Assembly (NCBI GenBank): GCA_029007845.1
Contig: JAQXIP010000087.1
Span: forward strand, 1 to 42,778
Source of the DNA: Clostridiales bacterium
GTDB lineage: Bacteria > Bacillota > Clostridia > Lachnospirales > Lachnospiraceae
Direction of reading: 5' to 3'
Length of the DNA stretch: 42,778 nucleotides
Under the pieces are notes generated by a model. It was given only the letters and a program-made list of their open reading frames with translations, was not told where the DNA came from and made no database searches. The translations under genes were made by a program, and so were the position numbers. Shown piece after piece: positions 1 through 42,778 of this stretch (positions are counted from its first letter, which is position 1; every line of letters begins with the position of its first letter).

Positions 1-227
1 CGTGTCAACTGCCGTGCCCTCTTTCCGGCACAGCTGATTCCCATACGGGACAGGATTTTTCGTGTTCCCGGATGAACCGGATTACCGATTTCTTCGGTGC
101 TGGTTGCAGCGGAAGCAATCTGGAACTTATCAGACAGTCCCCGTTTCTCTATCATATCTTTCATAATATATTCTGCCATGGGAGAGCGGCAGATGTTGCC
201 GTGGCAGATGAAAAGTATCTTTATCAT
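1..227 (-). CDS. Low molecular weight protein tyrosine phosphatase, N-terminal part (runs off the window)
   Basis: Reading leftward from the ATG at 227 the protein begins MIKILFICHGNICRSPMAEY. This carries the CxGNxCRSP phosphate-binding loop of the LMW-PTP/arsenate reductase fold, with the nucleophilic Cys at residue 8 and the P-loop Arg at residue 14. About 75 residues are present and the frame is still open at base 1, so the catalytic Asp near the C-terminus is outside the window. The family dephosphorylates tyrosine (sometimes arginine) in cytosolic proteins; the substrate here is unknown. An AGGAGG lies about 17 bases upstream of the ATG, which is long, but an in-frame stop just upstream rules out an earlier ATG. 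Confidence 0.85.
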   Translation of the reverse strand, partial: MIKILFICHGNICRSPMAEYIMKDMIEKRGLSDKFQIASAATSTEEIGNPVHPGTRKILSRMGISCAGKRARQLT

Positions 228-333
228 AGTTATTATTTATTCATCCTCCTACATTCCGTACCGTCTAAAGCAGTATTTTTGTATTAATCATACATCAATA
301 GATTTACCCCGTCAATTTTTCTAAGCGTTCCAC

Positions 334-364
334 TTGATTCGTAAGTGGGAAAATATGCTATAAT
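334..364 (+). promoter_or_regulatory. Possible sigma-A promoter
   Basis: TTGATT (334-339) and TATAAT (359-364) are separated by 19 bases, a little wide. It points toward the small reading frame at 481. The rest of 228-480 shows no other recognisable feature. Confidence 0.4.
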
Positions 365-480
365 TTATCTCAGATGCAGATTACACTGTAAACGAGAAGA
401 AAATAACCATTTATGGCTGTTATCAGTAGTGGAATTGGGAAGGGTGTGTCTGGGATACAGCGTACAAAAGGGGGAAACTT

Positions 481-642
481 ATGAACACAGTTGGCAATCT
501 GATCATGTTAATTAGAATGAACAGGCTTGAAAAGAATAAGACGGGAAGGACGGTTACTGCTAAATGTGTGGATATTAAAACAAGAGGGATGGTATTATGG
601 AAAAAAATGGAGACTTGGGGATGTTACGTCCGTTCGGATTGA
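481..642 (+). pseudogene. Small hypothetical gene, possibly frameshifted in an A7 run
   Basis: An ATG at 481 follows a GGGGGAAA ribosome site and opens a 53-residue frame ending at 642. The sequence carries a seven-A run at 600-606. In the next frame, beyond this run, the reading stays open to 784 and looks protein-like (for example SVRIDSNGMILYEDTPEAKK). A one-base slip in the A run would join the two parts into a protein of roughly 100 residues. The last 60 bases of that second frame are antisense to the 3' end of the Crp/Fnr gene and are probably not native. I do not recognise a family. It may be a decayed gene or chance. Confidence 0.3.
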
Positions 643-711
643 TTCAAACGGAATGATTTTATATGAAGATACACCAGAAGCGAAAAAAGCAGAAAAAGAC
701 AATAACCTGTA

Positions 712-734
712 TGGCTGGCGAATCATGCCAGCCA
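712..734 (-). terminator. Hairpin at the 3' end of the Crp/Fnr gene
   Basis: TGGCTGGC (712-719) pairs with GCCAGCCA (727-734); the stop codon of the minus-strand gene lies in the loop. On the minus strand a T-rich stretch (TTGTCTTTTTC) follows about 12 bases later rather than immediately, so termination is plausible but not textbook. Confidence 0.4.
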
Positions 735-1430
735 GAACCGGTTTTTGTCGTAATCCAGTATGCCTTCTGCTTTCATCTTGCTAAGCTCCCGGGAGAGGGC
801 ACTGCGGTCAACGGATAGAAAATCTGCCATCTGCTGGCGGGAATAGGGTATTTCAAAGCTTCTATGGGGATTCCTGTCCGCCTGGTCTGACAGGAAAGCG
901 AGGATTTTCTCCCGTGTGGTGCGTCTGGTCAGATATTTAATCTTCTGGTTCAGCACAATATTTTTATAGGAAAGCAGATGGAGCAGATTCTGAATAATTT
1001 GCTGGTGGGAGCCATTGGATGCCTGCCAGGAATGAAAAATTGCATCCGGTGACAGATAAAGAATCTCGCAATGGTTCTGTGCCACAATATTCATGTGAAT
1101 TGGTTCACGGTATAAAAAGGCATAAGATTCTCCAAATAAGTCTCCGGCACAAAACTGTCCCAGAATATTTTCATTTCCCCAGTAATCTTCCAGGATCAGC
1201 TGGATACTTCCAGATAAAATGATCCCGATCTTTTTTAAAATATCTCCGTTATGAAACAGGAACTCTCCTTTTTCATAAGTTTGAAGCCGGTATCCCATAT
1301 CCTCCAGCATGGCACCTATTTGTCCGGAAGGAATGTGGGAGAACAGCGGACAGGAACATAAGAGCGGCTCATAAGAGGACCAGTCTTTTATTGTGGCTGG
1401 TTTTGACGGGGGAATCGAATGTCGGTTCAT
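723..1430 (-). CDS. Crp/Fnr-family transcriptional regulator
   Basis: 235 residues, the usual family length. An N-terminal cyclic-nucleotide-binding-type beta roll spans roughly residues 25-145 (GEFLFHNGD, GSIQLIL, FGESYAFL). A C-terminal winged helix follows with recognition motif SRQQMADFLSVDRSALSREL near residues 195-215. There is no Fnr-type N-terminal Cys cluster; only two Cys sit near residues 25-27, so the signal is unknown. The start at 1430 follows AAAGGAGT. The gene is divergent from the ferredoxin-like protein at 1568, with a 14-bp palindrome between them, so it probably regulates that gene and itself. Clostridial relatives in this arrangement often control redox or nitrosative-stress genes; that is inference. 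Confidence 0.88.
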   Translation of the reverse strand: MNRHSIPPSKPATIKDWSSYEPLLCSCPLFSHIPSGQIGAMLEDMGYRLQTYEKGEFLFHNGDILKKIGIILSGSIQLILEDYWGNENILGQFCAGDLFGESYAFLYREPIHMNIVAQNHCEILYLSPDAIFHSWQASNGSHQQIIQNLLHLLSYKNIVLNQKIKYLTRRTTREKILAFLSDQADRNPHRSFEIPYSRQQMADFLSVDRSALSRELSKMKAEGILDYDKNRFWLA

Positions 1431-1445
1431 GTTTTACTCCTTTCG

Positions 1446-1459
1446 GTTGCATATGCAAC
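1446..1459. promoter_or_regulatory. Palindromic operator, probable Crp/Fnr site
   Basis: GTTGCATATGCAAC is a perfect 14-bp palindrome between the divergent Crp/Fnr and ferredoxin genes. Its centre (1452.5) is 41.5 bases upstream of the start predicted from the plus-strand -10 box at 1482-1487, the class II activator position. For the minus-strand promoter it falls in the leader just upstream of the ribosome site, consistent with autorepression. Confidence 0.65.
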
Positions 1460-1474
1460 GGAACTGTTTGATTG

Positions 1475-1503
1475 ATTATATTATACTGTACCCGTAACTA
1501 CAA
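1475..1503 (-). promoter_or_regulatory. Sigma-A promoter of the Crp/Fnr gene
   Basis: On the minus strand TTGTAG (1503-1498) and TATAAT (1480-1475) are separated by 17 bases. Confidence 0.6.
1482..1487 (+). promoter_or_regulatory. -10 box for the ferredoxin gene, no -35
   Basis: TATACT with no recognisable -35 hexamer at 17 bases; the palindrome at 1446-1459 overlaps that place. This fits an activator-dependent promoter. Confidence 0.5.
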
Positions 1504-1567
1504 GTGCTAATCATCAGCCGGATGTGGTGGTTGAATGATAACGATGTCATTAAGGAGGAGAAAAGTC

Positions 1568-2173
1568 ATGATCAGACAGATGATTAAAATTGATCGGGAT
1601 AAATGTAACGGATGTGGGTTATGTGTCACTGCATGCCATGAAAGTGCTATTGAGATCAAGGATGGAAAAGCAAGGGTAATCCAGGATGATTACTGTGATG
1701 GCCTGGGAAATTGTCTTCCGGTTTGTCCTACCGGGGCAATTTCCTTTGAAGAGCGGGAGGCAGCAGCTTTTGATGAAGAGGCGGTTAAGCGCCATAAGGA
1801 AGGAAAGAGTGCTTTAAGCCAATGGCCGGTTCAGATAAAACTTCTTCCAGTGCATGCACCTTACTATGAAGATGCCGACCTGTTGGTAGCAGCAGACTGT
1901 ACGGCATATGCTTATGGCAATTTTCATCAGGATTTCCTTAGGGGAAAGACTGTACTGGTAGGTTGTCCGAAACTGGATGCCGTTGATTACAGTGAAAAAC
2001 TTACAGCAATTTTTTCTGAAAATAGGATTCGAAGCATTACCTTAGTGAGAATGTGGGTGCCATGCTGTGGCGGAATGCAGAGTGCAGTAGAAAGAGCCAT
2101 CCAAAACAGCGGAAAGGAGATCCCTTATAAGGTCATAACATTGTCCGCGGAAGGTGAAATGATGTCCTTGTAA
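1568..2173 (+). CDS. Two-[4Fe-4S] ferredoxin-domain protein with extra C-terminal cysteines
   Basis: 201 residues from the ATG at 1568, chosen because AAGGAGGAG lies just upstream; an earlier in-frame ATG at 1535 lacks one. The N-terminal third holds two ferredoxin motifs, CNGCGLCVTAC near residue 15 and CDGLGNCLPVCP near residue 43, the second with altered spacing. The C-terminal part contains VAADC, VGCPKLD and a CCGG motif, suggesting another metal or cluster site. The protein is likely a cytosolic electron-transfer or redox-sensing protein. It is divergent from, and probably controlled by, the Crp/Fnr regulator. The exact function is not known to me. Confidence 0.8.
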   Translation: MIRQMIKIDRDKCNGCGLCVTACHESAIEIKDGKARVIQDDYCDGLGNCLPVCPTGAISFEEREAAAFDEEAVKRHKEGKSALSQWPVQIKLLPVHAPYYEDADLLVAADCTAYAYGNFHQDFLRGKTVLVGCPKLDAVDYSEKLTAIFSENRIRSITLVRMWVPCCGGMQSAVERAIQNSGKEIPYKVITLSAEGEMMSL

Positions 2174-2334
2174 CTCAATATTCCTACATGCAAATCGGGC
2201 GGAATGACAGGCTGATTTGAAAGTTTGAGTAAATGAATGAAATGCGCTCAAACCATCCATACTACGTATATACTGTAACGTTTCAGAATGCTGGTGGCAG
2301 AGAAGCGACCGTATGAATTGGAGAGAGGCAGGAC

Positions 2335-3627
2335 ATGGAAAAAGAAAGCAGGGCTCAGGGGAAAAAGGAGTTAGGTCTTACCACAAAAATCTTAATAGCA
2401 CTTTTAACAGGGGCATTTGTCGGGGTAATTTTAAATTACGTTGTTCCAAAAAGTCCGTTTGTGGACACAGTTGTCATAAACGGCCTGCTCTATCTTGTGG
2501 GGCAGGGCTTTATCCGGCTGATGCAGATGTTAGTTGTTCCGCTGGTGTTCTGCTCTCTGGTCTGCGGAAGTATGTCTATTGGAGATACAAAGAAACTGGG
2601 AGCGGTTGGTATCCGAACCATTGCCTTCTATCTTGTTACGACAGCACTGGCCATTACCCTGTCACTGGGAATAGCAAATGTGATTAATCCGGGAATTGGT
2701 CTTAATATGTCTGCTGTTCTTGAGGAGGCTGCGGATTCAGTGGATACAAGTGAAAAATCATCGTTTGCGGATACACTTTTGGATATGATCCCGACGAATG
2801 TATTTCGGGCATTAACGGAAGGAAATATGCTTCCCATTATTTTATTTGCACTGTTGTTAGGGATTATTCTGGCAAAACTAGGCAGCAGGGCAGAGATCGT
2901 TGGGAATTTTTTTGCCCAGGGAAATGATATTATGATGGAGATGACGGAGCTGATTATGAAGGCAGCCCCTGTAGGAGTATTCTGCCTGATTGGAAAAACA
3001 TTTGCGGCAACCGGATTTGATGCGCTGATTCCCTTATTAAAATATATTGGTGCAGTTTTGATTGCCCTGGCTATTCACTGTATCATTGTGTATCTTGGAC
3101 TGTTAAAGGTGTTTACTGGTTTAAGCCCGGTACTTTTTATAAAGAAATTTTTTCCTGCCATGGCGTTTGCTTTTTCCACCGCTACGTCTAATGCCACTAT
3201 TCCTATGTCCATTGATATTCTGGAAACGAAGATGGGAGTCTCAAAACGGATTTCATCGTTTACGATTCCGCTGGGTGCTACTATTAATATGGATGGAACC
3301 GCAATTATGCAAGGGGCAGCAGTTGTTTTTGTGGCACAGGCGTACGGAATCCAGTTGTCGGCGCTGGATTATTTTACCGTCATTAGTACCGCCACCATGG
3401 CGTCCATTGGTACGGCAGGAGTTCCGGGAGTGGGGCTGATCACACTGACGATGGTATTTCACTCGGTAGGGCTTCCAGTGGACGCAATTGCACTGATTAT
3501 GGGAATTGACCGGATTCTGGATATGGCACGTACGGCAGTAAATATTACCGGGGATGCGGTGTGTACTACTATTGTTGCTTCCCAGAACGGAGCGGTTGAC
3601 CGGGGAATTTATAAAAATCGACAATAA
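2335..3627 (+). CDS. Dicarboxylate/amino acid:cation symporter (DAACS family)
   Basis: 430 residues with many hydrophobic segments, typical for the sodium- or proton-coupled glutamate/aspartate/serine carrier family. Diagnostic segments are the serine-rich FAFSTATSNATIP near residue 280 and the NMDGTAIMQG signature near residue 322 (re-entrant loop and TM7). Near the C-terminus DRILDMARTAVNITGD is the substrate and cation-binding TM8. It is an inner-membrane importer; the substrate cannot be told apart from sequence by eye. The start follows a GAGAGGCAGGAC ribosome site. It stands alone between the ferredoxin gene and a zinc-ribbon protein. Confidence 0.9.
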   Translation: MEKESRAQGKKELGLTTKILIALLTGAFVGVILNYVVPKSPFVDTVVINGLLYLVGQGFIRLMQMLVVPLVFCSLVCGSMSIGDTKKLGAVGIRTIAFYLVTTALAITLSLGIANVINPGIGLNMSAVLEEAADSVDTSEKSSFADTLLDMIPTNVFRALTEGNMLPIILFALLLGIILAKLGSRAEIVGNFFAQGNDIMMEMTELIMKAAPVGVFCLIGKTFAATGFDALIPLLKYIGAVLIALAIHCIIVYLGLLKVFTGLSPVLFIKKFFPAMAFAFSTATSNATIPMSIDILETKMGVSKRISSFTIPLGATINMDGTAIMQGAAVVFVAQAYGIQLSALDYFTVISTATMASIGTAGVPGVGLITLTMVFHSVGLPVDAIALIMGIDRILDMARTAVNITGDAVCTTIVASQNGAVDRGIYKNRQ

Positions 3628-3733
3628 GAATACAAAAAACTCTTTTCGTTTGTACAAGACTATGGTAATATAAGTTTGTAATCTGATTGATTAAATTATA
3701 TTTGAACAGGGATAATAGGAGGAAAAGAGTGTT

Positions 3734-4126
3734 ATGATGTACTGTAAGAATTGCGCCACCGAGAATCCAGATGGAGCAAGCCGCTGTCAGAACTGTGGAG
3801 AGCTGCTGAACGGAGCCGGGGAAAATGCGGCAGTGAATGGATATGGTAACAGCGTACCATATGGAACTGCTTATAATTATGCTCCAAAGGTTGTAATTAT
3901 TCCAGAAGAGAACCGTGCCCTTAGCATGTGGGAGTATTTATTGTATCAGATTTTGTTTTCACTGCCAACCATCGGACTCATAATTGCGCTGGTTTTTGGT
4001 TTTGGAGGAACGAAAAATATTAACCTGAAGAATTTTGCCAGATCCTTTTTGTGTTTGTATATCCTATGTGTTATTTTGGCGGTAGTGATTTTCATTCTTG
4101 GTCTTTCGGGTATGATGAATCATTAA
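3734..4126 (+). CDS. Zinc-ribbon membrane protein of unknown function
   Basis: 130 residues. The N-terminus is a zinc ribbon (CKNCATENPDGASRCQNCG, residues 4-22, two CxxC pairs). A Gly/Asn/Tyr-rich linker follows, then two hydrophobic segments around residues 65-90 and 100-125. AGGAGG lies 10 bases before ATG 3734; a second ATG follows immediately, so the start is uncertain by one codon. Zinc-ribbon plus membrane-anchor proteins of this size are common in Clostridia, and I know of no assigned function. Confidence 0.7.
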   Translation: MMYCKNCATENPDGASRCQNCGELLNGAGENAAVNGYGNSVPYGTAYNYAPKVVIIPEENRALSMWEYLLYQILFSLPTIGLIIALVFGFGGTKNINLKNFARSFLCLYILCVILAVVIFILGLSGMMNH

Positions 4127-4170
4127 AGGTACATATATAGATGAGTTCATGCTTGATATGCAGAAAGTAG

Positions 4171-4200
4171 TTGCAGAAGCAGGGCGGAATATGATAGAAT
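4171..4200 (+). promoter_or_regulatory. Promoter of the riboswitch-mntP transcript
   Basis: TTGCAG (4171-4176), an 18-base spacer, TAGAAT (4195-4200). The predicted start is only a few bases before the aptamer. Confidence 0.5.
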
Positions 4201-4211
4201 GGGTTCACTTA

Positions 4212-4282
4212 CCTCATAAGGGAGTAGTTAGCGTGAAAGCGTGATGAGTCAACATACTGGCCGGTAACGGTCTGGCTTATCT
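4212..4282 (+). promoter_or_regulatory. yybP-ykoY-type (manganese) riboswitch aptamer
   Basis: The segment has the signatures I associate with this class: GGGAGTAG shortly after the 5' P1 strand, a small hairpin (GCGTGAAAGCG), then GTCAACATACTGGCCGG and TAACGGTCTGGC. P1 can form between ATAAG (4215-4219) and CTTAT (4276-4280). It sits directly upstream of an intrinsic terminator and of mntP, the canonical target of Mn2+-sensing members. CATAAG (4214-4219) could also pair with CTTATG (4295-4300) in the terminator arm, giving a possible switch; the direction of control is inferred from the family (Mn2+ turns efflux on). Confidence 0.88.
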
Positions 4283-4292
4283 TAATTAACGA

Positions 4293-4332
4293 GACTTATG
4301 CATGGCGTTATTTGCCGTGCATAAGTCTTTTC
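4293..4332 (+). terminator. Riboswitch expression-platform terminator
   Basis: GACTTATGCA (4293-4302) pairs with TGCATAAGTC (4318-4327), extended inward by GGC/GCC, and is followed by TTTTCT. It lies 30 bases before the mntP start. Confidence 0.85.
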
Positions 4333-4361
4333 TGTTATAATCACACTTGGAGGACGAAAAA

Positions 4362-4925
4362 ATGGGATTATTGGAACTATTTATTTTGGCGGTAGGACTT
4401 TCCATGGATGCATTTGCCGTATCCGTCTGTAAAGGATTGGCAATGAAGAAAATTAACTGCAAAAAGGCTTTCGTTGTTGGCGGGTGGTTTGGAGGATTTC
4501 AGGCATTGATGCCGCTGATCGGCTATCTGCTTGGAAACCGGTTTAAAAATTACATTACATCCATTGACCACTGGATTGCCTTTGTATTGCTGGGACTGAT
4601 TGGAATTAATATGATAAAAGAGGCATTAGGCAAAGAAGAAGAGGAAGCAGATGATTCTCTTGGCTTAAAGACGATGTTCGTTCTGGCGGTTGCCACCAGT
4701 ATTGATGCACTGGCGGTGGGTATTACCTTTGCTTTTTTAAACGTCCGCATTGTGGAAGCGGTTTCTTTAATTGGAATTACCACATTTGTCATCTCCTGTA
4801 TCGGAGTAAAGATTGGAAATGTATTTGGAATCAAATATAAATCCAAGGCGGAGCTGGCCGGAGGTGTGATTTTGGTTTTACTGGGGCTTAAGATCTTGCT
4901 GGAGCATCTGGGAATCATTGGATAG
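4362..4925 (+). CDS. mntP: Manganese efflux pump MntP
   Basis: 187 residues, the normal MntP length. It consists of six hydrophobic segments in two repeated halves; each half carries a conserved acidic motif ([15 protein letters not shown] near residue 14 and [14 protein letters not shown] near 118). [19 protein letters not shown] is also family-typical. It is an inner-membrane Mn2+ exporter. ATG 4362 follows GGAGG at 4349-4353; an upstream in-frame TTG overlaps that site and is rejected. Expression is very probably set by the Mn riboswitch directly upstream. Confidence 0.93.
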
Positions 4926-4943
4926 AGAAAAGGAGACATATTT

Positions 4944-5252
4944 ATGGTGCCATATCTTGTGAAACAATCAATTGATATAAAAATTAGTTTTGACGATTTT
5001 TTGTCTATGATGAAATCGGATTACGAATGTGCTTATGCCTGTGCCCTTGCAGCAACACAGCTTGGACTGCCGGTAGATCCGTCTGTTCCTCTTGTGGAAT
5101 TTCATAAAACGGTAAAAGAGGCGGTAGCAGACCGGAAAGGGGAAGATTATGTGCAGGAGAATCTGTTTGAACTGATCCGGTGTTACAAGCCGGAAGGAAT
5201 CGAAATGCCGGAATATGAAGAAATATTGAAGCTGGGAATGGGAGAAGGTTGA
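4944..5252 (+). CDS. Hypothetical protein (102 aa)
   Basis: A small acidic soluble protein starting MVPYLVKQSIDIKISFDDFL, with AAAGGAG upstream. No membrane segment, signal peptide or metal motif is visible. It lies 18 bases after mntP, so it is probably cotranscribed under the Mn riboswitch, which is the only functional clue. I do not recognise the family. Confidence 0.65.
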   Translation: MVPYLVKQSIDIKISFDDFLSMMKSDYECAYACALAATQLGLPVDPSVPLVEFHKTVKEAVADRKGEDYVQENLFELIRCYKPEGIEMPEYEEILKLGMGEG

Positions 5253-5286
5253 AAATACCCAGGCATCATGATATGCTAATGTAAAA

Positions 5287-5307
5287 GTAACGATTCAGAA
5301 TCGTTAC
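5287..5307. repeat. Perfect 9-bp inverted repeat before ispF
   Basis: GTAACGATT, a 3-base loop CAG, then AATCGTTAC. It lies between the hypothetical gene and ispF with no T tract, so an operator or small structured leader is more likely than a terminator. The GTAACnnTTCAG part resembles the ends of the dispersed palindromes at 16801, 32776 and 42617. Confidence 0.55.
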
Positions 5308-5338
5308 ATACTAGTCAAATAATGGAGGAATCAGTTCG

Positions 5339-5896
5339 ATGCGAGTTGGAATGGGATATGATGTGCACCGCCTGGTGGAGAACCGGGAACTGGTACTTGG
5401 CGGTGTTTTGATTCCGTATGAAAAGGGACTTCTGGGACATTCGGATGCGGATGTACTGGTGCATGCCATTATGGATGCACTTTTGGGAGCTGCAGCGTTG
5501 GGAGATATTGGAAAACATTTTCCGGATACGGACCCGGCCTATAAGGGAATCTCCAGTATCCAGCTTTTGGAGCATGTAAAAGAATTATTGGAAGAACGAT
5601 GTTATCTGGTCGAAAATATTGATGCCACGATTATAGCGCAGAAACCAAAGATGGCATCCCATATCCCTGCCATGGTCTCCAATGTGGCAAAAACACTGGG
5701 TATCGAGGAGAATCAGGTGAACATTAAGGCAACCACAGAAGAGGGACTTGGTTTCACCGGAACCGGGGAAGGGATATCAGCACAGGCGGTCTGTCTTCTG
5801 ACAGAGGTGGAAAACTATTCTTACCGGGTGGCAGAATCCGGGGATGATGGAAGGGGCTGCCGGGGCTGCGGCGGATGTCCGAAAATTCGTAATTGA
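5339..5896 (+). CDS. ispF: 2-C-methyl-D-erythritol 2,4-cyclodiphosphate synthase, with a Cys-rich C-terminal tail
   Basis: It converts CDP-ME 2-phosphate to MEcPP in the non-mevalonate isoprenoid pathway. The N-terminal GMGYDVHRL (metal ligands Asp8 and His10), [33 protein letters not shown] and the late [16 protein letters not shown] are all family hallmarks. GGAGG at 5324-5328 fixes the start. The length is 185 residues against about 158 usually; the extra part is a hydrophilic linker ending in [12 protein letters not shown], with three Cys in CxxCxxC spacing. The tail is encoded in frame immediately before the stop and is not part of the known fold. Confidence 0.93.
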
Positions 5897-5912
5897 CTGG
5901 AGGAGATTAGAA

Positions 5913-7319
5913 ATGAAGTTATATAATACATTGACAAGAAAAAAAGAAGAATTTGTTCCAATCCAAGAGGGAAAGGTGAGCATGTATGTATGCGGGCCGA
6001 CGGTATATAACGATATCCATATTGGAAATGCCCGTCCCATGATTATGTTTGATACGGTGCGCCGCTATTTTGAATACAAAGGCTATGATGTGACATATGT
6101 ATCTAATTTTACCGATGTGGATGACAAGATTATCAAAAAGGCCATCGAGGAAGGGGTTTCCTGCCAGGATATTACAGAACGTTACATTAAGTCGGTAAAG
6201 GAAGACATGGATGCCATGAATGTGAAAGAGGCAACATACCATCCGAAGGCGACAGAAGAAATTGACGGAATGATTGAGATGATCCAGACGTTAATTGACA
6301 AAGGCCATGCCTATGAGAAAAACGGTACCGTTTATTACCGGACCAGAAGCTTTCCGGAATATGGAAAGTTATCCAAGAAAAATATTGATGATCTGGAAGC
6401 CGGACACCGGGATATCAAAGTGTCCGGGGAAGAGGAGAAAGAAGATTTTCTGGATTTTGTACTGTGGAAACCGAAAAAAGAAGGAGAGCCTGCCTGGAAG
6501 TCACCATGGAGTGAAGGACGTCCGGGCTGGCATATTGAGTGCTCGGTCATGAGCAAAAAATACCTTGGCAGCACCATTGACATCCATGCGGGTGGTGAAG
6601 ATCTGATTTTCCCGCATCATGAAAATGAGATTGCCCAGTCCGAGGCAGCCAATGGAGTTCCATTTGCCCATTACTGGCTTCATAATGGCTTTTTAAATAT
6701 TGATAATAAGAAAATGTCCAAATCAAAAGGAAACTTTTTTACCATTAAGGAGATTGCTGCCCAGTATTCCCTTCAGGTATTGCGCTTCTTTATGCTCAGT
6801 GCCCACTACCGCAGTCCGATTAATTTCAGCCGGGAACTGATGGAGGCTTCTAAGAATGGACTGGATCGTATTCTTACCGCGGTTTACCGTCTGCAGGAGC
6901 TGGCAGAAAAAGCAGAGGAAAAGGAATTATCGCCTGAGGAGGACGAACTGTTAAAAAGGACTGCTGCGCTTCAGACAAAATTTGAAGAGGCCATGGATGA
7001 TGATTTTAATACAGCCGATGCGGTGTCTGCAATCTTTGAACTGGTGCGGGAAGCAAATGCCCAGATCACAGAGCATTCATCCAGGGAGGCGGTAGAAGCC
7101 GTGCTTGGAACACTGGAAGTGCTTTGTGATGTACTTGGCCTGATTACGGAGAAACAGGAAGAGATTCTCGATACGGATATTGAGGCATTGATCGAAGAGC
7201 GCCAGCAGGCAAGAAAGGAAAAGAATTTTGCCAGGGCAGATGAGATTCGTGATACTTTGCTTTCAAAAGGAATTATTCTGGAAGATACAAGAGAAGGAGT
7301 AAAATGGAAACGGGCGTAA
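5913..7319 (+). CDS. cysS: Cysteinyl-tRNA synthetase
   Basis: 468 residues, the expected size. It is a class I synthetase with [13 protein letters not shown] at the start, the zinc/cysteine-site Cys in [18 protein letters not shown] (whose HIGN is the HIGH-type motif), [18 protein letters not shown], the zinc ligands in [16 protein letters not shown], and KMSKSKGN (KMSKS) near residue 270. ATG 5913 follows GGAGGAG; an in-frame ATG 23 codons upstream lies inside ispF and is rejected. It is 16 bases after ispF and overlaps mrnC, so the four genes from ispF to rlmB look like one operon. Confidence 0.96.
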
Positions 7320-7753
7320 AAGAAACAGAAGATGTACTGGAAGAAATTCTTGGCGCATTTGAATTAGAGGAAGGCCGGGCAGATCAGTATTCCCCGCTTA
7401 CACTGGCATTTATCGGTGACTGCATCTATGATCTGGTGATCCGTACCATGATCGTGGAAAAAGGAAATGCTCCGGTAAATGTGCTGCATCATAGGGCGGC
7501 ATCTCTTGTGAAAGCATCGGCCCAGACGAAATTATATTATCAGATTGAACCGTTTCTTACAGAGAAGGAGCAGGCCATCTTCCGCCGTGGCAGAAATGCC
7601 AAGTCTTATACCATGGCAAAAAATGCCAGCATGTCGGATTACCGGACGGCTACCGGGGTGGAGGCTTTAGTGGGATATCTGTATCTGGACCACCAGATGG
7701 AACGGGTCATTATGCTGATTAAGAAAGGGTTGGAGACAAACCATGAGAAATGA
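7304..7753 (+). CDS. mrnC: Mini-ribonuclease III
   Basis: 149 residues. It is an RNase III catalytic domain without a dsRNA-binding domain: [20 protein letters not shown] holds the first acidic residues, RRGRNAK the conserved basic turn, and [12 protein letters not shown] the second acidic site. Mini-III matures 23S rRNA ends in Firmicutes. It overlaps the end of cysS by 16 bases with its own AGAAGGAG site, an order (cysS-mrnC-rlmB) also found in Bacillus. Confidence 0.93.
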
Positions 7754-8486
7754 AAATGAGGTAATTGAAGGCCGGAATGCGGTATTGGAAGCATTCCGTG
7801 CCAAAAAGGAGATTGACCGTTTATTTATCCAGGATGGGGTAAAAGACGGGCCGGTTCAGACGATCCTGAAAGAGGCAAAGAAAAGCCATGCACTGATTGA
7901 ATTTGTGAAGAAAGAACGGCTCGACCAGATGTCCGTTACGAAAAAGCATCAGGGAGTCATTGCCTATGTTGCAGCTTATTCCTACTCGGAGCTGGAAGAC
8001 ATTTTTGCCCTGGCTGAAAAAAAGGGAGAGGAACCTTTTATTTTTGTTCTGGACGGAATTGAAGATCCTCATAATCTGGGAGCGATTATCCGTACAGCAA
8101 ACCAGGCCGGCGCCCACGGCGTGATTATTCCAAAGCGTCGGGCAGCGGGGTTAACCGGCATCGTGGCAAAGGCTTCCGCAGGTGCAGTTAATTATGTTCC
8201 AATCGTAAAAGTAACGAATATTTCCAATACGATGGAAGAATTAAAACAGCACGGTATCTGGTTCGTGTGTGCGGATATGGATGGGCAGATGATGTATGAC
8301 CTGAATCTGAAAGGTCCGATTGGTCTTGTTATTGGAAATGAAGGAGAGGGCGTCAGCCGCCTTGTGAAAGAACATTGTGATTTTGTGGCTTCGATTCCGA
8401 TGAAAGGGGACATCGACTCCCTGAATGCGTCGGTAGCTGCAGGAGTGCTGGCTTACGAGATTGTCAGACAGCGCCTTGGGAAATAA
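7743..8486 (+). CDS. rlmB: 23S rRNA (guanosine-2'-O-)-methyltransferase, RlmB/TrmH (SpoU) family
   Basis: 247 residues. An N-terminal substrate-binding domain (EGRNAVLEAFRA) is followed by a SpoU knotted domain with motif 1 DGIEDPHNLGAIIRTANQAG, motif 2 LVIGNEGEGVS and motif 3 IPMKGDIDSLNASVAAGVL. It methylates a 2'-hydroxyl in the ribosomal peptidyl transferase region (G2251 in E. coli). It overlaps mrnC by 11 bases, which supports translational coupling. Confidence 0.93.
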   Translation: MRNENEVIEGRNAVLEAFRAKKEIDRLFIQDGVKDGPVQTILKEAKKSHALIEFVKKERLDQMSVTKKHQGVIAYVAAYSYSELEDIFALAEKKGEEPFIFVLDGIEDPHNLGAIIRTANQAGAHGVIIPKRRAAGLTGIVAKASAGAVNYVPIVKVTNISNTMEELKQHGIWFVCADMDGQMMYDLNLKGPIGLVIGNEGEGVSRLVKEHCDFVASIPMKGDIDSLNASVAAGVLAYEIVRQRLGK

Positions 8487-8494
8487 GGAAATAA

Positions 8495-8521
8495 CCGAAC
8501 AGGGTGGATTTCGAATGTTTT
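8495..8521 (+). promoter_or_regulatory. 27-base leader motif shared with glyA
   Basis: This stretch between rlmB and sigH starts CCGAACAGGGTGG and ends TTCGAATGTTTT. It matches 26 of 27 bases of the glyA leader (minus strand, 16131-16105). A further hairpin follows at about 8525-8549 (TTGC..GCAC..GTGTGC..GCAA). The role is unknown. Confidence 0.5.
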
Positions 8522-8595
8522 AAAATTGCGGAGCACGAAGTGTGCAGCAATTGACAGGTATCATAGGATATATGGGAAAAAGGAAGGGAGAACAG

Positions 8596-9225
8596 ATGGA
8601 TTATCGGCAGATGACAGATGAAGAGATTATATCCTGTATCCAGAAGCAGGATGCGTCTGCTATGGACTTTCTTCTGGAAAAATATAAGGGACTTGTAAGA
8701 CAGAAGGCAAAAACCCTGTACCTCATCGGAGGCGACAGGGATGATCTGATCCAGGAGGGAATGATCGGACTTTATAAGGCAGTCCGTGATTATGACCATG
8801 GGAAAGAAGCCTCTTTTTTCCCGTTTGCAGAACTTTGTATCACACGGCAGATGTATAGCGCGATCCGTGCCTCAAACCGCATGAAAAACCAGCCTCTGAA
8901 TAATTATATTTCTTTTAACACACCGATTAAGGAAGGTTCGGACGAGATGGAAGAGGGAGGTGTAACATTTGGAGATTCCATGCCTGCATCAAAAAAAGCA
9001 AATCCGGAAGAATTACTTATTGACAAAGAGAACCTAACTGTGTTAGAATATGAACTCGGGAAGAGGCTTAGCGATATGGAACAGAAAGTGATGGGATTAT
9101 ACCGGGAAGGGTTGTCCTACACTGATATTGCACAGCAGCTTCACAAGACACCGAAATCCATTGACAACACCTTGCAGCGGATTCGCAGGAAGTTGTCTGG
9201 TCTCCTCGGAGAGATGGAACGGTAG
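8596..9225 (+). CDS. sigH: RNA polymerase sigma factor SigH (Spo0H-like)
   Basis: 209 residues. Region 2 is seen in MDFLLEKYKGLVRQKAKTLYLIGGDRDDLIQEGMIGLYKAVRDYD, FPFAELCITRQMYSAIRAS, and region 4 in LSDMEQKVMGLYREGLSYTDIAQQLHKTPKSIDNTLQRIRRKL. In Bacillus this factor drives early sporulation and transition-state genes, so its presence suggests a spore former. ATG 8596 follows GGAAGGGAG; upstream in-frame codons lack a ribosome site. It follows rlmB in the same place as in Bacillus. The tRNA-Thr follows 18 bases later. Confidence 0.93.
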   Translation: MDYRQMTDEEIISCIQKQDASAMDFLLEKYKGLVRQKAKTLYLIGGDRDDLIQEGMIGLYKAVRDYDHGKEASFFPFAELCITRQMYSAIRASNRMKNQPLNNYISFNTPIKEGSDEMEEGGVTFGDSMPASKKANPEELLIDKENLTVLEYELGKRLSDMEQKVMGLYREGLSYTDIAQQLHKTPKSIDNTLQRIRRKLSGLLGEMER

Positions 9226-9243
9226 TCTGGTTTATCTCAATAT

Positions 9244-9316
9244 GCTGCCTTGGCTCAGCTGGTAGAGCGTCGCCTTGGTAAGGCGGAGGTCGGCGGTTCA
9301 AATCCGCTAGGCAGCT
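9244..9316 (+). tRNA. tRNA-Thr (anticodon GGT)
   Basis: A complete cloverleaf of 73 bases: acceptor GCTGCCT/AGGCAGC, D arm GCTC..GAGC, anticodon stem TCGCC/GGCGG with loop TTGGTAA, variable AGGTC, T arm GGCGG-TTCAAAT-CCGCT, discriminator T. Anticodon GGT reads ACC/ACU threonine codons. CCA is not encoded. Confidence 0.96.
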
Positions 9317-9317
9317 T

Positions 9318-9359
9318 ATGGCTGAAAGTCTTGTATTTAATGGCTTTCAGCCATTTTTG
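9318..9359 (+). terminator. Terminator after tRNA-Thr
   Basis: ATGGCTGAAAG (9318-9328) pairs with CTTTCAGCCAT (9344-9354), followed by TTTTTGTTT. Confidence 0.85.
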
Positions 9360-9421
9360 TTTCTGTGGAAAAAGGGCGACCTTCTATCAAATCTTCTATT
9401 AAATCGTCTTTTAGACGTCTT

Positions 9422-9520
9422 TTAAACGAGAATTTTTTCGGCATAATCGTCCACTGTACTGCGCTTCATGTCATCATCCAAATGTGAATAAATATGCTTC
9501 AAACTTCCTACACCCGAATC
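9422..9520 (-). pseudogene. Integrase-like C-terminal remnant beside the tRNA
   Basis: The minus strand reads GSLKHIYSHLDDDMKRSTVD then DYAEKILV and a stop at 9422. IYSHLDDDMK resembles the catalytic-Tyr tail of tyrosine recombinases (typically YTHLxxxxK), and it sits just past a tRNA 3' end, the usual attachment site for such elements. Only about 30 codons look related; upstream the frame has no start and no recombinase motif. The rest of 9360-9669 holds two operator-like palindromes and a promoter. The identification rests on a short match. Confidence 0.4.
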
Positions 9521-9543
9521 AGATGGAAAGTTTGGGTTATGAT

Positions 9544-9559
9544 AGTGACAAATGTCACT
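9544..9559. promoter_or_regulatory. Palindrome AGTGACA-AA-TGTCACT, upstream operator
   Basis: A perfect 7+2+7 palindrome. A second AGTGACA begins at 9576, exactly 32 bases later (about three helical turns). Both lie just upstream of the membrane protein / two-component operon, so they are candidate sites for the response regulator encoded there. Confidence 0.5.
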
Positions 9560-9575
9560 GTCTGTTCGCCAATTT

Positions 9576-9620
9576 AGTGACAGATGACATCTGATATCAA
9601 AAACGGAATTCTGCTACAAT
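9576..9620 (+). promoter_or_regulatory. Second half-palindrome and -10 box of the two-component operon
   Basis: AGTGACA (9576-9582) is followed by a near-palindrome AGATGACATCT (9582-9592). The -10 is TACAAT (9615-9620); no good -35 lies 17 bases upstream, where the operator repeat is located, so activation by a bound regulator is likely. Confidence 0.45.
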
Positions 9621-9669
9621 CATCTCAACCGGTTAATTCAACCGGTAAAGAATGAAAGAGGTGGTTGTG

Positions 9670-11379
9670 ATGAAACAGAATAATCGAAATATGATTTCCC
9701 TTATTTTAATGGCGGTAGGTGTGCTGTTTATCCTTGTGGCAGGATGCATATTTGTAACAACTGCATGGAAATATCTTCCGGAGCTTGGAAAACAGGCACT
9801 GTTATTCCTTGTGGCAGCAGGCCTGTATGCTGGTTCGGAATGGATATCACGGTGTACCAGCCTTCGGAAAACCGAGACAGCGCTGTTTTATCTTGGAACT
9901 GCATTTATCGGTTTTTTTCTCCTTTCCGTTATGGGCGGCGTGGGGTATGGACGGGACACCATACAGGCCGATGCTTTTAAAATACTTGCTGCAAATGTGG
10001 TAATGTGTATTGCGGTAGTGATTCGGCTAATAAGAAGAAAAAAAGGCTTTGATTTTACTATTTTCGTTCTTCTGATGGACGGGATTCTGATATCTGCATG
10101 CGTTGCCTGGAAGGTAAGGTTGGATTGTTTTACGCTCATGCTGTCCGGCTATGTACTTGTTCTTTCTGTAATCGATTCAATCAGAAAACGGGACAAAAGG
10201 GAGAGAGAAGGACTGGACCTAAGTATCGGAATCAGTTATCTGGTTCATGGAATCATCTATGTGCAGCTTGCAGGGGCATTGAACTTGTTTGTGGATGATC
10301 TTTTTGTTGGATTCCCGTTTTTCTTTGTGCTGGCAATGGCTTTGGCTACCGGTATTACTTATCATGGGCGAAGAAAAGTGGTATATCGGGTGCTGAACAG
10401 TCTGGCACTGAACTGGCTTGTATATGTGCTGTTTGATACGTTGAATGAAGTTCTTCTGTGGTCCGACAGGAGTGCACCGGTATTTTTGGCGGCGTTTTCT
10501 GTAAATCTGCTGCTGATGGTCTGTACGCTTCGAAAGGAAATGATGATTACCCAGTTTTCTTTCGGACTGCTTGTTCCGTTTGCACAGCTGGTCTTCTTTT
10601 GGCTTAAAGTGTGGAACTGGAACATGTTTGAAGGCTGCAGTCTGGACACTTCGGTGAAATGCAGCTATGAGCCGTTTTCTTTTGTGCTGGCGGCAGGGAT
10701 TCTTATGCTTCTTCTGCGGGAAATGTTAGAAAGAAGGATCACCTGGGAAAATCAGGGAAAGAAACTGGTGGCAGCAGCTGGGCTTCAGATCATGCTTGGC
10801 ATTTTGTTGTGGATCACAGCAAAGCATGTAATTCTGCTGGAAATGGTATGTCATGGGACCATTGCCATAACGTTTGTGCTGATTGGCATATGGCTGAAAC
10901 CAAAGACGGTTCGGTCTGTCTTTTATACATTCGCATTGTTTGCAGGGGAGATGGCAGCTATCAACCAGCCGTTCTTCCCTATTCCAAACCAGTATGTGGT
11001 GGAATGGAACAGCCTGATTTTTGCAATAGGAATTGTGCTTTTGGGAATGGTCTGGTATCATAAGAAAAGTGGAATTGCAGTGGTTCAGTTTGTTCTGACC
11101 TGCTGTGTGCTGGCGGCACTTTTGTCAAAGGATATTGTCAGTGGAAGTACAGGAATTGGCAATGTACTGATTCTTGGAGGCGTGTCCGTTGTAATCCTCA
11201 TTGCCGCAGCCATCAGAAACCGCAAAGAATATGTGATTGCGTCTTCTGCTGTACTATTACTTTTGATATTATACCTTACAAAAGATTTCTGGCTTAGTAT
11301 TGCGTGGTGGGTCTATTTGTTTGCTGCTGGCGTGGTACTGGTTTTACTGGCCATCAAGAAAGAGAGAGAAAGTAAATGA
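9670..11379 (+). CDS. Polytopic membrane protein, DUF2157-like N-terminus
   Basis: 569 residues, almost entirely hydrophobic with many predicted spans. The N-terminus (ILMAVGVLFILVAGCIFVTTAWKYL, ALLFLVAAGLYAGSEWIS) resembles the start of DUF2157-type membrane proteins. ATG 9670 is chosen because GAGGTGG sits 6 bases before it; ATG 9652 has none. It overlaps the histidine kinase by 4 bases (ATGA), so the two are translationally coupled and it is a plausible partner or sensor for that kinase. No transport motif is recognised. Confidence 0.72.
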   Translation: MKQNNRNMISLILMAVGVLFILVAGCIFVTTAWKYLPELGKQALLFLVAAGLYAGSEWISRCTSLRKTETALFYLGTAFIGFFLLSVMGGVGYGRDTIQADAFKILAANVVMCIAVVIRLIRRKKGFDFTIFVLLMDGILISACVAWKVRLDCFTLMLSGYVLVLSVIDSIRKRDKREREGLDLSIGISYLVHGIIYVQLAGALNLFVDDLFVGFPFFFVLAMALATGITYHGRRKVVYRVLNSLALNWLVYVLFDTLNEVLLWSDRSAPVFLAAFSVNLLLMVCTLRKEMMITQFSFGLLVPFAQLVFFWLKVWNWNMFEGCSLDTSVKCSYEPFSFVLAAGILMLLLREMLERRITWENQGKKLVAAAGLQIMLGILLWITAKHVILLEMVCHGTIAITFVLIGIWLKPKTVRSVFYTFALFAGEMAAINQPFFPIPNQYVVEWNSLIFAIGIVLLGMVWYHKKSGIAVVQFVLTCCVLAALLSKDIVSGSTGIGNVLILGGVSVVILIAAAIRNRKEYVIASSAVLLLLILYLTKDFWLSIAWWVYLFAAGVVLVLLAIKKERESK

Positions 11380-12653
11380 CATTTGTCTTAGGACTAATCT
11401 ACATGCTGATGACCGGCGTCGTGCTGGTCAGCATGGCGGTATTGTTTTTAAAAGGGAAAAAAGAAAGATATAACCACATTTATCTGGTGATTCAGGGAAT
11501 GGTGGCATTGTGGTGTGCCTCCCAGGTTTTCGTTCTCCTTGCAGAAAACAAGACCGAACTGGCAGTGGCTTATCTGCTTGGAAATATTGGAATTTGTTTT
11601 ATAGGGGCGTTCTGGTACTACTTTGCGGTGGCATATACCGGCGGACGTATTTTGGGTCTGGGGAAACAGCTGCCTTTTTGGTTATCCGTCCTGCATTTTG
11701 TTCTTGTGCTTACGAACCCCTGGCATCATTTGTACTATACTGTTTTTGAAATGGAACAGGTAATCCATGGTATCTTTTTCTATACGAATGTGGTGATGAC
11801 TTACCTGTTTATTTTTGCGGGGGCGGTGATTCTTTACCGGAATCTGGGAGCAGGAGAAGAAGAAAAAAAGGAGAAGTTATTAATTATTATATCTGTTTTG
11901 GTACCGGTTTTTCTGAACCTGATTTATCTTACGGGACTGGTGCAGCCTTCTTTTGACATCACTCCGCTGGGATTTGCCATATCTATTCTGTGTGTGCTTT
12001 GCGCTACGATCAAATACCGGTTTATGGATCTGAAACGGGAGCTGGAAGTGACCAGCGAGCGTCTGTTACTGGAACAGGAGAGAAACCGGATTGCCCAGCA
12101 GGTACACGACACGGTGGGGCATACCCTGACCATGATTATGTCTTATATGAAATTGGCAGAGGTGGCGTATAAGAACCAGGAATCCGATCAGGTGGAAGAA
12201 TATATCGGCCGGGCCAGAACCCTTACCAGTGAGGGGATTAAAGAATTGCGCCAATCCATTAACCAGCTTCGGAGAGAAGCCTCTTATGAACTGGTGACCC
12301 AGGGCATTATGCAGCTTGCAGACCAGGTAAAGGAAATTCCGGTGGAAGTTACGGTACAGGGAGAAGATTCAGAAGCCTATTCCCATCTGTCAGGTATCGT
12401 CTATGATTGTGTAAGGGAGTCTATCACCAATACACTGAAGTATGCGGAGGCATCCGGCATGGAGATTCTTGTCCGGTTCCAGAAAGACAGTGTGGAATTG
12501 ATGATTGCCGATAATGGAAAAGGATGCGGGGAGTTAATGGAACATAATGGAATTACCGGTATCCGGGAACGGGTAGAGCGGGCAGGCGGAAAGGTGAAGA
12601 TTCTTTCCTCTGCCGGGGAAGGGTTTTTGACACGGATCAAGCTTCCTTTGTAA
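11376..12653 (+). CDS. NarL-type sensor histidine kinase with N-terminal membrane sensor
   Basis: 425 residues. Residues 1-215 are seven or so membrane spans like the 7TM histidine kinase sensor module. A HisKA_3 dimerisation domain follows with RNRIAQQVHDTVGHTLTMIM (phospho-acceptor His near 244). The HATPase domain has VRESITNTLKYAEA (N box) and MIADNGKGCG (G1). It phosphorylates the response regulator encoded next. There is no separate ribosome site beyond the overlapping end of the membrane protein gene. Confidence 0.92.
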   Translation: MTFVLGLIYMLMTGVVLVSMAVLFLKGKKERYNHIYLVIQGMVALWCASQVFVLLAENKTELAVAYLLGNIGICFIGAFWYYFAVAYTGGRILGLGKQLPFWLSVLHFVLVLTNPWHHLYYTVFEMEQVIHGIFFYTNVVMTYLFIFAGAVILYRNLGAGEEEKKEKLLIIISVLVPVFLNLIYLTGLVQPSFDITPLGFAISILCVLCATIKYRFMDLKRELEVTSERLLLEQERNRIAQQVHDTVGHTLTMIMSYMKLAEVAYKNQESDQVEEYIGRARTLTSEGIKELRQSINQLRREASYELVTQGIMQLADQVKEIPVEVTVQGEDSEAYSHLSGIVYDCVRESITNTLKYAEASGMEILVRFQKDSVELMIADNGKGCGELMEHNGITGIRERVERAGGKVKILSSAGEGFLTRIKLPL

Positions 12654-12703
12654 CCAATGCACGAAATGTCAGTTACCCGATAATTATGGAGAACGTGAAG
12701 ATT

Positions 12704-13378
12704 ATGGAGAAAATCAAAGTATTAATTGCAGATGATGTTATGATACTGCGCCAGGGGCTGAAAGCGGTGTTAGAACAGGATACAGGAATCGAAGTGACGG
12801 CTCTGGCACAGAATGGAAAAGAGGCTTTTGAAAAATGCGGCATCTGCCAGCCGGATGTGGTGCTGATGGATATGCGTATGCCGGAATATGACGGGGCATA
12901 TGGAATTTCGGCCATCAAGAAAAAATTTCCCCAGATTCGTGTTCTGGTATTGACAACCTTTGATGATGATGAGACGATTGAGAAGGCACTGGACAGCGGA
13001 GCAGACGGATATATCCTAAAAGAGATGGAAGATGAAAAAGTAATTGCATCGGTAAAAGGCGTGTATGCCGGTATGAATATTTTTGGCAGTGAAGTATATC
13101 AGCGGATGAGGAGCCGTATGGATTCAGCATCAGGGCAGAAGTCAAAAGAAAAAAACAGGAATCAGGAACAGCTGGATATGGCGTTTAGCAACCGGGAAAA
13201 AGATATTTTAAAATTGGTTGCCGGAGGGTATGATAATAAGGAAATTGCAGGAAAATTGTACCTGGCGGAAGGAACTGTGAGAAACCAGATATCCAGACTG
13301 CTTGAAAAGTTATCTTTAAAAGACCGGACACAGCTTGCCGTGTATGCTGTAAAACATGGTCTGGATGAAGAATGGTAA
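12704..13378 (+). CDS. NarL/FixJ (LuxR-type) response regulator
   Basis: 224 residues from ATG 12704 (GGAG 12 bases before; ATG 12686 is possible but has no ribosome site). Receiver: acidic pair IADDV at residues 10-11, phospho-acceptor Asp56 in LMDMRMPEYDG, Thr in LTTFDDDE, Lys in YILKEM. Output: LuxR helix-turn-helix AFSNREKDILKLVAGGYDNKEIAGKLYLAEGTV, then RNQISRLLEKL. It pairs with the kinase 50 bases upstream and may bind the repeated AGTGACA sites before the operon. Confidence 0.93.
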   Translation: MEKIKVLIADDVMILRQGLKAVLEQDTGIEVTALAQNGKEAFEKCGICQPDVVLMDMRMPEYDGAYGISAIKKKFPQIRVLVLTTFDDDETIEKALDSGADGYILKEMEDEKVIASVKGVYAGMNIFGSEVYQRMRSRMDSASGQKSKEKNRNQEQLDMAFSNREKDILKLVAGGYDNKEIAGKLYLAEGTVRNQISRLLEKLSLKDRTQLAVYAVKHGLDEEW

Positions 13379-13396
13379 CCTGTTTTGAGATAAAAA

Positions 13397-13612
13397 CTCA
13401 AACTTCGCACATGCGGATCAAGCGGTATGCCGGGATGTGCAGGGAATGCGATGTATTATGAAATACCCGCTTCCGCTATTTGAACACGTAACGGTACTAA
13501 GGTTTTGCATGCGCAAAACCAAGTGCCGACGTGTTCAAAAATGTATTTCATAATACATCGCATCCCCTGCACGTCCCGGCATACCGCCTGTTCCGCATGT
13601 GCGAAGTTTGAG
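13397..13612. repeat. Dispersed long palindrome, copy A
   Basis: The whole 216 bases fold on themselves. The outer arm CTCAAACTTCGCACATGCGG is mirrored by CCGCATGTGCGAAGTTTGAG at the right end, and the arms continue with few mismatches to a core. The core hairpin contains GAACACGT, GGTACTAAGGTTTTGC, GCAAAACC and AGTGCCGACGTGTTC and is shared with copies B, C and D. The outer arms differ in sequence from the other copies. It lies between the response regulator and the thioesterase and fills most of that 260-base gap. Confidence 0.9.
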
Positions 13613-13638
13613 AAAAAACATAGAAGGAGAGAAAAAAG

Positions 13639-14016
13639 ATGGCATTAGTGACAGGAATTAAAGGAATAAAGGAAATTACCGTGACCGAGGATCGCACCGC
13701 AGAGTCCATGGGAAGCGGACTGCTTCCGGTGTACGCAACTCCGTGGATGATTGCGTTAATGGAGCACACTGCATTTGAAAGCATCCAGGATCAGATGGAG
13801 GATGGAAAAGGAACGGTAGGGGTAGCGGTGGATATCAAACATATTGCAGCTACACCCGTTGGCAGAACCGTCCGATGTGAAAGTGAACTGATAGAAATTG
13901 ATGGTAAGAAATTAAAATTTTCTGTAAATGTATATGATGGAGAAAAACTGATTGGAACCGGAATCCATAAACGCGCCATCATAGACAATGAAGCGTTTAT
14001 GGCAAATCTTAGTTAA
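13639..14016 (+). CDS. Hotdog-fold thioesterase (fluoroacetyl-CoA thioesterase-like)
   Basis: 125 residues. LLPVYATPWMIALMEHTAFESI contains the Thr and Glu expected at the active site of the FlK-like branch. GVAVDIKHIAATPVGRTVRCESEL follows with the conserved His in VDIKH and the hotdog strand. It probably hydrolyses a small acyl-CoA in the cytosol; the substrate is unknown. AGAAGGAGAGAAAAAAG precedes the ATG. Its stop overlaps the stop of the convergent LUD gene (14013-14016). Confidence 0.85.
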   Translation: MALVTGIKGIKEITVTEDRTAESMGSGLLPVYATPWMIALMEHTAFESIQDQMEDGKGTVGVAVDIKHIAATPVGRTVRCESELIEIDGKKLKFSVNVYDGEKLIGTGIHKRAIIDNEAFMANLS

Positions 14017-14651
14017 AACCCTAATGTTTCTCCAACCAGAATTACCTGAATCCGGTTTGGAATGGAGGATTTTCTTGTAATAACAGTCTGACAGCAGATG
14101 CAGTCATCCGACAGACAATTGCCGCAGCGTCCGGTAGAAGCACAAGGGGTGTTTTTATTCAGACGGATGGTATTTGGCGGGGCAGCGATGTTTCGCACTC
14201 TTGCAATCGCTGAATCTACGTCCGGTACGATTTTGTTCATACCAGCAACGATGACAACCTGCTGTGGCCCGGCGATGAGACAGGCTACCCGGTTGCCATA
14301 TCCGTCAATATTTACCAATTCCCCATCTAGAGTAATGGCGTTGGAACTCATAAAGAAGTAATCACAGCCCACAATCTCCTGATACATTTTCCGTTTCTCC
14401 TCCGGGGTAGTGGCTGTAGTACGGTCAAAAACCTGGTAGTCAGCGGAGTGGGTAATAAAGTCATGAAAACCAATTTCTTTTAATGTGGCAGATCCGCCAA
14501 AAGATACGGATGCTCCTGGTGTAAGCATGTTTTTTATAAAGTCCAGAGCCTCTTTGCTGTCTGAAACATAATAGGCATCAATGCCCCTGGGTTTCATTTT
14601 GTCAATCAAAGTATTGGCAATTGTTTCATAGTACTGTTTTCGTGGTGTCAT
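14013..14651 (-). CDS. LUD-domain (DUF162, lactate-utilisation-like) protein
   Basis: 212 residues from ATG 14651, which follows AAAGGAGA; a longer frame starting at 14714 has no ribosome site. The motifs SFGGSATLKEIG, MSSNAITLDGELVNIDGYGNRV and IAGPQQVVIVAGMNKIVPD are typical. A Cys-rich C-terminal segment CASTGRCGNCLSDDCICCQT could bind a cluster. LutC/LutB relatives act in lactate oxidation, but this stand-alone LUD type has no proven role. The stop codon overlaps that of the convergent thioesterase gene. Confidence 0.85.
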   Translation of the reverse strand: MTPRKQYYETIANTLIDKMKPRGIDAYYVSDSKEALDFIKNMLTPGASVSFGGSATLKEIGFHDFITHSADYQVFDRTTATTPEEKRKMYQEIVGCDYFFMSSNAITLDGELVNIDGYGNRVACLIAGPQQVVIVAGMNKIVPDVDSAIARVRNIAAPPNTIRLNKNTPCASTGRCGNCLSDDCICCQTVITRKSSIPNRIQVILVGETLGF

Positions 14652-14692
14652 AGAGGGAAGTCTCCTTTCTGTTAATTTTGTGTTATTAAAGA

Positions 14693-14748
14693 GTAACCGT
14701 TCAGCCCGCACCATTGGCTTGTTATACAGGTTATGGCTGAACTGTTAC
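14693..14748. repeat. Short inverted repeat with ends like the dispersed palindromes
   Basis: GTAACCGTTCAGCC (14693-14706) is mirrored with one mismatch by GGCTGAACTGTTAC (14735-14748). The same end sequence occurs at 42617 and, mirrored, at 32883-32896 and 17003-17016. The core is missing, so this may be a deleted or solo-end form. Confidence 0.6.
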
Positions 14749-14751
14749 ATC

Positions 14752-14797
14752 AAAAAAAACGGAATGCAAAGCAGGTATGACAAGTCTTTGCATTCCG
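14752..14797 (-). terminator. glyA terminator
   Basis: CGGAATGCAAAG (14760-14771) pairs with CTTTGCATTCCG (14786-14797). On the minus strand the stem is followed by eight T residues (A run at 14752-14759). Confidence 0.9.
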
Positions 14798-14814
14798 CAG
14801 AAAATCATTCGATT

Positions 14815-16068
14815 TTACAGTGAAGAAAGATCATATAAAGGATGGCTGTCAGTCAGAGCCTTTACGATTTCCATTGCTTTTGCTTTATTTGCATCTACAT
14901 CATTAATGAGTAATGCAATTGCTTCTGCGATCTGATCCATATCGTCTGTATTCATTCCGCGTGTTGTGACAGCAGCTGTTCCAAGACGGATACCGCTTGT
15001 GACAAATGGAGAAGCTGGGTCATTAGGAATGGTATTTTTATTACAGGTAATGTTCGCTGCGTCCAGAAGTTTTTCTGTTTCTTTTCCGGTTACCCCTTTG
15101 CTTAACAGATTTACTAACATCAGATGATTGTCCGTACCGCCGGATACGATATCGAAACCGCGGTTCATAAGTCCCTTAGCAAGAGCCTGGGCATTATCAA
15201 TAATATTCTGTGCATAGACCTTGAAGCTTGGATCAAGTGCCTCTTTGAAACATACGGCCTTTGCAGCAATAACGTGCATCAGAGGGCCGCCCTGGATTCC
15301 TGGAAAGACGGATTTGTTAAGCTTCATTTCCTCTGCAAATTCCTGGCTGGAAAGAATCATGCCGCCTCTTGGTCCACGTAATGTCTTATGGGTCGTAGTT
15401 GTTGTGACATGGGCATATGGAATTGGGCTTTCATGAAGTCCTGCAGCTACAAGACCAGCGATGTGGGCAATATCTACCATCAGGAAAGCACCAACTTTGT
15501 CTGCGATTTCACGGAACTTTTTAAAATCAATCTTTCTTGCATAAGCGCTGGCACCGGCAACGATTAATTTTGGCTTGCATTCTAACGCGATCTTCTCTAC
15601 CTCATCATAATCAATGAAGCCCTGGTCATTTACACCATATGGTACGATATTGAAATAAGAACCTGAGAAGTTAGCCGGGCTTCCGTGTGAAAGATGTCCG
15701 CCATGGTCTAATCCCATACCCATAACAGTGTCACCAGGTTTTACAAGAGCAAAGAACACAGCCATGTTTGCCTGGGCACCGGAGTGTGGCTGGACGTTGG
15801 CGTATGTACAGCCAAACAGCTTTTTGGCACGTTCTCTTGCCAGATCTTCTACCACGTCCACATATTGGCATCCGCCGTAATAGCGTTTGCCCGGATATCC
15901 TTCTGCATATTTGTTTGTCAGGGTGCTTCCCATGGCAGCCATAACCGCCTTGCTGACAAAATTTTCAGAAGCGATCAGTTCGATGTGATCGTTCTGCCGT
16001 GTCGTTTCGTCGGTCATTGCTTTCGCAAGATCCGGATCGAAATTCTTGACTTCATCAAATGAAAACAT
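14815..16068 (-). CDS. glyA: Serine hydroxymethyltransferase
   Basis: 417 residues, the usual length. It converts serine and tetrahydrofolate to glycine and methylene-THF. Landmarks are [20 protein letters not shown] near residue 29, [55 protein letters not shown], and the PLP lysine in [14 protein letters not shown] near residue 229. GGAGGT lies before the ATG. It is monocistronic with its own promoter and terminator. Its product feeds the methylene-THF reductase and methionine synthase encoded from 18519 onward. Confidence 0.97.
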
Positions 16069-16104
16069 AGTTTTACCTCCGTATGATTCGATACAATAAG
16101 TGAA

Positions 16105-16131
16105 AAAACATTCGAAATCCGCCCTGTTCGG
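16105..16131 (-). promoter_or_regulatory. glyA leader motif shared with the sigH upstream region
   Basis: On the minus strand this leader segment differs from 8495-8521 at one of 27 bases (a C for T). In glyA it forms a GCCC-GAACA-GGGC hairpin, with CGAAA/TTTCG outside it. It lies between the promoter (16157-16185) and the start codon. Confidence 0.5.
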
Positions 16132-16156
16132 GCTGTTACCTTTCGATCATGGTATC

Positions 16157-16185
16157 ATTTTATCATACAAGCAGTAGAGAAACAA
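16157..16185 (-). promoter_or_regulatory. glyA promoter
   Basis: On the minus strand TTGTTT (16185-16180), 17 bases, TAAAAT (16162-16157). Confidence 0.6.
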
Positions 16186-16309
16186 CTATTCATTCGAACG
16201 CAGATCTGGTTTTTACAGAGCGGCCGTTCATATTTGATTTAATTGTGTATGCAATTTGAACAAGTATGAAAATAAAAACAGAAAATAAGAAAATATTTTT
16301 AAAAATGTA

Positions 16310-16338
16310 TTGACAAATTAATGGACGGGCTGTATAAT
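16310..16338 (+). promoter_or_regulatory. Consensus sigma-A promoter with A/T-rich UP-like region
   Basis: TTGACA (16310-16315), 17-base spacer, TATAAT (16333-16338): both hexamers are perfect. About 45 bases upstream are almost pure A/T. No gene of normal size follows for 770 bases, so the product is presumably an RNA. Confidence 0.9.
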
Positions 16339-16358
16339 CAATTCATAAGTTACAGATA

Positions 16359-16452
16359 GGGAGGAGGAGATTCCAATGCAGACATAAGGAACCCTTTCAG
16401 CGGAGGTTAGCTGGAAAGATTACGGGAGGAGGAGATTCCGATGCACACATAA
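16359..16452 (+). repeat. Tandem repeat of a Shine-Dalgarno plus three-codon frame
   Basis: GGGAGGAGGAGATTCC occurs at 16359-16374 and 16424-16439, exactly 65 bases apart. The first is followed by A then ATG CAG ACA TAA (16376-16387); the second by G then ATG CAC ACA TAA (16441-16452). Both are ideally placed for ribosome binding on a start codon followed by two codons and a stop. Confidence 0.75.
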
Positions 16453-16741
16453 GAGAATCGCATTTTACGAGAACGGTATGATGCGAGGATGCCAGAGAAC
16501 GGGGGAAGCCTTCAGAGAAAAGAAGGCGATAATAAAAAATTTACATAGATGCAGTGAGGTATCGAAGTATTTGGTTTATTTCGCTTGACAGGGAAGCAGT
16601 ATTCCACCGTCAGAACACATCTGGACAAACCGTAACAGTGGACGGATCGGTGAGCATGGATGTGAAAAATCTAAGAATAGGAGGTACGGACCACCAGAAA
16701 CTTAAGTTCGTGAAGATTACAAATGAATTATGAAAAATGTG

Positions 16742-16805
16742 AGAAAAGGCGTTGACCATCTTGTGACAGTGGGGTTACATATTTGGTTAGCGCTTTTTCT
16801 GTAAC
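16742..16805 (+). terminator. Probable 3' end of the structured RNA
   Basis: AGAAAAGGCG (16742-16751) pairs with CGCTTTTTCT (16791-16800) with one G-U, closing a 39-base loop that can pair further. The T run is inside the 3' arm, so a processed or Rho-independent end is plausible but not certain. Confidence 0.45.
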
Positions 16806-17016
16806 TGATCAGCCGTGATGAACGCACAGCCGCCGGAAGCACGCAGAATATCAGGCACGATGAAATATCCCTTTGAACACGTCGGCACTTGGTTTTGCGT
16901 TTTTTGCAAAACCTTAGTACCGCTACGTGTTCAATGGAGCGAAAGCGGGTATTTCATCGTGCCTGATATTCTGCATGCTTTCAGCGGCTGTGCGCTCGTT
17001 ACGGCTGAACTGCTGC
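16801..17016. repeat. Dispersed long palindrome, copy B (core inverted relative to A, C and D)
   Basis: 216 bases, the same length as copy A. The left arm starts GTAACTGATCAGCCGTGATG and is mirrored by the right end CGTTACGGCTGAACTGCTGC. Inner arms GGCACGATGAAATA / TATTTCATCGTGCC pair exactly. The core carries CGTCGGCACTTGGTTTTGCG and GCAAAACCTTAGTACCGC. A 76-residue frame can be read through it, but it is conserved only because the repeat is. Confidence 0.9.
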
Positions 17017-17050
17017 CTTTTTCTTTGTCATGTTTCTTTCAATAGTTTAC

Positions 17051-17079
17051 GACAATTGGATTCTGTGATAGAGTATAAT
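17051..17079 (+). promoter_or_regulatory. Possible promoter of the MATE operon
   Basis: GACAAT (17051-17056), 17 bases, TATAAT (17074-17079). The -10 is good and the -35 poor. Confidence 0.4.
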
Positions 17080-17107
17080 GGATTGAAGAAAAGGAGCATG
17101 AATTACG

Positions 17108-18502
17108 ATGAATCATGAACAACAAAGCGAAAACATGATGGGATATCTTCCAATTCCGGTGCTTTTGATGAAGGTTTCCCTGCCAATGATCTTATCTATG
17201 CTGGTTCAGGCACTGTATAATGTCGTAGACAGTATTTTTGTGTCGAGGATAAATGCAGATGCGTTTGCCGCACTGAACCTGATGTTTCCGATCCAGACGC
17301 TGATGATTGCAGCAGGTGCTGGTACCGGAGTAGGAATCAATGCATTGCTTTCAAAGAGTCTGGGAGAAAAAAAGTTTAAGCAGGCAAATGAGGCGGCGAA
17401 GAACGGTATTTTTCTTGCTATATGTTCCTATCTTTTATTCCTTTTGATTGGAGCTTTCGGAAGCCACCTATATTTTGAAGGTATGCATGTAAATGCGGAA
17501 ACGGTATCGAATGGTACAATTTATATGCGGATTGTGACTATGGGATCATTCGGATTATTTATCCAGATGGTTATGGAACGCCTGCTTCAGTCCACCGGAC
17601 TGTCAATATACAGTATGATTACGCAGATGCTGGGAGCGTTTATTAATCTGATACTTGATCCGGTTTTGATTTTCGGGGTATTTGGTCTGCCGGGAATGGG
17701 AGCGGCAGGAGCCGCCATTGCTACCATTACCGGACAAATCATTGCGGCAATACTTGCTGTGTACTTTAATATTCATAAAAATAAAGAACTGGCAATTGGA
17801 ATGAAGGGCTTTCGACCAAATAAACAAATTATTGGAAAAATCTACTCGGTAGGCATTCCGGCCATTTTTATGCAGGCAATCGGATCAATTATGAATTTTG
17901 GAATGAACCAGATTCTCCTTATGGTAGATGCTACACAGGTGGGGGTAAATGTGTTCGGGGCATATTTTAAATTAAACAGCCTCATTTTCATGCCGGTATT
18001 TGGATTAAATAATGGCATGATTCCAATTCTTGCCTATAATTATGGAGCACGAAAGAGGAAACGGATCATTGATACAGTCAAATATTCCTTATTAATTGCA
18101 TTTTGTTTTATGGTAATTGGAATGGGAATGTTTCTTGGAATTCCAGGAAAACTGCTTTCATTTTTTGATGCGACAGAAGAAATGGCTGCCATGGGAGTAC
18201 CGGCATTTCGTATTATTTGTATCAGTTTTCTGTTTGCCGGGTTCTGTATTGTCCTTCTGTCCGTGTTTCAGGCATTTGGATCAGGCATGCTGAGTCTGAT
18301 TGTATCCGTGTCAAGACAGCTTCTGGTGCTGCTTCCGGTTGCCTATGTATTTGCGGTTACGATGGGCATTGATGCAGTCTGGTGGTCATTTCCAATTGCG
18401 GAGATCGCATCTATCTCGCTGTCTTTGATTTTTTACCGTCATTTGTACCGCACAAAGATTGCTCCGCTAGAGGATGAAAAGCACGAAACAGCGAGTGAAT
18501 AG
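17108..18502 (+). CDS. MATE-family multidrug/cation efflux transporter
   Basis: 464 residues and about twelve membrane spans in two halves. PVLLMKVSLPMILSMLVQAL at residues 17-36, then YNVVDSIFVSRINADAFAAL, is the typical MATE opening, and GAGTGVGINALLSKSLGEKK is the characteristic loop after the second span. PVLIFGVFGLPGMGAAGAA and NNGMIPILAYNYGARKRKR mark the ends of later spans. It uses an ion gradient to export organic cations or metabolites; the substrate is unknown. AAAGGAG lies 11 bases before the ATG. It ends 16 bases before the methyltransferase/MTHFR gene and probably shares its transcript. Confidence 0.9.
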   Translation: MNHEQQSENMMGYLPIPVLLMKVSLPMILSMLVQALYNVVDSIFVSRINADAFAALNLMFPIQTLMIAAGAGTGVGINALLSKSLGEKKFKQANEAAKNGIFLAICSYLLFLLIGAFGSHLYFEGMHVNAETVSNGTIYMRIVTMGSFGLFIQMVMERLLQSTGLSIYSMITQMLGAFINLILDPVLIFGVFGLPGMGAAGAAIATITGQIIAAILAVYFNIHKNKELAIGMKGFRPNKQIIGKIYSVGIPAIFMQAIGSIMNFGMNQILLMVDATQVGVNVFGAYFKLNSLIFMPVFGLNNGMIPILAYNYGARKRKRIIDTVKYSLLIAFCFMVIGMGMFLGIPGKLLSFFDATEEMAAMGVPAFRIICISFLFAGFCIVLLSVFQAFGSGMLSLIVSVSRQLLVLLPVAYVFAVTMGIDAVWWSFPIAEIASISLSLIFYRHLYRTKIAPLEDEKHETASE

Positions 18503-18518
18503 AGGAAGAGAGGCAGAT

Positions 18519-20330
18519 ATGAAGAACAGAATGGATTTTTGGAAACAGCAGCGCCTGTCAGACGGGGCTATGGGAACTTATTTTGCAAAGAAGTATCCGG
18601 ATTGCCGGGAAATATCGGAATGGGCAAACCTGCATGCCCCGGAGAAAATCTGCAGCATTCATCAGGAATACATCAATGCGGGGGCGAATCTGATCCGCAC
18701 CAATACCTTTGCAGCCCACCAAAAGGGAATGGGCATTACAAAAGAAGAGCAGAAAGCTGTGGTGGAAGCTGCAGTCCGGATTGCAAAGGAGGCAGTAAAA
18801 GCCAGTGGAAAAGAAGTGCTGATTGCCGGGGATATTGGTCCAATTACAGAGATGAGTGAGGAGACATCTGTAGAACGAAAAGAGGATTATATCGTTTTAT
18901 GTGATGTGTTTCTAGATGCAGAACTGCCTGTCATTCTGATGGAAACATTTGGTGATACGAAGGAACCGTTAGAGGTTGCAGAGTATATTAAACAGAGGAA
19001 TCAGGAGACATTGGTGTTTGTTGACTTCTGCGTGAATATGAATGGCAATTCTTCCAGAGGAATCTCTGCCCAGCGGCTGTTTGAGGAAGTGGGACGTTCT
19101 ACATATGTAGACGGAGTCGGGCTGAACTGCGGAGTCGGTTCCGGGCATATGATTCCTTTATTAGACGAAGTTCAGTTCCCAGAGGGGAAAATCAGTATTG
19201 TGATGCCAAATGCCGGGTATCCGGAGCAGATAAAAAACCGGATGGTTTTCTTAGATAACGCTGAATATTTTACTGATAACATGAAGAGAATTGCAGAAAA
19301 AGGGGTCTCTTTAATCGGAGCCTGCTGTGGCTCCACACCGGTCTATATTGAGAAGCTGGCGGGAAAACTATCGACAAAGGAAAGAAAGCAGAATATTCTT
19401 GTGGCAGCGGAAGTACCGGGCGAGACTGGGGAAAAAGCAGAAGCATCCGGGCAGACAGGGTCTTATGAAAAACCTCTTTTTATGCAGAAATTAGAGCGTG
19501 GCGAGAAGGTAATTGCTGTGGAGCTTGATCCGCCTTATGATGGCAATGTCGATAAGGTGCTCTCTTGTGCGAAAGAGCTAAAAAAACGCCAGATTGATAT
19601 TATAACCATGGCAGATTCTCCTATGGGAAGAAGCCGGGCGGATTCGGTGCTGACAAGCCTTCGGTTAAACAAGGAAACAGGAATGATGATGATGCCTCAT
19701 CTTTGCTGCCGGGATAAAAATATGATCGCCATGCGTTCTGTGTTACTGGGAATTCATATGAATGGGCTGCGCAACCTGCTGATCGTAACGGGCGATCCGG
19801 TTCCGGGGGATACAAGGGCTACCACAACCGGAGTATTTGATTATAATTCCATCCAGCTGATGAACTTCGTAAAACAGCTGAATGAAGAGCAGTTTGCACA
19901 AGATCCCCTGTATTATGGCGGAGCGCTGAATTACGGAATTGGATTTGTAGAGAGACAGGCAGAACGGATGCAGAAAAAGATGGAGGCAGGTGCTTCTTAT
20001 TTTCTTACCCAGCCGATTTTCTCGGATGAAGATATCAAACGGGTGGAGAGGCTGAAAGATCTGACAGGAGCAAAGATCTTATGTGGCATTATGCCGTTAG
20101 TCAGTTACCGGAATGCTTATTTTATCAAACATGAAATGACTGGTATCCGGGTGCCGGATGAAATTATGGCGCGTTATCGGGAGGATATGAGCCGGGAGGC
20201 AGGAGAAGAGACCGGAACGGCCATAGCAGCGGAACTGATGAAAAAGATGGATTCCTTTGCAGACGGATACTATTTCATGCTGCCTTTTAACCGGGTAAGT
20301 ATTATGGAAAGACTGGAGGGTTACCGATGA
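18519..20330 (+). CDS. Bifunctional homocysteine S-methyltransferase / methylenetetrahydrofolate reductase
   Basis: 603 residues. Residues 1-285 form a homocysteine methyltransferase barrel: LSDGAMGTYF, IRTNTFAA, DIGPITEMSEETS, and the zinc cysteines in GLNCGVG and GACCGS. Residues from about 320 are a MetF domain: VIAVELDPPYDGNVDKV, DIITMADSP, LIVTGDPVP, YYGGALNYGIGF, GASYFLTQPIFSDED. The same fusion occurs in Bacillus YitJ. It makes methyl-THF and may transfer the methyl group to homocysteine. ATG 18519 follows GAGGAAGAGAGG; a longer frame starts inside the MATE gene. It overlaps metH by 4 bases. Confidence 0.93.
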   Translation: MKNRMDFWKQQRLSDGAMGTYFAKKYPDCREISEWANLHAPEKICSIHQEYINAGANLIRTNTFAAHQKGMGITKEEQKAVVEAAVRIAKEAVKASGKEVLIAGDIGPITEMSEETSVERKEDYIVLCDVFLDAELPVILMETFGDTKEPLEVAEYIKQRNQETLVFVDFCVNMNGNSSRGISAQRLFEEVGRSTYVDGVGLNCGVGSGHMIPLLDEVQFPEGKISIVMPNAGYPEQIKNRMVFLDNAEYFTDNMKRIAEKGVSLIGACCGSTPVYIEKLAGKLSTKERKQNILVAAEVPGETGEKAEASGQTGSYEKPLFMQKLERGEKVIAVELDPPYDGNVDKVLSCAKELKKRQIDIITMADSPMGRSRADSVLTSLRLNKETGMMMMPHLCCRDKNMIAMRSVLLGIHMNGLRNLLIVTGDPVPGDTRATTTGVFDYNSIQLMNFVKQLNEEQFAQDPLYYGGALNYGIGFVERQAERMQKKMEAGASYFLTQPIFSDEDIKRVERLKDLTGAKILCGIMPLVSYRNAYFIKHEMTGIRVPDEIMARYREDMSREAGEETGTAIAAELMKKMDSFADGYYFMLPFNRVSIMERLEGYR

Positions 20331-22810
20331 CCAGAGAAGAATTTCAGCATTTTTGTGAAACGAAATATGTGATTTTGGATGGCGCAACCGGCTCCATTCT
20401 TCAGAAGAGAGGAATGCCGGTGGGAGTATGCCCGGAGGAATGGATTCTAAAGAACCCGGAAGTACTGATTGGTCTTCAGATGGAATATCTGGAAGCCGGA
20501 ACGGACATCCTGTATGCTCCAACTTTTTCGGGAAACCGCATAAAGCTGGAAGAATATGGTTTGTCAGACCGACTTGAAGAGATGAACCGGTCTTTACTCA
20601 GACTTTCGAAAAAAGCCGTTTTGCGTGCTAAGCAAAAAGGAATGAAAAGACCGGTGTATGTGGCAGGAGATCTTACCATGACCGGACAGCAGTTATATCC
20701 AATCGGAACACTCACCTTTGAAGAACTGGTCGATATCTATAAAGAACAGATCAAGGCTATGCTTTCCGAAGGGGTGGATCTGTTTGTAGTGGAGACGATG
20801 ATGAGCCTTCAGGAATGCCGTGCGGCAGTTCTTGCTGTAAAAGAGACCTGTGATTTGCCAGTGATGGTAACTTTGACTTTTAACGAGGACGGAAGAACCT
20901 TTTACGGAACCGATCCCCAGACTGCCATCGTTGTATTGGAGAAGCTGGGAGCAGATGCAGTAGGAGCAAATTGTTCCACCGGTCCGGACAAGATGGAAGA
21001 GTTGTTAAAAATTATGATAAAGAATGCAGCCGTTCCGGTGATTGCAAAGCCAAATGCAGGACTTCCGGTGTTAAAAGACGGGGAGACTACCTACGATATG
21101 GGACCGGATCAGTTTGCAGAGGAAATGGTAAAACGAATCCGGGACGGAGTCCGGATTGCGGGAGGATGCTGCGGCACAACGCCAGAGCATATCAAAAGAC
21201 TTTGTGAAATGATCGAACAGGCACACATTCCGGCTGCTCCGGCAAAAAAAGAGGTCTGTCTCCGCATGCTGACAACGGAACGCATGACACAGGAAATTGA
21301 CCTGGATGGTCCATTTTTTATTGTAGGTGAGAGGATTAATCCGACAGGGAAAAAGGCACTTCAGAAAGAATTGAGAGAAGGGTGTCTTGATCTCGTAGAT
21401 GAAATGGCTCTATCCCAGGTGGAGGCAGGAGCAAAGATTCTTGATATCAATGTTGGAATGAATGGAATTAACGAGAAAGAAACGATGGTTTCCGTTGTAA
21501 CGGAAATGACTATGGCGGTTAATGTCCCATTGTGCATTGATTCCAGTTATGTAGATGTCATTGAGGCGGCACTGCGTATCTATCCGGGGCGTGCCTTGAT
21601 TAATTCCATTTCCATGGAATCTGAGAAAATGAAACGCCTGATTCCGATTGCCAAAAAGTACGGTGCGATGTTTATTTTGCTGCCCTTATCCGATGAAGGG
21701 CTTCCGGAAAACCTGGAAAAAAAGAAAGAGATTATTCACACCGTTACCGAAGAGGCATACCGTCTTGGAATGAAACCGGAAGATATTGTCGTGGATGGTC
21801 TTGTTGCCACGGTGGGGGCAAATAAAAATGCAGCGCTGGAAACGTTGGAAACAATCCGTTACTGTAAACAGGAACTGGGGCTGGCAACGATATGTGGTCT
21901 CTCCAACATTTCCTTTGGACTTCCGGAACGTATTTTTGTCAATACCACATTTCTCTCTTTTGCAATCCGGGAAGGACTTACGATGGCAATCTCCAATCCG
22001 TCCCAGAGTCTGCTTGTAACCGCCGCTTTTGCTTCTGATCTTTTGATGAATAAAGAAGGGGCGGATATCCGTTATATTGAATATGTAACAGAACATGAGA
22101 TTCACATAAAAGGAGGTCAGGAAACAAAGACCGGGGAAAAGGGAAATGAGGAGAATGTCCAGACTTTAGAGGGGACAGGCACGCAGGAGCCACAGTTAAA
22201 AGAACTGGTCATAAAAGGAAAACGAAATCAGATCATTGAGGCGGTAAAAAATGAACTGGCTAAAGGATTAAAGCCTTCTGAATTAATTGACCAGATGCTG
22301 ATTCCTGGAATTACGGCGGTAGGGGAGCTTTTTGACCAGAAAAAATATTTCCTTCCCCAGTTAATTGCCAGTGCAGAGACGATGAAAATGGCCATTGATT
22401 ATCTGGAACCTCTGTTAAAGACGGACAGTGATGGAAGTGAGAAGGGCTGTGTCGTTATGGCAACGGTGGCAGGTGATATCCATGATATTGGAAAAAATCT
22501 GGTGTCCCTGATGCTGAAAAACTATGGCTTCCGGGTATTGGATCTTGGAAAAGATGTGCCAACAGAAGAGATTATTGAGACAGCCAGAAAAGAAGATGCG
22601 GATATTATCGGTCTTTCTGCCCTTATGACAACGACGATGATGGAGATGAAACAGGTGGTGAAACGGGCAAAGGAAGAAAAACTTAAGGCGAAAATAATAA
22701 TCGGCGGTGCTGTAATCACCCAGGATTTTGCCGATGAGATTGGGGCAGATGGGTATTCAAAAGATGCACAGGAAGCAGTACAGCTTGTGAAGCGATTGCT
22801 TGAAATGTAA
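20327..22810 (+). CDS. metH: B12-dependent methionine synthase lacking the activation domain
   Basis: 827 residues against about 1,200 for full MetH. Homocysteine domain: ILDGATGSILQKRG, GANCSTGPD and GGCCGTTPEH with the zinc Cys. Pterin domain: FIVGERINPTGKK, DINVGMNG, INSISMESEK. B12 cap from about residue 630. B12-binding Rossmann domain with GDIHDIGKNLV, holding the DxHxxG cobalt-ligand His, GLSALMTTTM, and IIGGAVITQDFADEIGADGY near the C-terminus. The AdoMet reactivation domain is absent, so another protein must rescue oxidised cobalamin. It overlaps the MTHFR fusion gene, which supplies its methyl-THF. Confidence 0.94.
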   Translation: MTREEFQHFCETKYVILDGATGSILQKRGMPVGVCPEEWILKNPEVLIGLQMEYLEAGTDILYAPTFSGNRIKLEEYGLSDRLEEMNRSLLRLSKKAVLRAKQKGMKRPVYVAGDLTMTGQQLYPIGTLTFEELVDIYKEQIKAMLSEGVDLFVVETMMSLQECRAAVLAVKETCDLPVMVTLTFNEDGRTFYGTDPQTAIVVLEKLGADAVGANCSTGPDKMEELLKIMIKNAAVPVIAKPNAGLPVLKDGETTYDMGPDQFAEEMVKRIRDGVRIAGGCCGTTPEHIKRLCEMIEQAHIPAAPAKKEVCLRMLTTERMTQEIDLDGPFFIVGERINPTGKKALQKELREGCLDLVDEMALSQVEAGAKILDINVGMNGINEKETMVSVVTEMTMAVNVPLCIDSSYVDVIEAALRIYPGRALINSISMESEKMKRLIPIAKKYGAMFILLPLSDEGLPENLEKKKEIIHTVTEEAYRLGMKPEDIVVDGLVATVGANKNAALETLETIRYCKQELGLATICGLSNISFGLPERIFVNTTFLSFAIREGLTMAISNPSQSLLVTAAFASDLLMNKEGADIRYIEYVTEHEIHIKGGQETKTGEKGNEENVQTLEGTGTQEPQLKELVIKGKRNQIIEAVKNELAKGLKPSELIDQMLIPGITAVGELFDQKKYFLPQLIASAETMKMAIDYLEPLLKTDSDGSEKGCVVMATVAGDIHDIGKNLVSLMLKNYGFRVLDLGKDVPTEEIIETARKEDADIIGLSALMTTTMMEMKQVVKRAKEEKLKAKIIIGGAVITQDFADEIGADGYSKDAQEAVQLVKRLLEM

Positions 22811-22819
22811 CAATACTAC

Positions 22820-22848
22820 TTTTCAAATGAAATAAAAAAGGGTATAGT
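22820..22848 (+). promoter_or_regulatory. Possible promoter of the GT2-LicD-LCP operon
   Basis: TTTTCA (22820-22825), 17 bases, TATAGT (22843-22848). Confidence 0.4.
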
Positions 22849-22884
22849 TAAAGGAAAAGAGAAATCCATATGATGGAGGCAGAT

Positions 22885-23853
22885 ATGTCAGCAGAACGAA
22901 AGTCCATAGAAATTATGATACCGTTGTATCATCCGGATGAGAAACTTGATCTGTTATTGGAACGGCTGGAGCGGCAGACGGTTTTGCCGGAGGTGGTTAC
23001 CCTGCTTCTGACCGTATGCGGAACGGATGAACAGGAGCGGCAGAAAGAGGTAGAGGTTATTGAAAACCGTGTGAACAGCTACCGGAAAAATCCGATTTCA
23101 ATTATCTGGATACCGAAAGAGGAGTTTGACCATGGCGCTACCAGAGATTTTGGAGCCAGCCAGTCAACAAGAGACTATGTTTTATTTATGACACAGGATG
23201 CGGTACCATCTGATTCCCATCTTCTGGAATGCCTGCTCCGGCCTCTTTTGTCGGATGAGAAGGTGGCGGTGTCTTATGCAAGACAGCTGCCGGGGAAAAA
23301 GGCAGGACCTGTGGAGCAGTACACAAGACTGTTTAACTATCCGCCAGAGAGCAGGAAGAAGACGAAGGATGACCTGGAAGAGATGGGAATTAAGGCTTTT
23401 TTCTCCTCGGATGTATGTGCCATGTACCGGAGAGAGACTTATATAGAACTGGGTGGATTTGTTAAGAAAACGATCTTTAATGAAGATATGATCTATGCCA
23501 GAAAGGCACTAGATGCCGGCTTTTCCGTATATTATGCGGCGGATGCAAAAGTCATTCATTCTCATAAATACACGTACCGGCAGCAGTTTTCCAGGAATTT
23601 TGACCTTGGAGTATCCCAGAAGATGTATGAAGAAGCTTTTTTGGGCATCAGCTCCCAGAAGGAGGGAATCCGCCTTGTAAAAGATACGGCAAAATATCTG
23701 TTAGAGAAGAAACAGCCTTACCTGATACCGGATCTCTTTTTGGCAAGCGGATCGAAATATCTGGGATACCGGCTTGGAAAAAATTACCAGAAACTTCCAA
23801 AATGGCTGATCCGGCGGTGTACTATGAGCAAAGGTTTCTGGGAAACAAAATAG
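22885..23853 (+). CDS. Family 2 glycosyltransferase (rhamnosyltransferase-like)
   Basis: 322 residues with a GT-A fold. IMIPLYHPDEKLDLLLERLE is the nucleotide-binding strand, FDHGATRDFGASQSTRDYVLFMTQDAVP the sugar-nucleotide and DxD-equivalent region of the rhamnosyltransferase-like branch, and GGFVKKTIFNEDMIYARKAL the acceptor-side ED motif. No clear membrane span is present. It probably adds a sugar to a cell-surface polymer. ATG 22885 is chosen for its GGAGG 7 bases upstream; two in-frame ATGs at 22870 and 22873 are less good. It is the first gene of the surface operon. Confidence 0.87.
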   Translation: MSAERKSIEIMIPLYHPDEKLDLLLERLERQTVLPEVVTLLLTVCGTDEQERQKEVEVIENRVNSYRKNPISIIWIPKEEFDHGATRDFGASQSTRDYVLFMTQDAVPSDSHLLECLLRPLLSDEKVAVSYARQLPGKKAGPVEQYTRLFNYPPESRKKTKDDLEEMGIKAFFSSDVCAMYRRETYIELGGFVKKTIFNEDMIYARKALDAGFSVYYAADAKVIHSHKYTYRQQFSRNFDLGVSQKMYEEAFLGISSQKEGIRLVKDTAKYLLEKKQPYLIPDLFLASGSKYLGYRLGKNYQKLPKWLIRRCTMSKGFWETK

Positions 23854-23888
23854 GATTGAATATTTGGTGAAAGGCAGAACGATAAAAA

Positions 23889-24740
23889 ATGAGTGGACAA
23901 CAACAGCTAGAAAAACTTCATGCGTATGAGAAAGATGCATTTAAAAAATTTATTGACCTGTGTGATGCCAATCATATCCGGTATTATGCAATCGGGGGGA
24001 CGCTTCTTGGAGGAGTGCGCCATAAAGGATTTATTCCATGGGATGATGACATTGATGTTGCTATGCCGCGCCCGGACTACGAGCGTTTTCTAAAAATCGC
24101 ACCGAAAAAGCTTCCGGAAGAGCTGGTGCTGGATGATTTTCATACGAATAAGGAATTTCGCAGTTATTTTGCAAAGATACGGAATAAAAATATTGAACTG
24201 AGAGAAAATCTGGTGGATAATGAGGCTACAAAAAGAATCGGTTACCTGATTGATATTATTCCGCTGGATGGAACGCCGGACAACCCAATTGCCAGGAAGC
24301 TGTATTATGCGAAGGTAATGATATACCGTTTTCTGTGCGGGGCGGCGAATGTGAACACAGGAATCCGCACAAGCCGTCCGAAAAAAGAGCAGATTCTGCT
24401 TCATATCTGTAAGTTTCTCCGGTTGTATAAAATATTGGACATCCAGAAAATCTACCGCAGAATGGATCGCCTGTTCCGGAAACAGGACTATGAGAATTCC
24501 AGGTATGTGGGGACCATTATGGGTGCTTACAATATACATGAAATCGTTCCAAGATGGCATTTTGGCGATTATGCAAAGCGCACGGTATGGCCTTTTGAAG
24601 GCTTTGAGATTAACGGACCCCAGGAGTGCGATGCCTATCTGACACACATGTTTGGGGATTATAGGAAGCTTCCTCCTAAGAGCAAGCGCAAGATTCATTA
24701 TCAAAGTGAGATTATAGAGAAGGATATAAACCATGAATGA
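23889..24740 (+). CDS. LicD-family phosphotransferase, first copy
   Basis: 283 residues. The nucleotidyltransferase-like core of the LicD/fukutin family is clear: YYAIGGTLLGGVRHKGFIPW then DDDIDVAMPRPDYERFL, with the catalytic Asp cluster near residues 58-61. IDIIPLDG and YLTHMFGDYRKLPP are also family-typical. These enzymes move phosphocholine or a related phospho-group onto sugars of teichoic acid or capsule. It overlaps the second licD by 8 bases. Confidence 0.9.
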   Translation: MSGQQQLEKLHAYEKDAFKKFIDLCDANHIRYYAIGGTLLGGVRHKGFIPWDDDIDVAMPRPDYERFLKIAPKKLPEELVLDDFHTNKEFRSYFAKIRNKNIELRENLVDNEATKRIGYLIDIIPLDGTPDNPIARKLYYAKVMIYRFLCGAANVNTGIRTSRPKKEQILLHICKFLRLYKILDIQKIYRRMDRLFRKQDYENSRYVGTIMGAYNIHEIVPRWHFGDYAKRTVWPFEGFEINGPQECDAYLTHMFGDYRKLPPKSKRKIHYQSEIIEKDINHE

Positions 24741-25596
24741 ATTGCAGTCAAAATTGTTGGAGATGATGGTTGATTTTGACCAGTTCTGCCGGGAAAATCA
24801 TCTGAGTTATTATATGATTGGCGGTACGATGCTGGGAGCTTACCGGCATAAGGGCTTTATTCCATGGGATGATGATATGGATATTGGGATGCCAAGGGAG
24901 GACTATGAACGGTTTCTTCTTCTTGCAAAGACAAAGCTAAAGGAACACTATGTACTGCGGCATCAAAGTGTGGAGCCTTCGGTTCCATATGCTTTTGCAC
25001 ATGTTGAGAATAAAAATACTACCTGTATTGAACACCGCCGCAATAAAGATGCCTATGCAGGTGGAGTTTATCTGGAGATTTTTCCTTTGGATGGCTGCAG
25101 CCGTAATCCACATTTGCAGAAGCTGCAGGCGAAGCTGGTAAAACTTGAAAAGCAGATGCTTTACGCACTGATTCTCGATAAAGAGCAGAAGAAGCGCAGT
25201 GCATGGAAAAATATCGTTGTTTTTTTTATGAGGAAGTTCTCAAGCATTCCAAAGATGACAAACTGTCTGGATGAGACCATTTCCTTTCATACTCTGACAA
25301 AAAGCCCATTTGTATGCAATCTTCTGGGACACTGGGGAATCCGGGAACATATCCCAGTGGAGGATTTTTTGCCGGCAAAGGAATATGAATTTCAAGGACA
25401 TCTGTTTTTTGGTCCGGCGAATCCGGAAAATTACCTGACGCATCTGTACGGTCCGGATTATATGACGCCTCCGTCAAAGGAGGAGCAAAAAGCATTTTTA
25501 CATCCAATGTACTATATGAACCTTTCTCTGCCTTTTAAGGAATATGAAGAACGGCAGAAGAAGCAGAAGAAAAGGAAGAGAGGAGAACGTATATGA
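24733..25596 (+). CDS. LicD-family phosphotransferase, second copy
   Basis: 287 residues. The same core is seen (YYMIGGTMLGAYRHKGFIPW, DDDMDIGMPREDYERFL), then YLEIFPLDGC and NYLTHLYGPDYMTPP. It is clearly related to the upstream LicD but diverged throughout, so the two probably modify different positions or carry different groups. The C-terminus is a strongly basic, Lys/Arg/Gln-rich tail (EERQKKQKKRKRGER). ATGA overlap with the LCP gene. Confidence 0.9.
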   Translation: MNELQSKLLEMMVDFDQFCRENHLSYYMIGGTMLGAYRHKGFIPWDDDMDIGMPREDYERFLLLAKTKLKEHYVLRHQSVEPSVPYAFAHVENKNTTCIEHRRNKDAYAGGVYLEIFPLDGCSRNPHLQKLQAKLVKLEKQMLYALILDKEQKKRSAWKNIVVFFMRKFSSIPKMTNCLDETISFHTLTKSPFVCNLLGHWGIREHIPVEDFLPAKEYEFQGHLFFGPANPENYLTHLYGPDYMTPPSKEEQKAFLHPMYYMNLSLPFKEYEERQKKQKKRKRGERI

Positions 25597-26579
25597 AAAA
25601 AGGGGTAATCATCCGCCGGAGTCTGTTTTTTGTTTTTTTAATTCTTTCGGTATTACTGGGAAATGTCGCTGCAAGAATCCAGATTCTTGCGGAAACATCC
25701 CTGAATCTGATTGATAAGACAGAAAAGCTGAATCTGTCAGATTCGGGAATTGATGAAAGCAAACTGATGCAGGATGACAATGTCATTAATATCCTGCTGA
25801 TTGGAGCCGATAAGCGGGCAGACTGGACAGAGGCAGGGCGATCAGATTCTATGATGATTGCGACACTGGACGGAAAGCATAAACGGTTAAAAGTAACTTC
25901 TCTTATGAGGGATCTTTATGTGGAGATACCGGGACATGGACTGGACCGTTTAAATGCAGCTTATGCCTATGGCGGTGTAGATCTTTTGTACAGCACACTG
26001 GCACAGAATTTTAATATTAAGCTGGACGGTTATATTCTTGTAGACTTTAAAGCATTTAAGTCCGTCGTGAACACCATTGGTGGTGTAAATATTGAGATTA
26101 CGGATTGGGAGTATAACTACCTGATTAAAAAATATCCAACCGGTTCAATCCAGAAGTTAAAGCCGGGAATGAATCTGATGAATGGAACCCAGGCATTGGC
26201 TTATTCGCGGATCCGCCAGGACCGTTCTGCTGATTTTGGACGTACGGCAAGGCAGCGAAAAGTGATCCAGTCAGTTTTTACAGAAGTAAAAGAGATGCCT
26301 TTATCCGATGTATACATGCTGATTAACGATGTGCTTCCTTATGTGGCTACGGATCAGACAAATGAAGAGATTACGGATCTGGTAAAGACAGTGCTTACTA
26401 TGGGAACGACAGAGCTGGATCAGTTCCGGATTCCGGTAAACGGAACCTATACGGATGAGACGGTATATCAGGGAGGAACCAAAATGCAGGTTCTCGTTCC
26501 GGATCTGTATGCAAATCGAAATGATCTGGAAGACTTTATCTATAATTATGATGGTGGAGATGCGGAGTACATGCCTTGA
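25593..26579 (+). CDS. LytR-CpsA-Psr (LCP) family cell-wall polymer ligase
   Basis: 328 residues. One N-terminal signal-anchor (residues 9-27) precedes an extracellular LCP domain: NILLIGADKR, RSDSMMIATLDGKHKRLKVT, SLMRDLYVEIPGHGLDRLNA, VDFKAFKSVVNTIGGVNIEI, NGTQALAYSRIRQD and GRTARQRKVIQ. The conserved Arg/Asp residues that grip pyrophosphate are present. The family attaches teichoic acid or capsule to peptidoglycan, matching the GT2 and LicD genes upstream. The -35 of the ilvN promoter overlaps its stop codon. Confidence 0.94.
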   Translation: MKKGVIIRRSLFFVFLILSVLLGNVAARIQILAETSLNLIDKTEKLNLSDSGIDESKLMQDDNVINILLIGADKRADWTEAGRSDSMMIATLDGKHKRLKVTSLMRDLYVEIPGHGLDRLNAAYAYGGVDLLYSTLAQNFNIKLDGYILVDFKAFKSVVNTIGGVNIEITDWEYNYLIKKYPTGSIQKLKPGMNLMNGTQALAYSRIRQDRSADFGRTARQRKVIQSVFTEVKEMPLSDVYMLINDVLPYVATDQTNEEITDLVKTVLTMGTTELDQFRIPVNGTYTDETVYQGGTKMQVLVPDLYANRNDLEDFIYNYDGGDAEYMP

Positions 26580-26604
26580 CAAATAAAAAGCATATTGCTA
26601 CAAT
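26576..26604 (+). promoter_or_regulatory. ilvN-ilvC promoter
   Basis: TTGACA (26576-26581, overlapping the LCP stop), 17 bases, TACAAT (26599-26604). Confidence 0.75.
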
Positions 26605-26635
26605 AACTCTAGTTCTTTACGAACCAATGCACTAG
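26603..26635 (+). promoter_or_regulatory. Leader element shared with the operon at 29719
   Basis: AATAACTC is followed at 26617-26635 by TTACGAACCAATGCACTAG. The same arrangement, differing at only two positions in the 19-base part, lies in the leader at 29626-29653. CTAGT/ACTAG (26609-26613/26631-26635) can close a small stem. Confidence 0.55.
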
Positions 26636-26669
26636 TCTTTTAATTAGACGAGGAAAGGATGAAAGATCC

Positions 26670-27146
26670 ATGAAAAGAATGGTATTTTCTGTTCTGGTTG
26701 ATAATATTCCCGGCGTATTAAGCCGTGTAACGGGATTATTCAGCAGAAGAGGTTATAATATTGACAGTCTTACAGTAGGTGAGACAGAGAATTCGAAGTT
26801 CTCCCGTATGACAATTACGGTTACCGGTGAGACACTGACTCTGGAGCAGATTGAAAAACAGCTTGCGAAGCTGGAAGATGTAGAAGAGATTATTGAACTG
26901 GAAGATGAGGAGTCCGTGACAAGAGAGCTGGTTCTTGTGAAAGTGCAGGCAGACCGCACCGAGCGCCAGGGGATCATTGCCATATCGAATATCTTCCGGG
27001 CCAAGGTGGTAGATGTCTCGATGGATTCCATGATGCTTGAGCTTACCGGCAATCAGGCAAAACTGGATAAGTTTATTAATCTTCTGGACGGATATAAAGT
27101 TCTGGAACTGGTTCGGACTGGAATCACGGGACTGGCAAGAGGTTAA
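26670..27146 (+). CDS. ilvN: Acetolactate synthase small (regulatory) subunit
   Basis: 158 residues with an N-terminal ACT domain (VLVDNIPGVLSRVTGLFSRR then GYNIDSLTVGETE, with the valine-binding residues) and the usual C-terminal ALS_ss_C domain. It confers valine feedback control on IlvB. GAGGAAAGG lies upstream. The catalytic subunit gene is not adjacent but about 9 kb away at 36127; here the partner is ilvC. Confidence 0.95.
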   Translation: MKRMVFSVLVDNIPGVLSRVTGLFSRRGYNIDSLTVGETENSKFSRMTITVTGETLTLEQIEKQLAKLEDVEEIIELEDEESVTRELVLVKVQADRTERQGIIAISNIFRAKVVDVSMDSMMLELTGNQAKLDKFINLLDGYKVLELVRTGITGLARG

Positions 27147-27266
27147 CATAAGCTTATACATAGAATTAGAGTGTACCAGAGAAAAGGTGTGTAACAATAC
27201 GTATATCTGTGCTGCAATGTAATTAAGTAGAGATACACGTTTGTCATAATAATTTAATATTTTTAG

Positions 27267-28301
<1,035 letters not shown>

Positions 28302-28324
28302 TCTTTTGTTGTCTGCGAAATGAT

Positions 28325-28383
28325 AAACCGCAGATTCCTCACCTGTCATGGAAGAATGGCAGGCAGGGAGTCTGCGGTTTTTT
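28325..28383 (+). terminator. ilvC terminator
   Basis: AAACCGCAGA (28325-28334) pairs with TCTGCGGTTT (28371-28380), with an inner CCTGTC..GGCAGG stem, then a run of T. Confidence 0.85.
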
Positions 28384-28402
28384 GGTGGACGAAGACTTGT
28401 TT

Positions 28403-29491
28403 TTATTCGTTTAGCTGCTTCTGATAGAAGGAAAATGCATTTGGCAGGGCGTAGAGCTCGGATAATTCCTTCCGGGTTGCGAAAGTCATATCATGAACGG
28501 AAGTTAGACAATCCGGATTGTTCTTTAAATGAACCAGATATCCAAGCATATGCCATTCGATATGGGAAAATATGTGTTTGGCATCCCCTAGAAGTTGAAT
28601 TGATTCAATTGATAATGCTTCCTGCTCCAGCCGTTTGTCCAGTTCATCCGGTGACAGGTGGCAGTCGATAGATGGAAATTCCCACAGCCCGGCCAGTAAG
28701 CCTTTTTCCGGTCGTTTTATTATGGAGTAACGGTTTTCGTATTCCAGAATGACTATGGTACGATCCTGAATTTTCCGGGGCTTTTTGGGCGACTTATAAG
28801 GAATGGAAGACCAGAGATTCTTATTATAAGCCTCACACATGGAAGAAAGAGGGCAGTAAGCGCCGGATTCTGACCGGACGCAGGCTGGGGCACCATTCGG
28901 AACACAGGTCGTGGCACCTAGATCCATAATGGCCTGATTAAACTTTCCCGGGCATTCTTTTGGTATTACGGGTTTTAATCGTTTTTCCATCTCTTTTTTT
29001 AACCGCGGACTGCTAATATCTGCATCAGAACCGGATAGCCGCATTGTGACCCGGAGCACGTTTCCGTCTACTGCAGGCACAGGGTTTGAAAAGGCTATGG
29101 AGCTGATTGCACCGGCGGTATAGCTGCCGATTCCGGGAAGGGATAGAATGCTGTCATAATCCGAAGGGAATATCCCGTCATGCTGCTCCATGATGATTCC
29201 AGCCGCTTTCTTAAGATTCCTGGCACGGTTATAGTAGCCAAGCCCTTCCCATAATTTCATCAGCCGTTCTTCCGGAACACAAGCCAGAGTGGCAATATCA
29301 GGGACACTGGCAAGAAACCGATGATAATACTCCTTGACTGCTTCGACTCTTGTCTGCTGCAGCATAATCTCCGACAGCCAGACATGGTAAGGTGTGGGAT
29401 CACTGCGCCACGGAAGTGTCCGGGCATTCTCCTCATACCATGACAGAAGAGGGGCAGTCATCCGTTCAAATGGATAGTTGTTGTGCGTCAT
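28403..29491 (-). CDS. mutY: A/G-specific adenine glycosylase with unusual FeS loop
   Basis: 362 residues. It removes A mispaired with 8-oxoguanine. LPWRSDPTPYHVWLSEIMLQ then QTRVEAV includes the catalytic Glu; the HhH is SLPGIGSYTAGAISSIAF and VPAVDGNV supplies the catalytic Asp. The C-terminal NUDIX-like domain (GLLAGLWEFPS) recognises 8-oxoG. The [4Fe-4S] motif reads CVPNGAPAC, VRSESGAY, CPLSSMC: spacing C-x7-C-x8-C-x5-C against the usual C-x6-C-x2-C-x5-C, so about six residues are inserted between the second and third Cys. GAGG lies 8 bases before the ATG. Confidence 0.95.
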   Translation of the reverse strand: MTHNNYPFERMTAPLLSWYEENARTLPWRSDPTPYHVWLSEIMLQQTRVEAVKEYYHRFLASVPDIATLACVPEERLMKLWEGLGYYNRARNLKKAAGIIMEQHDGIFPSDYDSILSLPGIGSYTAGAISSIAFSNPVPAVDGNVLRVTMRLSGSDADISSPRLKKEMEKRLKPVIPKECPGKFNQAIMDLGATTCVPNGAPACVRSESGAYCPLSSMCEAYNKNLWSSIPYKSPKKPRKIQDRTIVILEYENRYSIIKRPEKGLLAGLWEFPSIDCHLSPDELDKRLEQEALSIESIQLLGDAKHIFSHIEWHMLGYLVHLKNNPDCLTSVHDMTFATRKELSELYALPNAFSFYQKQLNE

Positions 29492-29576
29492 GTCTGTAAC
29501 CTCAGCTTTCTAATAAAAGATCATGTGTGAACAGTAACTATACCATAGACAGGAAGTGGTGTCAAAGTATGCGGCA

Positions 29577-29605
29577 TTGCAGGATGGAAAAGTGTATGCT
29601 ATACT
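29577..29605 (+). promoter_or_regulatory. Promoter of the membrane protein / sigma-like operon
   Basis: TTGCAG (29577-29582), 17 bases, TATACT (29600-29605). Confidence 0.65.
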
Positions 29606-29610
29606 TTTAG

Positions 29611-29653
29611 TGCATCGATTTTGAAATAACTCGATTACGAACCGATGCATTAG
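29611..29653 (+). promoter_or_regulatory. Leader hairpin containing the element shared with ilvN
   Basis: TGCATCG (29611-29617) pairs with CGATGCA (29643-29649). AATAACTC (29626) and TTACGAACCGATGCATTAG (29635-29653) match the ilvN leader at 26603-26635. It starts immediately after the promoter. Confidence 0.55.
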
Positions 29654-29718
29654 GTGGCAGCCGGGAGATTGTCCTGAGCTGTGGATGTTGACACAAATGA
29701 ATAAGAAGGGAGATTACA

Positions 29719-30810
29719 ATGGATCCAAATAAGCCAAATGAACCATATCAGCCAAATAATGTGAATTACTATGATATTCCTCCGAGCGGTGGGGACACCA
29801 GTGATACATCCTATGATCAGGGAAATTCATATAGTAGCTCTAACGCACAGCAAAACCAGTATGATCCATATGGTACCCAGACTGGACAGCAAAACCAATA
29901 TGATCCATACGGACAGAGAAGCGGCAGTTATAATCTGAATGGCCAGAATTATGGATATCAGACCAATCAGTCGCAGCAGGGGAAACGACCTCATTTTACA
30001 CTTTATTTTGTGTTTTCTATTATAGAAATATTCTTCTCTACTATTTTCGGTGTGATTTCTCTTATTATGACAATTCTGGCAAATAGTCAGTATAACCAGG
30101 GAGATACACAGGGGGCAAAGGGAAAGCTGATAGTAGCCCGGGTTATGTTGATTATTGGACTGGTACTTAATCTATTATTCTTTGGTGCTGTGGCTGCCTT
30201 TTTGGTAATCGGTCAGATGGATTATTCCAATCAAAAGCCTTCTTATTCCGTGGATATGGATGATGAGGAAAGAACAGTCGGAGAGAGTCCGGATGCAAAG
30301 ATCGGAGAATTATCTTCTGATTGGACTGATTTCAAAGTGGCATTGGATGGGAACCTATATTCTTTCCCATGTAAAGTGTCAGATTTAACAGAACAAAACT
30401 GGGTATTAGACGAAGATTATGAAGATGAAATCGTGGAAGGTGATTCTTATAAGACGGTTCTCTTTGAGAAAGAGGATTACCACATTAGTGTTTATTTAGT
30501 GAATCAATCGGAAAAAGACCAGAAAGTCTCAGAATGCATAGTTGGTGGAGTATCCGTAGATGGAAAGTATGATAATGAGGGACTTACTTTTTCCATCTGT
30601 AAGGGAATATCCATTGGAACCAGTGAGGAAAAAGCAAAGCAGATCTTAGGAGAGCCGGATTATGAATATGTAGGTGATGCAAATGAATTCTGGGATGATT
30701 ACCGTACATGGACATTCTATGCCGATGGAGAAACGTACCGTGGGTTAAACATAACCTTGATTGACCATGAGATTACAACCATTTCAATTGAAAACCAACA
30801 GGAAGAGTGA
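29719..30810 (+). CDS. Membrane protein with Q/N/Y-rich N-terminus and extracytoplasmic C-terminal domain
   Basis: 363 residues. Residues 1-90 are low complexity (Asn, Gln, Tyr, Pro, Gly) with a direct repeat of QNQYDPYG. Two hydrophobic segments follow (about 96-118 and 140-165), arranged like a DUF4190/CD225-type hairpin. An acidic linker and a folded domain of about 165 residues follow, presumably outside the cell; its end (ISIGTSEEKAKQILGEPDYE) looks like a SmpA/OmlA-type helix-turn motif. Function unknown. It is followed 10 bases later by the sigma-like gene. Confidence 0.72.
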   Translation: MDPNKPNEPYQPNNVNYYDIPPSGGDTSDTSYDQGNSYSSSNAQQNQYDPYGTQTGQQNQYDPYGQRSGSYNLNGQNYGYQTNQSQQGKRPHFTLYFVFSIIEIFFSTIFGVISLIMTILANSQYNQGDTQGAKGKLIVARVMLIIGLVLNLLFFGAVAAFLVIGQMDYSNQKPSYSVDMDDEERTVGESPDAKIGELSSDWTDFKVALDGNLYSFPCKVSDLTEQNWVLDEDYEDEIVEGDSYKTVLFEKEDYHISVYLVNQSEKDQKVSECIVGGVSVDGKYDNEGLTFSICKGISIGTSEEKAKQILGEPDYEYVGDANEFWDDYRTWTFYADGETYRGLNITLIDHEITTISIENQQEE

Positions 30811-30820
30811 GCGATTTGTT

Positions 30821-31603
30821 ATGATGGAAAAACAGGATTTTATGGAACTGCTTTCGGAAATCAGGGATTATCAGAAGACGCAGCCAGAACCAATGACAAG
30901 AGAGGAAATCCGGGATTATTTTGACGGAATTGAGTTAAATGATGCCCAGATTGAGATGATCTGCGATTATCTGAAAGAATCCGGAAAAGAGACCGTCCAG
31001 TCGCCGGAAGGAAAAGAAGAACCGGCAGATGATCCGGACGCTTGTGAAACAAAAGAAGAGGCATCCACGGAGGATCAGCAGTACGTGGAGATCTATCTGG
31101 AGGAACTGTCTTACTTAAAGGCAGTTTCTCTGGAGGAAAAACGGCAGCATTTTCAGGTATTGTGTGGAGAGTCGGAAGAGGGCAGGGAACGTGCAAAAGA
31201 AATACTGGTGTCTGCCTATCTTGCGTCGGTTATTCCCATTGCAAAAGAATATACCGGAAAAGGGATGTATCTGTCCGATCTGATTCAGGAGGGCAATCTA
31301 GGCTTAATGGACGCACTGGAAACATTTGAAACAGCCGGGATCAAAGTGGAAGAATCCATCCATGAAGCAGAAGAATATGTGAAACGCTGTGTGCGGGAGG
31401 CAATGCTTTCGGTATTGAATGAGCAGCGTATGGATAAAGATAAGGAAAGTGAATTTGTGGCAAAGACGGCTCTGATCTATGAGGCAAAAAAAGCGCTTGC
31501 CCAGGAGAATGGGAGAAGCGCCACATTAGAGGAACTTTCAGAATATACCAGAATTCCGATCGAAGAGATCATGGACATAGAACGTCTGGCAAAGGAAGAT
31601 TAG
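30821..31603 (+). CDS. Sigma-70-like protein without region 4
   Basis: 260 residues from ATG 30821; 30824 is also possible and the ribosome site is weak. Residues 1-105 are acidic and unlike sigma factors. A sigma region 1.2/2-like part follows (YLEELSYLKAVSLEEK, then VSAYLASVIPIAKEYTGKGMYLSD, LIQEGNLGLMDALETFE). It ends in a region 3-like segment (AQENGRSATLEELSEYTRIP). The usual YA..WIRQAI of region 2.3/2.4 is replaced by YVKRCVREAML, and region 4 is missing. It could be a degenerate sigma factor, a two-part sigma subunit or a core-polymerase binder. Its stop overlaps that of the convergent HD-GYP gene. Confidence 0.8.
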   Translation: MMEKQDFMELLSEIRDYQKTQPEPMTREEIRDYFDGIELNDAQIEMICDYLKESGKETVQSPEGKEEPADDPDACETKEEASTEDQQYVEIYLEELSYLKAVSLEEKRQHFQVLCGESEEGRERAKEILVSAYLASVIPIAKEYTGKGMYLSDLIQEGNLGLMDALETFETAGIKVEESIHEAEEYVKRCVREAMLSVLNEQRMDKDKESEFVAKTALIYEAKKALAQENGRSATLEELSEYTRIPIEEIMDIERLAKED

Positions 31604-32676
31604 AATACTCTTGTGATTTCCAAGTCATAGGAGGCAGATAAGTCTACAAAGTCCGCCCCGCATTTTACAAGGGGATGGGACAGGTCTGCTTTATTAATGT
31701 AGATAATATCGCCGGTTCTTCCGTTGCTGAGTTCGACTCTTGTCTGGAGATAGCTGTTGACAATATGCTCCAGAAAAACAAGAATCAGACGCGGATGGTA
31801 TTTTTCCAGACCTTCGTCCTCAAAATTGCTGATTACCGTAAAAGGACAGAGTGGAGGACGATAGCTGCGCGCAGAAGTCATGGCATCATAGATGTCAACT
31901 ATAGTAATAAGCTGTGCATACAAGTCGATGCGATCCCCTTTAAGCCCGAACGGATAACCGCTTCCATCCCTCTTTTCATGATGAAGCAGAACTGCATTTT
32001 TAATATGAGGGTCAATATCCATCTTCTCAAGAAGTTTATACCCTTGGGTTGTATGGGATTGTACCAGATTGTATTCATCCGGGGTAAGTTTCCCCGGTTT
32101 TTTTATCAGTTCTTTCGGAATCAGTAATTTTCCAATGTCGTGAAGAAGCCCGCATGCGGTCAGCAGCTTTATTTTGGTGGCAGGAAGTTCAAGCCATTCT
32201 CCGAAAATCCGGCTGAGTAATGCTACATTAATGGAATGGGTATACGTCGAATCATCATAGTCCCGCATATTCTGAAGCATGTCTAAAATGGTAAAACTGC
32301 AGTCTGACCTGGCAAGAGACAGAACAGAGGATACAAGTGAGTCAACATTCAGTGCCGCATTCCGTTTGATGACATCGTTAATGGAATCCCGGTAGAGATT
32401 CACTGCGGCATCAAAGTGAGAACGAAATGCAAGAAAATCCGGATGGGTTTTCATCGCTTCAAAATGTGATGGGGTAACCGTTGTGCCGGAATCCGGATCT
32501 ACCATCAGAATCTCATCCTCAATCCGCACAGCCAGAATCGAATAAGTCTGAAGACGAAGAATCACATTTTTTGTTAACACAATATTTTTTGGAAGAATCA
32601 GCTGATGATCGCTGGAATAAATATCTTCTGCCGTTACCATGCCTGGAACTAAGTCTCTGACGGCTACATTCTGCAT
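31600..32676 (-). CDS. HD-GYP domain protein (probable cyclic dinucleotide phosphodiesterase)
   Basis: 358 residues from ATG 32676, which follows AGGGGAGGGG; a longer frame to 32802 has no ribosome site. The N-terminal ~120 residues are an undefined regulatory domain. The HD-GYP domain has the HD pair in CGLLHDIGKLLIP, then HHEKRDGSGYPFGLKG and ITIVDIYDAMTSARSYRPP. The family hydrolyses c-di-GMP (or cGAMP). There is no membrane span, so it is cytosolic. The 3' end overlaps the sigma-like gene by 4 bases on opposite strands. Confidence 0.92.
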   Translation of the reverse strand: MQNVAVRDLVPGMVTAEDIYSSDHQLILPKNIVLTKNVILRLQTYSILAVRIEDEILMVDPDSGTTVTPSHFEAMKTHPDFLAFRSHFDAAVNLYRDSINDVIKRNAALNVDSLVSSVLSLARSDCSFTILDMLQNMRDYDDSTYTHSINVALLSRIFGEWLELPATKIKLLTACGLLHDIGKLLIPKELIKKPGKLTPDEYNLVQSHTTQGYKLLEKMDIDPHIKNAVLLHHEKRDGSGYPFGLKGDRIDLYAQLITIVDIYDAMTSARSYRPPLCPFTVISNFEDEGLEKYHPRLILVFLEHIVNSYLQTRVELSNGRTGDIIYINKADLSHPLVKCGADFVDLSASYDLEITRVF

Positions 32677-32775
32677 ATAATCCCCTCCCCTGAAGATAGC
32701 AATGGATGTTCCTATTGCTATTATAGATTTTTGTCCTACAGGTGTCAACCAGCCATCAGGGAGCAAAGAAGAGTA

Positions 32776-32896
32776 GGTACTAAGGTTTTGCAAAAAACGC
32801 AAAACTAAGTGCCGACGTGTTCAAAGGGATATTTTATGTTACCTGATATTCTGCGTGCTTTCGGCGGCTGCGCGTTCGTCACGGCTGAACCGTTAC
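32776..32896. repeat. Dispersed long palindrome, copy C (half element)
   Basis: It begins inside the shared core (GGTACTAAGGTTTTGC) and runs through AGTGCCGACGTGTTC, ACCTGATATTCTGCGTGC and the end CACGGCTGAACCGTTAC. The left arm is absent, so the large fold cannot form. It lies between the HD-GYP gene and the T-box promoter. Confidence 0.85.
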
Positions 32897-32924
32897 AAAG
32901 AAGAAGGTTTTTTGCTCCTTTTGC

Positions 32925-32953
32925 TTGACATTCCTGTTTTTTATGCGTATACT
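32925..32953 (+). promoter_or_regulatory. Promoter of the T-box/leuB-ilvD-ilvB operon
   Basis: TTGACA (32925-32930), 17 bases, TATACT (32948-32953). Confidence 0.8.
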
Positions 32954-32989
32954 TGTTTTAGCTTTTCAGCTTTCAAATTATTTTACATA

Positions 32990-33290
32990 GGAACAGGCGA
33001 TGATAAGGAGGAGTACATACATATCAATGGCAAAGAGAGAAGATGGCTGGTGCGAATCTTCGCGGCGAGTGTATGGAAGTAGCCTTTGAGCTTTGGACTG
33101 AACAGGATCCGGTGGATTTTTAGTAGGCTCCAACGTAATTCCCACGTTATCGGGAAAAAGCATCGTATCGTTTCATATTGGATACTGTGCTGGCAGAGTG
33201 CAGGAGAGATCCTGAATGCAGGTGGTAACACGGACTTTAGAGTGGTTCGCCCTGGGCAGATTTATGTATCTGTTCGGGGCGTTTTTTGGT
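32990..33290 (+). promoter_or_regulatory. T-box leader, probable valine specifier
   Basis: The T-box core AGGTGGTAACACGG (33220-33233) is clear and is followed by a terminator. In stem I, AGTA at the 5' side and GAA at the 3' side of a CATACA/TGTATG helix form the expected S-turn. The bases after GAA read GTA G, suggesting a GUA (Val) specifier; the lower helix would be AAGG/CCTT. AGAGAG and GCTGGTGCGA fit the rest of stem I. Uncharged tRNA would pair and prevent termination, raising leuB-ilvD-ilvB when valine is short. The specifier call is less certain than the T-box itself. Confidence 0.85.
33248..33287 (+). terminator. T-box terminator
   Basis: CGCCC...CAGAT (33248-33261) pairs with ATCTG...GGGCG (33268-33281), followed by TTTTTT. 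The 5' arm lies just after the antiterminator T-box sequence. Confidence 0.85.
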
Positions 33291-33311
33291 TAGAGAAAGG
33301 ATGAGAACAAT

Positions 33312-34394
33312 ATGCAGTTTCAAACAGCGGTAATCGCAGGAGACGGAATTGGACCGGAGATTGTCCGGGAGGCAAAAAAAGTATTAGACAAAGTGGCAGC
33401 AAAATATCAGCACGAATTTTGCTATACGGATGTGTTGATGGGAGGAGCCTCCATTGATGTACATGGAGTTCCTCTTACCGATGAAGCCATTGAAGCATGT
33501 AAAGCTTCTGACGCAGTATTAATGGGCTCCATCGGCGGAAATACTTCCACTTCCCCGTGGTATCAGCTTCCGCCGGAGAAACGTCCGGAGGCAGGGCTAC
33601 TGAAATTGAGAAAGTCCTTGAACCTGTTTGCCAACCTTCGTCCAGCCTATCTGTATGACGAATTAAAGGGGGCATGTCCGTTAAAAGATGAAATCATCGG
33701 AGATGGATTTGACATGATGATTATGCGGGAATTAACCGGCGGTCTGTATTTTGGAGAGCGTGGAACTGTGGAGGAAAATGGTATTCTTACTGCCCATGAC
33801 TCCCTGACGTATAATGAAAATGAGATCCGCCGTATTGCCAAACGGGGATTTGACATTGCCATGAAGCGGCGGAAAAAAGTGACAAGCGTGGATAAAGCGA
33901 ACGTTCTCGATTCCTCCAGATTATGGAGAAAAGTCGTGGAGGAGGTAGCAAAAGACTACCCAGAGGTACAATATGAACATATGCTTGTTGATAATTGTGC
34001 CATGCAGCTTGTGAAGGATCCGGGACAATTTGATGTAATCCTGACTGAGAATATGTTTGGTGACATTCTCTCTGACGAAGCAAGTATGGTAACCGGTTCA
34101 ATTGGAATGTTATCTTCCGCAAGTTTAAATGACACAAAATTTGGCCTGTATGAACCGAGCCATGGTTCGGCACCTGACATCGCGGGACAGGACATTGCCA
34201 ATCCAATTGCAACCATTCTCTCTGCAGCGATGATGCTCCGGTTCTCCTTTGATCTGGATGAAGCAGCGGATGATATTGAACGTGCAGTAAAGAGTGTGCT
34301 GGCAAAAGGATACCGTACCGTGGATATTATGTCAGAAGGAAAAACCCAGGTGGGAACTACCCAGATGGGCGACTTAATTGCAGCAGAGATATAA
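33312..34394 (+). CDS. leuB: 3-isopropylmalate dehydrogenase
   Basis: 360 residues. It oxidises 3-isopropylmalate to the ketoleucine precursor with NAD+. [17 protein letters not shown], the substrate loop [36 protein letters not shown] and [20 protein letters not shown], and the NAD-site [20 protein letters not shown] are all conserved. GAAAGGATG lies upstream. The other leucine genes (leuA, leuC, leuD) are not in this window. Confidence 0.96.
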
Positions 34395-34413
34395 AAGAAA
34401 GGATGAACAGAAT

Positions 34414-36087
34414 ATGAAGAGTGACGCAGTTACAAAAGGAATGCAGCAGGCACCACACCGTTCCCTGTTTAATGCATTAGGAATGACAAAGGAAGAACTT
34501 GAGAAACCATTAGTTGGAATCGTATGTTCTTATAATGAAATCGTACCGGGACATATGAACCTGGATAAAATTGCCCAGGCCGTAAAATTAGGGGTTGCCA
34601 TGGCAGGTGGTACACCGGTTATGTTCCCTGCAATTGCCGTATGTGATGGAATTGCCATGGGACATGTGGGTATGAAATATTCGTTAGTAACAAGAGATCT
34701 GATTGCAGATTCCACAGAAGCTATGGCACTGGCTCATCAGTTTGATGCCCTTGTTATGATTCCAAACTGTGATAAAAACGTACCGGGACTTTTGATGGCA
34801 GCAGCCAGAGTGAATGTGCCAACTGTATTTGTCAGCGGCGGCCCGATGTTGGCAGGTCATGTGAAAGGCCAGAAGAGAAGCCTTTCCAGCATGTTTGAAG
34901 CCGTTGGTTCTTATGCAGCCGGAACCATGACCGAAGAAGATGTGTGTGAATTTGAGAATAAAGTATGTCCGACCTGTGGTTCCTGTTCCGGAATGTATAC
35001 CGCCAACAGCATGAACTGTCTGACAGAAGCAATCGGTATGGGCCTTCAGGGGAATGGAACGATTCCAGCCGTATATTCTGAGCGGATTAAGCTGGCAAAA
35101 CATGCCGGAATGAAAGTAATGGAATTATTAGAGAAAAACATCCGGCCAAGAGATATTCTTACAAAAGAAGCATTTATGAATGCCCTGACCGTGGATATGG
35201 CACTGGGATGCTCCACCAACACGATGCTTCACCTGCCAGCCATCGCAAAAGAAGCAGGTGTGGAACTTAGCATGGAGATTGCAAATGAAGTCAGTGACCG
35301 TACACCAAACCTCTGTCATCTTGCACCAGCGGGTCCGACTTATATGGAAGACTTAAATGAAGCCGGCGGAATCTATGCAGTTATGAAAGAATTAGCAAAG
35401 AAAGATTTATTAAATCTTGACCTGATTACTGCAACCGGAAAAACCGTGGGAGAGAACATTGAGAACGCAGTAAACCGTAATCCGGAAGTCATTCGTACCA
35501 TTGACAATCCATACAGTGAAACCGGCGGTATTGCCGTATTAAAAGGAAACCTTGCTCCAGACACCGGTGTCGTAAAACGTTCTGCAGTCGTACCGGAAAT
35601 GATGGTTCATGAAGGCCCGGCCAGAGTATTTGACTGTGAAGAAGATGCCATCGTTGCGATCAAAAGTGGAAAGATTGTAGCGGGGGATGTGGTAGTCATC
35701 CGCTATGAAGGGCCAAAAGGCGGTCCGGGTATGCGTGAAATGCTGAATCCGACATCTGCAATTGCCGGAATGGGGCTGGGCTCCAGTGTGGCATTGATTA
35801 CAGACGGACGGTTCTCAGGGGCATCCAGAGGAGCATCCATCGGTCATGTATCACCGGAAGCAGCTGTGGGTGGACCGATTGCTTTAGTAGAAGAAGGAGA
35901 TATCATAGAGATTGATATTCCAAATAATAAATTAAACGTGAAAATATCCGATGAAGAGATGGCAGCAAGAAAAGCAAAATGGCAGCCGAGAGAGCCAAAG
36001 ATTACAACCGGTTATCTGGCACGTTATGCTGCTATGGTTACTTCCGGAAACCGGGGCGCAGTTTTAGAGATCCCGAAAGAACAGTAA
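34414..36087 (+). CDS. ilvD: Dihydroxy-acid dehydratase
   Basis: 557 residues. FeS cluster ligands are in [10 protein letters not shown] and [18 protein letters not shown], the Mg-site region lies in [14 protein letters not shown], and the C-terminal [16 protein letters not shown] and [20 protein letters not shown] are present. It makes 2-ketoisovalerate and 2-keto-3-methylvalerate. ATG 34414 follows AAAGGATG; a frame from 34378 overlaps leuB and is rejected. Second gene of the T-box operon. Confidence 0.97.
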
Positions 36088-36126
36088 TAACCGGGAATAC
36101 AGGATGATAAGGAAAGGAACGATATT

Positions 36127-37800
36127 ATGCAGTTAACAGGTTCACAGATCTTAGTTGAATGTTTAAAAGAACAGGGCGTTGACACCATATTTGGTTATCC
36201 GGGTGGTGCAGTCTTAAATATCTATGATGAGTTATACCATCACCAGAATGAGATCCGCCATATTCTCACCTCTCATGAGCAGGGCGCTTCCCATGCGGCA
36301 GACGGCTATGCAAGAGCTACCGGGAAAGTGGGTGTCTGTCTGGCAACAAGCGGACCGGGGGCAACCAATCTGGTAACCGGGATAGCCACCGCATATATGG
36401 ACAGCATACCGATGGTAGCGATTACCGGAAATGTTGGCAAGTCCCTGTTGGGAAAAGACAGTTTTCAGGAAGTGGATATCCGCGGTGTGACTATGCCGAT
36501 TACAAAACACAGTTTTATTGTGAAAGATGTGGAAGACCTGGCGCCAACCCTGCGCCGTGCATTTAAAATCGCCCAGACCGGACGTCCTGGTCCGGTTCTT
36601 GTGGATATCACAAAGAATGCCACCGCAGACAAAACGGAATATGAGAAGATGGCTCCGGAACCAATCGCCCGGGTATGCGACAAAATGACAGAGGAAGATC
36701 TGGAAAAAGCGGTAAAGATGATCCGGAAAGCAAAGAAGCCGTTAATCTTTGTTGGGGGCGGTGCCGTTCTTGCTGATGCACAGGAGCCTTTAAAAGAGTT
36801 TGCCGAGAAGGTAGATGCTCCGGTTGTCGACAGCCTGATGGGAAAGGGTGCATTCGACGGAAATGACCCAAGATATCTTGGAATGCTGGGAATGCACGGA
36901 ACAAAGGCCTCCAATCTGACTACCCAGGAGTGCGACCTGTTAATCGTAGTTGGCGCCCGTTTCTCAGACCGTGTAACCGGTAATACCAAAACCTTTGCAA
37001 GCCAGGCAAAGATTCTCCAGATTGATGTTGATCCGGCAGAAGTGAATAAAAATGTTAAGGTTTCCGGTTCTGTACTTGGAGATATCCAGGTGGTGCTTGG
37101 CAAATTAAATGAAATGCTGGAAAATCAGTATCATAAAGAGTGGATGGACCGGGTTATGGCAAGAAAAGACGCGATGCCAATGTCCTATCCGGGTGACCAT
37201 CTGACCGGTCCGTATATTATAGAGAAAATGTATGAGTTAACCGATGGCGAGGCAATTGTGGCAACGGATGTTGGCCAGCACCAGATGTGGGCTGCCCAGT
37301 ATTACCGTTATAAACATCCTCATTCCCTGCTTACCTCCGGCGGTCTTGGAACGATGGGGTATGGTCTGGGAGCAGCCATTGGAGCCAAAGTAGGATGTCC
37401 GGACAAGATTGTATTCAACGTAGCAGGTGATGGATGCTTCCGGATGAATATGAATGAACTGGCAACCGCTGCCCGTTATAATATCCCGGTAATCGAAGTA
37501 GTATGCAACAACAGTGTGCTTGGCATGGTACGCCAGTGGCAGACGCTGTTTTATGGAAAACGTTATTCCCAGACCGTATTAAATGACGGAGTTGATTTTG
37601 TTAAAGTGGCAGAAGCACTGGGAGTAAAAGGTTACCTTGTTACAACAAAAGAAGAACTGGAAGCTGCCTTGAAGGAGGCAATCGCATCCAATAAACCGGC
37701 TCTGCTGAATTGTATCATTGATCCAGATGATAAAGTATGGCCGATGGTTGCGCCGGGTGCATCCATTGATGAGGTTATGACAGCAGAAAGCGAAAAATAG
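36127..37800 (+). CDS. ilvB: Acetolactate synthase large (catalytic) subunit
   Basis: 557 residues and a ThDP enzyme. The catalytic Glu lies in SHEQGASHAADGYARATGKV, the FAD-domain in VDIRGVTMPITKHSF, and the ThDP/Mg motif in GDGCFRMNMNELATAARYNI...NN. It condenses pyruvate with itself or 2-ketobutyrate. AAGGAAAGGAACG lies before the ATG. The regulatory subunit IlvN is encoded separately at 26670, so this is a split ilvB/ilvN arrangement. Confidence 0.96.
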   Translation: MQLTGSQILVECLKEQGVDTIFGYPGGAVLNIYDELYHHQNEIRHILTSHEQGASHAADGYARATGKVGVCLATSGPGATNLVTGIATAYMDSIPMVAITGNVGKSLLGKDSFQEVDIRGVTMPITKHSFIVKDVEDLAPTLRRAFKIAQTGRPGPVLVDITKNATADKTEYEKMAPEPIARVCDKMTEEDLEKAVKMIRKAKKPLIFVGGGAVLADAQEPLKEFAEKVDAPVVDSLMGKGAFDGNDPRYLGMLGMHGTKASNLTTQECDLLIVVGARFSDRVTGNTKTFASQAKILQIDVDPAEVNKNVKVSGSVLGDIQVVLGKLNEMLENQYHKEWMDRVMARKDAMPMSYPGDHLTGPYIIEKMYELTDGEAIVATDVGQHQMWAAQYYRYKHPHSLLTSGGLGTMGYGLGAAIGAKVGCPDKIVFNVAGDGCFRMNMNELATAARYNIPVIEVVCNNSVLGMVRQWQTLFYGKRYSQTVLNDGVDFVKVAEALGVKGYLVTTKEELEAALKEAIASNKPALLNCIIDPDDKVWPMVAPGASIDEVMTAESEK

Positions 37801-37806
37801 GGACTA

Positions 37807-37835
37807 TTGACTTAAATTTTTGTTCGCATTATAAT
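37807..37835 (+). promoter_or_regulatory. serC-serA promoter
   Basis: TTGACT (37807-37812), 17 bases, TATAAT (37830-37835). Confidence 0.75.
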
Positions 37836-37887
37836 AAGTAACTGGATATAAAAAACTATAAACCATTGAATAAAGGAGGATACAATC

Positions 37888-38973
37888 GTGGGACGCGTTT
37901 ATAATTTTTCCGCAGGTCCGGCAGTATTACCGGAAGAAGTATTAAAAGAAGCAGCAGATGAGATGTTAGATTATCAGGGATCAGGTATGTCCGTTATGGA
38001 GATGAGCCATCGTTCCAAAGTATACGATGATATCATTAAGACGGCTGAAAAAGATCTTAGGGATTTAATGAATATTCCTGATAATTATAAAGTATTATTC
38101 TTACAGGGTGGTGCATCACAGCAGTTTGCCATGATTCCGATGAACCTGATGAAGAATAAAGTGGCTGATTACATTATTACCGGCCAGTGGGCAAAGAAAG
38201 CATGGAAAGAAGCTTCCAAGTATGGCCAGGCAAATGCAATTGCCTCTTCAGAAGATAAAACATTTTCTTACATTCCGGACTGCTCTGATCTTCCGATTGA
38301 CGACAATGCGGACTATGTATATATTTGCGAAAATAATACGATCTATGGAACAAAGTACAAAACATTGCCGAATACCAAGGGAAAGACACTGGTCGCTGAT
38401 GTATCCTCCTGTTTTCTGTCAGAGCCAGTAGATGTAAGTAAATACGGCGTAATATACGGCGGCGTGCAGAAAAATATCGGTCCGGCTGGTGTGGTAATCG
38501 TTATCATCCGTGAAGACCTGATTACAGAAGATGTACTTCCGGGTACACCAACCATGTTAACCTATAAGACTCATTCTGATGCAGATTCCCTGTATAATAC
38601 ACCACCTGCATATGGTATCTATATCTGCGGTAAAGTCTTTAAATGGCTGAAGAAAATGGGCGGCCTTGAAGTAATGAAGCAGAGAAACGAAGAGAAAGCG
38701 AAGATCTTATATGATTTCCTGGATCAGAGCAAATTATTCAAAGGGACTGTTGTAAAAGAAGACCGTTCCTTAATGAATGTTCCATTTGTAACGGGAGACG
38801 CTGATCTGGATGCAAAATTTGTAAAAGAAGCAAAGGAAGCCGGTCTTGAGAACCTGAAAGGCCACAGAAGCGTTGGCGGTATGAGAGCCAGCATCTATAA
38901 TGCAATGCCAAAAGAAGGTGTCATTGCATTAGTTGAGTTTATGAAGAAATTCGAAGCAGAAAATTTAAAGTAA
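37888..38973 (+). CDS. serC: Phosphoserine aminotransferase
   Basis: 361 residues starting at GTG 37888 after AAAGGAGGAT. The opening YNFSAGPAVLPEEVLKEAAD, GMSVMEMSHRSKVYD, LQGGASQQFAMIPMNLM, the PLP lysine region YGGVQKNIGPAGVVIVI and HRSVGGMRASIYNAMP are diagnostic. It makes 3-phosphoserine. It is followed by serA 36 bases later; no serB phosphatase is in the window. Confidence 0.96.
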   Translation: MGRVYNFSAGPAVLPEEVLKEAADEMLDYQGSGMSVMEMSHRSKVYDDIIKTAEKDLRDLMNIPDNYKVLFLQGGASQQFAMIPMNLMKNKVADYIITGQWAKKAWKEASKYGQANAIASSEDKTFSYIPDCSDLPIDDNADYVYICENNTIYGTKYKTLPNTKGKTLVADVSSCFLSEPVDVSKYGVIYGGVQKNIGPAGVVIVIIREDLITEDVLPGTPTMLTYKTHSDADSLYNTPPAYGIYICGKVFKWLKKMGGLEVMKQRNEEKAKILYDFLDQSKLFKGTVVKEDRSLMNVPFVTGDADLDAKFVKEAKEAGLENLKGHRSVGGMRASIYNAMPKEGVIALVEFMKKFEAENLK

Positions 38974-39009
38974 TAGAATGAATTGTTTAGAAAGCAGGTA
39001 CATAACATC

Positions 39010-40173
39010 ATGATTAAAGTAAATTGTTTAAATCCAATCGCAGCCATCGGTCTTGATAACCTGACAGACCAGTATGAGATGACCGAGAATTTTGCAGAAG
39101 CTGATGCGGTATTAGTCAGGAGTGCTTCCATGCATGAACTGGAGCTTCCGGAAAATCTTCTTGCAGTAGCAAGAGCCGGAGCCGGAGTCAATAATATTCC
39201 TCTGGACAAATGCGCAGATCAGGGTATTGTTGTCTTCAATGCACCAGGTGCGAATGCCAATGGTGTAAAAGAATTAGTAGTGGCAGCCTTAATGTTGGCT
39301 TCCCGTGATATTATCGGTGGTATCGACTGGGCAAGAGAGAATAAAGACGATCCGGAGATCGGCAAAAAGATGGAGAAAGTAAAATCCAAATATGCCGGTA
39401 CCGAGATCAAAGGAAAGAAACTTGGTGTCATTGGTCTGGGTGCAATCGGTGTATTAGTAGCCAATGCAGCAAACCGTCTTGGAATGGACGTATACGGCTG
39501 TGATCCATTTTTATCCGTAAACCATGCCTTGAATTTATCCAGAGATATTACCCTTGTTAAGACAAGAGAAGAAATCTTCCGTGAATGTGATTATATCACC
39601 GTTCATGTGCCGCTTCTGGATGACACAAAGGAAATGATTAACAAAGATACAATCGCCATGATGAAAGACGGCGTTATTATCTTAAACTACGCCCGTGATA
39701 TACTGGTAAATGTAGATGATATGAAAGCAGCAGTAGAATCCGGAAAGGTTCGCAAATACATGTGTGATTTCCCGGATGTCCGTTTTGCAGATATGAAAAA
39801 TGTAATCGCAACCCCACATCTTGGTGCCTCTACAGCTGAGTCAGAAGATAACTGTGCTATTATGGCAGTAGATGAAATCCGCGACTACATCGAGAACGGT
39901 AACATTAAGAATTCCGTAAATTATCCGGCATGCGATGCTGGGGTATGTGACACCCAGGGTCGGATTGCCATCTGCCATAAGAATGTGCCACACATGCTTT
40001 CCCAGTTTACAGCTGTCTTCTCAGCAGAAGGAATTAATATTGAGAACATGGTAAATAAGAGCCGTGGAAATTATGCATATACTGTCCTTGATATTGTATC
40101 TGCTTCCAATGATACTCTCATTGAGAAATTAAATGCAATTGACGGTGTATTAAAAGCACGTATTGTAAAATAA
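39010..40173 (+). CDS. serA: D-3-phosphoglycerate dehydrogenase with C-terminal ACT domain
   Basis: 387 residues from ATG 39010; an upstream in-frame TTG lies closer to serC and is less likely. Substrate domain: RSASMHELELP and ARAGAGVNNIPLDKC. NAD domain: KKLGVIGLGAIGVLVANAA, VHVPLLDDTKEMIN, LNYARD (usual catalytic Arg) and TPHLGASTAESEDNC (catalytic His). The segment before that His reads CDFPDVRF rather than DVFxxEP, so the catalytic Glu position differs, as it seems to in this short Clostridial type. The C-terminal ~80 residues are an ACT domain, probably for serine inhibition. A strong terminator follows. Confidence 0.94.
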   Translation: MIKVNCLNPIAAIGLDNLTDQYEMTENFAEADAVLVRSASMHELELPENLLAVARAGAGVNNIPLDKCADQGIVVFNAPGANANGVKELVVAALMLASRDIIGGIDWARENKDDPEIGKKMEKVKSKYAGTEIKGKKLGVIGLGAIGVLVANAANRLGMDVYGCDPFLSVNHALNLSRDITLVKTREEIFRECDYITVHVPLLDDTKEMINKDTIAMMKDGVIILNYARDILVNVDDMKAAVESGKVRKYMCDFPDVRFADMKNVIATPHLGASTAESEDNCAIMAVDEIRDYIENGNIKNSVNYPACDAGVCDTQGRIAICHKNVPHMLSQFTAVFSAEGINIENMVNKSRGNYAYTVLDIVSASNDTLIEKLNAIDGVLKARIVK

Positions 40174-40206
40174 AAAGCCTTTTGTGGTGCGCACGATTCA
40201 TTTTGT

Positions 40207-40254
40207 AAGCCCGGCTTTGCAGACCGATGTTATGCAAAGCCCGGGCTTATTTTT
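40207..40254 (+). terminator. serA terminator
   Basis: AAGCCCGGCTTTGCA (40207-40221) pairs with TGCAAAGCCCGGGCTT (40233-40248), one extra C, followed by ATTTTT. Confidence 0.88.
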
Positions 40255-40291
40255 CACTTTTTTTGACTTTCATCCGACCAAAACTGCAAAA

Positions 40292-40353
40292 ATCTACATG
40301 AAAAAATACAAAAATCTACATGAACGGTTTTTGCGCAAGAAACGTAGTATAAT
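40292..40353 (+). promoter_or_regulatory. LytTR-type direct repeat promoter, site 1
   Basis: ATCTACAT occurs at 40292-40299 and 40314-40321, 22 bases apart (two helical turns), each inside an AAAAATCTACATGAA context. A TATAAT -10 lies at 40348-40353, 26 bases after the second repeat, with no good -35. It drives the small gene at 40439. The same layout occurs at 42396-42457. Confidence 0.75.
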
Positions 40354-40438
40354 GACAAGGTGCGGAGCAATCCGTAGGTATCATGGGGCAAAATACCGTT
40401 TGACCCCAACATCCTATTTTTCAAAAAAGGAGGATCTG

Positions 40439-40660
40439 TTGTATTCAGTGAGTTGGAATAATTGCTATAAAAAATTTGAGGACAAACTGAAAGCGTTTGT
40501 CCGGGAATTTGGAATCATCGTGGCTGTCACAAAAAGCAGGAATCCCTATGATTATTTTAATTGTATCACCGGGAAACCAAAGAGAAGGCGGCCGCTTGTT
40601 GAAAGAATCAAAGCAATATTGAAAAAGAACGACAAAAATACAGATGACCCGGAGTATTAG
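40439..40660 (+). CDS. Small basic protein of the LytTR locus
   Basis: 73 residues if translation starts at TTG 40439, five bases after AAGGAGG (40427-40433); no in-frame ATG lies near a ribosome site. The sequence is soluble and basic, with a central VREFGIIVAVTKSRNPYDYF and a Lys/Arg-rich end. There is no signal peptide, double-Gly leader or clear membrane helix, so a bacteriocin or autoinducer precursor is not supported. The last codons form the 5' arm of a strong terminator. It is controlled by LytTR site 1. I do not recognise the family. Confidence 0.55.
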   Translation: MYSVSWNNCYKKFEDKLKAFVREFGIIVAVTKSRNPYDYFNCITGKPKRRRPLVERIKAILKKNDKNTDDPEY

Positions 40661-40677
40661 GGCATCTGTATTTTTGT
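40632..40677. terminator. Bidirectional terminator
   Basis: ACAAAAATACAGATG (40632-40646) pairs perfectly over 15 bases with CATCTGTATTTTTGT (40663-40677), with an inner CCC/GGG. T tracts occur on both strands, so it can end the small gene and the LytTR operon. Confidence 0.88.
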
Positions 40678-40679
40678 GT

Positions 40680-40739
40680 AATGTTGCAATGACCCACAAG
40701 GCAAAGCTGCTGGTTATGGATGAGCCCGCAGTTGGATTT
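40680..40739 (+). pseudogene. ABC transporter ATPase remnant (Walker B fragment)
   Basis: The plus strand reads NVAMTHKAKLLVMDEPAVGF, about 20 codons that match the Walker B region of ABC ATPases (hydrophobic stretch, DEP, then a turn). There is no Walker A or signature motif on either side, and a non-homologous sequence follows. It appears to be the debris of a transporter gene deleted between the terminator and the LytTR gene. Confidence 0.6.
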
Positions 40740-40743
40740 CACA

Positions 40744-41457
40744 CTAGCTTTTCCACTTTTTGGCAACATACGCATCTACAAGTTTGCGCCGGTCTCTTGC
40801 AATATCCAGGATCACTCCATTTTGCATCATAATCTTTTGGCGGCGGAGTTCTCTTATGTAACGGGTGTTTATCAGGTGTCCATAGCTGATGCGGAGAAAA
40901 TATTCCGTTTGCTGGCCAAGGGATGCTTCCAGGTCATCTAATTTCCCGTAATAGACGAGTGTCGGACTGTCGATTGTAAAAATTTTGATTTTGCGGTTTT
41001 CATTTTCAAAATAGAGTACATTTCTTAAATCAATCTGATAATGGTTCCGGTTAAAAGAAAAACAAAAATACCGGTTTGGGGCATGATATGACCAGACACG
41101 CCAGAAAATGGTGTCAAACCGTTCTTTCTTGATCGGCTTTGTAAGAAATCCAAAGGGACGTACATCGAAAGCTTGTTCCATATTTTGCTGATGACTGCTG
41201 ACAAAAATGATAGCAGTCAGTGGATAGGTGGCAATGATTCTTTGAGCAGTGTCAATTCCGTTTGTAATACCAAGTAAAACATCCAGGTAGATCAGATCAA
41301 AAGGCCGGCCGTTTTCCACATAAAAAATGAGATCTTCTGCGGTGTGGAAGACATGGGTCTTGAATTGAATATGTTTTTTATGGGAAATCTCCCATAAAAA
41401 GGATTCAATTGTAGTGGTAATATCCGGGTCATCATCACAAACCGCAATGCTGTACAT
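40744..41457 (-). CDS. LytTR-family response regulator (AgrA-like)
   Basis: 237 residues. Receiver: acidic VCDDDPD at residues 7-12, phospho-acceptor Asp59 in IYLDVLLG, Lys in FGFLTKPI. The LytTR DNA-binding domain follows from about 130 (RNVLYFENENRKIKIFT, FLRISYGHLINTRYIREL). LytTR proteins bind pairs of direct repeats about two turns apart, just like those at 40292 and 42396. AAAGGAG precedes ATG 41457. No histidine kinase is encoded nearby, so the signal input is unknown. It is downstream of, and probably cotranscribed with, the XRE gene. Confidence 0.93.
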   Translation of the reverse strand: MYSIAVCDDDPDITTTIESFLWEISHKKHIQFKTHVFHTAEDLIFYVENGRPFDLIYLDVLLGITNGIDTAQRIIATYPLTAIIFVSSHQQNMEQAFDVRPFGFLTKPIKKERFDTIFWRVWSYHAPNRYFCFSFNRNHYQIDLRNVLYFENENRKIKIFTIDSPTLVYYGKLDDLEASLGQQTEYFLRISYGHLINTRYIRELRRQKIMMQNGVILDIARDRRKLVDAYVAKKWKS

Positions 41458-41471
41458 AAAAAACTCCTTTT

Positions 41472-42197
41472 TTAGCTGTTTCGTTGCGAGGCAGCCAGTA
41501 TAGCAAATTGATAAGATTCTAAAATATAAGTTGCCTCGGTGTCTGGGATTAGATCCAAGGCTGTGTCGAAATATTGTGTATGAAGTAAATCTCCGTTAAG
41601 CAGATAATCAACCGGATACCCGAAGATTTCTTCAACGGTGCAGAGTGTCTTAAAACTTGGGATTTTTGTATACTCTTCAATTTGTGCATAGTGATTGCGG
41701 CCGATATGAAGCTTTTGTGCCATCTGTGATTTGGTCAGATGGTTAAGTTCCCGTTCATAGCGGAGAATCCGGCCGGTAATTGGAGCCTGGAGCGGATAGG
41801 AGAGAGGAATATTTGTACCGTATATTTTTTGAAACATACAGTATGGCATGTCATCTTTTGGCGAAGCAGAATTGAATTCATGATAACGGTCAAAGTCAAT
41901 GAGCTGGTAGAGAAGACGCAGCAGGCGAAGCTGCTCATTTGGGGGAAAATCGGAGATCAAAGGGCTTATTCTGCTTGGTGAAACAGTTTGCGGCTTCCCT
42001 GATATGATATAATGGATATCCCAGTGAAGCACCTGTTCGAGAATGTCCAGATAATCTTTTTGAAGGTATGCCTTACCCTGCTCAATTTTGCTATATGTCT
42101 CTATGGAGATATTCAATAGATCTGCCAGATCTTCTCGTTTTAGTCCCGCATCCCGGCGCATCCTAAATAAGCGATGGCCAATTAAAGAATTTCTCAT
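41472..42197 (-). CDS. Regulator with two XRE-type helix-turn-helix domains
   Basis: 241 residues. The first HTH covers about residues 7-62 (FRMRRDAGLKREDLADLLNI, SIETYSKIEQGKAYL). The second covers about 127-183 (ERELNHLTKSQMAQKLHIGR, NHYAQIEEYTKIPSF). The middle and end look helical, with no enzyme motif. It is 14 bases upstream of the LytTR gene. It could set the level of the LytTR regulator, or sense a peptide as some XRE proteins do; there is no direct evidence for either. Confidence 0.85.
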   Translation of the reverse strand: MRNSLIGHRLFRMRRDAGLKREDLADLLNISIETYSKIEQGKAYLQKDYLDILEQVLHWDIHYIISGKPQTVSPSRISPLISDFPPNEQLRLLRLLYQLIDFDRYHEFNSASPKDDMPYCMFQKIYGTNIPLSYPLQAPITGRILRYERELNHLTKSQMAQKLHIGRNHYAQIEEYTKIPSFKTLCTVEEIFGYPVDYLLNGDLLHTQYFDTALDLIPDTEATYILESYQFAILAASQRNS

Positions 42198-42395
42198 AAT
42201 GGTGTGTTTCTCCTCTCAATCCCACATCGCATCGTATGTGATAGCAGTCTTCTTATGAATGACACGTGTGAAGTCTGTCTTATAAAAATTCTAGCAACAC
42301 TGTATTTTATTTGCGATGTATGAAACAGAACGTTTCTGGTAAAATGCACCAAAAATTACATATTTTTCCTCAAGAAAAGAAGAGAAAATGTAAAA

Positions 42396-42457
42396 ATCGA
42401 CATGGTAGAATACAATAATCGACATAAACGGTTATAGAGAAAAAATAATGGTATACT
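42396..42457 (+). promoter_or_regulatory. LytTR-type direct repeat promoter, site 2
   Basis: ATCGACAT occurs at 42396-42403 and 42418-42425, again 22 bases apart, with TATACT (42452-42457) 26 bases later, the same two spacings as site 1. The transcript would run rightward. It meets only tiny frames (for example from GTG 42501, 15 codons), a hairpin TCTGGCACTG/CAGTGCCAGA (42556-42583), then repeat copy D. The rest of 42198-42395 is A/T-rich with no gene and presumably holds the promoter for the XRE gene. Confidence 0.72.
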
Positions 42458-42616
42458 TAGTTATGCTGGAGATTCAAATAAAATCAGGGTGAGGGAGGAA
42501 GTGTATATCTTTAATAAGTGTTTTCTTAAAAAGTCCAAGGAAAATTAGTATTGTTTCTGGCACTGCATTACCCCAGTGCCAGATCCAGCGCCCGATCCTC
42601 AACAACCACACAATCA

Positions 42617-42778
42617 GTAACAGTTCAGCCGTAACGAGCGCACAGCCGGAGAAAGCATGCAGAATATCAGGTATCATGAAATACCCGCTTTCGCTCCGTT
42701 GAACACGTAGCGGTACTAAGGTTTTGCAAAAAACGCAAAACCAAGTGCCGACGTGTTCAAAGGGATAATTCATGATAC
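42617..42778. repeat. Dispersed long palindrome, copy D (cut by the window end)
   Basis: It starts GTAACAGTTCAGCCGTAACG and passes through CATGAAATACCCGCTTTCGC, the shared core (GGTACTAAGGTTTTGC, AAGTGCCGACGTGTTC) and into the right arm ATTCATGATAC at the window edge, which pairs with GTATCATGAAAT in the left arm. A 99-residue minus-strand frame across it is a product of the repeat. Confidence 0.88.

Follow-up and report, generated by a model that had tools for sequence, protein, structure and literature searches.

What does a perfect promoter transcribe when no normal gene follows it? The question is raised by a locus within 42,778 nt of DNA from a Clostridiales bacterium of the Lachnospiraceae (the window, meaning here the whole stretch that was analysed). 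The original prediction had placed in it a stand-alone, strongly promoted non-coding RNA of about 450 nt, divergent from glyA, which might belong to a described class or be new, and which might sequester CsrA. We have asked which parts of this proposal stand, whether the RNA has relatives, and what its conserved parts suggest about function.

The transcript and its surroundings

The promoter is an exact sigma-70-type match preceded by A/T-rich DNA, just as had been described. By chance, 0.01 matches of 12/12 with a 17-nt spacer would be expected in the window; the one observed is the sole 12/12 match between 15800 and 17400. The RNA is predicted from these signals to start near 16345 and to end after a terminator-like stem. 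The minimum free energy of 16345-16805 is -125.3 kcal/mol, a value that none of 100 dinucleotide shuffles reached (z -4.65); the body without the 3' terminal helix gives a z of about -2.8. Four clear hairpins are predicted, among them the expected 3' closing stem (Table 1). A 12-nt pairing of the two ends, 16345-16356 with 16798-16809, is also possible, its 3' arm extending beyond the likely termination point. We found no convincing long open reading frame in the RNA, the longest being 59 aa from a GTG and without a Pfam match, which agrees with the earlier reading that no useful frame is present.

Table 1. Features of the locus, in window coordinates.
Feature	Positions	Strand	Basis and remarks
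Predicted sigma-70-type promoter	16310-16338	+	TTGACA-17-TATAAT; same promoter type upstream of the core in relatives (see text)
Predicted RNA, about 455-460 nt	16345-16803	+	Promoter and terminator positions; fold z -4.65
Minigene module 1, GGGAGGAGGAGAUUCCA-AUG-CAG-ACA-UAA-G	16359-16388	+	Repeat; ORF 16376-16387, MQT; predicted 16S-tail pairing -20 kcal/mol
Hairpin with GGAGG in its loop	16394-16417	+	Fold prediction; GGAGG at 16402-16406, predicted unpaired 0.99
Minigene module 2, GGGAGGAGGAGAUUCCG-AUG-CAC-ACA-UAA-G	16424-16453	+	Repeat, 65 nt after module 1; ORF 16441-16452, MHT
Hairpin CGCAUUUUACGAGAACGGUAUGAUGCG	16459-16485	+	Fold prediction; no match to family hairpin model R2
Hairpin GCCUUC...GAAGGC	16508-16528	+	Fold prediction
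Family core, perfect Shine-Dalgarno at start-codon spacing	16665-16708	+	CCA (16694-16696) in start-codon place; in-frame UAA 16703-16705
3' terminator-like hairpin AGAAAAGGCGUUGACC...GGUUAGCGCUUUUUCU	16742-16800	+	Fold and sequence
Dispersed hairpin repeat element, MITE-like	16809-17010		Adjoins the RNA 3' end; probably outside the RNA

The left neighbour is indeed glyA (SHMT), divergent from the RNA, and the right neighbour is a MATE exporter gene on the same strand as the RNA. Between the RNA and the MATE gene sits a hairpin-forming repeat of 202 nt with 62-bp arms, which is present about 40 times in the 2.28-Mb genome (88-100% identity). The end of the MATE gene is overlapped by the start of a 618-aa ORF (18474-20330) that fuses homocysteine S-methyltransferase and MTHFR domains. 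Elsewhere in the window, a second perfect TTGACA-17-TATAAT promoter is present on the minus strand (32720-32748), directed away from a T-box leader at 32991-33257.

A new RNA family in the Lachnospiraceae

Rfam 15 gave no RNA match at gathering score at 16310-16809, and in permissive E-value mode the window RNA gave chance matches only (E>=0.9, far below the cut-offs). No match was obtained in 12 relatives, nor in 8 more. The suggested membership in raiA or Clostridiales-1 is thereby rejected, as are OLE, ROOL, GOLLD, 6S, RNase P and tmRNA, none of which matched by its Rfam 15 covariance model. The raiA motif RNA, ModT, resembles the present family as an abundant-type stand-alone Firmicutes RNA with variable gene neighbours (PMC11706538); it differs in having a compact conserved fold without minigenes, and Rfam contains nothing that matches the family RNA in sequence or structure. 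Neither the core sequence nor the loop sequence described below occurs in any open-access paper searched, we found no description of a Lachnospiraceae RNA of such kind in the literature, and the main text of two large structured-RNA surveys does not mention Lachnospiraceae.

Lachnospiraceae are among the commonest gut anaerobes. When the window RNA was compared by BLAST with one genome per Lachnospiraceae genus, the same 35-45 nt were matched in 56 of 299 genomes. The conserved stretch is a 44-nt core, AAUCUAAGnAAAGGAGGUACGGACCACC...UAAG in the window, with the shared consensus AAUCUAAGnAAAGGAGGUACGGACCACC...AAACnUAAG. A 54-column core profile detects it at E<1e-3 in 118 of the 299 genera, about 40% of those sampled, yet no Rfam 15 family exists; this count treats genera as independent, ignoring deeper relatedness, and the negative genera may contain diverged members that the profile misses, like the core-less RNAs found by a second model (below). 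The window core AGGAGGUACGGACCACC at 16679-16695 scores E 1.1e-13 with profile R1, of which the window is one of the training sequences; the independent BLAST matches agree. Seventeen nt of the core are nearly invariant, in BLAST-selected loci too; in pattern-selected loci the core is invariant by construction, and the BLAST-selected loci are almost as invariant. Outside the Lachnospiraceae, nothing clearly above chance was found in 291 genomes across Clostridia (best E 5e-4 per genome), and a core-pattern scan of 85,000 species genomes gave at least 119 stretches, nearly all from Lachnospiraceae among the matches listed. A phage origin was considered and rejected, the pattern occurring in only 16 of 2.9 million viral contigs, by rough estimate near chance plus prophage edges. 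We also rejected mimicry of many mRNA leaders, since module matches cluster at the RNA locus and scattered matches stay at control level.

A promoter of the form TTGAC-16..18-TAnnnT lies within 500 nt upstream of the core in all 136 non-redundant loci (against 2.9% of random and 3.0% of shuffled stretches), and in 54 of the 136 it is a 12/12 match with a 17-nt spacer. The downstream genes are divided 58 to 58 by strand and their identity varies between clades; no conserved neighbouring gene that might be a partner was found among the family loci. With its own promoter, and with downstream genes on both strands equally, the family RNA is an autonomous gene and unlikely to be a leader, in support of the claim of a stand-alone, strongly promoted RNA. 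From these comparisons, the window RNA is a member of a new, uncatalogued Lachnospiraceae RNA family, the second of the two options that had been offered for it.

Several loci have peculiarities of their own. The RNA gene occurs as tandem double copies in L262 (about 495 nt apart), L058 (about 850 nt) and L196 (about 1.7 kb). The RNAs of L098 and L202 contain long A-rich short tandem repeats (AAGAAAC; AAAAGATC) next to masked stretches. In L004, L009, L021, L027 and L031 an extra hairpin, CGUUUAG...CUAAAC, with an apparently variable stem, follows right after the core and is itself followed by AUAGGA or ACAGGA.

Modules, minigenes and a second hairpin

Besides the core, the original prediction had overlooked two 30-nt repeats in the window RNA, which are 93% identical. 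Each consists of an ideal Shine-Dalgarno sequence followed by AUG-X-X-stop, in DNA form GGGAGGAGGAGATTCC-(A/G)-ATG-CA(G/C)-ACA-TAA-G. The RNA is therefore non-coding in that it carries no normal gene, but not purely so, because start- and stop-delimited minigenes with strong Shine-Dalgarno sequences are present. The same design recurs in family transcripts as a repeated unit, GG(A)GGU-NNNG(A/U)CC-(A/G), after which comes either CCN or a start codon. A locus has 1-8 such tandem units, about 50-65 nt apart in arrays, the number of eight being reached in Anaerobutyricum hallii (L042) and in L188. The minigenes that follow comprise 2-10 codons. Internal ones are often AUG-X-X-UAA and vary between species (MRT, MKS, MKT, MDR and MYT, alongside MQT and MHT in the window), many modules having ACN as the last codon; one relative, L196, has four GACC-(A/G)-AUG-UAC-ACA-UAA modules comparable to window module 2. 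The predicted duplexes of modules with the 16S tail range from -13 to -20 kcal/mol (-13 to -15 for the core unit), against -2 to -5 for their self-folds.

At 114 of 144 loci the RNA ends with a short ORF (12 codons or fewer) that is led by a Shine-Dalgarno sequence and whose stop touches the terminator stem, with Shine-Dalgarno sequence, ORF and terminator being themselves search criteria. A test at a fixed position is less conditioned by the search: of 82 non-redundant sites, 53 have a stop as the sixth codon (18 UAA, 18 UGA and 17 UAG), while the control frames have 1 and 0 stops; the binomial p of this excess is about 1e-49 with relatedness ignored. UG of the terminal start is preceded by A, U or G, with C virtually absent from this place. 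Translation signals should give such a pattern, and a loop or spacer should not; judged by it, the starts and stops of the terminal minigenes are under selection. In the window RNA, a search for a terminal minigene returned only a UUG-UGA start-stop within the 3' hairpin.

The core is a module without a start codon, located in the window about 335 nt from the RNA start. In 126 of 198 modules with CCN, an in-frame UAA is retained at an unchanged offset. The core GGAGG is predicted to be mostly paired, with a lower openness (0.25) than the remaining Gs of the RNA (0.45). In the window, a self-hairpin GG-A-GGU-ACGG-ACC-A-CC is predicted at -4.3 kcal/mol, compared with -13.4 kcal/mol for pairing with the 16S tail. 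In non-core modules no covariation is seen at the third pair of this mini-hairpin (58 versus 56.8 and 41 versus 43.7 expected), and a closing mini-hairpin as a conserved structure was rejected, covariation giving it no support outside the invariant core. It may be that the core binds 30S as a closed or start-less site, or that it is bound by a protein.

A second element, the R2 hairpin, carries GACGAGAAAG at its tip in 58 of the 141 transcripts examined (41%). Its loop, UGACGAGAAAG, is invariant among members of this type and absent from the other DNA of the same loci (833 kb). In sequences collected by the loop and not by the stem, double-sided changes are seen in 8 of 8 stem pairs (80 cells versus 26 by shuffling), and the covariation score is 0.855, as against 0.251 for shuffled and at most 0.33 for slid versions. 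A hairpin-only model, R2, in which the modules are not used, detected further core-less RNAs that share the promoter and have Shine-Dalgarno minigenes, for example UUG-AAA-UAG in L262 and GGAGGAGAUUCC-AUUG-AAA-AAG-AUG-UAA in L265, the latter close to GGAGGAGAUUCC-A-AUG of the window. This confirms by an independent route that the minigenes are a family feature. In L102, L192, L260, L262 and L263 the UGACGAGAAAG loop caps the terminator hairpin itself.

The R2 hairpin is optional, being present in about 40% of members. The window RNA has no match to the model, and its hairpin at 16459-16485 was rejected as a candidate for the family hairpin. Of the conservation and covariation looked for in relatives, the former is borne out by the core and the latter by the R2 hairpin of other members. 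The window's genus is represented by a single genome.

Possible roles of the RNA

In the explanation that we prefer, and that we consider evenly balanced between right and wrong, the window RNA is a stand-alone, trans-acting RNA whose Shine-Dalgarno modules and minigenes engage ribosomes. From sequence we infer high abundance, ribosome loading and a trans function through ribosome or tRNA occupancy. The strong promoter would yield an abundant RNA; 30S subunits or ribosomes would load on its modules; and the tiny or absent frames would leave them held or recycled without a protein product. The RNA would then soak up or buffer free 30S subunits, initiator tRNA or peptidyl-tRNA, and bound ribosomes would also shield it from RNases as a by-product. 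The broader proposal, that dedicated ribosome-capturing RNAs throughout the Lachnospiraceae set in trans the level of free 30S subunits or of initiator or peptidyl-tRNA, with arrays of perfect ribosome-binding sites before start-less or 2-10-codon frames as their only conserved cargo, is more tentative, and we lean slightly against it.

Occupancy of a minigene Shine-Dalgarno sequence is known to protect mRNA, and minigenes can trap peptidyl-tRNA (PMC8708949). The STAB-SD of cry3A, a Shine-Dalgarno sequence without a translation start, stabilises RNA via 30S binding (PMC4113751). Bacterial minigenes such as phage lambda bar, axe-txe mg2 and the mini-ORFs of the LEE1 and LEE4 leaders are like those of the family in their strong Shine-Dalgarno sequence, start, few codons and a stop that is often UAA, and the last codon of axe-txe mg2, Thr ACU, resembles the ACN of many family modules. 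They occur singly, however, as cis-acting parts of leaders or genes, whereas those of the family are arrayed in tandem on an autonomous RNA that has a promoter and a terminator of its own. The core module likewise resembles STAB-SD as a Shine-Dalgarno sequence without a start codon that may bind 30S; STAB-SD is one copy near an mRNA 5' end, whereas the family modules are repeated, have an invariant GGACCACC suffix and lie in an RNA without a gene. To our knowledge, neither minigenes nor start-less Shine-Dalgarno sequences have been described other than as single elements in cis, and the precedents for each mechanistic step are of that form only. If ribosome capture is correct, a dedicated RNA with up to eight modules would, as far as we know, be the first natural RNA built for ribosome engagement without protein. 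Members are present in the culturable Anaerobutyricum hallii DSM 3353, Roseburia inulinivorans DSM 16841 and Blautia, and the proposal is testable at once.

Three observations speak against ribosome capture: a start codon is missing from the family core, where the GGAGG is predicted to be mostly paired; the UAA kept in CCN modules has no simple explanation in translation; and the window RNA has neither a clear terminal minigene nor the R2 hairpin. An alternative, which the start-less core favours, is that the modules serve stability only, with bound 30S blocking exonucleases in the manner of STAB-SD (PMC4113751) and the real function residing in the structured remainder. Several members do have well-folded bodies (z -3 to -6.5). 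Nevertheless, up to 8 modules are spread along the whole RNA instead of one 5' copy, array-type members are almost devoid of other structure (L013 z -0.2, L128 z -0.17), and GGACCACC is conserved beyond the Shine-Dalgarno sequence, which together make a role in stability alone rather unlikely.

A sponge in which the GGAGGUACGGACCACC module is the repeated binding site of a dedicated protein or small RNA is, in our judgement, less likely again. It would fit the 17 nearly invariant nt, BLAST-selected loci included, the symmetry of the predicted mini-hairpin and the gathering of modules at one place per genome. It is difficult to reconcile with minigene modules that do not have the CCACC part, with a third mini-hairpin pair that does not covary in non-core modules, and with neighbourhoods that offer no conserved partner gene. 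We regard as improbable that the RNA is a micropeptide messenger whose terminal minigene encodes a pentapeptide signal. MDSIV and MDEIV do recur with synonymous changes (GAC/GAU, GAA/GAG, GUU/GUA), but the peptides vary widely (MDNEQ, METDF, MIEISE, MDTVSF), internal minigenes differ by species, and no clear terminal minigene was found in the window RNA.

Sequestration of CsrA, proposed from 18 GGA trinucleotides, now appears very improbable. The count is correct, some GGA lie in loops, and the presence of csrA, for which a check had been suggested, is borne out by three matches in the window genome. However, GGA is not enriched (18 versus a mean of 15.2 in dinucleotide shuffles, 183 of 1000 reaching 18), many modules read ACAGACC or AUAGUCC with no internal GGA, and csrA is not associated with the RNA, occurring in 52 of 118 RNA-positive (44%) and 84 of 153 RNA-negative genera (55%; odds ratio 0.65). 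CsrB/RsmZ-type sponges are similar in being stand-alone RNAs with repeated short purine motifs; they present ANGGA in loops, whereas the family motif is a full ribosome-binding site and over half of its genera are without csrA. A general CsrA-sponge role is thus not supported, while a local one in the window genome is possible. Finally, the RNA can hardly serve the gene that follows it, here the MATE exporter, as a leader or attenuator: the minigene stop abuts the terminator in most members, as in attenuators, and the MATE gene is co-directional with the RNA, but downstream genes across the family are evenly split by strand and differ between clades, and in the window the repeat element separates the RNA from the MATE gene.

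Follow-up and report, generated by a model that had tools for sequence, protein, structure and literature searches.

The right end of the contig analysed here most probably holds a reduced agr-type locus, whose LytTR regulator would activate the two promoters that flank it; we put the probability of this reading at about 0.68. The window is the entire contig C87, 42,778 nucleotides long, from a MAG of 2.28 Mb in 115 contigs that is 88% complete. The 22-bp geometry of the two promoters is a class property of LytTR promoters and not special in itself. The unusual part is the reduction of the locus: a double helix-turn-helix (HTH) XRE gene and an AgrA-like LytTR gene stand together without kinase, AgrB or recognisable AgrD on the contig, and would have a 73-aa basic protein as output.

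Twin promoters around an XRE-LytTR pair

The features of the locus, in positions of the window, are as follows.

40292-40299 and 40314-40321, plus strand: site 1 repeat pair ATCTACAT, period 22, aligned with agr-locus promoters of relatives
40323-40329, plus strand: AACGGTT directly after the second site 1 repeat, at the expected -35 position
40348-40353, plus strand: site 1 -10 box, TATAAT
40439-40660, plus strand: ORF for a 73-aa basic protein, with TTG start, AGGAGG ribosome-binding site upstream and pI ~9.7
40640-40676, unstranded: hairpin and T-run, ACAGATG...CATCTGTATTTTT, a probable terminator separating the 73-aa ORF from the LytTR gene
40744-41457, minus strand: AgrA-type response regulator with receiver and LytTR domains (Response_reg 4.5e-13, LytTR 5.8e-10)
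41472-42197, minus strand: XRE regulator whose two HTH domains span about 6-65 and 143-202; a gap of 14 bp separates it from the LytTR gene downstream
42326-42338, unstranded: inverted repeat CAGAA-CGT-TTCTG in the divergent intergenic region
42352-42361, plus strand: extra half-site AAAATTACAT, which fits the family-wide box and precedes the first repeat of site 2 by 42 bp
42396-42403 and 42418-42425, plus strand: site 2 repeat pair ATCGACAT, period 22
42427-42433, plus strand: AACGGTT, common to both sites
42452-42457, plus strand: site 2 -10 box, TATACT
42617-42778, unstranded: partial copy of a palindromic interspersed repeat (~218 bp at full length, at least 40 copies in the MAG)

Site 1 (40292-40353) and site 2 (42396-42457) are each built from 8-bp repeats with 26 bases between the second repeat and the -10 box. 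The XRE-LytTR pair lies on the minus strand between the two promoters, both of which point right; its operon is convergent with the site 1 promoter and divergent from the site 2 promoter. The initial annotation had given the repeat coordinates, the 22-base period, the 26-base distance and these orientations, all of which proved exact. The identical twin geometry to which it drew attention is likewise real at both sites, and is to be expected for this class of regulator.

The two sites share AAAAATC.ACATG...AATACAA.AATC.ACAT.AACGGTT, which includes AATACAA in the stretch separating the repeats and AACGGTT behind the second one. By direct reading, no TTGACA-like hexamer is found in the -35 region of either site; AACGGTT lies there instead, and the hexamer 17 bp upstream of the site 1 -10 box is CGGTTT. 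This fits activator-dependent promoters.

Ungapped comparison of site 1 with site 2 gives 50 identities over 71 positions, against 35 at the next-best place for site 1 in the window and 40/71 for the best score in ~0.8 Mb of other DNA. In a pattern search across the 2.28-Mb MAG, exact ATCNACAT-14-ATCNACAT occurred at two places only, which are sites 1 and 2, within 2.1 kb; simple arithmetic puts the chance expectation in the MAG at ~0.02. The loose form ACAT-22-ACAT-26-TAYAMT also matched these two sites only, and its reversed control had two matches as well, so that loose geometry alone is not significant. In other species the exact promoter had two matches, both in unrelated organisms and with about two expected by chance, and none were found in viral contigs.

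The LytTR protein of the window is 29-37% identical to those of related genomes and 31-37% identical to its nearest relatives, and its tree position is not well supported. Among XRE proteins of agr loci, the most similar one (G101) is also a double-HTH protein and is 25% identical to that of the window. No homologues of the XRE protein were found at E 1e-20 in 299 family genomes, nor any in the genome contig collection or in viral contigs; the viral contigs also gave no LytTR homologues. To the left of the pair are genes that we take, from their protein sequences, to be ilv and ser biosynthesis genes, and the XRE-LytTR pair would thus be a small chromosomal islet.

The same layout at LytTR and agr loci of relatives

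The surroundings of LytTR genes in related genomes were scanned for repeat pairs followed by a -10 box. The layout that recurs there, in many of these genomes, is AAAA[AT]TTACAT twice, with a period of 21-22 and TATAAT 26-28 bp on, and in its strict form it gave 6 matches in 17 loci, against a mean of 0.03 per dinucleotide-shuffle set. Alignment of the window's boxes with those of the relatives shows an AAAA..TTACATG core, in which AC in both repeats and the -10 box are invariant; one or two bases separate the window core ATCKACAT from the TTACAT of the relatives.

At four loci (L083, L087, L090 and L099) an AgrD-like peptide lies just downstream of the box, with AgrC/LytTR genes alongside; AgrB follows the peptide at L083, L090 and L099, and the peptides of L083 and L090 are TIGR04223 AgrD. 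More generally, a promoter of this type in relatives commonly starts agrD within about 200 bp, and the kinase usually comes after LytTR in the same operon. The assignment of the repeats to LytTR, predicted at first from family knowledge, thereby gains strong comparative support. XRE genes adjoin LytTR in the agr loci L083, L084, L031 and L099, and no XRE gene was found at the box loci L081, L082, L087 and L090.

The nearest counterparts of the twin layout are both in genome G075, where, as with site 2, one box promoter diverges from a LytTR gene (L138), and two others stand in tandem and point away from a LytTR-kinase pair (L081). These tandem and divergent promoters, with period-22 boxes and near-identical layout, make an agr-type locus the closest parallel to the window. 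L081 differs from the window in having a kinase after LytTR, and the outputs of L081 and L138 are small membrane or peptide ORFs. Below the box promoter of L138 (341-529) is a 62-aa ORF like the last quarter of AgrB, with E 0.0044 against PF04647, under the curated cut-off; together with L081, this looks as if the agr loci of G075 were also cut down.

The MAG has an agr locus of its own on contig C39 (L100, 12953, minus strand), whose promoter has the same layout with different repeats, CGTTCATGAC. Its period is 21, TATAAT follows after 27 bp, and an AgrD-like ORF of 46 aa and AgrB lie downstream. Since the layout is kept and the repeats differ, separate LytTR regulators within one genome may use separate box sequences. 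As a further observation, near-identical duplicated LytTR-kinase cassettes ~7.5 kb apart occur in two different genera (L085 in G318 and L086 in G025), suggesting recent transfer.

Together, the promoters of the window and the related loci give a usable family consensus for agr-type LytTR promoters, AAAAxTTACATG with a period of 21-22 and a -10 box 26-28 bp on. We regard this family-wide box as the most useful product of the analysis. Beyond the staphylococci and streptococci, tests of such boxes are to our knowledge few, and in gut-type bacteria the consensus could locate autoinducer and peptide genes overlooked by family models.

Outputs of the two promoters and the end of the contig

The basic 73-aa ORF described in the initial annotation was confirmed. 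It has no Pfam or NCBIfam match and none to TIGR04223 (AgrD); a search of 397 family genomes gave only weak matches at chance level, and plasmids gave none. A C...P...P pattern noticed by eye raised the protein as an AgrD candidate, which we rejected, its AgrD profile score being no better than that of shuffles. The hairpin at 40640-40676 was passed over by a simple terminator scanner because of its long loop. The fold of 40640-40690 has -15.4 kcal/mol (z -2.7), and the hairpin is probably an intrinsic terminator, usable in both directions. Because an ORF with a good ribosome-binding site is followed by hairpin and T-run, the site 1 product is likely a monocistronic mRNA of ~320 bases with the 73-aa protein as sole product. 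The promoter design is ordinary for its class; here it would drive a small basic protein and not a signal peptide.

Site 2 had been described as giving an apparently gene-free transcript, a claim that finds no support in the contig. The contig ends at 42778, 321 bp past the site 2 -10 box and inside the multicopy repeat that begins at 42617, and such repeats are places where assemblies break; a gene-free transcript is therefore indistinguishable from an assembly break. In the 160 bp ahead of the repeat, nothing was seen but a hairpin and a frame of 15 codons. No AgrD-like ORF was found within these 160 bp, and Rfam gave no match at site 2 or to the partial repeat copy. A minus-strand ORF at 42474-42773 lies mostly within the repeat and has no family match. 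Homology between the transcripts of the two sites downstream of their promoters, which the brief resemblance of their starts (MYSVSWNNCYKK and MYIFNKCFLKK) had suggested, was rejected, scoring no better than shuffles.

The palindromic repeat has a second copy on the same contig at 16798-17012. Its ~218 bp run between the ends GTAACAGTTCAGCCGTAACG and CGTTACGGCTGAACTGTTAC, with the core GAACACGTAGCGGTACTAAGGTTTTGC-loop-GCAAAACCAAGTGCCGACGTGTTC. The core recurs at the end of contig C30 with flanks that are different yet self-complementary, so that the flanks seem to vary in sequence and still preserve their pairing.

The orphan status given to the regulator pair by the initial annotation stands for the contig: no AgrC-type GHKL kinase, AgrB peptidase gene or recognisable AgrD was found on C87, which is cut at the right end of the locus. 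It reaches no further than the contig, given the incomplete MAG, the break after site 2, and a kinase on C30 and three AgrB genes elsewhere. In total, the MAG has 9 LytTR genes, 15 matches to the GHKL kinase model and 3 AgrB genes. The kinase of C30 (L160, 3795-4700, minus strand) is a GHKL/SPOB_a-type sensor kinase of ~301 aa, AgrC-like and with no LytTR gene on that 6.1-kb contig, and is a possible partner for an orphan regulator.

These features also bear on an alternative in which a complete agr system was cut by the assembly, site 2 driving agrD/agrB/agrC or another real operon past the end of the contig, and the regulator would be no orphan. The stop of the contig shortly after site 2, the habit of such promoters in relatives of starting agrD, the MAG being only 88% complete and the unpaired kinase on the 6-kb C30 all speak for it. 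Against it, the place after LytTR where relatives usually have the kinase is taken here by the probable terminator and the 73-aa gene, and an AgrD-like ORF is missing from the 160 bp ahead of the repeat. We consider this alternative rather unlikely, yet it is the most serious rival. Somewhat less probable still is that the pair is a stand-alone XRE-LytTR switch derived from agr by loss of kinase and peptide, which controls only its two flanking promoters and makes through them a novel, small, basic protein and an output that is either a peptide or non-coding.

Reading of the repeats and likeness to known systems

LytTR is the best-supported candidate binder of both sites. Within the MAG the exact repeat pair is unique to this locus, which makes the adjacent LytTR the simplest cognate regulator; the nine LytTR genes of the MAG count against this preference, and another of them could be the binder. 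Binding by the double-HTH XRE protein through tandem DNA-binding modules, with LytTR acting elsewhere, is improbable. XRE is first in the operon, and two HTH domains could contact repeats two helix turns apart. However, the repeats are present at four loci where no XRE gene was found, which argues that LytTR and not XRE reads the box; a 21-22 bp spacing of direct repeats is what published work gives as the signature of LytTR (PMC6193735); and the separate inverted repeat at 42326-42338 is of a type more usual for XRE operators. That inverted repeat, with 1 match in the window and 0.09 expected, is speculatively a candidate operator for XRE. Finally, it is very unlikely that the repeats arose by chance, or by recent duplication of a promoter, and play no part in regulation: the loose pattern is indeed matched as often by its reversed control, but the identity between the sites, the confinement of the exact pattern to 2.1 kb and the same layout at LytTR loci of other genera all oppose it, and duplication could account for the likeness of site 1 to site 2, not for that to other genera.

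Returning to the reduced agr-type locus, we infer a course of events from binding and activation to terminator function, signal input, XRE role and output. XRE and the AgrA-like LytTR would be co-transcribed leftward, and the LytTR protein would bind both 22-bp-spaced repeats of each promoter, probably as a subunit pair on one helix face. Bound LytTR would then activate RNA polymerase at promoters with a good -10 box and no -35. From site 1 would come the short mRNA that encodes the 73-aa basic protein alone and stops at the hairpin terminator; the site 2 promoter, which diverges from the operon, would yield a transcript with its gene located past the contig end. Phosphorylation may come from a kinase encoded elsewhere, or LytTR may act through its own level. 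Tuning of the operon is the probable role of the XRE protein, perhaps via the CAGAA-CGT-TTCTG palindrome. If the locus is truly reduced, it would illustrate how an agr regulator can be put to new use in a local switch.

In published LytTR promoters the direct repeats are 9 bp long, with 11-13 bp between them, and lie shortly before the -35 (PMC6193735); the two direct repeats to which AgrA binds are located upstream of P2 and P3 (PMC4227749). In the window the repeats also lie closely ahead of a promoter, their period of 22 falls within the 21-23 bp of such boxes, and their sequence fits related LytTR loci. With agr, both at P2/P3 of S. aureus and at agrCDB-like loci of the same family, it shares the regulator with receiver and LytTR domains and the pair of direct repeats that immediately precedes the promoter with a spacing of 21-22 bp; with the same-family loci it further shares the repeat sequence and the distance to the -10 box, and an XRE gene is sometimes present in their operons. 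It differs from agr in the AgrC kinase, AgrB and an AgrD under the box promoter, none of which is recognisable on C87, in its outputs (the 73-aa basic protein and one unseen), and in an operon that runs towards one promoter and away from the other.

LRS systems (HdrRM, BrsRM; PMC6193735) resemble the window in a LytTR regulator without neighbouring kinase, direct repeats upstream of promoters and possible local feedback; their regulators lack a receiver and are paired with a membrane inhibitor, whereas the window has a receiver and no adjacent membrane protein. The neighbour of its LytTR is instead the soluble XRE protein, which sets the locus outside LRS. Elsewhere in the MAG, on contig C22, a LytTR gene adjoins a membrane protein, presumably DUF3021-like from a reading of its sequence, in an arrangement more LRS-like than that of the window.
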